Below, one piece after another: positions 1-64,000 of a stretch of DNA of 64,000 nt. Under the pieces are notes generated by a model. It saw only the letters and a list, made by a program, of their open reading frames with translations. It did no database searches and had not been told where the DNA came from. Each line of letters starts with the position of its first letter. Position 1 is the stretch's first letter. The stretch lies in the NCBI GenBank assembly GCA_024743315.1, contig JANSWU010000006.1, positions 186,001 to 250,000 on the forward strand. The letters run 5' to 3'. The translations under genes were made by a program, and so were the position numbers. This stretch comes from Hyphomonadaceae bacterium. GTDB lineage: Bacteria; Pseudomonadota; Alphaproteobacteria; Caulobacterales; Hyphomonadaceae.

Positions 1-105
1 GATGGAATTCGACACGAGATCGATACGCTCACCAAAGCGCAGATCGAACGCTCGCCATTGCCAGCGAAGTTCCTGGAAGTGTTTGTTGAGGCAGCGATCG
101 AGTAA
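1..105 (+). CDS. C-terminal end of an unidentified protein (cut by window edge)
   Basis: Frame 1 is open from the first base to a TAA at 103-105 and encodes the last 34 residues of a protein. The tail is charged and helical-looking, ending in AKFLEVFVEAAIE. No motif is recognisable and the start lies outside the window. The codons look ordinary for a coding region, but a chance open frame of this length cannot be excluded. It lies just upstream of a copy of the dispersed repeat, and the next gene faces it. Confidence 0.35.
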   Translation, partial: DGIRHEIDTLTKAQIERSPLPAKFLEVFVEAAIE

Positions 106-173
106 AGAATGCTGATTTTCGTGAAGTCCAGTACGCGTCCGCTCGCCCAGCTAAACTAATCAGCGGCTGCAAA

Positions 174-231
174 GGGGCGAGTTTAGGACGCTGAGATAAC
201 ACCTGCTCTCGGCGTAAAGCGGACATTGGAG
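174..231. repeat. Dispersed intergenic repeat, copy 1
   Basis: The 21-bp core GGGGCGAGTTTAGGACGCTGA is followed about 15 bases later by GGCGTAAAGCGGACATT. The same core recurs at 1533 and 10063. The second half resembles the short element often mistranslated as MSALGQ in alphaproteobacteria. All three copies lie between genes. Confidence 0.6.
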
Positions 232-243
232 CCTATCAAAACG

Positions 244-720
244 TCATTGTCTCGGTGCTAAACCAATGATCGGGCCGCCCGTATAGTGACAGTAACCCAT
301 GACCATGATGGTGTTTTCGCTCCACAGCGAATCGCAATTCGAAACCAGCCCGACGAGCTCAACCAACTTTCCTTGAGCCCGAGAAAGTTCGTCCATCCGA
401 CCTTGCTCAGCATAAACGGCTAGGCGGCGTTTGGCACTCTCTTCATTGTGAGATGGGTATTTGCGGCCAAGATCGCGTTCTCTCATGAACAACGCGCCTG
501 CGGTGTAAAACCCCTCAGTCCGAACGCATTTATCCCGATAATCGTCCGGCGCTTTCAAAAGCAGATCTAATGACACGGGTTCGGCCATGTTAGAGTTGCA
601 GGCCTCTTCAGTCGGGTACCATGAAAACAAGATCGACGTAGAGGGTTCATCGCCCTCGGCATTTGCCAATAAGGCGGACGCGATCACGAACAAACATGAA
701 AGGCAAATTGAGCGAAGCAT
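244..720 (-). CDS. Secreted hypothetical protein, 158 aa
   Basis: The protein begins with a clear Sec signal peptide: charged MLRS, a hydrophobic stretch, and a likely cleavage after LLANA near residue 21. The mature part is about 137 residues, contains several cysteines (for example in the segments EEACNSN, RDKCVRTEGF, NCDSLW and GYCHY), and ends in IGLAPRQ. The even spread of cysteines suggests disulfides in the periplasm. I do not recognise the family. The gene stands alone, facing the gene scrap at the window start across a repeat, and its start is the only good ATG before the hydrophobic stretch. Confidence 0.6.
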   Translation of the reverse strand: MLRSICLSCLFVIASALLANAEGDEPSTSILFSWYPTEEACNSNMAEPVSLDLLLKAPDDYRDKCVRTEGFYTAGALFMRERDLGRKYPSHNEESAKRRLAVYAEQGRMDELSRAQGKLVELVGLVSNCDSLWSENTIMVMGYCHYTGGPIIGLAPRQ

Positions 721-807
721 GCTCTTATACTAGCACCGCGCCCTGCGCGCGTCAGCTGTCGGCGTCAAAGCCGCCCCGACCGCGCGCCCATCAGGAGCCA
801 TCAATGT

Positions 808-1416
808 TTACTGTTTGGACCGAGCCTCAAAAACTGCAGGCCAATTCGTCGGGCCATTCTCAAATCGGTCATTTAGAGCTTTCAAAGACCAAGCGTTGCC
901 TTGCACAAAAAAGGCCTTCAGCTGTTCGGACTCTTCGTCATCGCCATACCCAATACCGCTTACAATCAAGCGCGTTCGATCGTCATTCGTGGGAAGAAAT
1001 TCAAACACGGAAACCAACTGTTCCCATGTGTCTTCACTGCCAAAACCAGCGGGCGCTTTGTCAGTCTTTTAGACGAGCAGGCGCTGCGGAATGTAGGCGA
1101 GTATTCGCAGCCTGATATTACCTTCACGGCCCAATTCGCCTTCAAGCTCATAACTGCTCTCGATGAATCCTTCGACGCCAAATTCGATGTGCGCGAACGG
1201 GCTCGCCCACGCGGTGTAGCCTTCGGATGTCGTGAAGGCATCCCAAACATCACTAGTACTCGCATTGATGATGACTTCCTGCTGTAGAAATTCGTGGTCA
1301 TCAATGGTTTCAACGATCCCGGAAGCTGGCAACGATACAGCTTCAGGCGTAGAAATCGATTGGCAACCGCAGACCAAACAAACCGCTAAAGCAACACCAG
1401 TGGTCAGTTTGAACAT
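808..1416 (-). pseudogene. SRPBCC (START-like) lipoprotein gene interrupted by an in-frame TAA
   Basis: The frame from the ATG at 1416 opens with a lipoprotein signal ending in LVCGC (lipid cysteine 18). It continues into an SRPBCC-type fold: VIINASTSDVWDAFTTSEGY and a following segment rich in beta strand. A TAA at 1071-1069 stops it after 115 residues. The same frame stays open with coding-like sequence (KTDKAPAGFGSEDTWEQLVSVFEF) to a second TAA at 810-808, for about 203 residues in all. Full-length SRPBCC proteins run 140-200 residues, so the single nonsense codon removes the second half, including the C-terminal helix expected around AWSLKALNDRF. A sequencing error or true stop-codon readthrough would look the same. 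Confidence 0.7.
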
Positions 1417-1484
1417 TGCTCATCCTCCCATCACCTCAGATTGAGTGTGTGTGCGATAGCTCGCCGCGTCAACTTTGACTGCGT

Positions 1485-1551
1485 GTCGATGCCCGCTCCT
1501 GACCCAAAGCCGACATCACCAGGGACCGTTTCGGGGCGAGTTTAGGACGCT
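1485..1551. repeat. Dispersed intergenic repeat, copy 2
   Basis: It contains GACCCAAAGCCGACAT at 1501-1516. Read on the minus strand this encodes the familiar spurious MSALGQ peptide found in many alphaproteobacterial genomes. It also contains the 19-bp core at 1533-1551 shared with copies 1 and 3. Here the two halves are in the opposite order to copies 1 and 3, so the family is modular. Confidence 0.6.
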
Positions 1552-1643
1552 TAATTGAAGCCCGTACTCGATAGCGCTCATCATAGTTTTTGAGTAATTG
1601 AACATTTGCTGTTGCGTGATCAACAAAACTAGTAGAAGAACAG

Positions 1644-1706
1644 TTATCGAACTTTCGCCGGACCATCAGGCTTCGGACGCGCGACCATCGGGTCCTGCTG
1701 ACGCAT
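1644..1706 (-). CDS. Possible 20-aa small ORF
   Basis: An ATG at 1706 is preceded by AGGAG with a 9-base spacer. It opens a 20-codon frame encoding MRQQDPMVARPKPDGPAKVR and ending in TAA. The peptide is basic and proline-rich. Apart from the ribosome binding site there is no support, and it overlaps a longer, clearly spurious frame. It may be a remnant of a decayed gene. Confidence 0.2.
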   Translation of the reverse strand: MRQQDPMVARPKPDGPAKVR

Positions 1707-1780
1707 CTTAGACAACTCCTGAAAAAGCATCGACGTCTCGCGCGCAATTCCGCGCGCGTCAATTTTTAATGGAGTTCTCT

Positions 1781-1990
1781 ATGACCCCAGGTACTGTAAA
1801 ATTCTTCAATCACCAAAAAGGCTTCGGCTTTATTCAGCCCGATGACGGGAGCTCCGATATGTTTGTGCATGTCAGCGCGCTTGAACGTTGCGGCATACAC
1901 TCTCTAAGCGAGGGGCAGAAAGTCACGTACACGACCGCGATTGACAAACGCAAAGGCAAAGAAGCCGTCGATATGATCGCAGAAGCCTAG
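1781..1990 (+). CDS. Cold-shock protein (CspA family)
   Basis: A 69-residue single CSD domain (OB fold) that binds single-stranded RNA or DNA and melts mRNA structure. RNP1 is visible as KGFGFIQ and RNP2 as MFVHVSAL, with the usual opening GTVKFFN. The typical length is 66-70, so the whole protein is present. An ATG 12 bases upstream is in frame, but GGAG at 1771-1774 fits the ATG at 1781 with six bases of spacing. The tail ([14 protein letters not shown]) is normal. It stands alone upstream of a conserved small gene; a GC-rich hairpin just before the start could act in temperature control, which is inference. Confidence 0.93.
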
Positions 1991-2263
1991 CGTCTGGATT
2001 GAGCCGCTCTTGCAAACTCAGCCAGGGCGGCTTGATCGAACCAATTGAGGTCAAGAATAACGTTCTCTCTCTTGGTTCCGCTCGCTTCTATTTAACCACC
2101 GCGATCGCTCCAAATTTGTTTCGTTGGGATTACCACGAACAGAGACTAGTGGGAGACGCGTAATCCAGGTTTCATTCGGGTTCTGATTGGTGCGCTTTAT
2201 CAAAGCCACCGCTTGCTCCTGCGGATTGGTCGGCCCCGTGAGTCCGACCTCAGGAGTGTGCTT

Positions 2264-2590
2264 ATGGTTCGTCGCACCAACAAAAAAGTGATCCAGTTCC
2301 AATTTCCCTTTGCGATCGATGAGATACGCAAAGTGTTCCCCCCAGGCGAATACACGATTGAAACAGAGGAAGAGTCTATCCCTGGATCATCAATCGTTCA
2401 TTTTCGACATGTGGAAACCGTCCTCGTAGTTCGCCCGCCCAAAGGCAAACCTGGGCCAACCCAGTTTTGGGCTGTGCCCCCAGACGCCTTGGACAAAGCG
2501 ATCGCCAAGGATGCGGATCAGTCCCTTGAGGCCAAACGCCGGGATCACGCAGTGGAAATGGCCAATAAAAACAAATCAAAGAGCGAGTAA
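2264..2590 (+). CDS. Conserved hypothetical protein, 108 aa
   Basis: The start is set by AGGAG seven bases before the ATG at 2264; an upstream in-frame start lacks one. The protein begins MVRRTNKKVIQFQFPF. It carries a segment (FPPGEYTIETEEESIPG) resembling small alphaproteobacterial proteins of unknown function with the pattern PPGxYxVETEEE. The C-terminus is charged and lysine-rich. There is no signal peptide or membrane segment. It lies four bases upstream of a secreted repeat protein, and the two are probably co-transcribed with the FKBP gene that follows. No activity can be assigned. Confidence 0.65.
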   Translation: MVRRTNKKVIQFQFPFAIDEIRKVFPPGEYTIETEEESIPGSSIVHFRHVETVLVVRPPKGKPGPTQFWAVPPDALDKAIAKDADQSLEAKRRDHAVEMANKNKSKSE

Positions 2591-2594
2591 GTCC

Positions 2595-3284
2595 ATGCGA
2601 TTTTTCATTACAACCTTGTCGTCATTGGGCGCGCTTCTTGCGATTGCTCTTACCCTCACGTTTGCAAGCATGAATGCCAGCGCCCAACCGGCGTCAGATG
2701 CAGCCATCCCGGAAAATGCGACCGCGCAGTTATATGGGAAAGGCTGGGGGTGCGATGCTGGTTATCGAGAGACAGATCAGTCCTGCGAAGAAATCGTTGC
2801 GCCTGAAAATGCATTCTTAAACGAGCGGAGCTATGGCTCTGGCTGGGATTGTTTGCGAGGATTTCAGCCATCTAACGGGCTATGCGAAGAAATCATCGTT
2901 CCCGCGAACGCCTTCTTGAAAGCCGACGGTCGCCGATGGGAATGCGAACGCGGTTTCAGGAGATCGAATGAAACCTGTCTGGCGATCGCCGTTCCAGAAA
3001 ATGGTTACTTATCTGGCAGCTCCTACGGTCAAGGTTGGGACTGCTTACGCGGGTATCGAAAAGTCGGTAGCAAGTGCGATGCAATCCCGGTCCCTGAACA
3101 CGGGTTCCTGACCAACGTGTCCTACGGTTCCGGTTGGGAATGTGTTCGCGGATTTGCGGCGCGAGGATCAGAATGTGTCGCGGTCAACGTACCAGAAAAT
3201 GCCCATTTGACGGATGCTGGTGATAGCTGGAACTGCAACCCTTCCTTTGAGCAACGCCTGAACGCTTGCGTCGCGGTCAACTGA
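2595..3284 (+). CDS. Secreted protein with six PENA-L/GxGWxC repeats
   Basis: A 229-residue protein. The N-terminus is a signal peptide with a hydrophobic run over residues 7-30 and probable cleavage after NASA. The rest is about six copies of a 30-32 residue unit: PENA-x-L, then Y-G-x-GW-x-C-x-RG-F/Y, then a cysteine and a short hydrophobic stretch before the next unit. Each unit has two cysteines, so one disulfide per unit is likely in the periplasm. Similar units occur in alphaproteobacterial secreted proteins, sometimes appended to enzymes, but here nothing else is attached. The start at 2595 lies just after the upstream stop, suggesting coupled translation. Function unknown; a binding or spacer role is a guess. 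Confidence 0.7.
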   Translation: MRFFITTLSSLGALLAIALTLTFASMNASAQPASDAAIPENATAQLYGKGWGCDAGYRETDQSCEEIVAPENAFLNERSYGSGWDCLRGFQPSNGLCEEIIVPANAFLKADGRRWECERGFRRSNETCLAIAVPENGYLSGSSYGQGWDCLRGYRKVGSKCDAIPVPEHGFLTNVSYGSGWECVRGFAARGSECVAVNVPENAHLTDAGDSWNCNPSFEQRLNACVAVN

Positions 3285-3319
3285 AGACGCCTCGCAAGCT
3301 ACAAAGCAAAGGAAATATT

Positions 3320-3760
3320 ATGCAAACTGCAAAACAGGGCGACACCGTGGTCATCCACTATGTCGTGCGAGCGACGGACGACCGCGTAATTGGTGCCGTC
3401 GATGCGGATGATCCGCAAACGCTCACATTGGGTATGTCGGAAATATTTCCAGCGATCGAAGCGGCATTGGAGGGCATGGAGGTTGGGACGACAAAGCAAG
3501 TCGCAATCCTGGCAGATCAAGCTTTCGGACCGCGGCGAGACGATCTTATCGTTCAGATACCACTTGCAAGTGTGGACCCCCGGGAAACGCCTAAGCCCGG
3601 CATGGCGCTTAATGCGCGTCAACCCGATGGAACCTCTGTCAAACTTATCATCATAGACATTACAGATGGAGTCATTCTGGCTGACGGAAATCACCCGCTT
3701 GCCGGGGAAGACTTGGAATTCGAGATCACACTGGCTGAAATCAAACCAACATCGTATTAG
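3320..3760 (+). CDS. FKBP-type peptidyl-prolyl cis-trans isomerase, SlyD-like
   Basis: A 146-residue protein matching the SlyD/FkpB pattern: GDTVVIHYVVRATDD at the start, an internal IF-domain-like insertion (residues 60-115), and the FKBP segment PAIEAALEGMEVG. It should catalyse proline isomerisation and act as a folding helper in the cytoplasm, since no signal peptide is present. It lacks the histidine-rich metal-binding tail of enterobacterial SlyD. The ATG at 3320 has AAGGA seven bases upstream; the longer frame starting at 3266 overlaps the previous gene and is less likely. It probably forms an operon with the two preceding genes. Confidence 0.82.
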   Translation: MQTAKQGDTVVIHYVVRATDDRVIGAVDADDPQTLTLGMSEIFPAIEAALEGMEVGTTKQVAILADQAFGPRRDDLIVQIPLASVDPRETPKPGMALNARQPDGTSVKLIIIDITDGVILADGNHPLAGEDLEFEITLAEIKPTSY

Positions 3761-4001
3761 GCCGCTCGCAACACCCGTGCTTTATGATGCCCACAGGCAT
3801 TTGGTGCGAACGACACCGGTGCGACCAAACGTGTTGAGCTCCAAATCCTGCATTGTGCTCAGTGTCTTTAGCAGTGTCCAAGGTTTCGTTCGGTTGTTAT
3901 CTGAGGCCGACATTGCGAGCGTCTGGTTTAGGGCGACTAAAGCCTCTGAGCTAACGACTGCTTTTGCTCGCTTAGCTGACAGCCATCCCATCACAAAAGA
4001 A

Positions 4002-4023
4002 GCCCGCTGAAAATTCAGCGGGC
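4002..4023 (-). terminator. Intrinsic terminator of the minus-strand secreted-protein gene
   Basis: A 9-bp perfect stem (GCCCGCTGA / TCAGCGGGC) with a four-base loop. On the minus strand it is followed by TTCTTTT. It sits 21 bases after the stop of the gene ending at 4045. The remaining bases between 3761 and 4001 contain no gene, only a degenerate TTTAGGGCGACTAAAG motif near 3928. Confidence 0.75.
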
Positions 4024-4044
4024 GACGCAAAAAGAGATAGAACT

Positions 4045-4452
4045 TTATGTGATATTGATCGTGAAAGATGGAGAACCGCTGCATTTTTTCTTCGCCGACA
4101 GTTTATTTTTTGGTTTCCACTTCCATTTCCCATTGCTCTTCAAGGTTTGATACTGAGCGCGAATTTTGATTTCGGTATTCTTCACCTTTTCAAGATTTCG
4201 GTTCCAGGTGTAGCTTTTGCCCTTCTCGATGACGCGATTGGAGATGTTCTCAGATCGCTTGCGATCGATTCGCATATCTATGTAATCCAAGTCGACAAGT
4301 CTGATGGATTTGTTTGTTTTATTGACGACTTTGATGCGGACATTTTTGCAGATGTCCCAATCTGCTTGTGCAGGCTGATTGGCCTGCGTCACAAATACTC
4401 CAGTAACGGCCAGCGCGCCGATCATTGCGGTTTTAAGTCCAAGATTGATCAT
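4045..4452 (-). CDS. Secreted basic hypothetical protein, 135 aa
   Basis: The N-terminus is a Sec signal peptide (MINLGLKTAMIGALAVTG, cleavage likely after QPAQA near residue 30). The mature part is strongly basic, about 105 residues, with segments such as VRIKVVNKTNKSIRLVDLDYID and KWKWKPKNKL, two cysteines, and a beta-rich look. The start at 4452 is preceded by GGGGAGTAGGAAAG; longer frames upstream have no ribosome binding site. It is divergent from the histidine kinase gene. The shared 146-bp promoter region carries one copy of the 18-bp palindrome, so it may be a target of that two-component system. Family unknown. Confidence 0.6.
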   Translation of the reverse strand: MINLGLKTAMIGALAVTGVFVTQANQPAQADWDICKNVRIKVVNKTNKSIRLVDLDYIDMRIDRKRSENISNRVIEKGKSYTWNRNLEKVKNTEIKIRAQYQTLKSNGKWKWKPKNKLSAKKKCSGSPSFTINIT

Positions 4453-4535
4453 CTTTCCTACTCCCCTTTGCTCGGAATGAGCGGTGTATCGACTATTCGA
4501 TGACCTCAATTTGCGTCGGAGAAGAGAGATGAGTA

Positions 4536-4553
4536 ATGGGTGCCAGTACCCAT
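4536..4553. promoter_or_regulatory. 18-bp near-palindrome, copy A
   Basis: ATGGGTGCCAGTACCCAT has perfect 6-bp outer arms, ATGGGT and ACCCAT. It lies between the divergent secreted-protein and histidine kinase genes, 45 bases before the kinase start. Closely related sequences at 9097 and 9236 lie upstream of the other two secreted-protein genes nearby. The repeated position suggests an operator. Confidence 0.55.
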
Positions 4554-4597
4554 TTGTAAAACCCATGAAAATGGTAGACCTGTACACATAGAATTCT

Positions 4598-6115
4598 GTG
4601 AGTCAGGTCAAAGCTGTGGTCCGAACCATCAAAATTTTTGCTTTAGGCGGCTTAATGTTTGCAGCGACCGCTGTGGCTCAACCCATCGCGCAATCGCCAG
4701 CTTATACGCCGTCAGCGATTGGATTTTACAGTTTCGCCGTCACCATTGTGCTGATCTTCCTGCTTCTGAACGTTGCTGTGAAGAACCAGCCGGGCCTTTA
4801 TATCTCAGCGCTTAATATTGGCATGTTGGCATCGATTTGGATGCTAGAGGATGGCTTGATCGGGCTGTTTCCGAGTATGGGGCGACCGCTGAACGATTCA
4901 TTCGTTCTAAGCACTGGTCAGCTCACATGCACGATTGGCTTCGTAACAGCAGCAAGAGTCTACCACCCAGATAATGTGACAAAGACCATCAAGACCGCGC
5001 TCTTGAGTTTGGCTCTTGTCTCAACCCTCAGCATTCCAGTCTTATGGCTCGTACAAGACTTCACGTTGTGGATGGGCGTTACAAACACTTCAGTTGTATT
5101 GATGCTTGCGGGTTTATTCGCTGCGACTCGCACATGGCGAACACATGATTCACGCAGGCGCATCGTGCCCGCGCTGACAGCCGTGGTGGCGCTTACGGCG
5201 ACGGTTGTCATTATCTTTCTTTATCTCGTCAGTGATGGACGCGCCTGGATTGAACAAGGCGCAATCCTGCGAGTATTTTTTGTCATTGTAGCCTTCCCGA
5301 CTATGTTGGGCGTCCTGTTCGAGCTCAACGATATGCGCAAGGATCGCGACAAAGCCCTGATAAACGCAGTCGAGGCCGCCAGAAAGGATGCCCGAACTAG
5401 TGCCGACTTACTGGAAATGGAAAAACAATACGCGCGCGCCCGCGCCATTGCAGATGCTCGCACGCGGCAGTTATCGACCGCATCACACGATATTCGCCAA
5501 CCCATCGCTTCTATGCGGGCAGAGTTAGATGCGCTTCGTTCGGATCAAACCAGCGCGCCCACGGTCGATCGATTGGATCGGGCACTCGATCATTTGAATG
5601 AGCTCACTTCCGACCTTTCGGAAGCCGGGAGCCGGTCGCTTGAAGCCGGATTACATGGCGAGGTCGAAGCGGAAACACTCGGCGTGAGTGTTTTGCTCGA
5701 AACGCTCGACAAATTGTTCGCCTCCGAAGCGCGAAACAAGGGTATCGAGTTCAAAACCGTTCAATCATCAGCGACAGTCAGCGTTCCGCCTCTCATTCTT
5801 ATTCGGATCGCAAGCAACTTGATCACAAATGCCATCCTGCACTCTGATGCGAATAAAGTCCTGCTCGGCGTTCGACAGCGCGAAGGCCACATTCGCTTGG
5901 ATGTGATCGATAATGGCAACGGGTTCGAAGATGGGTCAGCGGATTGGGCCTTTGCGCACGGCGAAAAAGGGACTCACTCAAGCGGAACCGGCCAAGGCCT
6001 GTCTATCGTCAAGGAATTGGCCGATAAATACGGCATTGACTTGCAGGTTTGGACTGAACCCGGGGTCGGCACACGGTTTTCGATATCCCTTCCGGCTGTC
6101 GCAGATCCCAACTAA
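4598..6115 (+). CDS. Membrane sensor histidine kinase
   Basis: A 505-residue kinase. Residues 1-240 hold about seven hydrophobic segments, so sensing is probably within the membrane or on a small ligand. A coiled-coil linker (245-290) leads to the H box SHDIRQPIASM with phospho-acceptor His297. The HATPase domain follows, with N box ASNLITNAILHS, G1 DVIDNGNGF and G2 GTGQGLSIVKE. The SHDxRQP H box is the form seen in kinases that often act with LuxR-type regulators. The GTG start at 4598 is the best available; no strong ribosome binding site is seen. The partner regulator follows 50 bases downstream. Signal unknown. Confidence 0.85.
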   Translation: MSQVKAVVRTIKIFALGGLMFAATAVAQPIAQSPAYTPSAIGFYSFAVTIVLIFLLLNVAVKNQPGLYISALNIGMLASIWMLEDGLIGLFPSMGRPLNDSFVLSTGQLTCTIGFVTAARVYHPDNVTKTIKTALLSLALVSTLSIPVLWLVQDFTLWMGVTNTSVVLMLAGLFAATRTWRTHDSRRRIVPALTAVVALTATVVIIFLYLVSDGRAWIEQGAILRVFFVIVAFPTMLGVLFELNDMRKDRDKALINAVEAARKDARTSADLLEMEKQYARARAIADARTRQLSTASHDIRQPIASMRAELDALRSDQTSAPTVDRLDRALDHLNELTSDLSEAGSRSLEAGLHGEVEAETLGVSVLLETLDKLFASEARNKGIEFKTVQSSATVSVPPLILIRIASNLITNAILHSDANKVLLGVRQREGHIRLDVIDNGNGFEDGSADWAFAHGEKGTHSSGTGQGLSIVKELADKYGIDLQVWTEPGVGTRFSISLPAVADPN

Positions 6116-6142
6116 AACTTCTGTTTCTATTTCGAGTGTGCC

Positions 6143-6169
6143 ACATGTTTTCTCAGGGAGAAAACATGT
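6143..6169 (+). promoter_or_regulatory. Perfect inverted repeat over the regulator's start codon and RBS
   Basis: The arms ACATGTTTTCTC (6143-6154) and GAGAAAACATGT (6158-6169) are exact reverse complements separated by AGG. The AGGGAG ribosome binding site spans loop and right arm, and the ATG of the response regulator is inside the right arm. As RNA it would hide both. As DNA it would be a dyad operator. Confidence 0.7.
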
Positions 6170-6822
6170 CGGTTTCAGATACTTACACGGCAGTTATTGC
6201 CGACGATCACGATATTGTCCGCGACGGTTTGCGGGCTGCGCTTGAGCAATCGGACCTGTTCGAATTGCTGACGCTGAACATTGTCGCGGAGACGTCAAAC
6301 GGGTTCGAAACCTTGGCAGCCGTCAAACAGCATCAACCCGACCTCTTGCTTCTCGATTTGACCATGCCTCTGTCTGGTGGCGCTGAAGTTTATACGGACG
6401 TGCGGCGCTGGAGCCCCAAGACAAAAATTGTCGTCTATTCATCTGTGACAGCTCCAGGGGTCCTGAGCATGCTTGTGAGCGCGGGCGTAGATGGGATGTT
6501 TGCGAAGGGTGGCTCCAACAAACTGCTCTATGAAAAACTGCCTCTTATCTTGCGCGGCGGTCGGTTCATCGCGCCAGAATGTATGGCACTGATGGAGGGT
6601 CAAGAGGATGTTGTAGCTCTAACGGCGCGAGAACATCAAACGCTGCATCTGGTCCTGTCGGGCAAAACCACCAAAGAGATTGCGGCAGCTCAAGGGATTA
6701 GTCCGCGCACCGTCGAAAAGCATAGAGCGAGCCTGATGCAGAAGCTTGATGTCTCATCAATCGCAGAGCTGATGGCGAAAGCTTTGAAGGACGGGCTGCT
6801 CGATTCTTCAAGCTCGATCTGA
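6166..6822 (+). CDS. Response regulator, NarL/LuxR type
   Basis: A 218-residue two-domain regulator. The receiver domain (about 7-130) has the acidic pair Asp13/Asp14 in IADDHDIVRDGL, phospho-acceptor Asp64 in LLLDLTMP, and the conserved lysine in FAKGGS (Lys114). The GerE/LuxR helix-turn-helix (150-210) has LTAREHQTLHLVLSGKTTKE and ISPRTVEKHRASLMQKL. It follows the kinase by 50 bases and is its likely partner. AGGGAG fits the ATG at 6166. A perfect hairpin covers this start, so translation may be controlled separately from the kinase. LuxR-type dimers bind palindromes of about 18-20 bp, so the local 18-bp motif is a reasonable target; that link is inference. Confidence 0.9.
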   Translation: MSVSDTYTAVIADDHDIVRDGLRAALEQSDLFELLTLNIVAETSNGFETLAAVKQHQPDLLLLDLTMPLSGGAEVYTDVRRWSPKTKIVVYSSVTAPGVLSMLVSAGVDGMFAKGGSNKLLYEKLPLILRGGRFIAPECMALMEGQEDVVALTAREHQTLHLVLSGKTTKEIAAAQGISPRTVEKHRASLMQKLDVSSIAELMAKALKDGLLDSSSSI

Positions 6823-6833
6823 GCACGGCGCGG

Positions 6834-9065
6834 TTACCGCATCTGCACGACATAACGGACATTTCCGGAAGCGCTTTGCCAGACCGCTGCCTTGGAGTTC
6901 GCGAATGAGAGCTGGGCGCCAGCGTCGTTGCGGTAAACGGCTTCGCTCACTTTATTGTAGACAACCGCTTTGCCCGAAGTTGAGCTTCGCATCAGGATGA
7001 AACCGTTCCCAGATTTTATGGTGTATGGAACGATGCCGCCATCGGTTTTCATTTCCCAATTTCCGTCGAAGGACCGGCTCCTATCCGCTTGCGCACGTGT
7101 CTCGGATTGATTGACTGAGACTTTCTCACGCGCCGTGTGCGTCGCATTCGAAGATATGGTTCCGTCATCATATGGCGCTTCGTCAGCGTCCTTATCGACA
7201 CCCGGCATGATGAGTTTCAAACCGCGATCACAGTTTCGATCCTCGTCCATGTATTTGAGCGTGCGAAAATTCTGACGGAAACAGATGCGTTCTTGTACAT
7301 CACCATTTGAAACGCGCTTATAGTCGCGCTTGTCCGACCATGTATCGCGTTCGAACTTTACGCCGCTTTGTGCGGATCCGTTCTTATAGAGATCGACGAT
7401 GATGTGCTCCTTAGTGCGCTCTGTGACTGTGATTGCCACACCATTCGACACGCGGGCATCGTCATCATCGACTTCGTACCAATTTCCGATCGCACACCCC
7501 ATTTCATAGTCACAGACCTGATTGGTTGTTGCGCGCACATATTCTGGCCCGATCCCCTCGCCAACAACACCGGTGACCGTCAGGGTCATGCCCGAATAAT
7601 CGAAGTCCCAATTGCCTTTGCCATCCATGTCGGTGTCTTTGCGGTTATACCAAAGCCCAATCGCAATCGCAGGTTTGACCGGCACTCCCTTAATTTTGGC
7701 GGTCGGGATCTTGATGTTGCTGTACTCGAGCGCGTTAGACAGCGTGATGAGATCCATGACATCGAAGGTCCAACCATGCACCTTTCCACGAAGCTGATTA
7801 ACCTCGCTCTGCCACATGCCAAGTGTCACGCCCGCTTCCGCATTGGCTTGGAGGCCATAAGAGATCGCGCCGCCCGAATACCATTTTGAGTCATTTCCCG
7901 CCCCCGGCGTCGATTGGCAGCGGAACCCTGCTCCAACCTCTCCAGAGACGCCGATGACGAGCTGTGCGCCGCCAACAAGCCCTACCGTGTAGGACTGATG
8001 GTTACGCCCAACGCAGCTGACGCCCGGTGGGGGTGGCGGGCTATCCTCATCGCTATCCTCCAAGGACCGTGCATAGGCCTCGTCTTCGCGGAGCGATACA
8101 GCGCTGTTAATTAGAGATTGTACTGTTTCGGCCCCCATAGCCTCGAAATCGGCTATGACTTGCGCTTTTAGAGCAGCCTTCTCGGTCATTTTGCATTGGC
8201 CTGAAACGGTCCATTGCAAGCCGTCCTGACAAGCCTTGCCTTTATCCGTCACCCGGCAAGCGCCGGTTTCGACCGTGCCGCAGGGTCTGCAATAGCCATC
8301 GCGCTTGGTCGTCCACTCTTCGCACTGGCGACCAACTTCGATTGCCGGACACGCACGCTGATCGAGTCTGCCGCATGGTTTGCAGTAACCATCAAACGTC
8401 CCCAGGCCACTCTCGCAAACCGTACCTGAAGCCAGGACAGGGCATGCTCGCTCATCTTCACCGCCGCAGGGGTGACATGTCCCGCTATAGTTTTGCAATT
8501 CGCCTTTGCACTGAGCGCCAGCTTTCAGTGCGCGGCAGGCTTTTTGACCTTCTCCGCCACAGCTCCGGCAAATATTGCTGCTATCTGGCTCATATTCACC
8601 TCGGCATGGGTAGCCAAATTCGAGCTTGGGACACGCCTTCTGGTTGGCACCCCCACAGGCATGACAAACGCCGTTCTTGGTCACGAGTCCATTGCCACAA
8701 CCTGACGGAATACGGCCGATCTCACAGGCTGGTTGCCCGTTCGCTTTGCCACATGGCTTGCAATACCCTCGCAGCGGCGCATAGCCTTTCCCGCAGCGAA
8801 ACCCGATGCGGGATGCGGGCCAGGCTTTCTTGTTCGGTTGCCCCCAATTCCTACAATACTTTTTGTACTTTTTCAGATTTCCGGAACACTGGGGCCCCGA
8901 CTTCCAGGCCGCACAGGCTTTTTCATCTTTGCCCCCACACCCGGCGGATGCCGTGCCGTTGCCAATCCAGAAAACAGCCAGACAAAGGAAAGAAATTTTA
9001 AGTAAGACGGCAATCTGAGTTGAAACTCTGAACATGGAATGGGTCCCCATAATGCAATAATTCAT
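6834..9065 (-). CDS. Large secreted protein with eight four-cysteine repeats
   Basis: A 743-residue protein with a signal peptide (hydrophobic run FLCLAVFWIGNG, cleavage near TASA). Residues about 43-290 contain eight units of roughly 30 residues following CGG-x-x-QKAC-P-x-x-x-x-G-x-x-C-x-G-x-L, ending in G-x-C. Unit 2 has Trp at both of the first two cysteine positions (NWGQPNKKAWPAS). A linker with a run of prolines and acidic residues (about 340-350) leads to a beta-rich, glycine-rich part (350-560) and a C-terminal domain ending in VRYVVQMR. The repeat resembles the GQRPC/ERIPSC units of other proteobacterial secreted proteins. It ends 11 bases past the regulator gene, on the opposite strand. 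ATGs at 9047 and 9035 are also possible starts. Function unknown. Confidence 0.72.
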   Translation of the reverse strand: MNYCIMGTHSMFRVSTQIAVLLKISFLCLAVFWIGNGTASAGCGGKDEKACAAWKSGPQCSGNLKKYKKYCRNWGQPNKKAWPASRIGFRCGKGYAPLRGYCKPCGKANGQPACEIGRIPSGCGNGLVTKNGVCHACGGANQKACPKLEFGYPCRGEYEPDSSNICRSCGGEGQKACRALKAGAQCKGELQNYSGTCHPCGGEDERACPVLASGTVCESGLGTFDGYCKPCGRLDQRACPAIEVGRQCEEWTTKRDGYCRPCGTVETGACRVTDKGKACQDGLQWTVSGQCKMTEKAALKAQVIADFEAMGAETVQSLINSAVSLREDEAYARSLEDSDEDSPPPPPGVSCVGRNHQSYTVGLVGGAQLVIGVSGEVGAGFRCQSTPGAGNDSKWYSGGAISYGLQANAEAGVTLGMWQSEVNQLRGKVHGWTFDVMDLITLSNALEYSNIKIPTAKIKGVPVKPAIAIGLWYNRKDTDMDGKGNWDFDYSGMTLTVTGVVGEGIGPEYVRATTNQVCDYEMGCAIGNWYEVDDDDARVSNGVAITVTERTKEHIIVDLYKNGSAQSGVKFERDTWSDKRDYKRVSNGDVQERICFRQNFRTLKYMDEDRNCDRGLKLIMPGVDKDADEAPYDDGTISSNATHTAREKVSVNQSETRAQADRSRSFDGNWEMKTDGGIVPYTIKSGNGFILMRSSTSGKAVVYNKVSEAVYRNDAGAQLSFANSKAAVWQSASGNVRYVVQMR

Positions 9066-9096
9066 GCTGATGATCGCAGATCCTCAAAGGCACGGT

Positions 9097-9114
9097 ATGG
9101 GGGCTGATACCCAT
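9097..9114. promoter_or_regulatory. 18-bp near-palindrome, copy B
   Basis: ATGGGGGCTGATACCCAT lies 31 bases upstream of the ATG of the cysteine-repeat protein. Reverse-complemented it reads ATGGGTATCAGCCCCCAT, which agrees with copy C at 14 of 18 positions or more. See copy A for the shared arrangement. Confidence 0.55.
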
Positions 9115-9235
9115 TTTTAATTTTGCAGGGGCAAGCCACATCGTTCTGTCTCTAAGTCGAGAAACCGGGTGGTAAAGCTCGCTTTGTACACGAAAGTCTC
9201 GGGTTTTATTGGCTCAACAGGGCTGAGCCTATCGA

Positions 9236-9253
9236 TTGGGTAGTAGCCCCCAT
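9236..9253. promoter_or_regulatory. 18-bp near-palindrome, copy C
   Basis: TTGGGTAGTAGCCCCCAT lies 63 bases upstream of the plus-strand secreted protein at 9317. With copy B it brackets the 250-bp divergent promoter region, each copy near one gene. Confidence 0.55.
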
Positions 9254-9316
9254 GTACCGGGGCTCGCCACGCCATAGTCTCACCTCAAACGATCATGCTT
9301 TGAGGGAGACATACAA

Positions 9317-9901
9317 ATGAGCGTTAAATCAGATTCGATTTCAAGACTTCTAACGGGCATTGCAGCCTTTAGCTTACTCGGCAGCGCTGGATGTGCCGGC
9401 ACCGAAGCACTTGCCGCAGGTCCGATGGGAGATGCGTTCGCGGCAGCCGCCGGCATTCCGCAAATGGATGCATTCTTACAATATGAAACTCAGGTGCCGC
9501 CCGGAGAAGCGCTTCCCATTGACGGGGATTATACCATCTCCACGCTGGGTAAGCGCATTCGGATAGATCGCGGGCGAGGTTATGCGTTGGACCCTTGGAC
9601 CCATGCAATGACGTTGAAGATCCGACCCAATATGGTGGTGTCCAAGGATTTTCGGCAAATCAGCGCAACTGAATATACCAGCCAGGACCTGCCGCTGCTG
9701 GGAACGGCGACAATGAAGGTCCAGCCCGATGGGCGCATCGCAGTAAATGTCGCGAGCATTCCTCCCTACAGTTATTTCCTTATACCGGTTGAGGGCAGCG
9801 TCTCGCCGGCACCTCAGCCGGACGAGCCACCAACCATCGATGAAGATTGTGAGAACCTAGATATCGATGCTGAAACTGGCGAACTCGTTTGCATTGACTA
9901 A
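9317..9901 (+). CDS. Exported hypothetical protein, possible lipoprotein, 194 aa
   Basis: The N-terminus has a hydrophobic signal (SRLLTGIAAFSLLGSAGC). Cys26 after LGSAG could be lipidated, though Ser at -3 is not the usual lipobox residue. The mature part has a beta-rich region (PIDGDYTISTLGKRIRIDRG, then a TMKVQPDGRIAVNV segment) and an acidic, proline-rich tail with two cysteines near the C-terminus. GGGAG lies nine bases before the ATG. It diverges from the cysteine-repeat protein, and both have a copy of the 18-bp palindrome nearby, which suggests co-regulation. I do not recognise the family. Confidence 0.65.
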   Translation: MSVKSDSISRLLTGIAAFSLLGSAGCAGTEALAAGPMGDAFAAAAGIPQMDAFLQYETQVPPGEALPIDGDYTISTLGKRIRIDRGRGYALDPWTHAMTLKIRPNMVVSKDFRQISATEYTSQDLPLLGTATMKVQPDGRIAVNVASIPPYSYFLIPVEGSVSPAPQPDEPPTIDEDCENLDIDAETGELVCID

Positions 9902-10062
9902 CAGGCGGCTGCGTCACGCCCATGTCGCCAAATCACCTCTTGTTAGAGCGCGGGTTTGAGAGGGATCATTTTGGATATGATCGATAAAAGGCTCCCTCGC
10001 ATTCAAATAGCGCCCAGCGTCCATTTTAGGGCGTTTCCCGCCTCTAGCTCAGAGGCCGATGT

Positions 10063-10119
10063 GGGGCGAGTTTAGGACGCTGAACTGACGACTCCTTTCG
10101 GCGTCGAAGCGGAAGTTCC
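10063..10119. repeat. Dispersed intergenic repeat, copy 3
   Basis: It shares the 21-bp core with copy 1 (GGGGCGAGTTTAGGACGCTGA) and has a matching downstream element, GGCGTCGAAGCGGA. It lies between the 9317 gene and the membrane protein at 10165. The rest of 9902-10164 shows no gene. Confidence 0.6.
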
Positions 10120-10164
10120 TTTCTCCGAGATTCGAGCTATGGTTGGGTCAGGGAGACGCGTACC

Positions 10165-10710
10165 ATGACACTCGAAGCAATCTATTATATCGGCCAGACC
10201 GTGGCCGTGGTCGCCATTTTGGCCTCTCTTGGGGCGATATGGCTGCAGATGCGCCAAGGCCACAAGATCGCACGTGCGGAAGCGTCGAACCAGTTTCGCC
10301 TAGCCTATCAAAATCTGACCTTGCGCATGGTCGATGATAAGGAGCTTAGCCACGGATTTAATGTGCTCGTAGTCCAACGCGGCCGTCTTGATGACGAAGT
10401 CACTCTGAACCGAATGATGGGATGGTTCGGTGCTTACTCAAACCTATATCATGACGCCGTAGATGCGAACGCAAAGGGGTTGCTCGACGATTGGCTATTT
10501 TTTGAGATTGAGAACGCATGGGCGCAATACTTGACGATACCTGTGGTTTGGAAGTGGCAGCTGAGAATTGTGGGCATGCGCCCGTCGACGGAGTTGTCTC
10601 GAGACGTTGTCGCAAACTGGGCCAAGCTTCGAGAACAGGCGCTTGCTAAGATGAGCGAACAAACCGGGTGGGCTTTGAAAGGCCAGAGGCTGTCTCAGGA
10701 AACGCCTTAG
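10165..10710 (+). CDS. Hypothetical protein with one N-terminal membrane helix, 181 aa
   Basis: The protein opens with a membrane helix (residues 5-27: IYYIGQTVAVVAILASLGAI) followed by a basic, cytoplasmic-type stretch, MRQGHKIARAEA. The rest is helical and tryptophan-rich (WFGAYSNLYHD, WAQYLTIPVVWKWQ). Many alphaproteobacteria encode proteins of this shape with the opening GQxxAVVAIxxSLxxxxxQMRQ and no known role. GGGAG lies nine bases before the ATG. It sits alone between a dispersed repeat and a 14-bp palindrome, in the accessory part of the window. Confidence 0.65.
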   Translation: MTLEAIYYIGQTVAVVAILASLGAIWLQMRQGHKIARAEASNQFRLAYQNLTLRMVDDKELSHGFNVLVVQRGRLDDEVTLNRMMGWFGAYSNLYHDAVDANAKGLLDDWLFFEIENAWAQYLTIPVVWKWQLRIVGMRPSTELSRDVVANWAKLREQALAKMSEQTGWALKGQRLSQETP

Positions 10711-10794
10711 CGGCTATGGCACCTCCGCTCGCTCGTGTCCGCCTTTGCGCCCGCTGCAGTCTAGACCAAACACTTCGTTTAAGTCCGCTTTAGG

Positions 10795-10808
10795 GCGACT
10801 TAAGTCGC
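10795..10808. repeat. 14-bp perfect palindrome GCGACTTAAGTCGC
   Basis: A perfect dyad just after AGTCCGCTTTAGG, in the gap between the membrane-protein gene and the convergent restriction gene. The sequence around it is a degenerate form of the dispersed repeat. It could also serve as a weak transcription stop. Confidence 0.4.
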
Positions 10809-10921
10809 TTATCCCATCATGGCCTTAGCAAGTGGAGCGATCACAATTCGGTCTGATCCAAGCATCGTTCCCGCGCCCCAACCAAAACCTACAAATACCC
10901 GATCCGGTTCTTACAGACCGC

Positions 10922-12106
10922 TCAGCCCGCCAACCTCAAAACTTCTTCCGGTTCTGTACATCCATTACGGTTAAGGATCTCCGCGATATCTCTACCCGAA
11001 ATGAAAATGATTGGATGACGATCGGTCCGAACTTCCTCGTACGCTTGGCGAGCGACGACTGAGGTTGTCACCAATACGCCAAACTGCCGGTGACGGATCC
11101 TGGAGATCAATCGCGCGACCTCTTTCACGCCAACGGTGTTAGTCTTCTTTCCGTTGAAGCCGGGTTGGTAGCATTTCGCTTCGAGCGCGAATTCTGCGTA
11201 CACTGGATCGTCTTTTAAACCGAGTTGATAACGCCCGATTGCATCGCGCCCACCGTCAACGCTCCCGCGCGTGACTTCGTCGACAATCACCCGCGGATCA
11301 GTCATCTGATAGAGCTTTGCGGCGAATGCCTCAAACTCTATTGGCGCATCCGCGAAACGCTCCCAAACTGTTTGCAATATGGCACGCTTGATCGGCGTAT
11401 CGGGCATCTGCTCCTCCGTCGTGCGTATTTCAGTCGTTTGTTCGGCCGCGAGCAAATCATACTGCCCATTCTCCACCCAGGCTCGCCACGCAGACGGACA
11501 AGCTGCGGATAAAGGGTTCCCATCAGCTAAGTCGCGCAGCCACTGACGCGACACGACGGGCGCATCTAAAACGGAGAACATGGCGCGGTAATTTTGAAAT
11601 CTCTGGCCGGTCGCAGCCTTCCAAACAGCAACCAAGTCGTTGGTCGCCGGCAATCCTGGATACCCAGGCGCCGCAAGACCACGAAACTGAAACGATCGCG
11701 ATGAAACCGCAGTCCGCGCACTTTCGAATATCAGAAATGGCGCAATGTCATGCCGCCGGTGCGGTTGAGCGTGCAATTGTTCAAAGGTTTGCTGAAGGAG
11801 CTTATTGCCGCCTTTCTGGGTATCGTGCAGTTCATGGCCAGGCTTTCGGTTGTCACCATAATAGACGAACTCGCCGGTACTGGGATCCAGTGTGTCAGGC
11901 CAGTCCGGTTCGCGCCCGCTTGTAACAAGCGCGATGTATCGTTCACGACCAAGCCTTCCGGCGGTTCGAAATCCACCCATATTGCCGACGCCTGGAAGCA
12001 CGGCTCCAAGCGCCTCACCGGAAATCTGTCCGCCCTCCTGGCCTTCATAGACCGCATCAATCACAAGATCGGCGTTTGCCAATTCAGAATATGGAATGAT
12101 CCGCAT
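10922..12106 (-). CDS. Modification-dependent restriction endonuclease, AspBHI/MspJI-like
   Basis: A 394-residue protein with two domains. Residues 1-140 match the AspBHI-type N-terminal (SRA-like) module: LVIDAVYEG, GNMGGFR, TSGREPDWPDTLDPSTG and YYGDNRKPGHELHDT. Such modules read 5-methylcytosine or 5-hydroxymethylcytosine in DNA. Residues 235-394 form an Mrr-type nuclease with Asp288 (GGRDAIG), Glu309 and Lys311 (LEAKCY), a complete D-ExK site, and GVKEVARLISRIRHRQ. It should cut modified foreign DNA, for example phage DNA, and needs no methylase partner; none is present. GGGGA lies upstream of the ATG at 12106; a longer frame from 12169 has no such signal. It is the last gene before tRNA-Thr. 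Confidence 0.85.
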   Translation of the reverse strand: MRIIPYSELANADLVIDAVYEGQEGGQISGEALGAVLPGVGNMGGFRTAGRLGRERYIALVTSGREPDWPDTLDPSTGEFVYYGDNRKPGHELHDTQKGGNKLLQQTFEQLHAQPHRRHDIAPFLIFESARTAVSSRSFQFRGLAAPGYPGLPATNDLVAVWKAATGQRFQNYRAMFSVLDAPVVSRQWLRDLADGNPLSAACPSAWRAWVENGQYDLLAAEQTTEIRTTEEQMPDTPIKRAILQTVWERFADAPIEFEAFAAKLYQMTDPRVIVDEVTRGSVDGGRDAIGRYQLGLKDDPVYAEFALEAKCYQPGFNGKKTNTVGVKEVARLISRIRHRQFGVLVTTSVVARQAYEEVRTDRHPIIFISGRDIAEILNRNGCTEPEEVLRLAG

Positions 12107-12199
12107 AGTGTCCCCTGTTTGTGAGGAGCATGCATGCCCGGCCATTTCGCGCAAGTTGAATGCATTCACTCACGCGGTCGTACCGACACCCGGAACCAA

Positions 12200-12275
12200 T
12201 GGTGCCCCCACACGGACTCGAACCGCGGACCTACTGATTACAAATCAGTTGCTCTACCAGCTGAGCTATAGGGGC
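12200..12275 (-). tRNA. tRNA-Thr (anticodon TGT)
   Basis: The minus strand reads as a full cloverleaf. The acceptor stem GCCCCTA pairs with TGGGGGC, the D arm is AGCTCAGCTGGTAGAGC, the anticodon stem CTGAT/ATCAG encloses a loop with TGT, and the T arm has GGTTCGAATCC. The CCA end is encoded (12202-12200). The 3' end points toward the accessory region. Confidence 0.96.
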
Positions 12276-12419
12276 ACTGGCGCGTCATTTATATGCAGCC
12301 AAGGCAAAGCGCAAGGCGTCATCACAAGATCATGCAGTTGCCACATTTCACCCTGATCCGGGCATGATTTCGCCCCCGGCCACGCGTTTCATCATGGGCA
12401 AGCAAGATGGGAGCTGACC

Positions 12420-12872
12420 ATGATCAAAACACTTACCAGCCTCGCCGCAATCACCGCCTTCGGTGCGATCGCTCAAGCCCAACCCCTGCCCGCGCCCCCG
12501 ACCGCGAAATACACCCCGCCGGTCGAAGCCAATTGCGATGCGCAGGCTTTTGAAATCTATTTCTCGAAAGGCGACACAGCTCTGAATGCCGAATCGCTGG
12601 CGCTGCTCGAAGCCGCCAAAACCGAATTGGACGGCTGCATTGTCGGCCCGGTCTCGCTGTCCGCCAATGCCGATGATGCGAGCTCTACCGAGCGCGCCGA
12701 GCATCTCGCGATTGCGCGGCTAAACGCTGTTTCATCCGCTCTCGCGGACCGTGATCTGTCGGGAACCCAGATCAAAGCCAGTTTCGATCCGGATCGAAAC
12801 GCCACGCTGAACGAGCCGATGGGCCGCAAAGTCCAGGTTCGACTCTCAGCTTGGGCCCCGCATATCGGCTGA
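12420..12872 (+). CDS. Periplasmic OmpA-like protein, 150 aa
   Basis: A signal peptide (MIKTLTSLAAITAFGAIAQA) is followed by a proline-rich spacer and a reduced OmpA C-terminal-type domain: FEIYFSKGDTALNAESLALLEAAK, where the strand and helix order of OmpA domains is visible, then RAEHLAIARLNAVSSAL and a final RKVQVRLSAW. The peptidoglycan-binding Asp and Arg positions of true OmpA domains are only partly matched, so cell-wall binding is uncertain. An intrinsic terminator follows. The gene stands alone between tRNA-Thr and a DUF1761 gene. Confidence 0.7.
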   Translation: MIKTLTSLAAITAFGAIAQAQPLPAPPTAKYTPPVEANCDAQAFEIYFSKGDTALNAESLALLEAAKTELDGCIVGPVSLSANADDASSTERAEHLAIARLNAVSSALADRDLSGTQIKASFDPDRNATLNEPMGRKVQVRLSAWAPHIG

Positions 12873-12928
12873 AGCCACTACTGTTTCCTCCCAGATGCTC
12901 CATTCTCTCCCACCGGAGCATACAACTC

Positions 12929-12963
12929 GCCCCCGGATCGCTTTGCGCCGGGGGCTTTATTTT
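12929..12963 (+). terminator. Intrinsic terminator after the OmpA-like gene
   Basis: GCCCCCGG (12929-12936) pairs with CCGGGGGC (12948-12955) around an 11-base loop and is followed by TTTATTTT. It ends the plus-strand transcript before the convergent DUF1761 gene. Confidence 0.85.
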
Positions 12964-12984
12964 GTCTGAGTCTTGGGCCTTTTG

Positions 12985-13452
12985 CTAATCGAAGAAAGAC
13001 AAGACGGCACAGGCCGCGATGAAGGTCACGACGGTATGGCTGCCATCCACAAACAGCCCCATCACGGAGCCAAAAGGCGTGTAAATCATGTCATAGGCCA
13101 TTAGCGGCACACCGATCAGCAAGCTGATCCACAGGCCGAACAAAACCGCTGTGCCGAGCGTGGAAATATTCTTCTGTTTCATATGCCAGCCGAGGCCGAA
13201 GGTCAGGATCAGGGACAGACCAAAGCCCGCCAGCATAATCATCGGATTGGGTCCGGCATCGGCTTGCAGCGTTTGCAGCCCGTCGGCCGTCAACCATTGC
13301 ATGGTCGTCTTGGCCTCGTCGGTAAAGTACAATCCGTTGGCATTCATCCAGGGCTCTGAAAATAACAGCCCGTACCAAATGAACCCGATGAAAAACATTG
13401 CGAGCGCGCCGAACAGCACGCCGAGCGGATTAACCCCTGCAATTTTTGGCAT
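12985..13452 (-). CDS. DUF1761 family membrane protein
   Basis: A 155-residue protein with four hydrophobic segments, at about 8-30, 68-90, 97-117 and 132-152. The opening GVLFGALAMFFIGFIWYGLLFSEPW is typical of DUF1761, as is the HTVVTFIAACAVLSFF end. It is an inner-membrane protein of unknown function. The ribosome binding site AAGGAGG is six bases upstream of the ATG. It is divergent from metG. Confidence 0.8.
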   Translation of the reverse strand: MPKIAGVNPLGVLFGALAMFFIGFIWYGLLFSEPWMNANGLYFTDEAKTTMQWLTADGLQTLQADAGPNPMIMLAGFGLSLILTFGLGWHMKQKNISTLGTAVLFGLWISLLIGVPLMAYDMIYTPFGSVMGLFVDGSHTVVTFIAACAVLSFFD

Positions 13453-13562
13453 TCTTCCCTCCTTAAGGATGTTTCCTTTATCCCATCTCGCGATTAGACA
13501 GGCCGAACTTCTTGGGCCGACTCAGGCTAACGCTAGGTCAACTATCTAAGGGAACACATACC

Positions 13563-15284
13563 TTGAGTAAACGCCGGATCCTGATCACTTCCGCCCTGCC
13601 TTATATCAATGGCATCAAACACTTGGGCAATTTGGCGGGGTCAATGCTGCCCGCGGACGTGTTCGCGCGGTACCAACGCCTGCAAGGCCATGACGTGCTT
13701 TATGTATGCGCCACGGATGAACATGGCACGCCAGCCGAACTCGCCGCACAAGCAGCCGAGATGAGTGTGCAGGCTTATTGCGACGAACAGCATGATATCC
13801 AACGCGCCGCCGGCGAGGGATTTTCTTTGTCCTATGACTGGTTCGGACGTTCCTCCAGCGATGAGAACAAGGCGCTGACGCAACATTTTGCGCAGGTGCT
13901 GGAAGAGAAGGGCCTGATCGAAGAACGAGTTTCGAAACAGGTCTACAGCGTCGATGATGGTCGTTTCTTGCCGGACCGCTATGTCGAGGGCACCTGCCCG
14001 CATTGCGATTATGAGAAAGCGCGCGGCGACCAGTGCGATAATTGCGGCCGCCTGCTCGACCCGGTCGACCTGATCAATCCCTATTCGGCGGTCTCAGGCG
14101 GCACCAATATTGAGATCCGCGATACCGCGCATTTATTCCTCTTGCAGTCCAAGATGCAGGACACCATCCGGGAATGGGTGGAAGCGTCAAAAGACTGGCC
14201 GCAGCTGGCGCGCTCCATCGCACTGAAATGGCTCGATGAAGGCCTGCGCGATCGTGCCATTACGCGTGACCTGAAATGGGGCGTGCCCGTGCTCGATGCG
14301 GACGGTAACCCGCGCCCGGGATTTGAGGACAAGGTGTTCTATGTCTGGTTCGATGCACCGGTCGAGTATATCGCCGCGACCGAAGAATGGGCGAAAGCCA
14401 CGGGCGGAGACTGGCGGTGCTGGTGGCGTAAGGATGAGGGGGCAGAGGATGTCGAATATGTCCAGTTCATGGGCAAGGACAATGTCGCCTTCCACACGGT
14501 CTCTTTCCCGGTCACGATTTTCGGTTCGGGCGAGCCTTGGAAGACGGTTGATAAGCTGAAAGCCTTTAACTGGGTGACCTGGTATGGCGGCAAGTTCTCG
14601 ACCAGCCAGAAACGCGGCGTGTTCATGGATAAGGCGCTGGAGCTTCTGCCCGCCGATTATTGGCGCTGGTATTTGATGGCCAATGCGCCGGAAGGATCGG
14701 ACGCCGCCTTTACCTGGGAGGGTTTCCAGGCCGCGATCAATTCGGACCTGGCCAATGTGCTGGGCAATTTCGTCAATCGGATCACCAAATATACGGTCAG
14801 CAAACTTGACGGCGCGGTTCCATCCGCCGGCACGCCCGGCGACGACGAAGCCTGGATGGCGGGTGAACTGAAAGCTGGCTTGCAGCGCATCTCGGAGCAT
14901 TATGAGGCTATGGAGTTCCGCAAGGCTGCCGCGGAAACCCGCGCCCTATGGGCGGCTGGCAATGAATACCTGACGCGGGCCGAGCCGTGGGTGAAATACA
15001 AGTCAGACAAGGATGCGGCCGCAATTGGTGTTCGAACCGGGCTCAATCTGGTCGCAATCTTTGCGATCATTGCCCAGCCGCTGATCCCGAACACCGCAAA
15101 GACCATTCTCGACACGCTCGGCATTCCCGACGAGAACCGCAAATGGCCATCTCCGGACGATGAAGGACTGCTGGACGCCCTGCCCCATGGCATGTCGGTC
15201 GAGGCGCCCCCGGTCCTGTTCCAGAAGATCGAAGACGCCATGGTCGCAGAGTGGACCGAGACATTTGGCGGCGAGGAGAGCTGA
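13563..15284 (+). CDS. metG: Methionyl-tRNA synthetase
   Basis: A 573-residue class I synthetase that loads methionine on tRNA-Met and initiator tRNA. The HIGH motif is HLGN at residues 20-23. The four-cysteine zinc knuckle is CPHCDYEKARGDQCDNC near 138-154. The KMSKS loop appears as KFSTSQKRG near 343, a form seen in this MetG subgroup. The C-terminal tRNA-binding EMAP-type extension is absent, as expected for a 570-residue form. The TTG at 13563 has AAGGGA nine bases upstream and begins the conserved KRRILITSALPYINGIKH segment; the frame is open 17 codons further up without a better start. A small conserved gene follows after three bases. Confidence 0.96.
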   Translation: MSKRRILITSALPYINGIKHLGNLAGSMLPADVFARYQRLQGHDVLYVCATDEHGTPAELAAQAAEMSVQAYCDEQHDIQRAAGEGFSLSYDWFGRSSSDENKALTQHFAQVLEEKGLIEERVSKQVYSVDDGRFLPDRYVEGTCPHCDYEKARGDQCDNCGRLLDPVDLINPYSAVSGGTNIEIRDTAHLFLLQSKMQDTIREWVEASKDWPQLARSIALKWLDEGLRDRAITRDLKWGVPVLDADGNPRPGFEDKVFYVWFDAPVEYIAATEEWAKATGGDWRCWWRKDEGAEDVEYVQFMGKDNVAFHTVSFPVTIFGSGEPWKTVDKLKAFNWVTWYGGKFSTSQKRGVFMDKALELLPADYWRWYLMANAPEGSDAAFTWEGFQAAINSDLANVLGNFVNRITKYTVSKLDGAVPSAGTPGDDEAWMAGELKAGLQRISEHYEAMEFRKAAAETRALWAAGNEYLTRAEPWVKYKSDKDAAAIGVRTGLNLVAIFAIIAQPLIPNTAKTILDTLGIPDENRKWPSPDDEGLLDALPHGMSVEAPPVLFQKIEDAMVAEWTETFGGEES

Positions 15285-15287
15285 TCT

Positions 15288-15908
15288 ATGCCCCTCCCGA
15301 ACCGCGTCGATCCATTTGGTCTGATCCATGCGGTGCCGGAACGCGGGACCCTGATGGGCAATCGTGGCGGTTGCTTTCATAAAGAAGACAAGACACTGAA
15401 GCCAACGCATTGGAAAACCCGCCAATGGATCACCTGTGTGTTGGATTTCAAAGGTCGCCAGCGCGAATTGATGGCAGAGGGCACCTATACCGAACTGTTT
15501 TTCCTGGACGAGGTCACCGCGCTCGCCGCTGGGCATCGGCCTTGTTATGAGTGTCGTTACACGGACGCCAAACGCTTTCGTGAAGCCTTGGTGCGCTCAG
15601 GCGTGTTTCGCTATCGCCCGAAAGCGAGTGATCTCAGCGATGCAATTGCGGGCGAGATCCAGGCGGTCTTGAAGGGTAAGTCGGAGCGCGAACAATTGGA
15701 CCCCGCCAATCTGCCAGATGGGGCCATGTTCACAACCGGATCGGCGGCCTATTTGAAATGGCAAGATCGGGCCCATGCCTGGAGCTTCGCAGGCTACGGC
15801 ACGCCAGTCGAGCTGCCCAAGCGCGCAGTACGTTTGACGCCGCACATTACCTGCCAGGCCTTGGCGCACGGCTATCAGCCAGCGGTTCATTCAAGTTTGA
15901 CGGTCTAG
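15288..15908 (+). CDS. Conserved hypothetical protein with a GHRPCYECR motif
   Basis: A 206-residue cytoplasmic protein common in alphaproteobacteria but without a known role. Conserved stretches are NRVDPFGLIHAVPERGTLMGNRGG, WKTRQWITCVLDFKGR, YTELFFLDEVTALAAGHRPC and YECRYTDAKRF. The GHRPCYECR segment resembles the RPCxxC metal site of the Ada N-terminal domain, which suggests metal binding or nucleic acid contact; that is inference. It starts three bases after metG and is likely in its operon. Its stop overlaps the convergent next gene by four bases. Confidence 0.72.
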   Translation: MPLPNRVDPFGLIHAVPERGTLMGNRGGCFHKEDKTLKPTHWKTRQWITCVLDFKGRQRELMAEGTYTELFFLDEVTALAAGHRPCYECRYTDAKRFREALVRSGVFRYRPKASDLSDAIAGEIQAVLKGKSEREQLDPANLPDGAMFTTGSAAYLKWQDRAHAWSFAGYGTPVELPKRAVRLTPHITCQALAHGYQPAVHSSLTV

Positions 15909-16639
15909 TCGACGGGGCGCGTCACAATCAGCTCATTGATCCGACGCGACTTCTCCTTGGCAAACAGGACATTGTGCAAATACCAGACTTCGCCATCGGC
16001 CAAGGTGATTTCAATGTCGCCCGTGACCACAAGGCCGAGAATGCGGTGGCGCAGGAAGTCATCCTTCAGGTAACGACACCGCGCATTGGCGCCGCTTTCA
16101 GCCCGATCTCCGGTTCCCCAGAACACCCGTTCGCGGACCTGTCCGGGGGCAATTTCGTAATATTTGACTTTGTCGAAGCCGAAAATCATGACCGCCCACA
16201 TTATGAAAACGCTGACACCGACAAACCAGTAGAAAGCCGGGCTCATGCGGATATCGAGCCCACCAATGAAGGCTGCGACCGGGCCATAGAGATTGGCCGT
16301 AACCAGCAAGATTCCCCCAATCAGGAGAATGAGCCCGAGGATGACTGAATTGGCGCCGCGCAGTTTCACCGTGGTCGAGAAAATGACGAAGACCAGCACG
16401 AAAACGAAAGTCTGCCCTTGCACCCGCGCCGCGGCTTCAGTCCCTTCACCAGACACGAACATGGACACGAACCCGAACAGTAAGCCGAGCGCCCAGATCG
16501 GCCACCAATACAGGATCGGAGAATGGGTATAGACTTTCAGCTCGGACAGCTGATTGAACGCATCCTGGGTGTGAATATGCTCTTTCTGCGCCGACTGCTG
16601 CGGTGCGGGTTGAGCTGTTTCGGTCGGCGTTTCAGACAT
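15905..16639 (-). CDS. Hypothetical membrane protein, four to five helices, 244 aa
   Basis: An N-terminal polar segment rich in Gln, Pro and Thr (1-40) leads to hydrophobic helices at about 43-63, 75-90, 98-118 and 135-158. A soluble C-terminal domain follows, with the segments YYEIAPGQVRERVFWGTG, RILGLVVTGDIEITL and NVLFAKEKSRRINELI, a fold reminiscent of bacterial PH-type membrane domains. The GAGGC before the ATG supports the start. It converges with the metG-linked gene, with a four-base overlap. Unknown function. Confidence 0.65.
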   Translation of the reverse strand: MSETPTETAQPAPQQSAQKEHIHTQDAFNQLSELKVYTHSPILYWWPIWALGLLFGFVSMFVSGEGTEAAARVQGQTFVFVLVFVIFSTTVKLRGANSVILGLILLIGGILLVTANLYGPVAAFIGGLDIRMSPAFYWFVGVSVFIMWAVMIFGFDKVKYYEIAPGQVRERVFWGTGDRAESGANARCRYLKDDFLRHRILGLVVTGDIEITLADGEVWYLHNVLFAKEKSRRINELIVTRPVD

Positions 16640-16723
16640 GCTTGTGCCTCCATGTATGGGGCGTAGCTTAGCAAGTCCTAAGTCATTGCGAAAATGATTT
16701 TTTTGCGGAACACCCGAGGCTTA

Positions 16724-17503
16724 TCAGGCGCTTTCATCGGCGTTCAGATTGCGCTCGATTTGCTGCTGCTGCAGCGCCATGAGCGCCATCCCGCGCAGCA
16801 AAGCGCCGCGTGTCTGGCCCTTTTTGTAGCTGAGCCGTTTGTACAAGGTGATCGTGCCCTCACAGATATCCTGATTGGCCGTCTTGCTGGGCTTTTCAGT
16901 CGATAATTGGGTCAGCATGTTTTTTACAGACGGCTCGAGGGTGGCGACATTCATCGTCCAGTTGAGCACCTCTTTTTGTGACGCGGCGCGCCGGTTCTCA
17001 ACGGTTTGAGGTGCCGATAGCAGATCGATAATCAGCTGCGTCTCGCGCTTGCGCAAATCGCTTGGAAACTCCTTGACCGAGTCCAGCGGCTCACCTTTGA
17101 TCAAACGGACGCAATCAGCGACATTTTCCTCATTTAGGTGTTCGTAAGTTGCGATCATAACCTGAATGATCTCGCGTACATCTTCGTCACTGGCGACGCG
17201 TGAGAGCTGCAGGATTTCAGCAACGAATTTTTCGCGCATGCGCAAGCCTGCAAGATAACCAGCTTCGCGCGGCGTGCGGCCGCGGCTATATTCCTGGAGC
17301 GCGATTTTGCGGAATGTTGAATAAAGCTGCGGTCGACGGTCCTGCAGGACGATGAACATCTGACCGTACATATCGCCGTCATCTGCGAGACGCTGGACCT
17401 CCGCGTCAAACGCCGCCGGATCCACTGGCTCGCTGCCGCAAGCGGCCAAGCCAAATAGACCAATCGCGAAACATGCTGCTTTCAAATGCTGACGCACCGC
17501 CAT
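16724..17503 (-). CDS. Hypothetical lipoprotein, 259 aa
   Basis: A lipoprotein signal with lipobox LAAC (Cys22) is followed by an all-helical mature part of about 237 residues. It contains many charged heptad-like stretches (EVLNWTMNVATLEPSVKNML, GALLRGMALMALQQQQIERNL) and two cysteines in the NVADCVRLI and NQDICEGT segments. No family is recognised. It diverges from the M20 peptidase gene across 100 bases. GAGGG lies before the ATG. Confidence 0.65.
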   Translation of the reverse strand: MAVRQHLKAACFAIGLFGLAACGSEPVDPAAFDAEVQRLADDGDMYGQMFIVLQDRRPQLYSTFRKIALQEYSRGRTPREAGYLAGLRMREKFVAEILQLSRVASDEDVREIIQVMIATYEHLNEENVADCVRLIKGEPLDSVKEFPSDLRKRETQLIIDLLSAPQTVENRRAASQKEVLNWTMNVATLEPSVKNMLTQLSTEKPSKTANQDICEGTITLYKRLSYKKGQTRGALLRGMALMALQQQQIERNLNADESA

Positions 17504-17602
17504 GGGAAACCCTCATCCATCAAGTTTCGATGCGCCTTGCCTTGCACATCCTTTCCCGCCACGATGGCACGGTTACCTTAATATGCTGATAAGTGAGGGC
17601 TC

Positions 17603-19039
17603 ATGTTTCGATCGAATTTGGTAATCGCCACACTCCTGGCAGCGGGCACATTGACCGCCTGCTCAAGCTCTGAAACGCCAGGATCGGCGCAGGCTGAGCC
17701 GCCCATGCAGACGGCGGAACTCACGCAAGCCAGAGTCGAAATCACTGCGGATATGCCGACGGCAGGCACCAACCTGATCGATCTTTATACCTGGTTCCAT
17801 ATGAACCCGGAGCTTTCATTCAAGGAGATCAAGAGCTCCTCGATCATGGCAAATGAGCTTGAGAGTCTCGGTTTCACCGTGACCACCGGCTTGGGCGATG
17901 CCTGGACACGCGACAAGTCGATGCGCGATTACGGTGTCGTGCGCGATGGCGTTGGCGGCTATGGCGTTGTCGGTGTGTTCGAGAATGGCGACGGCCCCAC
18001 CGTTCTCATTCGCGCTGACATGGACGCCCTGCCGGTCGCAGAAAGGACTGGCGTGCCGCACGCCTCGCAGATTGTCGATGAAACCTGGACCGGCGTCACA
18101 AATGGCGTGATGCATGCTTGCGGACACGATATCCATATGACCAGCTGGGTCGGCACGGCGCGTAATCTGATCGCCGCCAAGGATGACTGGTCGGGCACCC
18201 TGGTGATGATCGCCCAGCCGGCCGAGGAGCTTGGCAATGGCGCCAAGGCGATGATTGCGGACGGCCTGTTCGAGCGTTTCCCAAAGCCTGATTACAATCT
18301 CGCGCTACATGTCTCCGCCAGTCTGCCGAGCGGTAAAGTCGCGTATTCGTCAGGCTATGCGCTTGCCAATGTCGACAGCATCGACATCACCGTCAAAGGG
18401 GTTGGCGGCCATGGGGCCTATCCGCACACGACCAAGGATCCTGTCATTGTCGGAGCGTCGATCGTGACCGCCGTGCAAACGCTAGTCTCCCGCAATGTGA
18501 ACCCGCAGACGCCTGCGGTGGTTACGGTCGGCTCCTTCCAGGCCGGCGCCAAGCACAATATTATTTCCGATGAAGCCAAACTGCTTCTGACCGTGCGCTC
18601 TTATGATGATGAAACCCGAGCCATGCTGCTGGACGGCATTGAGCGCATCGCCAAGGCCCAAGCGCTTGCTTTTGGCGCCCCTGAACCGGACATCTTCATC
18701 GAGCCAGATTACACCCCCTCCACCTATAATGATCCGGATCTCGCCGCGACGGCTGCCGCCGCGATCAGCGCCGTCATAGGTGAAGACAATGTCAATCAGG
18801 TTCAACCGGTCATGGGCGGCGAGGATTTCAGCCAGTATGGCCGGACCGATGCCAAGATTCCCGGCTTGATCTATTGGATCGGCGCGGTTGAGCCGGGCAA
18901 GTGGCAAGCCGCGCAGGATAGTGAACTCGGCCTGCCATCTTTGCATTCCCCGTTCTTTGCCCCCGATTATGAACCGACGATCGAAACCGGGGTTGCCAGC
19001 ATGACGGCGACCGCCCTGGCCCTGTTCGAGAAAGGCTGA
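17603..19039 (+). CDS. M20 family metal-dependent amidohydrolase/peptidase, lipoprotein
   Basis: A 478-residue M20D-type hydrolase carried on a lipoprotein signal (LTAC, Cys20). Metal and catalytic sites are visible: RADMDALPV, VMHACGHDIHMT, AQPAEELGNGAKAM, and a late HSPFF for the last histidine. GGHGAYPH is the lid-domain histidine and MGGEDFSQYG the conserved acidic segment. These enzymes cut N-acyl amino acids or dipeptides; acting in the periplasm here, it likely scavenges peptides. GAGGG before the ATG supports the start. A small kinase-like gene follows after eight bases and is probably co-transcribed. Confidence 0.9.
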   Translation: MFRSNLVIATLLAAGTLTACSSSETPGSAQAEPPMQTAELTQARVEITADMPTAGTNLIDLYTWFHMNPELSFKEIKSSSIMANELESLGFTVTTGLGDAWTRDKSMRDYGVVRDGVGGYGVVGVFENGDGPTVLIRADMDALPVAERTGVPHASQIVDETWTGVTNGVMHACGHDIHMTSWVGTARNLIAAKDDWSGTLVMIAQPAEELGNGAKAMIADGLFERFPKPDYNLALHVSASLPSGKVAYSSGYALANVDSIDITVKGVGGHGAYPHTTKDPVIVGASIVTAVQTLVSRNVNPQTPAVVTVGSFQAGAKHNIISDEAKLLLTVRSYDDETRAMLLDGIERIAKAQALAFGAPEPDIFIEPDYTPSTYNDPDLAATAAAAISAVIGEDNVNQVQPVMGGEDFSQYGRTDAKIPGLIYWIGAVEPGKWQAAQDSELGLPSLHSPFFAPDYEPTIETGVASMTATALALFEKG

Positions 19040-19047
19040 TCTGCAAC

Positions 19048-19575
19048 ATGCAGCTTGTCTTCATCTATGGCCCTCCAGCTGCCGGGAAATTTACGATTGC
19101 GCGGAAAGTCGCCGAACAGACCGGGCTCGCCCTGTTTCACAATCATCTGATTGTCGACGCGGTCGGCGCCGTGTTTCCATTTGGCAGCGAGCACTTCAGG
19201 GCGCTTAGAGAGAAGTTCTGGTTTGAGACGTTCGAAGCGGCGGTGAAGGACGGGAAATCGCTGATCTTTACGTTCTTGCCAGAGAACACCGTGTCACCAG
19301 ACTTCGTTGATAGAGTATGCGATCTGGTGGAGGCGAACGGCGGCGACATCTTGTTTGTTCGGCTCGACCTCTCTCGTGACGCCCAACTCGCCCGGCTTGG
19401 CAACTCGGACCGCGGAAAATTCGGAAAGCTTCGCGACGAAACCATCCTGAAGGCCAATTTTGATCAGTTTGAAGACAGCATCGCGGCGATGCCATCCCCA
19501 GCCCTCACAATTGATACGAGCACCAATTCCCCGGAACAATCCGCTCTGAAGATTGCCGAATTGCTCTCGCGTTAA
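19048..19575 (+). CDS. P-loop nucleotide or small-molecule kinase-like protein
   Basis: A 175-residue AAA_18-type protein. The Walker A segment is GPPAAGKFTIARKVAE, in which Phe takes the place of the usual Ser/Thr after Lys, followed by Thr. A hydrophobic strand plus acid (SLIFTFLPE) and a later LFVRLDLSRDAQLARL segment fit the usual kinase fold with a lid. Proteins of this type are often annotated as shikimate kinase-like without proof. It follows the M20 peptidase gene closely. Confidence 0.65.
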   Translation: MQLVFIYGPPAAGKFTIARKVAEQTGLALFHNHLIVDAVGAVFPFGSEHFRALREKFWFETFEAAVKDGKSLIFTFLPENTVSPDFVDRVCDLVEANGGDILFVRLDLSRDAQLARLGNSDRGKFGKLRDETILKANFDQFEDSIAAMPSPALTIDTSTNSPEQSALKIAELLSR

Positions 19576-19663
19576 AGCACCCCTGGCTCTCGCCACGACA
19601 CCCCTAGCGTCCCGGATATGAACCACTAGGTTCAATGAGAAAATGAGAAATAGGGAGCCCCCA

Positions 19664-20335
19664 ATGGATGTCAGCACTGCGATCAAGCAACGGATTTCAA
19701 CCCGCGCTTTTCTGGACACGCCACTGCCCGAAGCTGAGGTCAGACAATGGCTGACGGACGCACAACGCTCGCCCTCTGGCGGCAACTTACAGCCCTGGCG
19801 CGTGATCGCGCTGACCGGCGATGCCAAACAGGCTGTGGTCGATCTTGCGGCTGCAAAACTGGCTGAAAACCCACGCGGTGAACCGACTGATTATCCGATC
19901 TATCCAGATTACATCTCAGATGCCCAGAATGCCCGTCGCCGCGCCGTTGGCGAGGCCATGTACGGTAAGATTGGGATCCCGCGCGAAGACAAGATGGGCC
20001 GCATGATGTGGTTCGCGCGCAATTATCAATTCTTCAACGCGCCCCTGGCTTTGTTCATCATCATGGATGAACGTGTCGGGCATGGCCAATGGGGACATAC
20101 CGGCATGTTCATGCAGACACTTTGCCTGCTCGCCGAAGAACGCGGCTGGGGCACTTGTATGCAAGAATGCTGGGGCATCCTGCGCCCGAGCCTGAAAGAG
20201 CATTTAGGCCTTGGCGAACATGAAATGGTCTGGTGCGGTATGGCGGTCGGCATTCCGGACAAAACTGACCCGGTGAACGAACTCTATACCGACCGCGCGG
20301 GCCTCGAAGAGTTTGCCGAGCTTCGCGGCTTCTAA
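19664..20335 (+). CDS. Nitroreductase family protein
   Basis: A 223-residue FMN-dependent nitroreductase. Conserved features are TAIKQRISTRAFLDTPLPEAEV at the start (FMN phosphate contacts at R-x-S-T-R), QRSPSGGNLQPWRVI (flavin binding), and GWGTCMQECWGI near the C-terminus. It should reduce nitro compounds, quinones or enones using NAD(P)H in the cytoplasm. GGGAG seven bases before 19664 fits better than the longer frame from 19643. Confidence 0.88.
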   Translation: MDVSTAIKQRISTRAFLDTPLPEAEVRQWLTDAQRSPSGGNLQPWRVIALTGDAKQAVVDLAAAKLAENPRGEPTDYPIYPDYISDAQNARRRAVGEAMYGKIGIPREDKMGRMMWFARNYQFFNAPLALFIIMDERVGHGQWGHTGMFMQTLCLLAEERGWGTCMQECWGILRPSLKEHLGLGEHEMVWCGMAVGIPDKTDPVNELYTDRAGLEEFAELRGF

Positions 20336-20386
20336 ACACCCTGCTTCGACCGCAATCATGCCACAGTGCGCCGTCAGTCTGACCAT

Positions 20387-20974
20387 ATGGAGCCGACCCG
20401 ACGCACCTGCCTGACAGGCCTTTTCGCCTTTCCGCTGCTGCCGAGCATCGCTTCGCGGTCAGAGACCAAGGCGGCCAGTTTGATCGTCCATGCGCGCACA
20501 CAGATTGGCGTCACCACGAGCTATGACCCGGCCTATGTCGCATTGGATTATCCCGGTGGCGATGTGCCGAGAGATCGCGGCGTTTGCATCGATGTCGTTA
20601 TCCGCGCTTATCGCGAGGCTTTCGGATTTGATTTTCAGGAGCATGTCCACAAAGATATGTCGGCCAATTTCAGCGCCTATCCCAAACGCTGGGGGCTGAC
20701 CCGAACCGACCGGAACATTGATCATCGCCGGGTACCCAACGTCGAAACCTGGCTCACGCGGCATGGTCACGAAGTGCCCGCCAGCAACTGGCAACCCGGA
20801 GACATTATAACTTGCCGTGTCGGCGGCTCCCTGCCGCATATCGGCATATTATCCAGTCGCAAAGATCGACAGGGACGCTGGAAAGCCATTCACAATATCG
20901 GCCTTGGCACGCTCGAAGACAGCCGCATCTGGGCATATGGCGACCAGAGACGTTTTCGCTTTCTGCCTAGCTGA
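20387..20974 (+). CDS. DUF1287 family exported protein
   Basis: A 195-residue protein with an N-terminal TRRTCLTGLFAFPLLPSIAS, which looks like a Tat-style or short Sec signal. The mature part matches DUF1287: YDPAYVALDYPGGDVPRDRGVCIDVVIRAYR, a cysteine followed by an Asp, then NWQPGDIITC, LPHIGILSSRK and IHNIG. The Cys, His and Asp arrangement looks like a distant NlpC/P60-type hydrolase site, which is inference. An upstream in-frame GTG (20366) is possible. The end overlaps the convergent AHSA1 gene by eight bases. Confidence 0.8.
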   Translation: MEPTRRTCLTGLFAFPLLPSIASRSETKAASLIVHARTQIGVTTSYDPAYVALDYPGGDVPRDRGVCIDVVIRAYREAFGFDFQEHVHKDMSANFSAYPKRWGLTRTDRNIDHRRVPNVETWLTRHGHEVPASNWQPGDIITCRVGGSLPHIGILSSRKDRQGRWKAIHNIGLGTLEDSRIWAYGDQRRFRFLPS

Positions 20975-21374
20975 GCATCATCCGCAAGCGCAACAAATGT
21001 TCATCCCAGCCCTTGTCATGGCCGGTGAGCTCGCTGAATTCCCGAATGCCTTCATGGGTGAGCGTCAGCTGCGTGCCGCCAGACACTTCAAGCAGGTCCC
21101 AAGTCACGGTGGTGACCACGCCTTTCAGCCATTGATGGGTAAACGTGTGCACCAGTTTCTTCGGTGGATCACTCTCCAAAACTTCACCCCACATCAGCTT
21201 ACGATCCTCTTTGTTGAGATCGAAGCTGAGATATTGAAATGAAGCTCCTGCGGTGAGGTCACGATCGGTTTCATGAAACCAGCGCGCCAGCAGATCTTTC
21301 TCGGTCAGATGTCGCCACACGGTTTCCGGGCTTGCTTTCAAATAGATGGTCTTGATCATCACCGGTTCAGCCAT
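20967..21374 (-). CDS. AHSA1/SRPBCC domain protein
   Basis: A 135-residue START-like hydrophobic-ligand fold: KTIYLKASPETVWRHLTEKDLLARWF at the start, then the strand region FQYLSFDLNKED and a C-terminal helix HDKGWDEHLLRLRMM. It overlaps the upstream ArsR gene by eight bases. ArsR plus SRPBCC pairs are common and the ligand is seldom known. The short sequence is complete. Confidence 0.87.
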   Translation of the reverse strand: MAEPVMIKTIYLKASPETVWRHLTEKDLLARWFHETDRDLTAGASFQYLSFDLNKEDRKLMWGEVLESDPPKKLVHTFTHQWLKGVVTTVTWDLLEVSGGTQLTLTHEGIREFSELTGHDKGWDEHLLRLRMMLS

Positions 21375-21681
21375 TTTCGGCCTCCACTTCTCTTTTTAAA
21401 TTATCGAGTTTTTCGTCCCAGAATTGACTGAAGAAACCGAGCCAATCTGAGACCGTTTTCAAGGCTTCGGGCTGCAGCCTATGCAGCCGTTCCCGCCCCC
21501 TAGCGCGCACGCGGATCAGGCCGCCCTGTTCCAATACTTTCAAATGCTTTGTCACCGCCGGGCGGGTCATCTCATAATTGGAGGCGATTTCACCAAGCGA
21601 GCATTCGCGATCTGCCAGCATCGCCATGATGCTCCGCCGGGTCGGGTCGGCAATCGCTTTAAAGATTAGCTGTTCGGACAT
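21367..21681 (-). CDS. ArsR-type transcriptional repressor
   Basis: A 104-residue winged helix protein. ADPTRRSIMAMLADRECSLGEIASNYEMTRPAVTKHLKVLEQGGLI is the classic ArsR DNA-binding region. No metal-binding cysteine pair of the ELCVCDL type is visible, so control is probably by a ligand or by the partner SRPBCC protein rather than by metal. Two operator-like repeats lie just upstream, so it should regulate itself. Confidence 0.9.
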   Translation of the reverse strand: MSEQLIFKAIADPTRRSIMAMLADRECSLGEIASNYEMTRPAVTKHLKVLEQGGLIRVRARGRERLHRLQPEALKTVSDWLGFFSQFWDEKLDNLKREVEAENG

Positions 21682-21686
21682 TTTAT

Positions 21687-21727
21687 GAAACCTTTCAGTT
21701 TCCTTTTATAGGAAACCATTTAGTTTC
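21687..21727. promoter_or_regulatory. Two operator-like repeats for the ArsR regulator
   Basis: GAAACCTTTCAGTTTC (21687-21702) and GAAACCATTTAGTTTC (21712-21727) are two near-identical imperfect dyads, 25 bases apart and just upstream of the ArsR start. Similar GAAAC/GTTTC sites precede related ArsR/AHSA1 pairs. Confidence 0.65.
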
Positions 21728-21783
21728 ATGTCAACCGTAAATACGAGGCTGGCCTATCTCGCAAAGCGCGTTAAACACACGGC

Positions 21784-22563
21784 ATGAAAATCGCGACCTG
21801 GAATGTGAACTCTGTCAAAGCCCGCCTCCCCACAGTTCTGGAGGTGCTGAAAGCCATCGATTGCGATGTGGTCTGCTTGCAAGAGATCAAGTGCGAGACC
21901 GATGCCTTCCCGTATATGGAAATCGAGGAGCTCGGCTATAATGTCGAGGCGCATGGCCAGAAGAGCTATAATGGCGTCGCCCTGCTCTCCCGCTTCCCGG
22001 TTGAGGACGTGGTCAAAGGCCTGCCCGGCAATGCAGAAGATGATCAGGCGCGCTACATTGAAGCGCTGATCCTGTCCGACCATCCGGTCCGCGTCGGCGG
22101 GCTTTATTTGCCGAATGGCAACCCCGCGCCGGGACCAAAATATGACTATAAGCTCGACTGGATGGGCCATCTGAAAACCCATGCGACGACGCTGATGCAG
22201 GCTGAAGAACCGCTCGTCTTATGTGGCGATTACAATATCATCCCACGCGCCGAAGATTGTTGGGATGAAACTGTCTGGTCGGATGACGCGCTCGCATTGC
22301 CTCAGAGCCGCGCCGCCTTTCGCCGTCTCAAACATCTGGGCCTGACTGAAGCTTTTGAAGCCGCGGATAATCGCGGCCATCAATACACGTTCTGGGATTA
22401 TCAGGGTGGCGCCTTTCCGAAAGATCACGGCATCCGCATTGATCATCACCTGCTCAGCCCACAAGCGGCCGATCGGTTGGAAACTGTGGAGATCTATCGC
22501 AAGGCGCGTGGGCTCGAAAAACCGTCAGACCATGTCCCGGTGATTGTGACGCTGCGCGACTAG
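21784..22563 (+). CDS. xth: Exodeoxyribonuclease III
   Basis: A 259-residue AP endonuclease/3' exonuclease that repairs abasic sites. The family landmarks are present: MKIATWNVNSVKARLP, LQEIKCE with the metal-binding Glu34, NGVALLSR, LPNG for the active-site Tyr region, the GDYNI Asp/Asn pair, RIDHHLLS, and the final SDHVPV catalytic Asp-His. The length is standard. The stop overlaps the convergent next gene by a few bases. Confidence 0.96.
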   Translation: MKIATWNVNSVKARLPTVLEVLKAIDCDVVCLQEIKCETDAFPYMEIEELGYNVEAHGQKSYNGVALLSRFPVEDVVKGLPGNAEDDQARYIEALILSDHPVRVGGLYLPNGNPAPGPKYDYKLDWMGHLKTHATTLMQAEEPLVLCGDYNIIPRAEDCWDETVWSDDALALPQSRAAFRRLKHLGLTEAFEAADNRGHQYTFWDYQGGAFPKDHGIRIDHHLLSPQAADRLETVEIYRKARGLEKPSDHVPVIVTLRD

Positions 22564-22925
22564 CTGTCGACGCAGGCCGCATTATAGGCCGCGACGTCTT
22601 CATTCAGTGACACTACGAGCGCCTGCAAGGCGATTTCTTTTTCCATTAAGTCGGCTTTCAGCGTCTCATACTTGATCTTGGTCGCGTCTGCCTCGTCTGC
22701 ATTTGCATCACTGAAATGGCGCATGGCTTCAGCGTTTTCCCAGGCATCGCCAGCCGCTTCGACTTCATCGACCAGGGTCAGGCGCGTGTCGGCCAGGCTT
22801 TGCGCTTCGGCCTGACGTTCCTGCAGGGCCGAGGCCTGTTGGGCGCAACTCATCGCGCTGGCTTGCGGCGCGGCGAAGATGATCATGGCGGCAAGAGCGC
22901 CGAGGGAGGAAATCATTGGTTTCAT
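22560..22925 (-). CDS. Secreted small helical protein, 121 aa
   Basis: A signal peptide (KPMISSLGALAAMIIFAAPQASA) is followed by two cysteines bracketing a long helical region rich in Ala, Glu, Gln and Asp: SCAQQASALQERQAEAQSLA to NEDVAAYNAACVDS. The predicted hairpin closed by one disulfide would be a periplasmic coiled coil. AGAGA before 22925 supports this start over the longer frame. No family known. Confidence 0.62.
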   Translation of the reverse strand: MKPMISSLGALAAMIIFAAPQASAMSCAQQASALQERQAEAQSLADTRLTLVDEVEAAGDAWENAEAMRHFSDANADEADATKIKYETLKADLMEKEIALQALVVSLNEDVAAYNAACVDS

Positions 22926-23011
22926 ACATGTTTCTCTAGACAGAAGGACCTGAAGCCTGTCTGAACGTAAACGCCCCGATCTGGTCCAAAGTGTGACCAT
23001 TTCCGTGACAC

Positions 23012-24043
23012 TTAAGTGCGATCGGCCTTTGGCAAACGCTTGGGATCAGCAAAACTGTCGATCAGATTGAAGATCGCCGCGAAATCATCCAGCAATTCGC
23101 GCACCCGCTCAGGATTATCCAGCGGCGTGAACATCGAGCCTGGTTCGAACAGATCGCCGCCCTCAAGCGCGATCAACAGCTCATTATTCTTGAATGCGCA
23201 GCGCAACTTGCCGCCGCGAAAGACTTTTTCGAGCTCGATCAGGCGCTGCATCAGATCCGGGGTTAGCAGAAAGCGCGCTTCGACCTGATCGGTGCTGTAA
23301 ACTTCGAACGCGTCTTCAAACACGTTCGATTCCAGTTTCACGCGCTGCATGCCGCGTCGCCCACTGAAGCGATTGAAAAACCCAGCATCTCGCAGCACGA
23401 CCGTGCGTCCGAGGAAGTCCTTGTGGAAACGGAACCGCAAGCACTGACCATCAAAAACGGTCACCCAACGGGTGCGTGAGCGCCCGCGCGAGTCCGTGGT
23501 GCGCCGCCTTTCTTGCAGATTGGCCTCAAAGAACTCGAACGTCACGCCGCTGCGTTCACCAGTCAGACGATCCTCAAAGCTGGAGCGATCCCAATCCGGC
23601 ACCAGGCCTGCGGCGCGCAAGTCGACAATGCTATCCTGAACCCCGGGATCCGGATCAAAACGCATCCCGAAACGGGACGTGACCGGCTCAATAATCATCT
23701 GTTTGGCGCGCTTGCCAATCTGGTTCAGCGGACCGCGCCCGGCCCCGTGCACCGCAAAGCCAATAATCCCGGCGACAATGGCGAGCTGCGGCACCCGGAA
23801 GACAAAAAATCCGAAAATCACCCCAAGCAACGCCACCACGGCGCCAACCCATGACCAGCGCACGGAATTCTTGGCAGCGGCCTGTCGCTCTTCCTCCTTG
23901 GCCCGCAACGCCGGACGTAGTTCGTCCTGATAGACACGCGGGAAATCGGAAAAATCATCCGGCAGCCCGCGCATGGCGAGTTGGATTAGGGGATCAATGT
24001 CAGGGCCTGGATCATTTGGCCCGTCAGATGTCGGCGTAGACAT
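23012..24043 (-). CDS. DUF3137 family membrane protein
   Basis: A 343-residue protein with a soluble N-terminal helical part, two adjacent membrane helices (about 75-115), and a C-terminal domain with repeated strands such as [15 protein letters not shown] and [17 protein letters not shown]3137 proteins have this layout and no known role. GGAG before the ATG at 24043 makes the gene overlap the end of ilvD by 20 bases, suggesting translational coupling. Confidence 0.8.
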
Positions 24044-25751
24044 GGCGTTCTCCGGCAAACCCTTCATGGGTTACCGCGCCTAGATGGGCAGGCCCGACCA
24101 ATTTGGCAAATTTTGACAGCGTACCATTGCCATAGGCGGTCACACGCGGCTTCCATTCGCGCTTGCGGTCTTCCAGTTCTGCCGGGGTCAGTTTGACGTC
24201 GATTGTGCCCGCCTCGGCATCAATGGTGATGACATCGCCGTCTTGGATGAGGCCAATAGGGCCGCCTTCCTGGGCCTCCGGGCCAACATGTCCGATACAG
24301 AAGCCGCGGGTTGCGCCAGAGAAGCGTCCATCCGTGATCAGGGCGACCTTATCGCCCATGCCCTGGCCGTAGATTGCCGCCGTGGTCGAGAGCATCTCGC
24401 GCATGCCGGGGCCACCTTTTGGGCCTTCATAGCGGATAACCAGAACATCGCCTTCTTTGTAGTCGCGATTTTCGACCGCCTTGAAACAGGCTTCCTCGCC
24501 GTCGAAAACACGGGCTGGCCCAGTGAATTGCAATTTTTCCAAACCCGCAACTTTCACAATCGCACCATCGGGCGCGAGCGAGCCCCAAAGCCCCACCACA
24601 CCGCCATTCTCGGTGATCGGCTTGCCAGCGGGATAGATCACTTTCTGGGTCTCATCGAAGCTCATCCCCTCGAGATAATCGCCCCAGCTCTTGCCCGTCA
24701 CCGTTAGGCAATCCGGATTGATAATCTTCTCATCCATCAGGGTCTTCATCAGCATCGGCACGCCGCCCGCCTCGCCGAAATCCTTGGCGACATAGTTTCC
24801 GCCGGGCTTCAGGTCAGCAATGTAAGGCGTGCGCTCGAACACTTCGGCAACATGACGAAGCGTGAATTCGACTCCGCATTCATGCGCCATGGCGGGCAGA
24901 TGCAAGGCCGCATTTGTCGAACCACCTGTGGCGGCAACCACAATCGCAGCATTCTCGAACGCTTCGCGGGTGCAGATCTCACGCGGGCGCAAATTCTTCT
25001 CGACCAGGCTCATCACGACGCGGCCGGACTCACGCGCATAGCCGTCGCGATCGGTCCACGGCGCCGGCATCGCAGAGGAGAGTGGTAGGGCCAGGCCGAT
25101 CGCTTCGCTGACGCAAGCCATGGTATTGGCGGTGAATTGGCCGCCACACGCGCCGTCACCAGGACAGGCAACTTTTTCCAGCGCACGCAGCTTGTCGTCG
25201 CTCATCTCATTCGAACCCGCCGCATGTGCGCCGACCGCCTCAAACACGTCGAGCACGGTAACATCCCGGCCCTCAAAACTGCCCGGCATGATCGAGCCGC
25301 CATAGAGGAAAACGGACGGCACGTTGAGGCGCAGCATCGCCATCATCATGCCTGGCAGCGACTTGTCACAGCCCGCCACCCCGACCAGCGCATCATAGGA
25401 ATGGCCGCGCATGGTCAGCTCGACCGTGTCCGCAATCCAGTCGCGACTGACCAAAGAGGACCGCATACCCTCGTGACCCATAGCGATCCCATCGGTCACG
25501 GTAATGGTGCAAAACTCGCGCGGCGTGCCGTCGGCGGCTTTGACGCCTTCTGACACTGCGTGAGCCTGACGCATCAGCGCGGTGTTGCACGGCGCCGCCT
25601 CATTCCAGCAGCTCGCCACGCCGACAAAGGGTTTCTTGATATCCTTGGTTGTCAGCCCCATCGCGTAATAATAGCTGCGGTGCGGGGCGCGCGCGGGACC
25701 TTCGGTCACGTGGCGGGAGGGGAGTCTGGATTTATCCCAAGTCTTACTCAT
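24024..25751 (-). CDS. ilvD: Dihydroxy-acid dehydratase
   Basis: A 575-residue iron-sulfur enzyme that dehydrates 2,3-dihydroxy acids in valine, leucine and isoleucine synthesis. Cluster ligands appear in [22 protein letters not shown] and CPGDGACGG. The active-site serine loop is [14 protein letters not shown]. The length is standard for the family. GAGG precedes the ATG. Upstream, 67 bases away, is the isoaspartyl peptidase gene. Confidence 0.96.
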
Positions 25752-25818
25752 ATCGGCATTCCTCTATTGCGCCGAGCCTTAGCGATTTGGCGCGACGCTG
25801 TCACCCAGTGAAAAGGGT

Positions 25819-26832
25819 CTATTCTTGCTCAAAGATAGCAGTTTCCATCCCATCTGGGTCGATCATGCCGCGATACATGCCTTTTGAGTTGAAAACATAC
25901 TCATACTGGCCCTCGCCATCGATGACGACGACGCCGCCATCCCCGCCAAGCTCAGCGACCTGATCAAGTGCGCTCTGAGCCGCATCACCAACGCTTTCAC
26001 CAGCCAGCTCAACCCGCGCGCAAATCGTTTTGGCCACCGCGACGCGAATAAAGTATTCGCCATGCCCGGTGGCCGACACGGCGCAGACGCCGTTCTGGGC
26101 ATAAGTCGCGGCGCCGATCAGCGGCGAGTCGCCGATCCGGCCCGCTGCTTTCGCCGTCATGCCCCCGGTTGTGGTCGCCGCCGCGAGATTGCCGTCGGCA
26201 TCAATGGCCACCGCACCGACCGTGCCATGCCGGTCAGCGTCGGTGCGCTCACGTTCGCGCAAGACGCGCTCCAGGGAGTCCCGGCGCCGGTCAGTGTCAA
26301 AATAGGAATTGTCCACCATGTCGAGCCCAACACTCTCTGCAAAGGCGTCAGCGCCCGCCCCGGCGAACATCACATGCTCGGATTGATCCATTACGGCGCG
26401 CGCGGCGAGGATTGGATTCTTCACGCGTTTGACACCCGCCACCGCGCCGGCATCGCGCTGGTCGCCGCTCATGATTGAAGCATCGAGCTCATGCTCGGCG
26501 GTCGCGGTGAAGACCGCGCCTAGCCCGGCATTGAACAGCGGGTCGTCTTCCATCGGGATCACCGCGGCCTGGACCGCATCCACCGCGGAGCCACCATTGC
26601 GCAAGATTTCAGCCCCCGCCTCGAGCGCGGTTTCAAGCGCTGCCGTATACGCCGCTTCGCGCTCGGCGGTCATATTCTCACGTAGGATCACCCCGGCGCC
26701 GCCATGGATTACCAGTCGCCATTCAACTTGTTCGGGCGCAGACACGGGCGAGACCTCCTCTGCTGTTTCCTGGGCCGGCCCGGCACAGGCGGCCAAAGCC
26801 AGAGCTGCAAGAGCGATGACAGAACGAAGCAT
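25819..26832 (-). CDS. Isoaspartyl peptidase/L-asparaginase (Ntn hydrolase), lipoprotein
   Basis: A 337-residue precursor of the plant-type asparaginase family. The lipoprotein signal ends in LAAC (Cys16), so it acts outside the cytoplasm. LVIHGGAGVI starts the alpha part. The autocleavage site is the DRHGTVGAVAID segment, with the nucleophile Thr exposed after cleavage, and GNLAAATTTGGM follows as expected. It likely removes isoaspartyl residues or cuts asparagine. The ATG at 26832 has AGGAG six bases upstream and follows valS by 10 bases. Confidence 0.9.
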   Translation of the reverse strand: MLRSVIALAALALAACAGPAQETAEEVSPVSAPEQVEWRLVIHGGAGVILRENMTAEREAAYTAALETALEAGAEILRNGGSAVDAVQAAVIPMEDDPLFNAGLGAVFTATAEHELDASIMSGDQRDAGAVAGVKRVKNPILAARAVMDQSEHVMFAGAGADAFAESVGLDMVDNSYFDTDRRRDSLERVLRERERTDADRHGTVGAVAIDADGNLAAATTTGGMTAKAAGRIGDSPLIGAATYAQNGVCAVSATGHGEYFIRVAVAKTICARVELAGESVGDAAQSALDQVAELGGDGGVVVIDGEGQYEYVFNSKGMYRGMIDPDGMETAIFEQE

Positions 26833-26842
26833 GGAAGTCTCC

Positions 26843-29806
26843 TTACAGGGCGGCGAGTTGCTCCCGGGCGACGCTAAGCTTGTCACGCGTGCCCTGCAAG
26901 TCAGCCAGGCGTTCGCGCTGCTCGGCGACCACTTCTGGCGGCGCTTTGGCCACAAAGGCTTCATTTCCGAGCCTTTTCTCAAGCCCGGTAATTTCGCCGC
27001 CGAGCTTGCCAAGCTGTTTGTCGAGCCGGGCGATTTCCCCACCGGCATCGATCAGATCAGCAATCTCGAGCACAACGGTTGCTTCATCGACAACCGTTTT
27101 CACCGAGCCAGCTGGAGCCGCGTCGGCAAGCTCGAACTTCTCCAGCCGCGCCAGGCGCATGATGACATCCCGGTGCGCTTCGACACAGCGGGCCGTCTCC
27201 GCGTTGGCGCCGACCAGGCTGACCGGGACTTTCGCCCCTGCCGGGACGTTCACGTCGGCACGAACCGAGCGGATCTGAGAGATGATCTTCAGAACCCAAC
27301 CAAGTTCATCGGCCGCCGCGTCGTCGTGGAACGCCGCTTCCAGGCCTGGCCATTTCTGCTGCATCAGGAACTCGGAACGCTCCGCCGTCTGTTCCCAGAG
27401 CGCTTCGGTGATGAACGGCATGAAGGGGTGCAGCAGCGCAAAGATCCGTTCCAGCGTCCAGGTCAGGACGGATTGGACTTCGGCCTTTTCGGGGCTGTCT
27501 TCGCCCTGAAGATAGGGTTTGGAGAGCTCCAAATACCAGTCACAGAAGACATCCCAGACAAACCGATAGGCGGCATCCGCGGCGTCATTGAATCGATAAT
27601 CCTCAATCGCTTCGGAGACGTCCGCACAGCATTTGTACAGCTCGCCAATGATCCACTTGTTCAGCGCCAAGCCCAATGATGACGGGTTTACCGGCGTGTC
27701 GAACCCGGCCTCGTACATTTGTGCGAACCGCGTCGCGCTCCATAATTTGGAGCCGAAATTTCGATAGCCGGCGACCCGGTCAACCGACAGATTGATGTCA
27801 CGCCCCTTGGTCGCCATGGCGGCGAGCGTGAAGCGCAACGCATCCGCGCCGTATGCCTCGAACCCTTGTGGGTAGCGTTTGCGCGTTGCTTTCTCGACTT
27901 GCGGGGCTTTCTCCGGTTGGCGCAGGCCCGTGGTGCGTTTGGCGACCAGCGCATCCGCGCCGATGCCATCGATGAGATCCACCGGATCGATGACATTGCC
28001 TTCAGACTTGGACATCTTCTTGCCGTTCTCGTCGCGAACGATGGCGTGAATATAGACATCCTTGAACGGCACTTCCCCATCCATGAACTTGATGCCGAGC
28101 ATCATCATCCGCGCGACCCAGAAGAAAATGATGTCAAACGCGGTGACCAGGGTCGCGCCGGGATAGAAGGCTTTCAGGCCTTCCGTCTCCTCAGGCCAGC
28201 CTTGGGTGGAGAAGGGCCAGAGTCCGGAGCTGAACCACGTGTCGAGGACGTCTTCGTCTTGCGTTAGAGCTGCGCCGTCGCCCGCCATCGCCTGTGCTTC
28301 CGCCTCAGTCGCTGCGCAGTAATGATTACCGTCATCATCATACCAAACGGGGATCCGATGACCCCACCAGAGTTGGCGGGAGATGCACCAGGGCTCGATA
28401 TTCTCCATCCAATTGTAATAGGTCCGGTCCCAATTTTCCGGGACGAACTTGGTCCGGCCCTCGCGCACCGCTGCAATGGCGGGCTTGGCCAGGGTTTCGG
28501 CATCAACGAACCATTGATCGGTCAGCATCGGCTCGATGACGACGCCGGAACGGTCGCCAAAGGGCTGCATGATCTTCTTGTTCTCGACATAAGGGATGAG
28601 CGGAGCCTCGGCATCCTCATCCTTGTGCTGCGGATCGGCAATCATCACTGCATTGCCCTCTGCGGTAATGTCCGCAACAACCGCCTTGCGCGCTTCAAAC
28701 CGATCCAGCCCGCGATACTGGTCAGGCACCAGGTTCATCGCCGCGATCTTGGCTTCGTCAAACCCCTCCTTGCCTTCCGCGATGCGCTGCGCGACGGCGG
28801 CAACCTCTGCATAGGCCGGACCGTCCGCGCGCATCTGCCCGCGCTCATCCATCAGCGCATACATCGGAATATTGCCGCGCTTGGCGACTTGATAGTCATT
28901 GAAATCATGCGCGCCGGTAATCTTCACCGCGCCCGAGCCGAAATCCGGATCGGGATATTCATCAGTGATAATCGGGATCAGGCGGCGATGTTCTTTTGGT
29001 CCGACCGGAATCTCGCACAGTTTTCCAACAATCGGCGCGTAACGTTCATCAGACGGATGCACCGCGACGGCGCCGTCGCCGAGCATGGTTTCCGGCCGGG
29101 TCGTGGCGATCGAGATATAATCACGCTCTTCTTCCAGCGTGACATTCCCGTCCTCGTCTTTCTCGACATAGGTATAGGTTTCGCCGCCCGCGAGCGGGTA
29201 TTTGAAGTGCCACATATGGCCGTCGACTTCCTTGTTCTCGACTTCGAGATTGGAAATCGCGGTCTGGAAATGCGGGTCCCAATTGACCAGGCGTTTGGCG
29301 CGATAAATCAGGCCCTCATTGTAGAGGTCGACGAAGACTTTATTGACCGCCCGGTTCATCTCCTCGTCGAGGGTGAACTTGGTGTTCTCCCAATCGCAAG
29401 AGGCGCCCAGCCGTTTCAATTGGTTGAGGATTGTTCCGCCAGATTCCTCTTTCCATTCCCAAACCTTGTCTATGAAGGCCTCTCGGCCCATTGACCGGCG
29501 ATCCTGATTGCCGCTCGCTGCCAATTGGCGCTCGACGACCATTTGTGTGGCGATGCCGGCATGGTCCATGCCCGGCTGCCAGCGGACATTCTTGCCGCGC
29601 ATCCGTTCAAACCGGCAAAGAATGTCCTGGATCGTATTGTTGAGCGCGTGCCCCATATGCAGGCTGCCCGTGACATTGGGCGGCGGGATCATGATTGCAT
29701 AGGGCTCGGCCGCGGTGTCCATGCTCGGCCGGAAACAGCCCGCCTCTTCCCAGCGCTTATAGATGCGCTGCTCATGGGCTTTGGGGTCAAAACGCTGGTC
29801 GATCAT
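26843..29806 (-). CDS. valS: Valyl-tRNA synthetase
   Basis: A 987-residue class I synthetase. The HIGH motif is LHMGH near residue 51. The KMSKS loop is KMSKSEGN near 595. The editing domain lies between them (TTRPETMLGD, GSGAVKITGAHDFND). The anticodon-binding helical domain and the C-terminal coiled coil (LDKQLGKLGGEITGLEKRLG) complete it. In order on the minus strand, popZ lies upstream and the peptidase gene 10 bases downstream. Confidence 0.97.
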   Translation of the reverse strand: MIDQRFDPKAHEQRIYKRWEEAGCFRPSMDTAAEPYAIMIPPPNVTGSLHMGHALNNTIQDILCRFERMRGKNVRWQPGMDHAGIATQMVVERQLAASGNQDRRSMGREAFIDKVWEWKEESGGTILNQLKRLGASCDWENTKFTLDEEMNRAVNKVFVDLYNEGLIYRAKRLVNWDPHFQTAISNLEVENKEVDGHMWHFKYPLAGGETYTYVEKDEDGNVTLEEERDYISIATTRPETMLGDGAVAVHPSDERYAPIVGKLCEIPVGPKEHRRLIPIITDEYPDPDFGSGAVKITGAHDFNDYQVAKRGNIPMYALMDERGQMRADGPAYAEVAAVAQRIAEGKEGFDEAKIAAMNLVPDQYRGLDRFEARKAVVADITAEGNAVMIADPQHKDEDAEAPLIPYVENKKIMQPFGDRSGVVIEPMLTDQWFVDAETLAKPAIAAVREGRTKFVPENWDRTYYNWMENIEPWCISRQLWWGHRIPVWYDDDGNHYCAATEAEAQAMAGDGAALTQDEDVLDTWFSSGLWPFSTQGWPEETEGLKAFYPGATLVTAFDIIFFWVARMMMLGIKFMDGEVPFKDVYIHAIVRDENGKKMSKSEGNVIDPVDLIDGIGADALVAKRTTGLRQPEKAPQVEKATRKRYPQGFEAYGADALRFTLAAMATKGRDINLSVDRVAGYRNFGSKLWSATRFAQMYEAGFDTPVNPSSLGLALNKWIIGELYKCCADVSEAIEDYRFNDAADAAYRFVWDVFCDWYLELSKPYLQGEDSPEKAEVQSVLTWTLERIFALLHPFMPFITEALWEQTAERSEFLMQQKWPGLEAAFHDDAAADELGWVLKIISQIRSVRADVNVPAGAKVPVSLVGANAETARCVEAHRDVIMRLARLEKFELADAAPAGSVKTVVDEATVVLEIADLIDAGGEIARLDKQLGKLGGEITGLEKRLGNEAFVAKAPPEVVAEQRERLADLQGTRDKLSVAREQLAAL

Positions 29807-29837
29807 CGTGTGCGGTCCGGTCGGTCAATAACAAATG

Positions 29838-29864
29838 AAAAAGGCGCGCCATTTCTGGCGCGCC
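29838..29864 (-). terminator. Intrinsic terminator after popZ
   Basis: GGCGCGCC at 29843-29850 pairs with GGCGCGCC at 29857-29864 around ATTTCT. On the minus strand five T residues follow (29842-29838). It stops popZ transcription before valS. Confidence 0.85.
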
Positions 29865-29893
29865 CGTCTCTTTAGCAGAGGATTTGTGCGGGT

Positions 29894-30556
29894 CTAGCCA
29901 GCCATGCGTGCAATTCGCTGCACTTCGGCTTCCACATGCTTCTCGACAATCCCTGGCAGGTTTTCGTCGAGCCATTCTTTCAGCATCGGGCGCATCATCT
30001 CGCGCACGAGGCCTTCAATCGTGGTGGCGCCGCCGGCTTCTTCGCCAAACTCGACATTTGAGAGCAGTTTGCTCAATGCGCCAGCGGCAGCGGTTACAGT
30101 GGCTGTATCGGTCAATGGGGCGGCCTTGGCTGTCATTGCGACCTCCTCTTGGATTTCTGGTTCTGGCTGTGGCTCCGGGACGGGCTCGAACGCATCCTCA
30201 ACCGGAGCGGCTTCGGCCTCAGCAAAGTCCTCGACGCCTTCAAAATCGTCGCTCTCGAAGGTTTCGAAACTGTCCTCTTCAACAACAAAGTCGAATTCGT
30301 CCTCGGCCGCAGCGGCGGCTTCCAACTCTTCTGTCGCCTCATCCATAGATTGGCTGATCGCGGCGAGCACGTCTTCTTCGCTCTCGATCCCGGCTGTATC
30401 CGGTTCGGCCTCCATCATGTCATCGTCAAAAACGCCGGAATCGTCCAGTGCTTCCGGTTCTGCTGTCGCTTGAGGCGTATCATCGTCTGCAATGATTTTT
30501 CGGATGGAAGAGAGAATTTCTTCCATGGTCGGTTCTTTTTGTGCTTGCTCCGCCAT
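29894..30556 (-). CDS. popZ: Polar organising protein PopZ-like (DUF2497)
   Basis: A 220-residue protein. The N-terminal helix EPTMEEILSSIRKIIADDD is the hallmark of PopZ-type proteins; it binds client proteins such as ParA and ParB in Caulobacter. A long acidic, proline-rich disordered linker (about 27-140) is followed by C-terminal helices (LSKLLSN, TTIEGLVREMMRPMLKEWLDENLPGIVEKHVEAEVQRIA) that build the polar network. The position next to valS and a TolC gene matches what I recall for Caulobacter. An ATG four codons earlier (30568) is also possible. A GATTC site, the type methylated by CcrM, lies at 30570-30574. Confidence 0.88.
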   Translation of the reverse strand: MAEQAQKEPTMEEILSSIRKIIADDDTPQATAEPEALDDSGVFDDDMMEAEPDTAGIESEEDVLAAISQSMDEATEELEAAAAAEDEFDFVVEEDSFETFESDDFEGVEDFAEAEAAPVEDAFEPVPEPQPEPEIQEEVAMTAKAAPLTDTATVTAAAGALSKLLSNVEFGEEAGGATTIEGLVREMMRPMLKEWLDENLPGIVEKHVEAEVQRIARMAG

Positions 30557-30659
30557 AGCCGGTCCCATTGATTCTGCTTCTATTAACCGGCTACTCTAGC
30601 TCGGTTAACAAGCGATTACGACGTTAACTATCATGCGTGGCGGGTAAAACCCAGACAGT

Positions 30660-31970
30660 TTAGAAGGAAAGCTGTCCCATGGCGCGCAGCAATTGGTGAG
30701 TGGCGACATAGGCGTCGCGCTGGGCATTGATCAGGCCAAGTCGCGCTTCCAGCAATTGTTGCTCCTGATCCAACACGTCGAGCGTGGTTCGGGTGCCAAC
30801 ACTGAGCTCCTCCTGTGCGCCTTCATAAGCGATCTCTGCGGCTTCAACCTGACGCTCTGACGCGGTGATCGCTTGCTCTGCGGCAATATTGCTATACCAG
30901 GCTTGAGCCACATTGGCAGTGATTTGGCGTTCGCCTGTCACCGTTTGCAAACGCGCCTGATCACGTTCAAGGCGTGCCGCCCGCACCCGGCTTCTTAAAA
31001 CACCGCCTTGAAATAAAGGCACGCTGGCCTGAGCGATCAGACGCAGTTGCGTGTCGCGATAATCGGCTGGCGGCAAATCGACTTGCCCGAAAATCGGAGA
31101 GAATTCCGTCGCCTCCTGATCGTAAGTGTATTGTACGCCAGCCGTGCCGACGAGCGACACACTGGGGCGGCTTTCGCCCTTGGCAGCTCGAACCGCTTCT
31201 TGCGCCGCCCGCTCCGCCTGACGCAGGGCCTTCAGATCCGGGCTCTCCGCGAGCGCGGTCTGTAAAGCGAGTTCATAAGCTTCGGGAAGGGTTGGCGCCT
31301 CAGGCACTGGCGCGAGTTCACCCGCAGGTTGGCCAACAAAGACTTCATATACGGCCAAGGAGGCCTGCAACTGCGCTTCGGCCCCGGCCAATGATGCTCG
31401 TGCGCCCTGCAAACGGGCTTCGGCTTGTTTGACGTCTGTGCGGGTCGCAAAACCGACCTCGAAACGATCCGTGGCTGCCCGCAATTGTTCTTCCAGCAAG
31501 GTCACACTATTGGCGCGAATGCGGATTGCCTCTCGGTCTCGGATGACATCGACATAGGCGGTGACAACATCGAGAATGAGATCTTGCGAGACGCCGTCAA
31601 ATTGAGCATCCGCTGCAAGAATCCCAGCTTGTGCCTGGTCTATCCCGGCATCAATTCGACCGCCTGTATATAGGGGGAGCGATGCCTGCAATTGCGCTGA
31701 TGAAATCGGACGATCGCCGAGCCCAAACGCTGTTGGTTGCGTGGTGTCGAGCGACTCATACCCAGCCGATCCTGACAAATCGATCGATGGTGCTTTTGCG
31801 CCACGGGCTTGATTAAACTGTTCGCGGGCCACACCGAGATCCGCACGTTGTGCTTCCAGCACTGGATTAGTTTGGAAAGCGAGATCCAAGGCCTCTTGCA
31901 GTGTTTCGGACTGTGATGGCAGCGCCAAGACCAGAGCCGAGAACGAAATCAACACAGATTTGCGGAGCAT
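30660..31970 (-). CDS. TolC family outer membrane efflux/secretion protein
   Basis: A 436-residue outer membrane channel of the TolC type with an N-terminal signal peptide (LISFSALVLALPSQS). The two repeated halves show the long-helix pattern, with ETLQEALDLAFQTNPVLEAQRADLG in the first and a related PEAYELALQTALAESPDLKALRQ in the second. It could serve the type I secretion pair at 35.7-38.8 kb, although it is not in the same operon. AAGAGG lies upstream of the ATG at 31970; the longer frame from 32033 lacks one. Confidence 0.9.
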   Translation of the reverse strand: MLRKSVLISFSALVLALPSQSETLQEALDLAFQTNPVLEAQRADLGVAREQFNQARGAKAPSIDLSGSAGYESLDTTQPTAFGLGDRPISSAQLQASLPLYTGGRIDAGIDQAQAGILAADAQFDGVSQDLILDVVTAYVDVIRDREAIRIRANSVTLLEEQLRAATDRFEVGFATRTDVKQAEARLQGARASLAGAEAQLQASLAVYEVFVGQPAGELAPVPEAPTLPEAYELALQTALAESPDLKALRQAERAAQEAVRAAKGESRPSVSLVGTAGVQYTYDQEATEFSPIFGQVDLPPADYRDTQLRLIAQASVPLFQGGVLRSRVRAARLERDQARLQTVTGERQITANVAQAWYSNIAAEQAITASERQVEAAEIAYEGAQEELSVGTRTTLDVLDQEQQLLEARLGLINAQRDAYVATHQLLRAMGQLSF

Positions 31971-32059
31971 GAAGGACCTCTTTTGTACACCCAGATGCTC
32001 AGTATCTAATGTGCCTTTGCAAAAAGTGAACACCGTTCACCTCGATGGCGAGTTTGAGA

Positions 32060-32713
32060 TTAGATCTTCCCCGTTAGCATGGCGTACAGCACTGATGCGC
32101 GGGTCTGAAACGGGCTGAGGACCTTCCCTTTTGACCAAGCATGTCGCAAGCGAAAATGCGCTGCAACCGGGCGAAGCGCAGCCGGAATCCGTCGCGGCTT
32201 AGTCGGGTTTGCGGGGGCACCCCGTCGCAACGCCGCCCACTGGCGCGCCAAGTCGCGCAGTGGGTCATCGATTAGGTCTTCGGCACCTATCACATGGCTG
32301 GCCTCAGTCAGGAGCAAGTGTTCTGGCTCGACAAACCGGTCTTCCTGAAGAAATGCCTTCTCATGTTCATCGATCATCCTTTGGAGGTTTGAAACACGTA
32401 GTTTGTTGGCGTTCAGCAAATCCGACATGGCGATCACAACGTCGTGCTGGCGCACCTCTTCACGACCCAGCTCGTCGAGCGCGTCTCGCCACCATTGAAA
32501 GCGGATATTCCCAAGGGTCGCGTCTGTCACCGCGACCCTCACGCGCGCCAATTCATAGTAAAACGCATACAGCACGATCAACACATCGCGAACGGTCTGA
32601 ACCGCATACCGACTGGACAGCCAGCGCTCCTCATCGACGCTTCGAATCCGTTGATCAAGCCGCGCGACAATTTCTTTCAGAGAATCACTGGCAGGACTGG
32701 TCATGGAACCCAT
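32060..32713 (-). CDS. Squalene/phytoene synthase-like protein without Asp-rich motifs
   Basis: A 217-residue all-helical protein with the trans-isoprenyl synthase signature LYAFYYELARVRVAVTDATLGNIRFQWWRDALDEL. Catalytic synthases carry two DxxxD sites for metal; I see neither, and the protein is shorter than the usual 270-350 residues. It matches better the NDUFAF6-like branch, which in mitochondria helps assemble complex I. A second ATG nine bases downstream could be the true start. It diverges from sodB. Confidence 0.72.
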   Translation of the reverse strand: MGSMTSPASDSLKEIVARLDQRIRSVDEERWLSSRYAVQTVRDVLIVLYAFYYELARVRVAVTDATLGNIRFQWWRDALDELGREEVRQHDVVIAMSDLLNANKLRVSNLQRMIDEHEKAFLQEDRFVEPEHLLLTEASHVIGAEDLIDDPLRDLARQWAALRRGAPANPTKPRRIPAALRPVAAHFRLRHAWSKGKVLSPFQTRASVLYAMLTGKI

Positions 32714-32770
32714 ATCTGTGGCAAAGGCTGCGCAGAAACAGCGATAAAATTCTTCAAGGAGACCAATGAC

Positions 32771-33376
32771 ATGGCTTTTGACCTTCCAGAACTACCCTAT
32801 GGCCGCGACGGCCTTGCCCCGCATATCTCAGAAGACACGCTGAACTTCCACCACGGCAAGCATCACAATGCGTATGTCACTAATCTCAACAAAATGATTG
32901 ATGGCACTGATCTCGCCGACGCATCGCTCGAAGATATCGTCAAAGCCGCAGCCGGCGATGCGTCAAAAGCCGGGCTGTTCAACAATGCGGCCCAGGTTTG
33001 GAACCACACATTTTACTGGCACTCGATGAAGCCTGGCGGCGGCGGCGCACCGCACGGCAAGATTGCGGAACTGATTGACCGTGATTTCGGATCTTATGAT
33101 GAATTCGCGACACAGTTCAAAGCCGCTGGCGGGGGTCAGTTTGGCTCCGGTTGGGCCTGGCTGGTGTTGAAAGATGGCAAGCTCGCCATTACCAAAACAC
33201 CCAATGCTGAAACCCCTCTGACAGAGGCGGGTGTCACGCCGCTCCTCACCATGGACGTTTGGGAGCACGCTTATTATCTCGATTATCAGAATTCCCGTCC
33301 AAACTATATGGCAAGCTTCCTCGACAATCTGGTCAATTGGGACTTTGCCAATCAGAACCTCGCTGACGCAGCTTAG
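32771..33376 (+). CDS. sodB: Superoxide dismutase, Fe/Mn type
   Basis: A 201-residue enzyme that dismutates superoxide in the cytoplasm. Metal ligands appear in FHHGKHHNAYV, NHTFYWHSM and DVWEHAYYLDYQN. GGGQFGSGWAWLV matches the Fe-type more than the Mn-type pattern, although metal choice is hard to read from sequence. AAGGAG precedes the ATG, and an intrinsic terminator follows. Confidence 0.95.
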   Translation: MAFDLPELPYGRDGLAPHISEDTLNFHHGKHHNAYVTNLNKMIDGTDLADASLEDIVKAAAGDASKAGLFNNAAQVWNHTFYWHSMKPGGGGAPHGKIAELIDRDFGSYDEFATQFKAAGGGQFGSGWAWLVLKDGKLAITKTPNAETPLTEAGVTPLLTMDVWEHAYYLDYQNSRPNYMASFLDNLVNWDFANQNLADAA

Positions 33377-33402
33377 TCGCAGGGCAAATCTGATATCTCT
33401 GC

Positions 33403-33434
33403 AAAGGCGCGCTCGGCAACGGGGGCGCCTTTTT
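33403..33434 (+). terminator. Intrinsic terminator after sodB
   Basis: AAAGGCGC (33403-33410) pairs with GCGCCTTT (33425-33432), followed by further T residues. It lies 27 bases after the stop. Confidence 0.8.
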
Positions 33435-33499
33435 CGGTTTGGACAATCTTATATGAATGGGATAGTTTTGCGGGCCCAATAAGTATTGGAGGGTTTTCG

Positions 33500-33751
33500 A
33501 TGTGGAAAGGTCTAACCGTCGTTGCCGGGGCAGCCATTTTGTCCGGATGTCAGCTGACGGTTGTCACAGATGAAAACAAAGCCCATGCGGCCTGCGCCGA
33601 AGCGGATGATCCGACCGCATGTTTCGAAGTGAAGTATGCTGACTTGAGAGAAATCCGCGAACGAGAACGCGCGGTTCTCGACAATGGCTATGGGGGATCC
33701 CCCACCCCGCCCATGCGTAGAAGCAGGGTTTTCGATGAGAGCGAACCTTAG
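33500..33751 (+). CDS. Small lipoprotein, 83 aa
   Basis: A lipoprotein signal with lipobox LSGC (Cys17) precedes a 66-residue mature part with two cysteines (HAACAEADDPTACFEVKY) and a polar C-terminus (GGSPTPPMRRSRVFDESEP). GGAGG lies nine bases before the ATG. It sits between sodB and the helicase gene. No family known. Confidence 0.6.
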   Translation: MWKGLTVVAGAAILSGCQLTVVTDENKAHAACAEADDPTACFEVKYADLREIRERERAVLDNGYGGSPTPPMRRSRVFDESEP

Positions 33752-33937
33752 GGCTGACATGTTCCTTTGGTGACTCGCTTTTCAACGCACTGACGCGCCC
33801 ACCTTTGCGGGGGGCCGTTTTTGCACTATGTGCAGCGCAACATGTTTGCCGGCGCAGTGATTCGAAGTCGGCCACGCTGTTCAATCCGGAACAGCCTGAC
33901 GTGCCCGACTAGAAACCCATCCACGCTGGACTCAACA

Positions 33938-35389
33938 TTGACTGAAACACCGCAAATTACTTTCGCCGAGCTTAATCTCGATCCCCGCATTCAAAGCGCC
34001 ATCGATGCCGCCGGATATGAGACCCCGACACCGATCCAGGCGCAAGCCATTCCCGTGATCAAAAAAGGCGGCGACGTCACCGGCATCGCCCAAACCGGGA
34101 CTGGTAAAACCGCTGCCTTCACCTTGCCAATGATGCACCGCCTGGCCAAGGGTCGTGCGAGAGCGCGGATGCCGCGCAGCCTGATCCTTTGCCCAACCCG
34201 CGAACTTGCGGCCCAGGTGGCGGAGAATTTCGAGACCTATGGCAAGGACCTGAAACTGAATATGGCGCTGCTGATCGGCGGCGTCAGCTTCAAGGAACAG
34301 GAACAGAAACTGATGCGCGGCGTTGATGTCTTAATCGCCACGCCGGGCCGATTGATTGACCAGTTTGAACGCGGCAAGATTTTGCTGACTGGCGTTGAAG
34401 TGTTCACAATCGATGAAGCGGATCGCATGCTCGATATGGGGTTCATCCCGGATATCGAGAAGATTTGCGGGCTACTCCCGCCGCGCCGCCAGACGCTGTT
34501 GTTTTCGGCGACCATGCCCAAGGAAATCGCCCGACTGGCGAAGACGTTCCAGAAAGATCCTATTCGAATTGAGGTCGCCCGCGAGTCGAAGACCGCGGAG
34601 ACCATCAAACAGCATGTCGTCAAGTTGCCGCGCGGCGACGACAAAGCCAAACGCACGGCTTTGCGACGCGTAATCGAGAGTCGTGACGTGAAAAACGGGA
34701 TCGTGTTTTGTAACCGCAAACGCGAAGTCGATATTGTCGCAAAATCTCTGAGCAAACACGGATTCAGCGCCTCACCCATCCATGGCGACCTGCCACAAAG
34801 CGCGCGGACTGATACGCTGAACAAGTTTCGCGACGGCGAGCTGCAATTGCTTGTGGCATCCGATGTGGCCGCCCGTGGCCTCGATATTCCGGATGTCGGA
34901 CATGTCTTCAACTATGCTCCACCGCCTAAGGATGAAGATTATGTCCACCGCATCGGTCGCACTGGTCGGGCCGGACGTGAAGGCGAAAGCTTCACGATCG
35001 TCGGTCCGGACGATGCCAAAGGCTGGCGCGGCGTGATGATGCTGATCAAGACCGATGTTGAAGAATATATGCCAGAAGGCTTGATCGAAGAGCTCGAAGA
35101 ATTGCCGAGCGATGGTGAACGCCGCCGAGGTCGCAGTGAGCGCGGTGGCCGTCGACGCGAACGGGGTGAAGGACGTGGTCGCGGACGCGGGCGCCGCGAT
35201 CGCTCCGAGAAACCGGAGACGAGCGAAACTCCGGACTTAAAGGCGTCCGACGACGCTGCCCCCAAAAAAGACCGCAAGGATCGACCCAAACGCGATTACA
35301 AACGCAAAGATGATGATCTGATCCTCGATCCAGCACCGGAACAGGTCAAAGGATTTGGCGACGACGTTCCCGCCTTCCTGCAGCCTTAA
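33938..35389 (+). CDS. rhlE: DEAD-box RNA helicase, RhlE type
   Basis: A 483-residue ATP-dependent RNA helicase. All motifs are present: Q motif FAELNLDPRIQSAIDAAGYETPTPIQ, motif I AQTGTGKT, PTRELA, TPGR, DEAD in FTIDEADRMLDMGF, SAT, VASDVAARGLDIPDV and HRIGRTGRAG. The C-terminus is a long arginine/glycine-rich then acidic-basic tail that binds RNA. The TTG at 33938 begins the conserved part; the frame is open back to 33821 with ATG options, none with a good ribosome binding site. Confidence 0.9.
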   Translation: MTETPQITFAELNLDPRIQSAIDAAGYETPTPIQAQAIPVIKKGGDVTGIAQTGTGKTAAFTLPMMHRLAKGRARARMPRSLILCPTRELAAQVAENFETYGKDLKLNMALLIGGVSFKEQEQKLMRGVDVLIATPGRLIDQFERGKILLTGVEVFTIDEADRMLDMGFIPDIEKICGLLPPRRQTLLFSATMPKEIARLAKTFQKDPIRIEVARESKTAETIKQHVVKLPRGDDKAKRTALRRVIESRDVKNGIVFCNRKREVDIVAKSLSKHGFSASPIHGDLPQSARTDTLNKFRDGELQLLVASDVAARGLDIPDVGHVFNYAPPPKDEDYVHRIGRTGRAGREGESFTIVGPDDAKGWRGVMMLIKTDVEEYMPEGLIEELEELPSDGERRRGRSERGGRRRERGEGRGRGRGRRDRSEKPETSETPDLKASDDAAPKKDRKDRPKRDYKRKDDDLILDPAPEQVKGFGDDVPAFLQP

Positions 35390-35700
35390 TCGCGACTGTC
35401 TTACCGCCGGAAATGTTTCTCGGAGCGGGGTCATTCTCTGGTCCGCAAACCCTGAATTCGCATTCCGGGCGAGTATCTCGTGAATATTACAATCGCTGGG
35501 CGGTAGACGATCGCGCTGCAAGCCTGTTCAACCGAAAAATAGCGAGCTCAGGCTCTTATCGGCAAGCGTGTTGGCACGTTTGGTGAATGAGCTGATGGCA
35601 CTGGGTTCGAAGATATGCTTATCAAGCCATCTGAGTGGGACATTTTGCAGCTAAAAATCTACTCGTCTCGCCCACTGGGACGATCAGGGGTCGCCATCAC
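35390..35700. other. Gene-free stretch before the type I secretion genes
   Basis: This 311-base interval has no credible ORF, RNA or terminator that I can see. It probably carries the promoter of the secretion operon. A frame open from 35635 extends the ABC transporter but lacks a ribosome binding site. Confidence 0.4.
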
Positions 35701-37440
35701 ATGAATTGGGCCGACAATATCATCAGCGATGCCCGCAAAGGGGTTGTGCCCGTCGCGTTGATGTCAGGCATGCTGAACATGCTCCTCCTGACCTCGCCGA
35801 TCTATATGCTGCAAGTCTATGACCGGGTCCTGATGTCTGCGCAATTGGCGACGCTTTTCTGGGTCTCAATGATTGCCTTGGTTGCGTATATAGGACTGGG
35901 TCTGTTTGACGCTTTGCGCAGTCGCTCGCTGGTGCAGCTTGGCACATGGATGGGCCAGCGCGCCGCCGTCAACGTGATGAACGCTTCGCTACAGGACTCA
36001 ATTCGCACCGGAGATAAATCCGGCCGCCATTTGCGGGATTTGCAGCAAGTTCAGTCGTTCGTCGGCGGCAATGCGATCACGCCCTTCTTCGACGCTCCGT
36101 TCGCGCCCTTTTTCATCCTGATGACCTTTATTCTGCATCCCTATATCGGGATCCTGACCGTGATTGGCGGCATCATCCTGTTTTCGATCGCCTTATGGAC
36201 GGACCGGCGTGCCCGTACAGCAGCGGAACAGGTTCGAAACGCAGACCTGGAAGCATCGCGGGTCGCCGATACGTTCTTGCAGGGCGCCGATTATATCGAG
36301 AGTGCGGGGATGCGTGAGCTCGCGGTGAACCGCTATGGCAGCGCCTCAGCCGACTATCAAAAGCGCCAACGCGAAGTTCAGTCGACGCTCGCCAACTCAA
36401 CCGGACTGACCAAGGGTTTGCGCATGATGTTGCAATCGGCGTCGCTCGGGATTGGCGCGGTCCTGGTCTTGCGCGGTGAGATGACAGCAGGTGGCATGAT
36501 CGCTGGATCGATCCTCATGGCCCGCGCCCTCGGGCCGGTCGAACAGTCGATGAATGCTTGGCGCAGTTACCAATCGGCGAAGGACTCGTTCTCATCGTTG
36601 AAAGCCCTGGCGGAGAGCACAAAGCCTGATCCGGAACGTTTGCGCCTGCCGGATCCAAAAGGCAATGTCAGTTCAAATCGGCTGGCTTTCGCCCATGCTG
36701 AGGCGCGCGAGCCGCTGTTTAGCGATGTCACGTTCGAAGCTTCACCCGGCTCTTTGCTTGGCATTGTCGGCGCTTCCGGAACTGGCAAAACCACACTGTG
36801 CCGGATCCTGACCGGGGTTGAAAAGCCGATCCGCGGCCGCATCACAATTGATGGAGCAGACGTGCATCAATGGGATCGCCAGCAATTTGGCGAAGTGGTC
36901 GGCTATCTGCCGCAGCAATCCATTTTTTATGATGGCACAATCGCGCAAAATATCGCGCACTTCGCTGCTGATGCGGCCGATGAAATGATTATTCAGGCAG
37001 CGCAATCAGCAGGGGCACACGATCTGATTTTGCAATTGCCAGAAGGCTATTCAACACAAGTCGGCCCCCATGGCAGCCGTCTGTCTGGTGGACAGACACA
37101 ATTGATTGGGTTGGCCCGGGCGAACTTCAAAACACCGCGTGTCCTAATCCTCGACGAGCCGACCGCACACCTCGACGATACCGGACGCAAATATTTTGGT
37201 GCTTTCTTGCGTCAGGCACTCGACAGCCAGCAGACCGTGATCATCGCCACGCATGATGCTCACCTTGTCCGCATGTGCGATCGCATCCTGCTCCTGAATG
37301 GCCAAACCGGTGTCATGCAGGAACGCAAGTCCGAAACGGCCAATCCAAGACAAACCGCTCATACCGGCCTGAACCCCAACAATCCCGCGGCCAGCCTGTC
37401 TGTTGTCCAGGGGCAAAAGGGAACCTCCGGCAATGGCTGA
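35701..37440 (+). CDS. Type I secretion ABC transporter, PrtD family
   Basis: A 579-residue fused membrane-ATPase subunit. The transmembrane part (about 20-300) has six helices, beginning with VPVALMSGMLNMLLLTSPIYMLQVYDRVL, the typical PrtD opening. The ATPase part has Walker A GASGTGKTT near 357, signature LSGGQ near 460, and Walker B VLILDEPTAHLD. No C39 peptidase-like domain is attached, so substrates are probably RTX-type proteins with uncleaved C-terminal signals. Its last bases overlap the start of the adaptor gene by eight. Confidence 0.93.
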   Translation: MNWADNIISDARKGVVPVALMSGMLNMLLLTSPIYMLQVYDRVLMSAQLATLFWVSMIALVAYIGLGLFDALRSRSLVQLGTWMGQRAAVNVMNASLQDSIRTGDKSGRHLRDLQQVQSFVGGNAITPFFDAPFAPFFILMTFILHPYIGILTVIGGIILFSIALWTDRRARTAAEQVRNADLEASRVADTFLQGADYIESAGMRELAVNRYGSASADYQKRQREVQSTLANSTGLTKGLRMMLQSASLGIGAVLVLRGEMTAGGMIAGSILMARALGPVEQSMNAWRSYQSAKDSFSSLKALAESTKPDPERLRLPDPKGNVSSNRLAFAHAEAREPLFSDVTFEASPGSLLGIVGASGTGKTTLCRILTGVEKPIRGRITIDGADVHQWDRQQFGEVVGYLPQQSIFYDGTIAQNIAHFAADAADEMIIQAAQSAGAHDLILQLPEGYSTQVGPHGSRLSGGQTQLIGLARANFKTPRVLILDEPTAHLDDTGRKYFGAFLRQALDSQQTVIIATHDAHLVRMCDRILLLNGQTGVMQERKSETANPRQTAHTGLNPNNPAASLSVVQGQKGTSGNG

Positions 37441-38776
37441 AGCGATTGGCAGCATCAATCCGGTTCCGGCCGGCTCGGCCGCGAGCAGCGCGGACCGTCC
37501 AGATTTTGGATATACGACCCGCATCGCCACCTATGGCGCGCTCCTATTGTTCGCGGCGCTGTTCGCATTTGCGGCGATGGCCCCAATCTCAGGCGGTGCG
37601 ATCGCCATCGGCACAGTCAATCCTGATGGGTCCCGCCGCGTTGTTCAGCATTTCGAGGGCGGAATCATTTCTGACATCCTCGTGCGCGATGGTGATGTCG
37701 TTCAGGAAGGAGATCCCCTGATCATCCTCAACCGAACTCAGGCGCTCGCCGATCGCAATATTTCGCGGGCACGCTTGCAGACTTTAAAAATCATGGAAGC
37801 TCGCCTGACGGCCGAAATGGCAGGTCGACGGACAATGGATTTATCCGGCATCGATTTCAGTGCGGATCCCCGCCTGTCAGACGTTGCGCGCAGCGAAACC
37901 GAACTTCTTGAAAAATCGATCGATTTATCGCGAGCTAAGATCGACTTGCTGCGTGAGCGCGAACAACAATACCGCTCGGAAATTCAAGGCTTGAGCGCGG
38001 CGATTGAAAGTCTCGGCCAACAGCGTGATCTGCTCAATCAGGAAATTGAATCGGCGCAGGTGCTGGTTGAGAAGCAGCTATACGCCGAGCCACGCCTACT
38101 TGCTTTGAAGCGCGAGGAAGCAGCTCTGAGCGGGCAAATCCTGACCAATCAGTCGGATATTCTCCGCATTGAGGGCCAGATCAGTGAAATCGTGGTCCAG
38201 CGATCTGAAATGGTGGCGGAGCGACGCTCCCAGATCGCCGAACAAATTGCTGAAATTCGCGGCGAACGCGTGCAGACCGAGGAAGTCTTTACCACCAATG
38301 AAGAAACCCTCGCACGCACAACAGTGTCCGCACCGATTCATGGCACGATTGTCGAACTGAGATACAAGACGCTGGGCGGCGTGGTCGGCCCTGGCGAGCC
38401 CATCCTCGACATTGTCCCTCTTACCGATGAGTTGATCATCGAAGCTCAGGTGCTTCCAGGAGATGTCGACATTGTTTCCCCAGGCCTTACGGCGCGCGTC
38501 ACCTTTTCCACCTTGCGCCGGGACTTGCCGCAAATTGAGGGCATCGTAACCCGCATTTCAGCCGACGCTATACTCGAAGAGCGCACGGGAATGACGTATT
38601 TTCGCGCCGAAGTGAGCGTCCCCCGCGAAACCCTGGAAGCGCTCCAGATTGCCGACAAGATCACTCCGGGAATACCGGCGGATGTTATGATCGTCACCGA
38701 GACGCGTACCGTCCTAGACTATCTCATCCAACCTCTGCGCGATTCCATGCGCAGGGCGTTTAAGGAAACGAATTAG
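37433..38776 (+). CDS. Type I secretion membrane-fusion adaptor, HlyD/PrtE family
   Basis: A 447-residue periplasmic adaptor with one N-terminal membrane helix (about 38-58: GALLLFAALFAFAAMAPIS). A biotinyl-lipoyl-like hybrid motif (NPDGSRRVVQHFEGGIISDILVRDGDVV) and a long coiled coil (about 150-290) follow, then the second lipoyl half and a beta-barrel end. It bridges the ABC transporter and a TolC channel. The eight-base overlap with the transporter marks one operon. No substrate gene adjoins it. Confidence 0.92.
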   Translation: MAEAIGSINPVPAGSAASSADRPDFGYTTRIATYGALLLFAALFAFAAMAPISGGAIAIGTVNPDGSRRVVQHFEGGIISDILVRDGDVVQEGDPLIILNRTQALADRNISRARLQTLKIMEARLTAEMAGRRTMDLSGIDFSADPRLSDVARSETELLEKSIDLSRAKIDLLREREQQYRSEIQGLSAAIESLGQQRDLLNQEIESAQVLVEKQLYAEPRLLALKREEAALSGQILTNQSDILRIEGQISEIVVQRSEMVAERRSQIAEQIAEIRGERVQTEEVFTTNEETLARTTVSAPIHGTIVELRYKTLGGVVGPGEPILDIVPLTDELIIEAQVLPGDVDIVSPGLTARVTFSTLRRDLPQIEGIVTRISADAILEERTGMTYFRAEVSVPRETLEALQIADKITPGIPADVMIVTETRTVLDYLIQPLRDSMRRAFKETN

Positions 38777-38938
38777 ACGACGTCACCGCGCGATAGGAGC
38801 GGCGATAGTGAAGTTTGATTCAATACACCCACACCTCAAATAAAACCCGCGACCAATTTTTGAGAAAATCGCACATAGATCGCTTGCTCCGTCTGTTTTT
38901 CTTTATACCCTGTGATTCAAGGACTAGGGAGGAAAACC

Positions 38939-40885
38939 ATGCGCGCACTTGGCGCCTTGTTATTTGGTGTTTTATTTTCAGCTTTCGCTCACGCAGAATA
39001 CCCTCAACCGCCGCTGGAGGCTTATGGCGCCCTGCCGCAAATCTCGGACGCTGAGATTTCACCGGACGGCACCAAAATCGCCGCGATCGTGAACACAGAA
39101 GCCGGTACGCGGATGGCTGTTTTCAATATAGGCGGAGGCGTAGAAACCATTATCGGAATTGATTCGATCAAAGCGCGTGGTGTGAATTTTTACGATAATG
39201 ATCATGTCATCCTGCGCGTGTCCGAGACCACGGCAACTTTCGGATTTCGCGGTGACTATGAATATAGTGGCGCGTTTGCCGTATCCCTTGAAGACAACTC
39301 GCTGACGCAATTGCTGCATCGCACGCGCGGAATCTTCCCGGCGCAAAGCGGGTTGGGACGGATCATCGGACGCGGCGAAAAGCCGGGTGAAGTGTTGATG
39401 CCAGCCTTTATGGGAGAGGCGCGGACCGATCCGTCATTCGACTTGCTGCGGGCGACACTTGGTACACCTCGCGCCTTTAATCATGCCAAGGGTACGGGCG
39501 ACACGATCGACTGGTTTGTCGGCGAAGGTGGCAAACTGCTGGCGCGGGAGCGTTATAGCAATCGACGTGATCTTTATCGCGTCCAGTGGCGCGAAGGCAA
39601 TGGCTGGAAGACGATCTTGGAAACAGAAAATGAGATTATCCCAATGTCGATTTTGGGCACGACTCAGGATGAAACAGGGCTAGTTTTCATTGCGTCTACC
39701 GCTTCAGATGAAGGATATGATGCGCTCATGAAACTCGGCATGGACGGCGAGATCACAGGTCCGATCTTGCCGACTAGGGATCGAGAGATCGAAAGAATCT
39801 ACGCCGATGATAACCGCAAGATCCTCGGCGTTAGATATGCCGGCGTGGAAACTGACTATGCCTTCCTCGATGAGACCTTGCAGGACAGCTACGAAAAGAT
39901 GCAAGCGCAACTGCCGGATGCGACGATCTATCTGAACTCCTGGTCGGATGATCGAGAGACCATCTTGTATCGCGTGTTCAGCCCCTCCTATGGGGATTCC
40001 TGGTTGATCCATCAACGCAGCGAGGACACGCTGGGAATGGTCGGGTCCGCGCGACCAGATATCCCCTATGACGCGCTCGGCATCATGATGAGCATCGAAT
40101 ACCCAGCGCGAGATGGGCTGACCATTCAAGCCATTTTGACGATGCCCCCGAATTATCAGCATGGGAATACAGGTCCACTGCCAACGCTGGTCATCCCCCA
40201 TGGCGGACCGGCCTCCTATGATCGGTTCGATTTCGATTGGATGGCGCAGTATTTCGCCAATCGAGGGTATGCGGTTGTCCAACCGAATTTTCGAGGTTCG
40301 GATGGATTTGGACAAGCCTTCGAAGATGCCGGACGCGGCGAGTGGGGCGGCGCCATGCAGGATGATATCACCGATGGCATCAAGGCGCTTGCGGCCGCAA
40401 AAATTATAGATCCCGAGCGCGTCTGCATCGCTGGCGCAAGCTATGGCGGCTATGCAGCGCTTGCTGGGGCCACATTCACGCCCGAGCTCTATAAATGTGT
40501 TGTTGCGATTGCGCCGGTGAGCGATCTCAACCAGATGCTGCGCAGCGAACGCCGTGATCATGGCTCAGATCACTGGGTGATCAGCTATTGGGAAGATGTC
40601 ATGGCTGAAGGCGATGCCCGCCGGGCAAAACTGGAATCAATCTCGCCAGCAAATTTTGCCGACAATGTCACCGCGCCGATTCTGTTGATGCACGGAGATG
40701 ATGACCTTGTCGTTCCATACAATCAAAGCACACGAATGAAACGCGCCTTGGATCGCGCAGACAAGTCGGTCGAACTCATCAAGTTGAAGGGTGAGGACCA
40801 TTGGCTTTCAGTTGCCGAGACGAGGCTGCAAACCCTCAAGGAAATGGACGCGTTCATTTCAACCCATCTGCCACTAGAGGAATAA
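38939..40885 (+). CDS. Secreted prolyl oligopeptidase family (S9) peptidase
   Basis: A 648-residue protein with a signal peptide (RALGALLFGVLFSAFAHA). The N-terminal region (about 30-390) forms a beta-propeller (ISPDGTKIAAIV and similar blades). The C-terminal alpha/beta hydrolase has VIPHGGP, the nucleophile Ser501 in GASYGGYAAL, the acid in HGDDDLVVP and the histidine in EDHWLS. It should release short peptides in the periplasm. GGGAGG precedes the ATG and a strong terminator follows. Confidence 0.92.
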   Translation: MRALGALLFGVLFSAFAHAEYPQPPLEAYGALPQISDAEISPDGTKIAAIVNTEAGTRMAVFNIGGGVETIIGIDSIKARGVNFYDNDHVILRVSETTATFGFRGDYEYSGAFAVSLEDNSLTQLLHRTRGIFPAQSGLGRIIGRGEKPGEVLMPAFMGEARTDPSFDLLRATLGTPRAFNHAKGTGDTIDWFVGEGGKLLARERYSNRRDLYRVQWREGNGWKTILETENEIIPMSILGTTQDETGLVFIASTASDEGYDALMKLGMDGEITGPILPTRDREIERIYADDNRKILGVRYAGVETDYAFLDETLQDSYEKMQAQLPDATIYLNSWSDDRETILYRVFSPSYGDSWLIHQRSEDTLGMVGSARPDIPYDALGIMMSIEYPARDGLTIQAILTMPPNYQHGNTGPLPTLVIPHGGPASYDRFDFDWMAQYFANRGYAVVQPNFRGSDGFGQAFEDAGRGEWGGAMQDDITDGIKALAAAKIIDPERVCIAGASYGGYAALAGATFTPELYKCVVAIAPVSDLNQMLRSERRDHGSDHWVISYWEDVMAEGDARRAKLESISPANFADNVTAPILLMHGDDDLVVPYNQSTRMKRALDRADKSVELIKLKGEDHWLSVAETRLQTLKEMDAFISTHLPLEE

Positions 40886-40889
40886 AAAG

Positions 40890-40915
40890 AGCCGCCCCAA
40901 AACGGGGCGGCTTTT
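40890..40915. terminator. Bidirectional intrinsic terminator
   Basis: AGCCGCCCC (40890-40898) pairs with GGGGCGGCT (40904-40912). T residues follow on the plus strand, and on the minus strand the A run at 40884-40889 gives a T run. It separates the S9 peptidase from the convergent aldehyde dehydrogenase. Confidence 0.9.
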
Positions 40916-40936
40916 CACTTCGATTTAGGGGGTGGC

Positions 40937-42373
40937 TTATTTTTTGATCCGACCCTGAATCTGCTTGCGGAATTTGTCCGTATAAGGCGGCCGCATCATG
41001 GCAAGGATCTCATTGCCGGTCTGGGTGTAGATCGCCTTTTTGTGGCTGAACTCATAGAATCCGTCGCGGCCATGATAGGCGCCCATCCCGGACGGACCGA
41101 CGCCACCAAAGGGCAAGTCTTCCTGAGCGACATGGAAAATGACATCATTCACGGTCACGCCGCCTGAGGTCGTATTGTTGAGCACCATTTCGCGCTCATT
41201 CGCATCGTCGCCGAAATAGTACAGTCCGAGCGGGCGTGGATGATCATTGATGTAAGCAACTGCATCTTGGGTTTGCTTGTAAGATTTCAGCGGCAGGATC
41301 GGCCCGAAAATCTCATCCTGCATGACTTTCATATCATCGGTCGGATTCAGCACGATGTGTGGCGCCATCTTATGATGCGGCTGTTGGCTGAAATTCTCGT
41401 TCTGCGGATTGATCTCGATCACCTCTGCGCCCTTTTCGCGGGCATCATCGAGATAGGAGTTTAGCCGGTCATAATGACGTTGATTAACGATCGAGGTGTA
41501 ATCATCATTGTCTTTCAGACCGTCCGCAAACATCTTACCGACCGCCGCTTGTGCGGCGCCGACAAATTCACCAGTCTTTTCTTCCGGAACAAAGGCATAG
41601 TCTGGGGCAAGGCAGATTTGACCAGCATTCAAAGTTTTTCCGGCCATGATCCGGTTCGCCGCCTTCTCAAGATTTGCGGACTTGCCAAGGATGACCGGTG
41701 ACTTGCCACCCAGCTCGAGCGTTAGCGGCACAAGATTGTCCGCGGCGGCGCGCATGACATGATGCGCGATTGAGGTCGCGCCAGTGAAGATGATGTGATC
41801 GAAAGGCAGCTTGGTAAAGGCGGCCCCCACGTCCGGGCCGCCGGTCACGACGGCAACTTCTTCTTCGGTGTAGTATTTGGCGAACAGCTCCGCCATCAGC
41901 TCACTGGTTTTCTCCGTGAACTCCGACGGCTTGATCATCGCGCGATTGCCCGCCGCAAAGACATTTGCCAGCGGGGCAAAGGTCAGATTGACCGGGAAAT
42001 TCCAGGGACTGATGACGCCGATCACGCCCTTTGGTTGATACTGAATGTGGGCTTTCGAGCCGAGCAAGCCGAAGGGAAATTCGACTTTGCGTTTCTCCGG
42101 ACGCATCCATTTGCGCATATTCTTTTTGGAAAATTTGAGCGCACCGATCGAGCCGGCAATGTCGGTGAATGCTGACTGGTCCATAGACCGATGCCCAAAG
42201 TCTTCTGCCATAGCTTTCGACAAAGCGTCACCATGCGTCACCAGCAAGTCGATCGATTTATCGATCCAGGCCTCACGCTGCTCGGCAGACGGGATGCCAT
42301 CGCGAATATGCGCAGCTTTTTGCTTGGCTAGGACGGCGCTCATGCCATCCGCTGAAAGTCCATCCAACGCCAT
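40937..42373 (-). CDS. NAD(P)-dependent aldehyde dehydrogenase, coniferyl-aldehyde type
   Basis: A 478-residue dehydrogenase. The catalytic Cys lies in NAGQICLAPDY and the general base Glu in TLELGGKSPV; GVIGVISPWNFPVNL begins the cofactor site. The shape, with a long membrane-associating C-terminal end (ILAMMRPPYTDKFRKQIQGRIKK), resembles coniferyl and fatty aldehyde dehydrogenases. The substrate is uncertain: aromatic or long-chain aldehyde. GGAGG precedes the ATG at 42373. Confidence 0.9.
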   Translation of the reverse strand: MALDGLSADGMSAVLAKQKAAHIRDGIPSAEQREAWIDKSIDLLVTHGDALSKAMAEDFGHRSMDQSAFTDIAGSIGALKFSKKNMRKWMRPEKRKVEFPFGLLGSKAHIQYQPKGVIGVISPWNFPVNLTFAPLANVFAAGNRAMIKPSEFTEKTSELMAELFAKYYTEEEVAVVTGGPDVGAAFTKLPFDHIIFTGATSIAHHVMRAAADNLVPLTLELGGKSPVILGKSANLEKAANRIMAGKTLNAGQICLAPDYAFVPEEKTGEFVGAAQAAVGKMFADGLKDNDDYTSIVNQRHYDRLNSYLDDAREKGAEVIEINPQNENFSQQPHHKMAPHIVLNPTDDMKVMQDEIFGPILPLKSYKQTQDAVAYINDHPRPLGLYYFGDDANEREMVLNNTTSGGVTVNDVIFHVAQEDLPFGGVGPSGMGAYHGRDGFYEFSHKKAIYTQTGNEILAMMRPPYTDKFRKQIQGRIKK

Positions 42374-42516
42374 GATTTCCTCCAAAACATGTTATCGTTG
42401 ACGTAAGGGATAACCTAGAAATCGTAGAATACAAAACAAAACCGCCTGCCCCCACGTCACGGTTTTCAGACGCCCCGGGCTGAATAGATTGGATAGAAAG
42501 ATACAGGGAGTACGCC

Positions 42517-43302
42517 GTGGCATTTGAGAAAATCACTTATGAGGTCGTCGACGATATCGCGACCATCGCGTTCAATGACCCGAAGACGATGAATGCTGCG
42601 GGGATGGATACAATCGAGGAATTGTTGCTCGCCATCGAACAGGCCGCAGATGAGGCGCGCTGCACGATCATCACCGGCAATGGCCGCGGCTTTTGTTCCG
42701 GCGCCAACCTGTCATCGAATACAGGCGCGGCGCCGAAGGGCAAACCAGATGCCGGCAAGGCGCTGGATTCTCATTATAACCCCTTCATCAAAGCGATGCG
42801 TACCCATCCTCACCCGATCATCACTGCGATCAATGGTGCTGCGGCAGGCGTCGGATGCTCAATCGCCTTGATGGGCGATTTCATCATTTCAGGCGAAAGC
42901 GGATATTTCCTTCAAGCCTTCCGCCGCATCGGCCTCGTCCCAGATGGCGGATCGACCTTTCTTCTGCCACGCATGGTCGGCCGCGCCAAAGCCATGGAAA
43001 TGACTCTGTTCGGCGACAAGGTATTCGCCGAGCAGGCGCTTGAATGGGGGATGATCAATCGCGTCGTCCCGGACGACAAATTGATGGAGGAAGCGCGCGC
43101 CTATGCCAAACGCCTGGCTGACGGACCGACGCAAGCCCTGGCCTTGATCAGAGATCTCGTCTGGCAGGCAGAAGATAATGATTTTGACAGCCAGCTTCAG
43201 GCTGAGCGTTTCGCCCAGCGCACAGCTGGCCGGCAGCCAGATTTCAGAGAAGGCGTCAAAGCATTCCTAGAGAAGCGACCGGCAAATTTCCGGCACGAGT
43301 AG
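42517..43302 (+). CDS. Enoyl-CoA hydratase/isomerase family protein
   Basis: A 261-residue crotonase-fold enzyme. The oxyanion loops are GFCSGANLSS and INGAAAGVGCSIAL. The catalytic position reads GLVPDGGSTF, with Asp where many hydratases have Glu, as in PaaG-type isomerases, so it may isomerise rather than hydrate. The GTG start has GGGAG seven bases upstream. Neighbours are an aldehyde dehydrogenase and a TfoX domain gene, with no clear shared operon. Confidence 0.88.
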   Translation: MAFEKITYEVVDDIATIAFNDPKTMNAAGMDTIEELLLAIEQAADEARCTIITGNGRGFCSGANLSSNTGAAPKGKPDAGKALDSHYNPFIKAMRTHPHPIITAINGAAAGVGCSIALMGDFIISGESGYFLQAFRRIGLVPDGGSTFLLPRMVGRAKAMEMTLFGDKVFAEQALEWGMINRVVPDDKLMEEARAYAKRLADGPTQALALIRDLVWQAEDNDFDSQLQAERFAQRTAGRQPDFREGVKAFLEKRPANFRHE

Positions 43303-43311
43303 AAGCGCGAC

Positions 43312-43686
43312 CTAGAAGGTCATTCGGCGAGGCGATTTGACCTTTGCGCGCCGGGCCTGAATGGCAACGTCCAAGGCCTTGCGCCCCCATGCCGAGGCTT
43401 CTTCGCGATCATCAAGGGCATTTACGGGCAGCGACACATAACTCATCGTGATCGTTTTGCCCGTGCTCGGATTGGTCCATTCGAACGGCTCACCGCCTTC
43501 GGATTCCAATCGTTCTTTAAGCTGGTCATCTGATTTGACATAGACGCGGTCTTTATCGATCAGCGCGAACATGTCTTCGCCGGAATAGACCCCGGCGCCG
43601 CCAAACATTTTCCGAATTCGGATACGGCCAAGATTGGCGAACAGGTCTTCTACATAAGTGTGGAACGGGTTGTCCAATTTCGTCAT
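43312..43686 (-). CDS. TfoX N-terminal domain protein
   Basis: A 124-residue protein made only of the TfoX/Sxy N-terminal domain: FANLGRIRIRKMFGGAGVYSGEDMFALID and a later strand region FEWTNPSTGKTITMSYVSLP. TfoX promotes competence in gammaproteobacteria, but single-domain forms in alphaproteobacteria have no proven role. A plausible start and intact length indicate a functional gene. Confidence 0.85.
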   Translation of the reverse strand: MTKLDNPFHTYVEDLFANLGRIRIRKMFGGAGVYSGEDMFALIDKDRVYVKSDDQLKERLESEGGEPFEWTNPSTGKTITMSYVSLPVNALDDREEASAWGRKALDVAIQARRAKVKSPRRMTF

Positions 43687-43892
43687 TCAAATCCTCCGGT
43701 GACTGACCCGTTATCTGTCTACCGGTCCAAGCACCGGCGCGTTTCGGGACTTACGCAGCGGAACATGGTAATTTTTTGCCACTTGGCAACCCTGACAGCG
43801 CTGGCACGCAAGCTAAAAAGTTCGTATTCTCGTTTTGAGGTAGAAAATACCCCAGGAAACACGTGATCTTTCAGAATATTTCGCCTGGCAGG

Positions 43893-45143
43893 CTACCAAT
43901 CGATTGCGGCGTAAACCAGCTGCTGGAATTGTGGACGGATCGGATAACACCCGGTCGGGATCATCTGCGTCGCCTGGATCGCGATCAATTCTTCGACCGG
44001 ATCAATCCAGAAGAATGTATTGGCCAGACCGCCCCAGCTGAAGGAGCCGATTGAGCCTGGCGTCAGGGTCTCAGCAACATCGACAACGGTTGAGCCGCCA
44101 AGACCGAACCCATTGCCCTCCATCCGGGCTTCGGAAAAAGTCTTGTCGCCCATTTCCTTGATCGTCTTGCCGCCGGGCAGGTGGTTCATGCGCATGAACT
44201 CAACCGTCTTTGGGCTGAGCAGACGCGCACCTTCAAGGCTGCCGCCTTGCAAAAGCATCAGGCAGAAGCGGTGATAATCGCGCAGGGTGGAGACCAGGCC
44301 GCCACCGGCATTGAGAAGCTTTGGCTGGGTTTTGTAGGCTTTGCTGTCAGCCCCTGCCCCATCGCTCATCGTGACTTCACCGGTGATCGGATTTTTCGCA
44401 TAACATGCCATCAGCCGATCGAGCTTGTTCTCGGGCACGAAGAAATCTGTATCGACCATGCCGAGCGGTTCGAAGATTCGCTCGCGGAAAAAGACGTCCA
44501 GGGTCATTCCGCTTGCGACCTCCACGACACGGCCGAGGATGTCCGTCGAATGCCCATAATTCCATCGTTCTCCGGGAGAAAAGACCAATGGCATTTTTGC
44601 GATCCGGGCACACATCTCGCCCAAGGTTTCGCCCTCGCCTTCGCCGAGATTTCCGATCTTTTCGGCTCTATAGAGCGCGTCGACTTCATGTTGGAACAGG
44701 AAGCCATAGGTCACGCCGGTTGTATGCGTGAATGCATCGCGCACCGTCATCGCCCGGTCCGGCGCGCGGGTCTTGTAGTCTTTCAAATCGCCGCCATCCC
44801 AAACCTGCACATCGCCAAATTCGGGAATGTAGCGAGAGATCTCGTGATCAAGCCGGATCACACCCTCATCATGCAGCATCATGGCGGCCACCGAGGTGAT
44901 CGGTTTGGTCATCGAATAGATGCGGAAAATCGTATCCGGGCCGATCGGGCTGCCACCCTCGAGATGGCTGTTGCCGCGATAGGCTTCATGCACGATCTGC
45001 CCATTTCGCGAGACCATGGTCGCCATGCAAGGCAGTTTGCCCTGGGAGACATAGGCCTTGTCAAAATAGTCCGGAATGAAGTCGAGCCGCGCTCCGTTCA
45101 GGCCGACATCTTCCGGGGCGAATTCGTGTTCTGTATCGGCCAT
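43893..45143 (-). CDS. Class C beta-lactamase-like serine hydrolase (esterase family)
   Basis: A 416-residue cytoplasmic protein: no signal peptide is visible. The SxxK nucleophile is Ser77 in YSMTKPI, and a Tyr follows in WNYGHSTD. The C-terminal region has NTFFWIDP. Members without a signal peptide are usually esterases or transesterases on small esters, not drug-degrading enzymes. It starts one base after the acyl-CoA dehydrogenase stop and must share its transcript. Confidence 0.87.
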   Translation of the reverse strand: MADTEHEFAPEDVGLNGARLDFIPDYFDKAYVSQGKLPCMATMVSRNGQIVHEAYRGNSHLEGGSPIGPDTIFRIYSMTKPITSVAAMMLHDEGVIRLDHEISRYIPEFGDVQVWDGGDLKDYKTRAPDRAMTVRDAFTHTTGVTYGFLFQHEVDALYRAEKIGNLGEGEGETLGEMCARIAKMPLVFSPGERWNYGHSTDILGRVVEVASGMTLDVFFRERIFEPLGMVDTDFFVPENKLDRLMACYAKNPITGEVTMSDGAGADSKAYKTQPKLLNAGGGLVSTLRDYHRFCLMLLQGGSLEGARLLSPKTVEFMRMNHLPGGKTIKEMGDKTFSEARMEGNGFGLGGSTVVDVAETLTPGSIGSFSWGGLANTFFWIDPVEELIAIQATQMIPTGCYPIRPQFQQLVYAAIDW

Positions 45144-46304
45144 TTAGATCTCTCCGCGTTTCGCGGCACGGCTAAGCTCGCGCGCGATGATAATTTGTTG
45201 GATTTGCGTGGTGCCTTCATAGAGGCGGAAAATGCGGGCGTCGCGGAAGAAGCGCTCAACGCCATAATCGGCAACATATCCGGCCCCGCCAAACACTTGC
45301 ACGGCCCGATCAGCAACCCGGCCGACCGCCTCCGAGGCGAACATCTTGCAGCATGAGGCGAGCATGGTGACCGGCTCGCCCGCGTCTCGCTTCTTGGCCG
45401 CATCGAGGATCATGCAGCGCGCCGCGTAGGCCTCGGCCTGGCTGTCGGCGATCATCGCCTGGATCAGCTGATGCTGCATGATCGGTTTGCCAAACTGCTC
45501 ACGCTCCATGGCATAATTGACCATCTCGCTGATCAGCCGGTCCATCATCCCGGTGCAGACCGAAGAGATGTGTAACCGGCCTTTGTCGAGCACGCTCATG
45601 GCGACCTTGAAGCCTTCGCCTTCACCCGCCACCATCATCTCGGCGGGGACCCGCGCATTGTCAAAGTTCACATCACAAATATGCGCGCCTTGCTGGCCCA
45701 TTTTCTTTTCCGGCTTGCCGACGGATAGCCCAGGCGTATCGCGCGGGACGATAAAAGCTGAAACGCCCTTGGCGCCGGGCTTATCCGGATCTGTGCGTGC
45801 CATCACGGTGAACAGATCGGCGACATTGGCATTGGTAATGTAGCGCTTACCACCATTCAGGACATACGCATCGCCATCCTTGGTGGCCTTGGTGCGCAGC
45901 CCGCCAGCATCTGACCCGGCTTCTGGTTCGGTCAAGGCGAAGCTGGTGACAATCTCACCGCTGGCAATGCCCGGCAGATAGGTCTCTTTTTGCGCTTCAG
46001 TCCCGAACAGAACCAGAGCTTGCGAGCCAATACCGATATTGGTCCCGGCCGCTGAGCGAAAGGCCGGCGAGGTCCAGCCGAGCTCGAAGCCGACCAGGCA
46101 TTCGGTCTCCATATCGAGCCCAAGCCCGCCATAAGCTTCGGGAACCGCCAGCCCAAACAGGCCCAGCTCTTTCATCTCCTGGACCAGCTCATCCGGGACA
46201 AGATCCTCCTCGGCGACTTGTGCTTCGGCCGGAACACATCGCTCGCGCACAAAACGGCGGACCTGATCAATCAGCGCGGCGCGAATTTCGGGATCAAAAG
46301 CCAT
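45144..46304 (-). CDS. Acyl-CoA dehydrogenase
   Basis: A 386-residue flavoenzyme that introduces a double bond next to CoA thioesters. Signatures are FALTEPEAGSDAGGLRTKA (flavin/substrate loop) and YEGTTQIQQIIIARELSR, with the catalytic Glu. AGGAGG precedes the ATG. It is followed directly by the serine hydrolase gene, and diverges from the PaaI thioesterase gene. Confidence 0.93.
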   Translation of the reverse strand: MAFDPEIRAALIDQVRRFVRERCVPAEAQVAEEDLVPDELVQEMKELGLFGLAVPEAYGGLGLDMETECLVGFELGWTSPAFRSAAGTNIGIGSQALVLFGTEAQKETYLPGIASGEIVTSFALTEPEAGSDAGGLRTKATKDGDAYVLNGGKRYITNANVADLFTVMARTDPDKPGAKGVSAFIVPRDTPGLSVGKPEKKMGQQGAHICDVNFDNARVPAEMMVAGEGEGFKVAMSVLDKGRLHISSVCTGMMDRLISEMVNYAMEREQFGKPIMQHQLIQAMIADSQAEAYAARCMILDAAKKRDAGEPVTMLASCCKMFASEAVGRVADRAVQVFGGAGYVADYGVERFFRDARIFRLYEGTTQIQQIIIARELSRAAKRGEI

Positions 46305-46395
46305 GGCGAATTCCTCCTGGTGAACACAATAGCGAAGCCACGCGCCAAGTCGAACCCTGACGCATCGTCACGCTGGCGATTTGTCGGCAGCGCGT

Positions 46396-46410
46396 TATCA
46401 CTCCGTGATA
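46396..46410. promoter_or_regulatory. Short dyad between the acyl-CoA dehydrogenase and thioesterase genes
   Basis: TATCAC and GTGATA are separated by TCC, right next to the AGGAGG of the PaaI thioesterase gene. It could be an operator for the divergent pair or a weak mRNA hairpin; nothing else supports either. Confidence 0.25.
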
Positions 46411-46422
46411 GGAGGGCCGATT

Positions 46423-46860
46423 ATGGCAGCAAAACTGATCACCGAAGGCGAGTTCGCGGGCTGGTCGACCTGGCCTGGCGAGGCGTTCGAGCATGATACG
46501 GCCGGACCGTTCTATCTCAAACAGGAGGAGGACGGCAAAATGGTCGCCGCCTTTCGCGCCGAGGCAAAGCATATGAATGCAGGCGGTGTGGTGCATGGCG
46601 GCGCGCTGATGACGTTTGCGGACTTTGCCCTGTTCGCCCTCGCGCACGATGACGAAGATGATGGCTATGGCCTGACGGTCGCCTTCACCTCAGAGTTTCT
46701 CGCGGGCGCGCTGGAAGGCGAGCTCATCGAAGCGCGCGGCGAAGTTGTCGGCGGCGGACGATCGATCAAATTCGTGCGCGGGCTCGTTACTTCAGATGGT
46801 CGTCCGGTCCTGAACTTTTCTGGCACGATCAAGAAGCGCAGCAAGAAAGCCAGCACATGA
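46423..46860 (+). CDS. PaaI family thioesterase
   Basis: A 145-residue hotdog-fold protein. [23 protein letters not shown] holds the catalytic HGG..D region of PaaI-type acyl-CoA thioesterases. [13 protein letters not shown] is the later strand. It should hydrolyse acyl-CoA or aryl-acyl-CoA. AGGAGG precedes the ATG at 46423. Its TGA overlaps the purT start as ATGA. Confidence 0.88.
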
Positions 46861-48041
46861 CCCGAATCGGCACGCCGCTCTCCCCATCCGCCACCAAAGT
46901 CTTGTTTCTCGGGGCCGGAGAACTGGGCAAGGAAGTGGTGATCGAGCTGCAGCGCTTTGGTGTCGAAGTGATTGCCTGCGACCGCTATGTCAACGCGCCC
47001 GGTATGCAGGTTGCTCACCGGGCGCACGTTTTCGACATGACCGATGCGACAGCGCTGCGGGCGATCATCAAGCAAGAACAGCCGGATCTGATCGTGCCGG
47101 AGATCGAAGCGATTGCAACAGATGAACTCGCCGCGATTGAGGCGGAAGGTCTTGCCACGGTGATCCCAACTGCGCGGGCGACGCAATTGACCATGGATCG
47201 CGAGGGCATTCGCCGCCTGGCTGCCGAAACGCTCGGCCTCAGAACCAGTCCTTATGCCTTTGCCAGCGATGCAGAGACACTCGCCGCTGAAGCGGAGACG
47301 ATCGGCTATCCGGTCTTCGTCAAACCGGTCATGTCCTCGTCCGGGAAAGGCCAATCCAAAGTCGACAGCGCCGCAGAGATTGGCGCCGCCTGGGAGCATG
47401 CCTTGACCGCGGGTCGGGGAAACCAGGTCCGCGTGATCGTCGAAGGGGCGGTGGCTTTTGACTACGAAATTACACTGCTGACCGTCCGGCACCGCGATGG
47501 CACCAGCTTTTGCGCTCCGGTCGGACATCGCCAGGAAAGCGGTGATTATGTCGAGAGCTGGCAGCCCCAGCCGATGAGCGAGGCCGCCCTCAAGACCGCG
47601 CAGGATATGGCCCGGAAGGTCACCGATGATATTGGCGGGCACGGTGTGTTCGGGGTGGAATTGTTCGTCAAAGGCGATCAGGTCTGGTTTTCAGAAGTCA
47701 GCCCACGCCCACATGATACGGGCCTGGTCACGCTCGCAACCCAAGACCAGAGCGAGTTCGCCCTGCATGCCCGCGCCATTCTCGGCCTGCCCGTTGATAC
47801 GACGCTCAATCGCCCGGGCGCGAGCGCCGTCATCTATGGCGGGATCGAGGCGGAAGGGGTGGCGTTTGAGAATGTTGCTGAGGCCTTATCGGATCCTGGC
47901 ACGCAACTGCGCTTGTTCGGCAAACCAGTATCATACGAGACCCGCCGGATGGGCGTCGCGATTGCGCACGCCGAAACGATCGAGGCCGCGCAAGCAAAAG
48001 CGAGCCGCGCGGCGAAGACAGTGACGGTGACAGAGAGCTAA
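46857..48041 (+). CDS. purT: Formate-dependent phosphoribosylglycinamide formyltransferase
   Basis: A 394-residue ATP-grasp enzyme that adds formyl to GAR in purine synthesis using formate and ATP. Landmarks are [61 protein letters not shown], and [11 protein letters not shown] in the active site. The length is standard. It is translationally coupled to the upstream thioesterase by an ATGA overlap. Confidence 0.96.
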
Positions 48042-48077
48042 GATTAAGGACTTTCGCCGTATCAGGCTTTCCCCGCA

Positions 48078-48323
48078 GATCCCAGCGCAGGCTGGGATCC
48101 ATGGACGGCAATAACCGATAAGATTGAAGGCAGGTTGTGTTCCCTGGACACCAGCCTGCGCTGGTGTCGACGGAAACTGATTCCCGAATTCTGAATAAAA
48201 CGCTCCCCACGGCTCGTCCGTGGGGTCCACCACCCGGCACCCAGGTTAAAGAACGGGAGCGATCTTGTTTCTCCCATTCTTGAGTCAGCCTCTCGTGCTG
48301 GGCTACCCAGACAAGCTGGGTAG
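48078..48323. repeat. Cluster of four hairpin-forming repeats between purT and the reductase gene
   Basis: Four perfect inverted repeats stand within 246 bases: GATCCCAGC/GCTGGGATC (48078-48099), GACACCAGC/GCTGGTGTC (48147-48168), CCCCACGG/CCGTGGGG (48205-48225) and CTACCCAG/CTGGGTAG (48303-48323), with 4-5 base loops. The first two are related in sequence and belong to a common type of bacterial intergenic palindrome. No gene is seen in 48042-48394. Confidence 0.75.
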
Positions 48324-48394
48324 AGCGCCGTCAACCGGCATATTCCAGAGGTCTCTGACATGTGCGATGACCAAGCAGACCGAAAAATGTGCGC

Positions 48395-49573
48395 TTAGTT
48401 CTCGACCTCAAAAGTCAGGCCCGCTTTCTCGGTCAGGCGTTTGACCAAGTGTCCGCCCATGGCTGGGGCCGGCGTCCAGATGCCGCCCGGCGTGCCGGTC
48501 TCATCCTTGACCAGACAGATCGCACTTTCGGCGATCATCTTGGAAGTTGAGCCATAGCCCGGATCCTTGTCGCCGGTGACGCCTGCGACGATCACCTGCC
48601 CATCGGCGGCCGTGCCATAGAACATGACATCATAGAAACCGGCTTCGCGTTCTTCCTTGCTTGGGCCTTCGCCGGGCTTCGGGCCATCATCGCCGCCCAT
48701 CAGGTCCATGTTCGCAACCGCTTCGGCGGCGGCTTTGCCCTCGTCGCCGGGGCCGGTCAGCATCATTTCATCATAGGTGAAGTCCTCGCCATAGGCATGC
48801 CCCATCAGTGCATTCGACCGGTGCACATTCTTGGTATTGATCGAAGCCATGATGAAGGGCGCTGACCAACTGCCAATATCGACGTCCTCAACCGGGGCCA
48901 TGCCATGTGGCTGTTCCGGCCCCTGGAAACCCATAGTCAGGCTGAACGGGTTTTGCAGGACGCCGAGAATGGATGGATCCTTGCCAACAGAAGCCATGGT
49001 TGCCTTAAAGCTCGCGGCCGTGCCGCCTGAGAACGTGCCCTGCATTTTACGCACCCGGCCCTTGATGCGCGGCACGGGTTTGCCAAACCGCTCTTTTGCC
49101 GCTTCTTGGGTAAACCAGACACCCAGATCAAATGGGATGGAGTCAAAGCCGCAGGAGAATACGATACGCGCGCCGCTGGCTTGCGCCGCGCCCTCATATT
49201 TCTGGATCATCTCATGCATCCAGGCCGGCTCTCCGCACAGGTCGACATAGTCGGTTCCGGCCTCGGCACAGGCCGCGACAAGGGCCTCTCCATAGAGCTG
49301 GTAGGGCCCTACAGTGGTGCAGACACATCCAGCACGCTCAACCATGGCTTTGAGACTGGCCGGATCGTTGGCATCCGCGACCACAAGCGGCGTGTCAGCT
49401 GGGGCACCGATCTCATCGCGCACCGCCGTGAGCTTGTCAGCGCTGCGCCCCGCCATAGCCCATTTCAGGTCGCCGCCGACCCCGTAGGTCTTGGCGAGAT
49501 ATTCGGCGACCAGGCGGCCGGTATAGCCAGTTGATCCGTAAACGATGACGTCAAATTCGCGGCCAGTTGCCAT
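48395..49573 (-). CDS. Saccharopine dehydrogenase-like reductase (trans-enoyl reductase type)
   Basis: A 392-residue protein. The N-terminal Rossmann fold has VIVYGSTGYTGRLVAEYLA, and GYTGRL is typical of saccharopine dehydrogenase-like proteins. CVCTTVGPYQLYGEALVAACAEAGTDYVDLCGE follows as expected. The family includes mycobacterial trans-acting enoyl reductases and human SCCPDH; the substrate here is unknown. AGGAGG before the ATG supports the start. Confidence 0.85.
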   Translation of the reverse strand: MATGREFDVIVYGSTGYTGRLVAEYLAKTYGVGGDLKWAMAGRSADKLTAVRDEIGAPADTPLVVADANDPASLKAMVERAGCVCTTVGPYQLYGEALVAACAEAGTDYVDLCGEPAWMHEMIQKYEGAAQASGARIVFSCGFDSIPFDLGVWFTQEAAKERFGKPVPRIKGRVRKMQGTFSGGTAASFKATMASVGKDPSILGVLQNPFSLTMGFQGPEQPHGMAPVEDVDIGSWSAPFIMASINTKNVHRSNALMGHAYGEDFTYDEMMLTGPGDEGKAAAEAVANMDLMGGDDGPKPGEGPSKEEREAGFYDVMFYGTAADGQVIVAGVTGDKDPGYGSTSKMIAESAICLVKDETGTPGGIWTPAPAMGGHLVKRLTEKAGLTFEVEN

Positions 49574-49669
49574 GGCACCCTCCTAAAGCTGTTGCGCTTT
49601 AAGTGGCCCACGGCACCCGGCATTGCAAATGTTCTCGCAGCGTCAGCTATCCGAATGCGCAGCCTGTCT

Positions 49670-51343
49670 CTACCAGAAGGCGATATACAGACCCGCGAGG
49701 ATGGCAATCGCCACGCCCGCCGTGACTTTAAATGTGGTCGTGGTTGCGAAGCTGATATCGCCCAGCTCAACCGGCTGATGCTCTTCCGGCGGTGGGGTCA
49801 ATAGCGACACGACAATGCCGATCACCACACAGATCAGGAAGATGAACCAGATCCGGACCACGAACGGCATATTGGTCACGTCAAAGTCTGCGAGGCCGAG
49901 GATCGGGTTAAAAACCGGTCCCAGCACGGCTGCAACGCCGCCACCATCCGAGCCGGATGCGGTAAAGAAGAGCAGTGACAGCACGACAGACGAAATCAGC
50001 AAGGCGAAGGCGCCTGCGGTATTGGTCCGCTTCCAGAAGAAGCCGAGCAGGAAAACCGCGACAATGCCAGGCGCGACAAAGCCGGTATATTCCTGGATCG
50101 TCTGGAAGATGCTGGTGCCGCCACCGAGCAGCGGGATGGCGAGGAACAGGGCTATCACCATCGCTGTGGCCGCGGTCAATCGGCCGGTTAGCACATAGTG
50201 GCCTTCAGCGCGGTCTTTGGCGATATAATCGCGATAGATGTCCATGGTGAAGATGGTTGAGATCGAATTGATCATTGAAGCCAAGGACGAAACGATGGCC
50301 GCGACCAAAGCCGCAAAGATGAGGCCGCGAATACCGACTGGCATCAGCGCCATGAGCGCGCCATACGTGCTGTCAGGCTTGGCGCTGAGTGCTTCTTCGC
50401 TGAGGCCCTGCAAACCATTTTGGGCGAGCCAAAGGGCCGCAATGCCCGGAATGACCACAATCAATGGGATGAGGAATTTCAACAAAGCCGCAAAGGCGAG
50501 ACCTTTTTGAGCTTCTGCCAGGCTTTCCGCGCCGAGCGCCCGCTGGATAATATACTGGTTGAACCCCCAATAGGAGAAATGCAGCACCCAAAGGCCGCCC
50601 AGCAGCGTCCAGATACCGGGCAGGTTGCCATAGCTCGGATGGTCGCGGTCGAGGATCATTTCGAAATGCCCCGGCAGCTCGCCCATCAGGGTTGAGAGAC
50701 CGCCCATGGCCCCGCGTTCGCCACCGACCATGCCGAGCACAAGGATGGTGATCGCAAACCCGCCCAGGATCAGGATCACAACCTGGATGATATCGGTCAG
50801 AGCCACCGCCTTGAGCCCGCCATAGAGCGAGTAAAGCAGCGCAAAACCCGCGAGCATGGCCATGCCCGTAAACACGCCGAGCCCCGTCACTGCCTGAATG
50901 GCCAAAGCGCCCCCATAAAGCACCGTCGTTAGGTTCACCGCGGTGAACAGGAAGATCCAGAACAGCGCCATGATCGTCTTCACGCTCGGCCCGAACCGGG
51001 TCTCGAGGAATTGCGGCATCGTGTAGATCCCGCGTTTCAGGAAGATTGGCAGGAAGAACGCGGCGACGATGATCAGGACCAGCGCCGCCTGCCATTCATA
51101 GGCGGCGATCGCCAAACCGACGACAAAGCCCTGCCCGGACTGTCCAATGATCTGTTCTGCCGAAATGTTAGCGGCGATCAACGAGGCGCCAATTGCCCAC
51201 CAAGGCAAGGCTTTGCCAGCGAGGAAATAGTCCTCCGTATCCTTGGTTTCACCCGCAGGTTCGCGGGACACAAATATGGCTATGGCGAATAGCGCGACCG
51301 CATACAGGCCGACAATCACCAGATCGATGGTGTCCAATGACAT
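49670..51343 (-). CDS. Sodium:solute symporter (SSS family)
   Basis: A 557-residue membrane protein with about 14 helices. SSS landmarks are DYFLAGKALPWWAIGASLIAANISAEQ and the GGLWVLHFSYWGFNQYIIQRAL segment, typical of SGLT-like sugar transporters. The solute could be a sugar or related compound. GGAGG precedes the ATG. It is followed by the reductase gene 96 bases away and preceded by the ccm operon. Confidence 0.9.
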   Translation of the reverse strand: MSLDTIDLVIVGLYAVALFAIAIFVSREPAGETKDTEDYFLAGKALPWWAIGASLIAANISAEQIIGQSGQGFVVGLAIAAYEWQAALVLIIVAAFFLPIFLKRGIYTMPQFLETRFGPSVKTIMALFWIFLFTAVNLTTVLYGGALAIQAVTGLGVFTGMAMLAGFALLYSLYGGLKAVALTDIIQVVILILGGFAITILVLGMVGGERGAMGGLSTLMGELPGHFEMILDRDHPSYGNLPGIWTLLGGLWVLHFSYWGFNQYIIQRALGAESLAEAQKGLAFAALLKFLIPLIVVIPGIAALWLAQNGLQGLSEEALSAKPDSTYGALMALMPVGIRGLIFAALVAAIVSSLASMINSISTIFTMDIYRDYIAKDRAEGHYVLTGRLTAATAMVIALFLAIPLLGGGTSIFQTIQEYTGFVAPGIVAVFLLGFFWKRTNTAGAFALLISSVVLSLLFFTASGSDGGGVAAVLGPVFNPILGLADFDVTNMPFVVRIWFIFLICVVIGIVVSLLTPPPEEHQPVELGDISFATTTTFKVTAGVAIAILAGLYIAFW

Positions 51344-51451
51344 GATACGTTTTCCTCCCTGGCGCGAGATTATTCGCGTCCTTGTTTCAGCCCTACGCGG
51401 TGCGTGACAGCGATGTCAACGTTTCTCACCCAGCGCGTGTGGCTTTGAGGA

Positions 51452-52357
51452 TTATTCAGCTGACTCCGCATCTGGCGGCAAGAGCTCAGATGCAACTTGT
51501 TGCAGGACCTGACCCTCTTGCGTGTCGGGCGCAAAAACCGCTTGCGCGGCGGCCAAATCGAGGCGCGCCTGATCAATATCGCCCATGACCGCCCGCGCGC
51601 GGATCAACCGCATCCAGCCGTCAAAATCATCCGGGTCTTCCGCGAGACGCGCCGCCAGGCCACTGACCATGCCTTCAATCATCGCCATTTGCTCTTCCGC
51701 CGACATGGCTTCGATTTCGGCCCGCGTCTCGGGATCGAGCTGCGGCGCAGCGCTGCGATCCTGCAACATTTGCAGGACACGATCGCGTTCGGCGACAATC
51801 TCGTCATCATTGCCAGAAAGCTCGAGCGCCGTGTCATAGGCCGTCATACCGTTTTCGACGTCCCCGAGCCGTAAATAGGACCGGGCCAGCAAGACATACC
51901 CGTCAGCAGGTGGGTTCGGATCGGCTTCCAGGCGCGCTTTCAGTTCGACCACCAACTCATCCAAGGTGTCCGGCAATTCGGCGATTTGCTGCTGTTGGAA
52001 CTCAGCCATGGTCATCGGCTGGTAATTCGGGCTTCCGACCTGTGTGTAGACACCCACCCCGCCCAGCAGCAGGATCGCTGGCACGAGGATCAACGCCATA
52101 CTTTTCAATCGTTCACCGGTGCGGGTCTGTTCAGGGGCATCAAGCAGCGCCAGGATGCGTCGGTCTAACGCGTCGCGAGCCTCCACAGCGGCTTGCGCGC
52201 TGAGCCGTCCCTCGGCCTCGTCCAAGTCGACCACATCTCTTTGGCGGCGCGCTTCATCCAGCGCCTGCGGCACGTCCTCGTTCGCGCGCGTGACGAATGG
52301 GAGCATCAGATAGGCGCCCGCGACCGCGAGCAAAATGACGAAGACAATCCAAATCAC
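51452..52357 (-). CDS. ccmI: Cytochrome c biogenesis protein CcmI
   Basis: A 301-residue protein with two membrane helices (1-20 and about 95-115) joined by a cytoplasmic loop, then periplasmic TPR-like repeats (LARSYLRLGDVENGMTAYDTAL, WMRLIRARAVMGDIDQARLDLAAA). It guides apocytochrome c to the heme lyase. The GTG start overlaps the ccmH stop by four bases. Confidence 0.92.
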   Translation of the reverse strand: MIWIVFVILLAVAGAYLMLPFVTRANEDVPQALDEARRQRDVVDLDEAEGRLSAQAAVEARDALDRRILALLDAPEQTRTGERLKSMALILVPAILLLGGVGVYTQVGSPNYQPMTMAEFQQQQIAELPDTLDELVVELKARLEADPNPPADGYVLLARSYLRLGDVENGMTAYDTALELSGNDDEIVAERDRVLQMLQDRSAAPQLDPETRAEIEAMSAEEQMAMIEGMVSGLAARLAEDPDDFDGWMRLIRARAVMGDIDQARLDLAAAQAVFAPDTQEGQVLQQVASELLPPDAESAE

Positions 52358-52818
52358 GCAGAGGCGTCCTTATTTGCCAAGGCGGCCGCAATACGGGCCC
52401 GGTCTTCCTCGGTGAGGTCACCCTGCTCGGCAGTCGGGGCCGCGCGCAGGCGCAGTAGGAACCAGATCCCGCCGAGCAGAAACAGGATGATCGGACCGGC
52501 CCAAAGCAGGATTGTGTTCATCTGCAAAGGCGGCGTCATCAAGACATAGTCACCATACCGATCACGCAAATAGTCACGCACTTCATCATCACTATCGCCC
52601 GCTTCAACCCGCTTGCGCACCAGACGGCGCATGTCTTCGGCGAGCGGGGCATTGGAATCATAAATGGATTGGTTCTGGCAAACGACGCAACGCAGCGTCT
52701 TCGAAATCGCTTCAGTGCGGGTGTCGACAATCTCGGTGTCCGGCGCAGGGTCTTCTTGAGCCCATGCTGCGCCATGCACCAGCACCGCTGCGATCAGAGC
52801 AATCCAGAGCGCCCTCAT
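52354..52818 (-). CDS. ccmH: Cytochrome c biogenesis protein CcmH
   Basis: A 154-residue thiol-redox protein with a signal peptide (AVLVHGAAWA). The LRCVVCQNQSI segment holds the reactive CxxC and is family-diagnostic. A C-terminal membrane helix (about 105-130) anchors it to the periplasmic face. It keeps apocytochrome c cysteines reduced for heme attachment. It overlaps both neighbours by four bases, as ATGA. Confidence 0.95.
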   Translation of the reverse strand: MRALWIALIAAVLVHGAAWAQEDPAPDTEIVDTRTEAISKTLRCVVCQNQSIYDSNAPLAEDMRRLVRKRVEAGDSDDEVRDYLRDRYGDYVLMTPPLQMNTILLWAGPIILFLLGGIWFLLRLRAAPTAEQGDLTEEDRARIAAALANKDASA

Positions 52819-53366
52819 GAGGAAGCGGCCTCGCCAGCGGCTTCCAGTTCAATGGCCTCAATCACCGGGCGGATCGTGTCTTTCCAAACCTCAGGCGTAA
52901 TCGGACCGATCTGTTTATAGCGAATACGGCCGTCAGGATCGAGGACAAAGGTCTCGGGCGCACCCGTGACGCCAATCTCGATCACCAGATCGCTCTCCTC
53001 ATCAAAAATGATCGTGTCGTATGGATCGCCATGCTCTTCCAGCCAGTCGAGGGCGTCGACGCGGTCATCCCGCCAATTGACCCCGACAATTTTGACCGTG
53101 TCGTCACGTGAGAGTTGCATCAGGGTTGGATGCTCCTGAAGGCACGCGACGCACCAGGAGCCGAACACATTCACGAGCGCAATCTCACCGACCAGGTCGG
53201 CCTCGGTGACAGTCGTCTCTTCACGTAGCTCGGGCAGCTCAAATTGTGGCATCTCCCGATCAATCATCTCCGTCGGGATGACGCTCGGATCGCGCGTGAG
53301 GCCAATGGCGAGGAATATGGTCAGAACCACAAACAGCGCGACAGGGACGATGCGAGACCAGGACAT
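52815..53366 (-). CDS. ccmG: Thiol:disulfide interchange protein CcmG/DsbE
   Basis: A 183-residue membrane-tethered thioredoxin-like protein. One N-terminal helix (7-24) precedes the domain with GSWCVACLQEHPTL as active site, the GVNWRDD segment, and GVTGAPETFVLDPDGRI with the cis-Pro. It reduces the CcmH or apocytochrome disulfide. CGGAG before 53366 sets the start. It lies four bases after ccmF. Confidence 0.95.
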   Translation of the reverse strand: MSWSRIVPVALFVVLTIFLAIGLTRDPSVIPTEMIDREMPQFELPELREETTVTEADLVGEIALVNVFGSWCVACLQEHPTLMQLSRDDTVKIVGVNWRDDRVDALDWLEEHGDPYDTIIFDEESDLVIEIGVTGAPETFVLDPDGRIRYKQIGPITPEVWKDTIRPVIEAIELEAAGEAASS

Positions 53367-53370
53367 AAGA

Positions 53371-55353
53371 CTACTCCGCAGGAATTGGTGGGGCAGACGG
53401 GGTTGAGGCTGGGCGCCGCGCAAAGGCGTGGCGACGATCCGCGACGGAGACAAACCCGCCCACGGCCATCATCAGCGCGCCGATCCAGATCCAGATGACG
53501 AGCGGATGATAATACACACTCACGACCCAGCCGTCTTCCTCATTTCCCTCGCCTTTCGCAGCATAGAGGATACGCATGGCGCCAATCTCCATCGCCCCTT
53601 CCGTCGTATTGTTGCGCTCGACCGGATAGAAGCGCTGTTCCGGGTTGAGGGTCGCCACAGATCGCCCACCGCGTTCGATCACCACGCGGCCGGTTTCGGA
53701 GACGAAGTTCGGGCCGCGCGCGCGATCAATCCCCTCAAGACGAAACTCATAACCGGACAGGGTGATGCTTTCGCCGATTTTAAGCCGGTCGACTTCTTCG
53801 TCGGACCAGACGCCCATGGCCACGACTCCGACGGTACAGACCGCGAGCCCCAGATGCGCGAGGGCAAAGCCATGCGTCGCGCCGGGCAAAAGCGAGAACC
53901 GCTTGAACAGATTGCCAAGATTGCTCTTGCTCTCACCGACCCGCATTTTGCGGGCATAATTGGCAATGGTTCCTGCGAATAACCAGACCGCAAGCCCCAT
54001 GCCGAGCGCGCCAAACACAGTGTTTCCAAAGATCGCCACAGCGATCGTGAGCGGCACCGCCAAAGCCGCCATGATGAGCAGGGTTTTCTGAATCCGTTTC
54101 CAACTGTCGCTGCGCCATTTCATCAACGGGGCCACCGCCATGAACAGGATCAGGACAGCCATGATCGGTCCGAAGGTAAGCTCAAAATATGGCGGCCCGA
54201 CCGTGATCTTGTCGCCGGTCATGGCATCGATCACCAGCGGATAGAACGTGCCGAGGAAGACCGTTGCGGTGGAGACCACCAGCATGACATTGTTGAGGAC
54301 CAATCCCGCCTCGCGGCTTTCTGCTTCGAAGCTGGCGCCATGTGCGATCTTGCCGGATCGCAGCGCATAAAGCGCCAGCGCGCCGCCCGTGGAGAGGATC
54401 AAAAGCCCAAGAATGAAGATGCCGCGATCTGGGTCGACCGCGAAGGCGTGGACGCTGGTCAGGACCCCGGAGCGGACAATGAATGTCCCCACCAGGCTGA
54501 GTGAGAAGGTCGTAATCGCCAGCAAGAGTGTCCAGCGGATGAAACTGCCGCGCGCTTGTGCCACGAGTGTTGAGTGCAATAGCGCTGTGCCGGCGAGCCA
54601 AGGCATGAAACTGACATTCTCGACCGGGTCCCAGAACCACCAGCCGCCCCAACCAAGCTCATAATAGGCCCAGACGCTGCCGAGCACGATGCCAATGGTC
54701 AGGAAACTCCAGGCGAGCAGCACCCAGGGCCGGATCCAGCGCGCCCATATGGCATCAACGCGGCCTTCAATCAACGCCGCGACCGCAAACGAAAAGGCCA
54801 CAGAGAAGCCGACATAACCGAGGTACAAGAAGGGCGGATGTAGCGCCAGGCCGGGATCCTGCAGCAATGGGTTTAAACCAATGCCATTCTCCGGAATCGG
54901 AGACAGCCGCTCAAACGGGTTCGAGGTGAATATCAGGAAGGCGAGAAAGCCGGTCGTGGTCAAACCCTGGATTGCCACCGCGCGCGCCCGCAAGCTTGAG
55001 GGCAAAGTCTTGCCGAACCAGACCATCGCGGCCCCAAACAGGGCCATGACCATGATCCAGAGCAGCATGGAGCCTTCATGATTGCCCCAGGTGCCGCTGA
55101 ATTTATAGATCATCGGCTTGGTCGTGTGTGAGTTGGTAGCGACCAGTTTGACGCTGAAATCCGAAATCACGAAGGCATAGGCGAGTAGACCAAATGCCAA
55201 GATGCAAAGCCAGGCCTGCGCCACGGCGGCACGGTCGGCAAACAGCATGGCGCGGCGATCATTCTGATGCGCACCCTGAAGGCCCATCCAGCCCTGAAGC
55301 GCGCTAATCAAAAGCGCCAGGATAAGAGCAATCTGTCCAATCTCTGCGTGCAT
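53371..55353 (-). CDS. ccmF: Heme lyase CcmF
   Basis: A 660-residue membrane protein with about 14 helices that attaches heme to apocytochrome c. The heme-handling WWD segment is GWGGWWFWDPVENVSFMPWL. The conserved histidine region around KFSGTWGNHEGSMLLW and the large periplasmic domain near the C-terminus are present. The expected gene upstream would be ccmE; here an amidohydrolase fusion gene is there instead. It is the first gene of the ccmF-G-H-I block. Confidence 0.96.
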   Translation of the reverse strand: MHAEIGQIALILALLISALQGWMGLQGAHQNDRRAMLFADRAAVAQAWLCILAFGLLAYAFVISDFSVKLVATNSHTTKPMIYKFSGTWGNHEGSMLLWIMVMALFGAAMVWFGKTLPSSLRARAVAIQGLTTTGFLAFLIFTSNPFERLSPIPENGIGLNPLLQDPGLALHPPFLYLGYVGFSVAFSFAVAALIEGRVDAIWARWIRPWVLLAWSFLTIGIVLGSVWAYYELGWGGWWFWDPVENVSFMPWLAGTALLHSTLVAQARGSFIRWTLLLAITTFSLSLVGTFIVRSGVLTSVHAFAVDPDRGIFILGLLILSTGGALALYALRSGKIAHGASFEAESREAGLVLNNVMLVVSTATVFLGTFYPLVIDAMTGDKITVGPPYFELTFGPIMAVLILFMAVAPLMKWRSDSWKRIQKTLLIMAALAVPLTIAVAIFGNTVFGALGMGLAVWLFAGTIANYARKMRVGESKSNLGNLFKRFSLLPGATHGFALAHLGLAVCTVGVVAMGVWSDEEVDRLKIGESITLSGYEFRLEGIDRARGPNFVSETGRVVIERGGRSVATLNPEQRFYPVERNNTTEGAMEIGAMRILYAAKGEGNEEDGWVVSVYYHPLVIWIWIGALMMAVGGFVSVADRRHAFARRPASTPSAPPIPAE

Positions 55354-55460
55354 TGTAGCCTCTGTAGCAAAACGGCGGGCCGTTCGGTCCGCCGCAATAC
55401 TATCTATATGTCAAACAGGGTCGAGCAATCCAATGCTTCCTCTGGCCGCAGGAACAATCC

Positions 55461-56924
55461 CTATTCGGCCGCAACGCGGGCGGCCTGCTCGTTCAGGATG
55501 TGCAATGGCGGTTCGCAGGCCCAGTCCGCAATTTGCTCAAGATCATAATGCCGACACGCTTCCATCAACATACGCACTTCGGTCCACATGTCGCCATCAA
55601 CGATGGGCATGAACAGGTCGGCAATATTGTCGATGCCGAGATAGGTGCGGACGCCGGCATTCTTGAGTTTTACGAATGGTCCGATGGAGTTGTGCAGCGG
55701 ACCCTGCATCGGCAGCTGTTTCATCGACAAAGCCGCGGATGGGCAAATCACGATGCCGACATCGGCTTCTTTACAGAGCGCGACGATACGGTCCTGTTCG
55801 CTTTCATCCTTGGCCGAAACCGAGATGGAATGGATGCCATAGACCCGGCCTTGCATGCCATGCTCGATCGTCTTCAGGCAGAGCAGCTCAGTCTCATGCT
55901 GAAACGGATTGTTTTCCTGGTCGACATGAACCTCAACCATTTTGCCGAGCTCTTTCGCGGTCTGGAGCACAATATCAAGATGCTTCTCTTCCTGCGGACG
56001 GTCGCGCGATGGCAGGCCGCCACAGAAATCGGCCATTTTACAGGCCTCGATATATTGCTCGCGTGAGGCCTCATCGAGCACGCCTTCAAGCGGTTGCACG
56101 CCGATTTCAAAGCGGATCTTGTCCTTGAAGCGCTCCTTGACTTCGACCGCCGCATGGATGGGCTTAAGACCGATAATGCTGTCCGCATCGACCATGGTCC
56201 GGCAATATTGTGCACCTTGGTCGACCACGGTCTGCAGCGCGCGCGAGATACGCTCGACCAAATCTTCGTGCGTGTAATTCTCTTTCAGGTGGCGATAGAG
56301 CTCCCACTTCTTCTCCATATCGGCAAAGCCGAGCGCGAGATTTTCCGGCGAGATCAGATAGGCCTTGTCGAAGTGGCCATGATGGTTCGACCAGCCGCCG
56401 CGCTCGCGGACCAGTTCCAGAAACCGCGTGCGCAGGTCCCAAGGGCGGTCTTCGCTATTGATCTTGTAGGAATATGTGCCCTCTTCGAGGTCAGACAGAA
56501 CCAGCTCAATCGTGTCGCGGGCGACCTGGCGGTCCGTGTAGAGCGGGATGCCGTGCTTGACCGACAGTGACCGAATGCTGGCGGCATCAGAGGCCTCATC
56601 ATAAGTGCTGTCGCCGGTGAGGATATTGACCACAAAGTCGACTTTGCCGTCCTGGATCAGGGTCTTGATGTTTGGCTCTTCGGTGCTGGAAATCTTCCGC
56701 GCGGCAATCGATTCAACGCCATTTTCAGCGAGAAAACGATGCGTTCCGGGAGTCGCATAGAGGCCTACTCCGATATCCGCCATCTTGCGACACGCGTCGA
56801 GGAGGAATTCCTTGTCTTCCATCGCCCCGGCGCTGATCAGCAGCGAACGTTTGTGCCCCCGCGCCAGCATTTTCAAGTTGAACCCGATCAGGTCGATTTT
56901 TGAAGGTGTGTCCAGCGCAGCCAT
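55461..56924 (-). CDS. Methylglyoxal-synthase-like domain fused to a cytosine-deaminase-like amidohydrolase
   Basis: A 487-residue cytoplasmic protein with two parts. Residues about 22-148 look like an MGS domain as in the C-terminus of CarB and in PurH: RSLLISAGAMEDKEFL, GVGLYATPGTHRFL (phosphate loop), VDFVVNIL, and IRSLSVKHGIPLYTD. Residues about 178-487 match cytosine-deaminase-type amidohydrolases, with His182-Gly-His184, His333 (EVHVDQE), His365 (GIHSIS) and Asp432 (GIDNIAD) as metal ligands. The pair suggests a nucleotide-regulated deaminase or related hydrolase, an inference. AGAGGA precedes the ATG at 56924; the longer frame lacks one. Confidence 0.8.
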   Translation of the reverse strand: MAALDTPSKIDLIGFNLKMLARGHKRSLLISAGAMEDKEFLLDACRKMADIGVGLYATPGTHRFLAENGVESIAARKISSTEEPNIKTLIQDGKVDFVVNILTGDSTYDEASDAASIRSLSVKHGIPLYTDRQVARDTIELVLSDLEEGTYSYKINSEDRPWDLRTRFLELVRERGGWSNHHGHFDKAYLISPENLALGFADMEKKWELYRHLKENYTHEDLVERISRALQTVVDQGAQYCRTMVDADSIIGLKPIHAAVEVKERFKDKIRFEIGVQPLEGVLDEASREQYIEACKMADFCGGLPSRDRPQEEKHLDIVLQTAKELGKMVEVHVDQENNPFQHETELLCLKTIEHGMQGRVYGIHSISVSAKDESEQDRIVALCKEADVGIVICPSAALSMKQLPMQGPLHNSIGPFVKLKNAGVRTYLGIDNIADLFMPIVDGDMWTEVRMLMEACRHYDLEQIADWACEPPLHILNEQAARVAAE

Positions 56925-57133
56925 GGGTGATCCTCTCCGTCTTTGAGCCGTGTTCGCCATCGCCGCCGAGCGGGCAAACGGCCTGAACATGGGTCGATTC
57001 CGCGCCAAGTCAATCGAAGCCTTCTTCGTTTCCTGTGCGCAACTAAATCTGCTGGCCCTGCAAAACCATTGCGTGCCCAACAATGCAAGCCCTCCACGGC
57101 GGGAAGGCCTGCACTTTTGAACACAATGATTTC

Positions 57134-57655
57134 CTATGCGCGCGCTGGTAAGATTTTGGGATTGCGCAGCAGCGCCGCGCTGATCAAAGCGACCAGCAAG
57201 CCGACTGGGAAGATCTCAACGAAAGTCATCGGGATCCGGAACAGCGGATTACGATAGCTGGCCATCATCGCTTCGAGCGATTCAACTTTCTCCGACAAGG
57301 CGTCACCCGTCAGGCCACTGCTCTGGTAGCCGTCAATGGTCGACTGCTTATAGGCCTCCATCCAGGCGAAATCGGTCAGGTGCAAACTGGTTTCCCAGGA
57401 CAGGACATAGAAGACTGCTGCGACCGCCGCGATGCCGGCACCGAGCCCCAAGGCCGGCAAGAATTTGATGACGCCGCCAAGCTCCTTGTCGCGATAGCGC
57501 TTGATCCCGACGAAAATCAGCGACAGGACGACGACCATGGTCAGATAGCCCTGCACCTCTGACCCGGCGCCGCCCCCGAGCACCATCCCGACAATCATCA
57601 CCGCAATAATCACCACGCCGGCAATCGCGCCATAGATAAACATGATCCGAAACAT
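57134..57655 (-). CDS. DUF4199 family membrane protein
   Basis: A 173-residue protein with four helices (about 3-25, 38-52, 66-88, 146-165) and a polar loop of about 50 residues between the third and fourth. This is the DUF4199 layout, including the GYQSSGLTGDALSEKVESLEAMMASYRNPLFRIPMTF segment. AAGGAGG precedes the ATG. It lies about 100 bases after a membrane-tethered LuxR gene, a pairing seen elsewhere. Confidence 0.83.
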   Translation of the reverse strand: MFRIMFIYGAIAGVVIIAVMIVGMVLGGGAGSEVQGYLTMVVVLSLIFVGIKRYRDKELGGVIKFLPALGLGAGIAAVAAVFYVLSWETSLHLTDFAWMEAYKQSTIDGYQSSGLTGDALSEKVESLEAMMASYRNPLFRIPMTFVEIFPVGLLVALISAALLRNPKILPARA

Positions 57656-57758
57656 ATTTGCCTCCTTTGGTTCAAATCATGCGCTGATGCTGCCCTGAAC
57701 ACCCCCTCTTCTGCTATCGCCCAATCGGGTGAATTTCGTGAATGACCGGAAACTCACC

Positions 57759-58172
57759 CTAAGGAATGAGGCTCAGGTCCTTGGCTTTTTGAACCGCGTG
57801 CAGACGCTGGCTAACCTCCAATTTCTCAAACAGTCGCGCGATATGTGACTTCACCGTATTCGGCGACACATGCAGTGTTTGCGCAATTTGCTTATTCGAT
57901 TGCCCGACCGCCAATTGTTCCAGCACAGCATACTCTTTCTTGGTGATGCCAAGCGATTTCAGAGCAGCGTGATTAAGCGCAAACTCTTGCCGCGGTGATT
58001 TCGAGGTTAGAGTTCTGCCCAGCCAAATCCCCAAACCGGTAAACCCGAGTCCGATCAGAATGATGTAGATTTCAGTGGTGAAGGCGCGAGCCATGTACTG
58101 GTACTCGACCCATTCCAAAATGAACACGGCGGCAGCGAGAATTAACGCATAAATGAGAATGGCGCGCTTCAT
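57759..58172 (-). CDS. Membrane-tethered LuxR-type regulator
   Basis: A 137-residue protein. Two N-terminal membrane helices (about 4-20 and 32-52) precede a GerE/LuxR DNA-binding domain: LGITKKEYAVLEQLAVGQSNKQIAQTLHVSPNTVKSHIARLFEKLEV. There is no receiver or ligand domain, so activity must be controlled through the membrane. The adjacent DUF4199 gene is the likely partner or target. Confidence 0.87.
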   Translation of the reverse strand: MKRAILIYALILAAAVFILEWVEYQYMARAFTTEIYIILIGLGFTGLGIWLGRTLTSKSPRQEFALNHAALKSLGITKKEYAVLEQLAVGQSNKQIAQTLHVSPNTVKSHIARLFEKLEVSQRLHAVQKAKDLSLIP

Positions 58173-58501
58173 TTCGCGAGCATGCCCAAAGCAACCAAAA
58201 ATGACCAGCCTTCGTTCGCCTTCAGGGTGATCTTGATTCCCTTAAAACGCGAGCGTTCGCGGGCTATGATCGCGTCTGAATTGAAGCCATCCCTCTTGAA
58301 ACGCGAAAATCAGCACGATCTCCCATCATATGAGAATGGCGACAGGCTCCGTAAGCGATAAAATATTCGATTTTAAATCAGCGTATTAGATAGAATAATA
58401 AACGTAAAATGCCCTGTATGGCGCAGCCTTTGCGAGCATGACAGGTATGAAATGCGTTCCAGTCTCGCATTTTTGCCCCAGTCGAGCTTATAATAGTGAC
58501 C
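58173..58501. other. Gene-free stretch with an AT-rich core
   Basis: This 329-base gap between two diverging genes holds an AT-rich segment around 58360-58410 (GATAAAATATTCGATTTTAAATCAG) that probably contains the promoter of the large membrane protein gene. No credible ORF or RNA gene is seen. Confidence 0.4.
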
Positions 58502-60364
58502 ATGAGTGAAGTATCTGAAGCGCAAAAATTGAAACCGTCTGACGCGATTGCGCGGCTTGAGGCGGCGCAAAAGGCATCGGGCTGGCTGGCTTGGGGCGGG
58601 CTCGGTCTGGCATTCCTGTGGTGGGTGGCCGCGATCGTGGGAACCATCGCCTTGATCGGACCGGAAGCGCTTGGAGAAATTCAACCGGCTCTGGTCGTGG
58701 CCGGCTTGATTGCGATCATCCTGCCCGGCTTGATGCTGGTGCTCGCCGGAATGATGGCACGCGAGCAAGCCCGAGCGACGGCGGCCAATGCGGTAGTGCT
58801 GGAATCGGCGGCGCGCCTATTATTACCGGCCGAGACCATGGCGGAAGAAGCCAAAGCCTTTGCCGATGAAATGTCAAAAGCCAGCGCTGAGGTCGATCGG
58901 TCAATGGGACATGCCCTGTCCGCCATGAAAGCCATGTCGGCGGAAATTGGTGATGAGCGGCAACGCCTCGAATCCGTGACCTATGCCAGCGCCGACAATG
59001 CGCGGGATCTCGCTGAGCGGCTTGGTAATGAGCGCAATGGCCTCGAACAACTTGCTAAGGATTTGCGCGAGCAAACTGATCTTCTCAATGAAGCAATCCC
59101 GGAACAAGCCGATATGATGGTCGCCTCGGCCAAAGCTGCGGCGAACGAAGTCGGCGCCGCAGAAGACGCCCTGCAAGCCCGCCTGGCCAGTCTCGATCAG
59201 ACCGGTCGCAGCTTGGCCCAGAAAATCTCGGCCATGGACACGCTCGCGGCCGAGGCCGGAGAGCGTAACGAGACTTTGCTTTTCGCAATTGCCCGTATGG
59301 AAGAAAAGCTCGAGCAATCGCGCAAGACCGTAGAAACTGCCGCCCGTGCAGGGGAACTCGCTGCGGCGGCTGCGGGCACAACTGGCGATCGCTTGATGGA
59401 ATCCGTCAAAATGGCGCTGGATGGCGCGCGTGATGCCAGCAGCCAGATCCAGAACCAGACCTTTGAAGCCTCAGAGTCCGCGGCACGCGCGCTGGCAGAA
59501 TTGAAGGAAGCGGGACAGCAGGCAGCGGCCGCCGTGCGCGCGGCAGGCATGGCAGCGCGGGCGGAAATGGATATTGCGGAGCGGCGCGCGACCAATACCA
59601 GCCAGGCCCTCCTGAACAAGACCAAATCTGTGCAGGCGCGCGTCACGAGAACGTCGAAAGATGAGGATGACTCAATCCTGGAGCCAGAAGCCGAAATCGT
59701 TCTTGAATCGGAAACGCCACCGGTGGTGCAATCCCCTTCACGCGCCGTCGAAGAAGATTTGTTCGAAGCAAGCGCAGACCGCATTGCGAAGGCGATGTCG
59801 GAGGAAACGCGCAGCGACGCAAAAAATAATGGGGCTGCAAGCAATGGCCACGACAAGACCAATGGTCATGCCGACAAGGTCGAGGAAACCGATCCCCCGA
59901 AGCTCGGCGACAAGACGTCTCTGATCGACCTTGAGGGCGGTGTTGAAATCACCAATAAGCCGCGCGCCGGCGAGTCGCTCAGCGATATTATTGCCGACAT
60001 GGAGCGTGACGAACGCTCAACCTTGTCGCGTGAAGAGACCGCTGAAGCACTGCTGAGCCAGCTGCAAGACTCTGGCATCAAGCTGACCGATATTTTTCGC
60101 CCGAAAGATAAGAAGCGAATTGCCGTTGCGGCCCGCAAGGGCGAGGATCAACGCCGCTCAGCCACCAATCAGCAAGTCGGTCGCCAGGTCGAACGCGTCC
60201 GCCAGCGCTTGCGCGGCAATCTGGAAATGATGACGCTGGCGCGCGACTTCCTGGCCCTGGAAGAATCCGACGCCCTGAATGCGCTGGAAAACACGCATGC
60301 TTCAAACAAGAATGCGAGCGCGCGCCTCGCAACCTATTTGCTGCTGGATGCTGCTGTTACTTGA
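58502..60364 (+). CDS. Large membrane-anchored coiled-coil protein, possibly TipN-like
   Basis: A 620-residue protein. Two N-terminal membrane helices (about 28-50 and 62-85) are followed by long alanine-rich coiled coil (about 90-370), an acidic disordered stretch with NGxxK-type repeats (370-480), and a conserved C-terminal helical part (RVRQRLRGNLEMMTLARDFLALEESDALNALENTHASNKNASARLATYLLLDAA). The layout is like TipN, which marks the new pole in Caulobacter; the assignment rests on architecture and is uncertain. It converges with the GcrA-like gene 13 bases away. Confidence 0.62.
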   Translation: MSEVSEAQKLKPSDAIARLEAAQKASGWLAWGGLGLAFLWWVAAIVGTIALIGPEALGEIQPALVVAGLIAIILPGLMLVLAGMMAREQARATAANAVVLESAARLLLPAETMAEEAKAFADEMSKASAEVDRSMGHALSAMKAMSAEIGDERQRLESVTYASADNARDLAERLGNERNGLEQLAKDLREQTDLLNEAIPEQADMMVASAKAAANEVGAAEDALQARLASLDQTGRSLAQKISAMDTLAAEAGERNETLLFAIARMEEKLEQSRKTVETAARAGELAAAAAGTTGDRLMESVKMALDGARDASSQIQNQTFEASESAARALAELKEAGQQAAAAVRAAGMAARAEMDIAERRATNTSQALLNKTKSVQARVTRTSKDEDDSILEPEAEIVLESETPPVVQSPSRAVEEDLFEASADRIAKAMSEETRSDAKNNGAASNGHDKTNGHADKVEETDPPKLGDKTSLIDLEGGVEITNKPRAGESLSDIIADMERDERSTLSREETAEALLSQLQDSGIKLTDIFRPKDKKRIAVAARKGEDQRRSATNQQVGRQVERVRQRLRGNLEMMTLARDFLALEESDALNALENTHASNKNASARLATYLLLDAAVT

Positions 60365-60377
60365 TCCGAGCCTTGGA

Positions 60378-60578
60378 TTAGGCGCGTAGAGCCTTTTGTT
60401 GGTGGTGCTCGCAATACGGCGATTCAGCGCCGCTCTTCTTGCCACAAAAATGAAAGCCCGGCTTGCCGGGTTCACCAATTGGCCATTTGCAATGCACATC
60501 GCGCAACGCGTAAACCGCAGCGCTTCCCGTCTTCTTTCTAGTCTCTAACACGCGTTTCAATCTGTCTTTTTTACTCAT
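60378..60578 (-). CDS. GcrA C-terminal-domain-only protein, 66 aa
   Basis: The protein reads VHCKWPIGEPGKPGFHFCGKKSGAESPYCEHHQQKALRA from residue 28. This closely matches the end of the cell-cycle regulator GcrA, where CxWPIGDPG, FHFCG and PYCxxH are the signature; Cys30, Cys45, Cys56 and His59 could bind zinc. The N-terminal helix-turn-helix of GcrA is missing and replaced by 27 basic residues (KKDRLKRVLETRKKT). In GcrA the C-terminal domain contacts the housekeeping sigma factor. The start codon lies in a perfect inverted repeat. It could be a free sigma-binding peptide or a truncated gene. Confidence 0.72.
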   Translation of the reverse strand: MSKKDRLKRVLETRKKTGSAAVYALRDVHCKWPIGEPGKPGFHFCGKKSGAESPYCEHHQQKALRA

Positions 60579-60600
60579 GCCCTAAAGTATAGGGCATGAG
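60574..60600 (-). promoter_or_regulatory. Perfect inverted repeat over the start of the GcrA-like gene
   Basis: CTCATGCCCTA (60574-60584) and TAGGGCATGAG (60590-60600) are exact reverse complements around five bases. The gene's start codon (60578-60576) lies in one arm. It may act as an operator or as an mRNA hairpin hiding the start. Confidence 0.6.
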
Positions 60601-60638
60601 ACAGAAAACGACAAATTGACCAAGCGGAAATGGCCGCC

Positions 60639-61544
60639 TTACTCGCCGATCCACTCAAACTCTGGCTCTTGCCACCACGGGAAGAAGCTCGGCATGCCAT
60701 CGGAAACTTTGACCGGATAGACTGGCTTGCGTTTTTCCAGGAAGCTCATCACGCCTTCGCGGGCATCATCTGTCTGGCCGCGCGAATAGATGGCCGCGCT
60801 GTCGACAATGTGAGCGTCCATCGGGTGACTGGCGCCGAGCATACGCCACATCATGTGGCGGGTGAGTGTCGTGGAGACTGCGGCCGTGTTCTCTGCGATC
60901 TCGTTTGCCATCGTGCGAGCCACACTCATCAAATCCACCTGGGCATGGACGGAATGGACCAAGCCCCCTTTCAGGGCTTCTTCGGCTGGGAAAACCCGGC
61001 CCGAATAACACCATTCGAGCGCCTGCTGGATACCGACCAGGCGCGGCAGGAACCAGCTCGATGCCGCTTCCGGATTAATGCCACGGCGATTGAAGACAAA
61101 CCCGAAGCGGGCATTGTCTGAGGCGATACGAATATCCATTGGCAGCTGCATGGTGACGCCAACGCCAACAGCGGCGCCATTGATGGCACCGATCACGGGC
61201 TTAAGGCTATCGAATATCCGGAGCGTAAGACGCCCGCCGCCATCACGCTGAATGTCAACCTTGCTTGTCCGGCCAATTTCGCCAGTATCAGCGCGCGCTT
61301 CATAGTCAAAAGTCTTGGCCCCTTCCGACAAGTCAGCGCCGGCACAAAAGGCGCGGTCGCCGGCGCCGGTCACAATCACGGCGCGGACATCATCATTGGC
61401 GTCCGTCTTATCGAACGCATCGATCATTTCGTACATCATCTTGCCGGTGAAGGCGTTCATCTTGTCCGGACGATTCAGGGTCAAAATTGCGATCTGACCC
61501 TCCTGTTCCAATGTGATCTGCTCATAATCGCCGAGGCTGGTCAT
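60639..61544 (-). CDS. Enoyl-CoA hydratase family protein
   Basis: A 301-residue crotonase-fold enzyme. Loops are AFCAGADLSEGAK and INGAAVGVGVTMQLPMDIRI, with GINPEAASSWFLPRLVG carrying the catalytic Glu, so hydratase activity is expected. The protein is about 40 residues longer than most, with a C-terminal tail (PSFFPWWQEPEFEWIGE) of the kind seen in alphaproteobacterial crotonase-like proteins. It diverges from the GMC oxidoreductase gene. Confidence 0.9.
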   Translation of the reverse strand: MTSLGDYEQITLEQEGQIAILTLNRPDKMNAFTGKMMYEMIDAFDKTDANDDVRAVIVTGAGDRAFCAGADLSEGAKTFDYEARADTGEIGRTSKVDIQRDGGGRLTLRIFDSLKPVIGAINGAAVGVGVTMQLPMDIRIASDNARFGFVFNRRGINPEAASSWFLPRLVGIQQALEWCYSGRVFPAEEALKGGLVHSVHAQVDLMSVARTMANEIAENTAAVSTTLTRHMMWRMLGASHPMDAHIVDSAAIYSRGQTDDAREGVMSFLEKRKPVYPVKVSDGMPSFFPWWQEPEFEWIGE

Positions 61545-61694
61545 TTCGCTCTCCTATCTGTGCTTTGGCAACAGGAAGCGACGTCTGCGATCAATCGTCA
61601 ACCGTGACGCAGCGTTGCCCCTTTTGAATTCGTGACGCCTGTGTCATCTTCCAGGAAATGACACCGCAAGTCATGCGGAATCTGGGAGTCTGAA

Positions 61695-63326
61695 ATGTCG
61701 GAATTTGATTATATCGTGGTCGGCGCAGGCAGCGCCGGATGCGTGCTGGCCAATCGCCTGACCGAGGACGGCAAATCGACCGTTTTGTTGCTCGAAGCAG
61801 GCGGTAAAGATACCTCGCTCATGATCCATATTCCGGTTGGCTATGCGCAGACCCTGAAAGACCCGAAAGTCAATTGGTTGTACGAAACAGAACCCGATCC
61901 CGGCACCCATGACCGGGTCCATACCTGGCCGCGCGGCAAGGTGCTGGGCGGTTCCTCTTCAATCAACGGCCTGCTCTATATTCGCGGCCAGCGCCAGGAC
62001 TATGATGGCTGGGCGCAGCTCGGCCTGCGCGGCTGGTCTTACGATGACTTGCACCCCTATTTTCTGCGCAGCCAGCACCAAGAACGCGATGGCATGGACG
62101 GCCACGCCAAGGGTGGCCCGCTCAACGTCTCTGACGTCACTGAGACCCATCCTGTCTCGGACGCAGTGATCGAGGCTGGTAGAGCCATGGGCCTACCGCA
62201 TCGCGACGTGAATGGTGAAGACCAGGAAGGCGTGGCTTATTACCAGCTAACCGTGAAGAATGGACGTCGCTGTAGCGCGGCCGTCGCCTATCTCAACCCA
62301 GCCAAGAAACGCCAGAACCTGCAAATCGAAACCAAAGCGCTCGCGGCTCGGGTGCTGTTCGAGGGGAAACGCGCCATTGGCGTCGAATATACGCAGGACG
62401 GCCAAACCAAGACAGCCAAGGCGCGTGCCGAAGTGATCCTGGCGGGCGGCGCCATCAATAGCCCGCAGCTCTTGGAGCTGTCAGGGATTGGCCATCCAGA
62501 CCTTCTTAAAGACCAAGGCATTGAAACTGTCTCTGCCCTGCCCGGTGTCGGTGAAAACCTGCAGGACCATTTTGTCATCGGCAATCGCTACCGCATGAAA
62601 CCTGGCAGCCCGTCCGTGAACCAGCAATCGCGCGGGCTCGCCATGATCGGGGAAGTGTTCAAATATCTGACCCAGCGCAAAGGCCTGCTGACGCTGTCAG
62701 CCGCGCATGTCGCCGCCTTCATCAAGACACGGCCAGAACTCGCAACGCCGGACGTTCAGTATCACATTCTGCCTGCGACGATGGATCTGCAGAAGATGAC
62801 GGAAAGCGGCGATATGGAGCTGGAAAAACAGCCGGGAATCACCATCGCGCCGTGTCAGTTGCGTCCAGAAAGCCGCGGCAGTGTCCATATCAAATCCGCC
62901 GCGCACGACTCGCATCCGGCCATTCGCCCGAATTATCTGTCGGACCCGCTCGACCAGCAAACGGCGGTGGCCGGTCTTCGTTGGGCGCGCGAGCTCGCGG
63001 CACAGCCTGCCCTCGCCAAATATATTGAGCATGAACTCGAACCCGGCGAAGCGTTGCAGAGTGATGAGGAATTGCTCGAATTTGCCCGTGAAACTGGCGG
63101 CACCATCTATCACCCGGTCGGCACCTGCAAAATGGGACCGGACGGCGATCCCATGGCCGTGGTCGATGACCAGCTGCGCGTGCGCGGCGTCGACGCCTTG
63201 CGGGTGGTGGATGCCTCGGTGATGCCGCGTCTGGTGAGTGGTAATACCAACGCCCCGACCATTGCGATTGCCGAAAAAGCGAGCGATATGATCCGCCAAG
63301 CTGCGAAAGAAAGCATAACGGTTTAA
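61695..63326 (+). CDS. GMC family FAD oxidoreductase (choline dehydrogenase-like)
   Basis: A 543-residue flavoenzyme. YIVVGAGSAGCVLANRLTEDG is the FAD-binding start; GGSSSINGLLYIRGQ and GAINSPQLLELSGIG are the two GMC signatures; TIYHPVGTCKMG and SGNTNAPTIAIAEKASDMI form the C-terminal active site with its His-Asn. It oxidises an alcohol, substrate unknown. GGGAG precedes the ATG. The fatty acid hydroxylase gene starts four bases after it, so they share an operon. Confidence 0.93.
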   Translation: MSEFDYIVVGAGSAGCVLANRLTEDGKSTVLLLEAGGKDTSLMIHIPVGYAQTLKDPKVNWLYETEPDPGTHDRVHTWPRGKVLGGSSSINGLLYIRGQRQDYDGWAQLGLRGWSYDDLHPYFLRSQHQERDGMDGHAKGGPLNVSDVTETHPVSDAVIEAGRAMGLPHRDVNGEDQEGVAYYQLTVKNGRRCSAAVAYLNPAKKRQNLQIETKALAARVLFEGKRAIGVEYTQDGQTKTAKARAEVILAGGAINSPQLLELSGIGHPDLLKDQGIETVSALPGVGENLQDHFVIGNRYRMKPGSPSVNQQSRGLAMIGEVFKYLTQRKGLLTLSAAHVAAFIKTRPELATPDVQYHILPATMDLQKMTESGDMELEKQPGITIAPCQLRPESRGSVHIKSAAHDSHPAIRPNYLSDPLDQQTAVAGLRWARELAAQPALAKYIEHELEPGEALQSDEELLEFARETGGTIYHPVGTCKMGPDGDPMAVVDDQLRVRGVDALRVVDASVMPRLVSGNTNAPTIAIAEKASDMIRQAAKESITV

Positions 63327-63329
63327 TCC

Positions 63330-64000
63330 ATGTTTTCAGACATTCCGATTGAGGCGCTGTTTGCGCCGGTCTTTATCTTCTCTGTGGCGCTGGAATGGTG
63401 GTCTGTGAAAACCGGCCGCGCCAAAGGGCGCTATGAGACCAAGGATGCAATCACGAGCATGACGATGGGCCTCGGGAATGCGATCATTGGTACGCTGACC
63501 GGCGTTGCCGCACTATGGATCCTGATGTTGGTCTGGCCCTTCCGCATCACCACCATGCCGACGACCTGGTGGAGCTTCCTGATCGTCTTCGTGCTGTATG
63601 ATTTCGTTTATTACTGGAAGCACCGCTTCGCGCACCGGGTGCGCTGGTTCTGGATGGAGCATGTCACCCATCATTCGAGCAAGCATTACAATCTCTCAAC
63701 GGCGCTGCGCCAACCCTGGTTCGGCCCTTTCACTGGCCTGATCGTGGTTGGCTGGGCCTTAGTCCTGCTCGGCTTTCATCCCGCCTTTATTGGCATCGCG
63801 GGGGGCATCAATCTGGTCTATCAATTCTGGATCCATACCGAGACCATCGACAAATGCCCGCGCTGGTTCGAAGCCGTGTTCAACACACCAAGCCATCACC
63901 GCGTCCACCACGCCACCAATCCGCGCTATCTAGATGCGAACTATGCTGGCGTTTTCATTGTCTGGGACAAGATGTTCGGCTCTTTCATCCCCGAACAAGC
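63330..64000 (+). CDS. Fatty acid hydroxylase/sterol desaturase family protein, cut by window edge
   Basis: The first 223 residues of an integral membrane di-iron enzyme are present. The histidine boxes are visible: HRFAH (HxxxH) near residue 96, HVTHHSS (HxxHH) near 111, and HHRVHH near 190. Several helices surround them. The family hydroxylates or desaturates lipids. It begins four bases after the GMC oxidoreductase stop, suggesting the two act on the same alcohol-bearing lipid, which is inference. The C-terminus lies beyond the window. Confidence 0.9.
   Translation, partial: MFSDIPIEALFAPVFIFSVALEWWSVKTGRAKGRYETKDAITSMTMGLGNAIIGTLTGVAALWILMLVWPFRITTMPTTWWSFLIVFVLYDFVYYWKHRFAHRVRWFWMEHVTHHSSKHYNLSTALRQPWFGPFTGLIVVGWALVLLGFHPAFIGIAGGINLVYQFWIHTETIDKCPRWFEAVFNTPSHHRVHHATNPRYLDANYAGVFIVWDKMFGSFIPEQ

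What the first reader, a model, noticed from the sequence alone, without database searches (positions are those of the whole stretch)
4536..9253. 18-bp near-palindrome shared by three promoter regions around a two-component system
The sequence shows ATGGGTGCCAGTACCCAT at 4536, ATGGGGGCTGATACCCAT at 9097 and TTGGGTAGTAGCCCCCAT at 9236. Oriented alike they fit WTGGGTAnnnGCnCCCAT. One is in the divergent promoter region of a secreted protein and the histidine kinase; the other two lie upstream of a cysteine-repeat protein and an exported protein. LuxR-type regulators bind dyads of this size, so the regulator at 6166 may control all four transcription units. That makes a compact signalling module whose outputs are three uncharacterised exported proteins.
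Basis: partly seen in the sequence, partly recalled or inferred. Interest (0 to 1): 0.7.

Follow-up and report, generated by a model that had tools for sequence, protein, structure and literature searches.

The report
Conserved operator of an exported-protein regulon
A short mirror-image DNA motif, repeated in front of a sensor/regulator gene pair and neighbouring exported-protein genes, is conserved in related bacteria and is very probably the docking site through which that regulator switches on these uncharacterised proteins.

Summary
The three dyads are the only exact matches to the consensus in the 3.31-Mb genome. Relatives were chosen by protein similarity, never by motif. All eight other family genomes found with the small exported protein P4 have exact dyads before P4, cysteine-repeat, regulator or kinase genes. 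In those nine genomes 24 of 28 exact sites lie in the module. In 12 of 12 asymmetric distinct sites assigned to the nearest gene, the intact half lies away from the gene. A -10-like box recurs 21-22 bp downstream in most promoter groups, not all. Relatives of the regulator have a dyad nearby in 15 of 17 loci, some with a GGGG core. Best reading: the NarL/FixJ-type regulator binds the dyad and activates its own operon and the exported proteins. Binding, signal and output functions are not shown. P5 was found in no other of 29 genus genomes, and G017 has dyads without a detected regulator. A known kind of circuit with unstudied outputs.

The parts
4045..4452 (-). P5: 135-aa protein with a Sec-like signal peptide (by eye), no Pfam family; possible fourth target
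   Evidence: ORF; no Pfam match; found in 1 of 29 genus genomes (its own)
4536..4553 (-). Dyad site 1 between P5 and the kinase gene; its intact half lies distal to P5 (ATGGGTACTGGCACCCAT on minus)
4575..4580 (+). -10-like TAGACC, offset 21 from site 1, for the kinase-regulator operon (weak score, inferred)
4598..6115 (+). Sensor histidine kinase: about six or seven N-terminal hydrophobic segments, HisKA, HATPase_c
   Evidence: 45% identical relative in G010
6166..6822 (+). Response regulator, receiver plus LuxR/GerE DNA-binding domain (NarL/FixJ type)
6834..9035 (-). Exported cysteine-repeat protein (733 aa; 31 Cys in the first 300 residues, then a region without Pfam match)
9070..9075 (-). 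-10-like GATCAT, offset 21 from site 2 (inferred)
9097..9114 (-). Dyad site 2, 61 bp before the cysteine-repeat gene
9236..9253 (+). Dyad site 3, 63 bp before P4
9275..9280 (+). -10-like TAGTCT, offset 21 from site 3 (inferred)
9317..9901 (+). P4: 194-aa protein with an N-terminal export signal (by eye), no Pfam or NCBIfam family; conserved partner of the module

Best explanation
The 18-bp dyad WTGGGTA-N4-TACCCAW is the operator of the adjacent NarL/FixJ-type response regulator (6166-6822). The membrane kinase (4598-6115) phosphorylates the regulator on an unknown signal. The regulator dimer then binds the dyad, which ends about 21 bp upstream of a -10-like box (dyad centre near -42), and recruits RNA polymerase as a class II activator. 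Targets are its own kinase-regulator operon (feedback), the cysteine-repeat protein, P4, and possibly P5. Shown here: the dyads, their conservation, spacing and orientation, and co-occurrence with the regulator. Inferred: binding, phosphorylation, activation rather than repression, and start sites.
For: Only 3 exact genome copies, all here. Exact dyads in the loci of 8 of 8 other family genomes that have P4; five of these (G017, G022, G024, G063, G082) were first found through P4, three (G010, G019, G023) through the kinase or regulator, none through the motif. In the 9 P4 genomes 24 of 28 exact places are in the module. Regulator family with a dyad nearby in 15 of 17 loci: 9 of 9 close relatives, 4 of 4 full-length family paralogues with a GGGG-type dyad, 1 of 2 from other families of the class, 1 of 1 gammaproteobacterial, 0 of 1 truncated. 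No dyad in 4 of 4 loci with cysteine-family or P4 homologues but no regulator nearby. Intact half distal in 12 of 12 asymmetric distinct sites assigned to the nearest gene; 4 symmetric; 8 sites set aside as divergent (binomial p 0.0005). -10-like score best at offset 21 for 17 P4 and cysteine sites pooled (permutation p 5e-5) and at 22 for the separate-kinase (6) and 'other' (5) groups.
Against: G017 has both output genes with dyads but no regulator match at E<=1e-40; its draft is 93% complete in 280 contigs. G197 has a relative of the regulator and no dyad. For two of the four paralogue loci one dyad is weak evidence alone (18 and 17 of 200 random sequences had as many). The cysteine group alone peaks at offset 34 with 21 second, and the first-TCS-gene group (7) at 27 and 29. 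Of the 8 divergent sites set aside, one (G082) has the intact half on the cysteine-gene side. The 95 genomes without module still have 31 exact places against 14 for the reversed pattern. The genomes are related, so counts and p values are not independent. No binding or expression data.
Confidence: 0.82

Rival explanations
1. The dyad is bound by the adjacent regulator, but as a repressor (or dual regulator) that blocks polymerase at the -35 region until the kinase signal changes its state.
For: A dyad ending about 21 bp upstream of the -10-like box would overlap the -35 region, where repressors also bind (position).
Against: A recurring offset and the one-sided degeneration of the promoter-proximal half fit contact with polymerase better than simple blocking (inference); many NarL/FixJ regulators activate when phosphorylated (general knowledge).
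Confidence: 0.12
2. A different, unlinked transcription factor binds the dyads, and the two-component genes are only one of its targets.
For: G017 carries dyads without a detected regulator; in G010, G019 and G022 single sites lie in intergenic stretches far from the module.
Against: Dyads co-occur with this regulator family across families and classes, and the core changes (GGGT to GGGG) between regulator subclades.
Confidence: 0.05
3. Chance similarity or a dispersed repeat element.
Against: Conserved location and orientation at orthologous promoters; no other exact copy of the consensus in the genome.
Confidence: 0.01

Closest known systems
DosR/DevR operator (NarL/FixJ family, Mycobacterium)
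   Same: Palindrome with GGG and CCC cores eight bases apart (TTSGGGACTWWAGTCCCSAA; two passages of PMC2275270) bound by a LuxR-family response regulator; DevR is among the solved relatives of our regulator profile.
   Different: Half-site TGGGTA instead of GGGACT, free centre, unrelated and few, local targets; DosR controls about 50 genes (start of abstract).
NarL heptamer arrangement (TACYNMT, 7-2-7; recalled, no call)
   Same: TACCCAT fits the heptamer consensus as recalled.
   Different: The heptamers face the other way and are 4 bases apart (ATGGGTA-N4-TACCCAT).
ComA and GacA dyads (recalled, no call)
   Same: Two hexamers around a short spacer, similar overall size.
   Different: Different half-site sequence and regulator subfamily.
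7TMR-DISM histidine kinases
   Same: The kinases of G023 and G084 have 7TMR-DISMED2 and 7TMR-DISM_7TM matches.
   Different: The window's kinase matched no sensor domain in Pfam.

Membership tests
NarL/FixJ-type (LuxR-class) response regulator | Receiver domain with conserved phosphoacceptor Asp plus C-terminal GerE helix-turn-helix | tested here: met
   Pfam Response_reg 1.3e-16 and GerE 2.3e-16; D13, D14, D64, K114 invariant in 9 sequences
NarL/FixJ-type (LuxR-class) response regulator | Binds a dyad as a dimer | not testable with these tools
   Only conservation and co-occurrence of the dyad
Orthodox two-component system | Adjacent HisKA plus HATPase_c kinase | tested here: met
   HisKA 9.2e-09, HATPase_c 8.6e-18
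Named response-regulator equivalogs in NCBIfam (PRK15369, MctR, GacA family, NarL, ErdR, FixJ and others) | Score above the curated cut-off | tested here: not met
   All 25 listed of 61 matches are below cut-off, e.g. 111 of 242 and 103 of 300 bits
DosR/DevR operator | TTSGGGACTWWAGTCCCSAA | tested here: not met
   Only the GGG-N8-CCC spacing is shared; the half-site differs
Class II activator promoter | Site adjoining or overlapping -35, centre near -41.5 | tested here: inconclusive
   -10-like box best at offset 21-22 for P4, P4 plus cysteine, separate-kinase and 'other' groups; not for the cysteine group alone (34, then 21) or the first-TCS-gene group (27, 29); no mapped start sites
MACPF pore-forming proteins | MACPF domain in the window's outputs | tested here: not met
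   No Pfam match in the three window outputs; MACPF only in the gene next to P4 in L011

The most novel reading that the evidence does not exclude
The regulon is an inducible surface or secreted effector module with interchangeable parts. A regulator-operator pair and the small partner P4 are kept, while the kinase type and the large exported protein are swapped (cysteine repeats with different C-terminal parts; elsewhere P4 stands beside a MACPF protein or a caspase-like protein, and a dyad sits before an RTX protein gene). It would serve antagonism, predator defence or attachment in Hyphomonas-like bacteria.
Probability: 0.15. Interest if true: 0.72.

Novelty: new member of a known kind. Interest (0 to 1): 0.45.

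Why it matters
It turns a cluster of orphan genes into one testable circuit with a defined operator, and gives a first handle (co-regulation with a kinase) on two protein families that matched nothing in Pfam or NCBIfam. Because the operator core seems to vary with the regulator subclade, the set is also a natural data set for how NarL/FixJ regulators read DNA. As a circuit it is ordinary: a two-component system that regulates itself and its neighbours.

Tried and rejected
Structure of the outputs: AlphaFold2 models from alignments of 3-4 sequences were poor (P4 mean pLDDT 44; cysteine-protein C-terminal region 40, with only its last 80 or so residues at about 80-86). Foldseek against PDB gave no match at E<=0.001 (weak lipocalin/PliC-like hits for the small barrel, not relied on). 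Sequence profiles against PDB chains found nothing for the cysteine protein and one E=0.68 hit for P4.

Sites outside the module: all 4 of the outlying places in P4 genomes and 11 of the 34 places in the other 96 genomes were fetched; the rest were not looked at. G084's pair flanks its regulator (L115). L116 (lipoprotein gene, fully palindromic site) and L124 (RTX gene) were kept as possible further targets. L117, L120-L123, L125, L126 and L128 have the site inside an ORF; L118 lies before dnaX and L119 in a short gap between ORFs; L127 gave no matrix hit. These were taken as background without further test.

P4 matches G105 and G593 were weak and gave no P4 hit or dyad in the map; they are left out of the counts. 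Class and phylum samples (385 and 398 genomes) were drawn evenly from larger groups, so absence elsewhere is not shown.

Literature: terms for a TGGGTA-type dyad with response regulators, and written-out forms of the consensus, returned 0 papers and one DegU paper (listing only). Hyphomonas/Henriciella and MACPF searches listed 15 of 88, 11 of 11 and 8 of 24 papers; I saw titles and abstract starts only, none on this system. PMC2275270 was seen as a listing with abstract start and two passages.

Full report
What was claimed and what is there. In the window's own genome (3,312,933 bases, 8 contigs) the consensus has three perfect matches, all in this locus, and six one-mismatch matches elsewhere (one at window 453), against two for the reversed control pattern. 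Since the consensus was drawn from these sites, the decisive test is conservation.

Conservation. Relatives were chosen by protein, never by motif. A P4 profile (four rows, from the window and from loci first found through the kinase or the regulator) found P4 in 9 of 105 family genomes, own included. The eight others (G010, G017, G019, G022, G023, G024, G063, G082) all have exact dyads in the locus; five of them (G017, G022, G024, G063, G082) were new through P4. The sites lie before P4, the cysteine-repeat gene, the regulator and, where the kinase follows the regulator, the kinase. In G082 P4's own site has one mismatch. Dyad-to-start distances were measured for 13 P4 and cysteine genes: 11 are 61-63 bp (9 of 11 in relatives), the others 68 (L107) and 91 bp (L091) (P4 of L091 and the genes of L110 and L111 were not measured). 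The kinase relative at E<=1e-40 was found in 2 of 105 genomes, own included. Kinases examined in G023 and G084 have 7TMR-DISM sensor domains that the window's kinase lacks. So the sensor differs between genomes while regulator, operator and outputs are kept.

Genome-wide specificity. WTGGGTAN6CCCAW was counted in 105 family genomes. In the nine P4 genomes it occurs at 28 distinct places, 24 of them in the module; reversed control 4. The other 96 genomes have 34 places in 24 genomes. Three of these are in G084, which has no P4 match but a close regulator with a dyad on either side and a third site before an RTX-type gene. The remaining 95 genomes have 31 places against 14 for the reversed control, so the general level is about twice the control. 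Several of these are the same site inside similar ORFs of related genomes. Outside the module the nine P4 genomes have 4 places, a similar rate (0.44 against 0.33 per genome).

Anatomy of the site. A matrix of 24 module sites (19 distinct) gives WTGGGTA-N4-TACCCAW. The outer letters and GGG/CCC are invariant by construction, because sites were taken with the exact pattern WTGGGKN7CCCAW; the informative columns are the TA positions, where a G can replace the T or the A. For 16 distinct sites assigned to the nearest gene, the intact TGGGTA half lies away from the gene in 12, towards it in 0, and 4 are symmetric. These include the window's sites 2 and 3 and two of G017, which lie between divergent genes and were assigned by nearness. 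Eight further sites were set aside as divergent, of which one (G082) points the other way relative to the gene first named. A -10-like hexamer scores best at offset 21 for P4 (9 sites) and for P4 plus cysteine (17; permutation p 5e-5, the smallest value the test could give), and at 22 for separate-kinase (6) and 'other' (5) sites. The cysteine group alone (8) is best at 34 with 21 second, and the first-TCS-gene group (7) at 27 and 29. The hexamer table was typed from recall and the promoters are related. Taken at face value the dyad is centred near -42, the place of a class II activator (inference).

Link to the regulator. A regulator profile found 14 matches in 13 of 105 family genomes at E<=1e-40 and 2 further genomes among 385 of the class at E<=1e-45; the gammaproteobacterial locus L011 came. 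Of these 17 loci 15 have a WTGGG-N8-CCCAW dyad: all 9 close relatives; 4 of 4 full-length paralogues (G063 contig 5, G066, G011, G087), mostly with a GGGG core; G252; and L011. G197 has none. G049, whose regulator lacks the front part of its receiver domain, has none. In random sequence the mean per paralogue locus is 0.065-0.105; as many dyads arose in 18, 2, 1 and 17 of 200 trials for the four loci, so two of them are weak singly. Three loci with cysteine-family homologues and no such regulator nearby (G088, G092, G098) and the P4 locus of G384 have no dyad. The contrary case is G017: both outputs and both dyads, but no regulator found in a 93%-complete draft.

Outputs. The cysteine protein has 31 cysteines in its first 300 residues; the number of repeats varies between relatives, the G082 protein matches only in the repeats, and the G063 protein matches only in the C-terminal region and has no repeats. 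P4 has no Pfam or NCBIfam match. In L011 the next gene after P4 has a MACPF domain; in G384 the gene before P4 has caspase and FGE-sulfatase domains. P5 was found in 1 of 29 genus genomes, its own. What these proteins do is unknown; the models were too poor to help.

Comparison. The regulator is a NarL/FixJ-type response regulator by domain content but below the cut-off of all 25 NCBIfam models listed of 61. The operator shares the GGG-N8-CCC spacing of the DosR box (PMC2275270, passages) but not its half-site. Written-out forms of the consensus returned no paper in the held library, and the other searches listed nothing on this system. The taxon is inferred: equal contig lengths indicate that G019 and G023 are the Henriciella and Hyphomonas records L013 and L012, and both are labelled as the window's genus.

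Verdict. It is a new member of a known kind of circuit whose outputs are unstudied families.

Noticed in passing
window 9278-9310: The P4 leader can form a hairpin over the ribosome-binding site, also predicted on an alignment of the window with five relatives; 10 pairs, one with both sides changed, so weak covariation.
   Followed up: partly
L011:5003-7919: In a gammaproteobacterial MAG, P4 lies just upstream of a MACPF-domain gene, with a GGGG-type dyad before P4.
   Followed up: partly
L112:7119-10035: P4 homologue next to a protein with caspase and FGE-sulfatase domains in another alphaproteobacterial family; no dyad.
   Followed up: partly
L111:6399-8315: LCCL-domain protein near P4 in G082, with one small ORF between them.
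   Followed up: no
L155:9556-10180 and L154:9176-9813: Beside two regulator paralogues a gene whose product begins MYGK lies behind a GGGG-type dyad; the L155 product looks like a lipoprotein.
   Followed up: partly
L120:4957, L121:4882, L122:4164, L123:4240: A dyad-like site recurs inside an ORF of similar size and neighbourhood in four genomes without the module; probably coding conservation, orthology not tested.
   Followed up: no
L110:12882-14907: The kinase similarity in G063 continues in a second reading frame, so the gene may be frameshifted or the draft may hold an error.
   Followed up: no
window 2511-3284: Another protein with repeated GWxCxxGF-like units lies upstream of the module beside an FKBP-type isomerase gene; no matrix hit in window 1-4535.
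   Followed up: no
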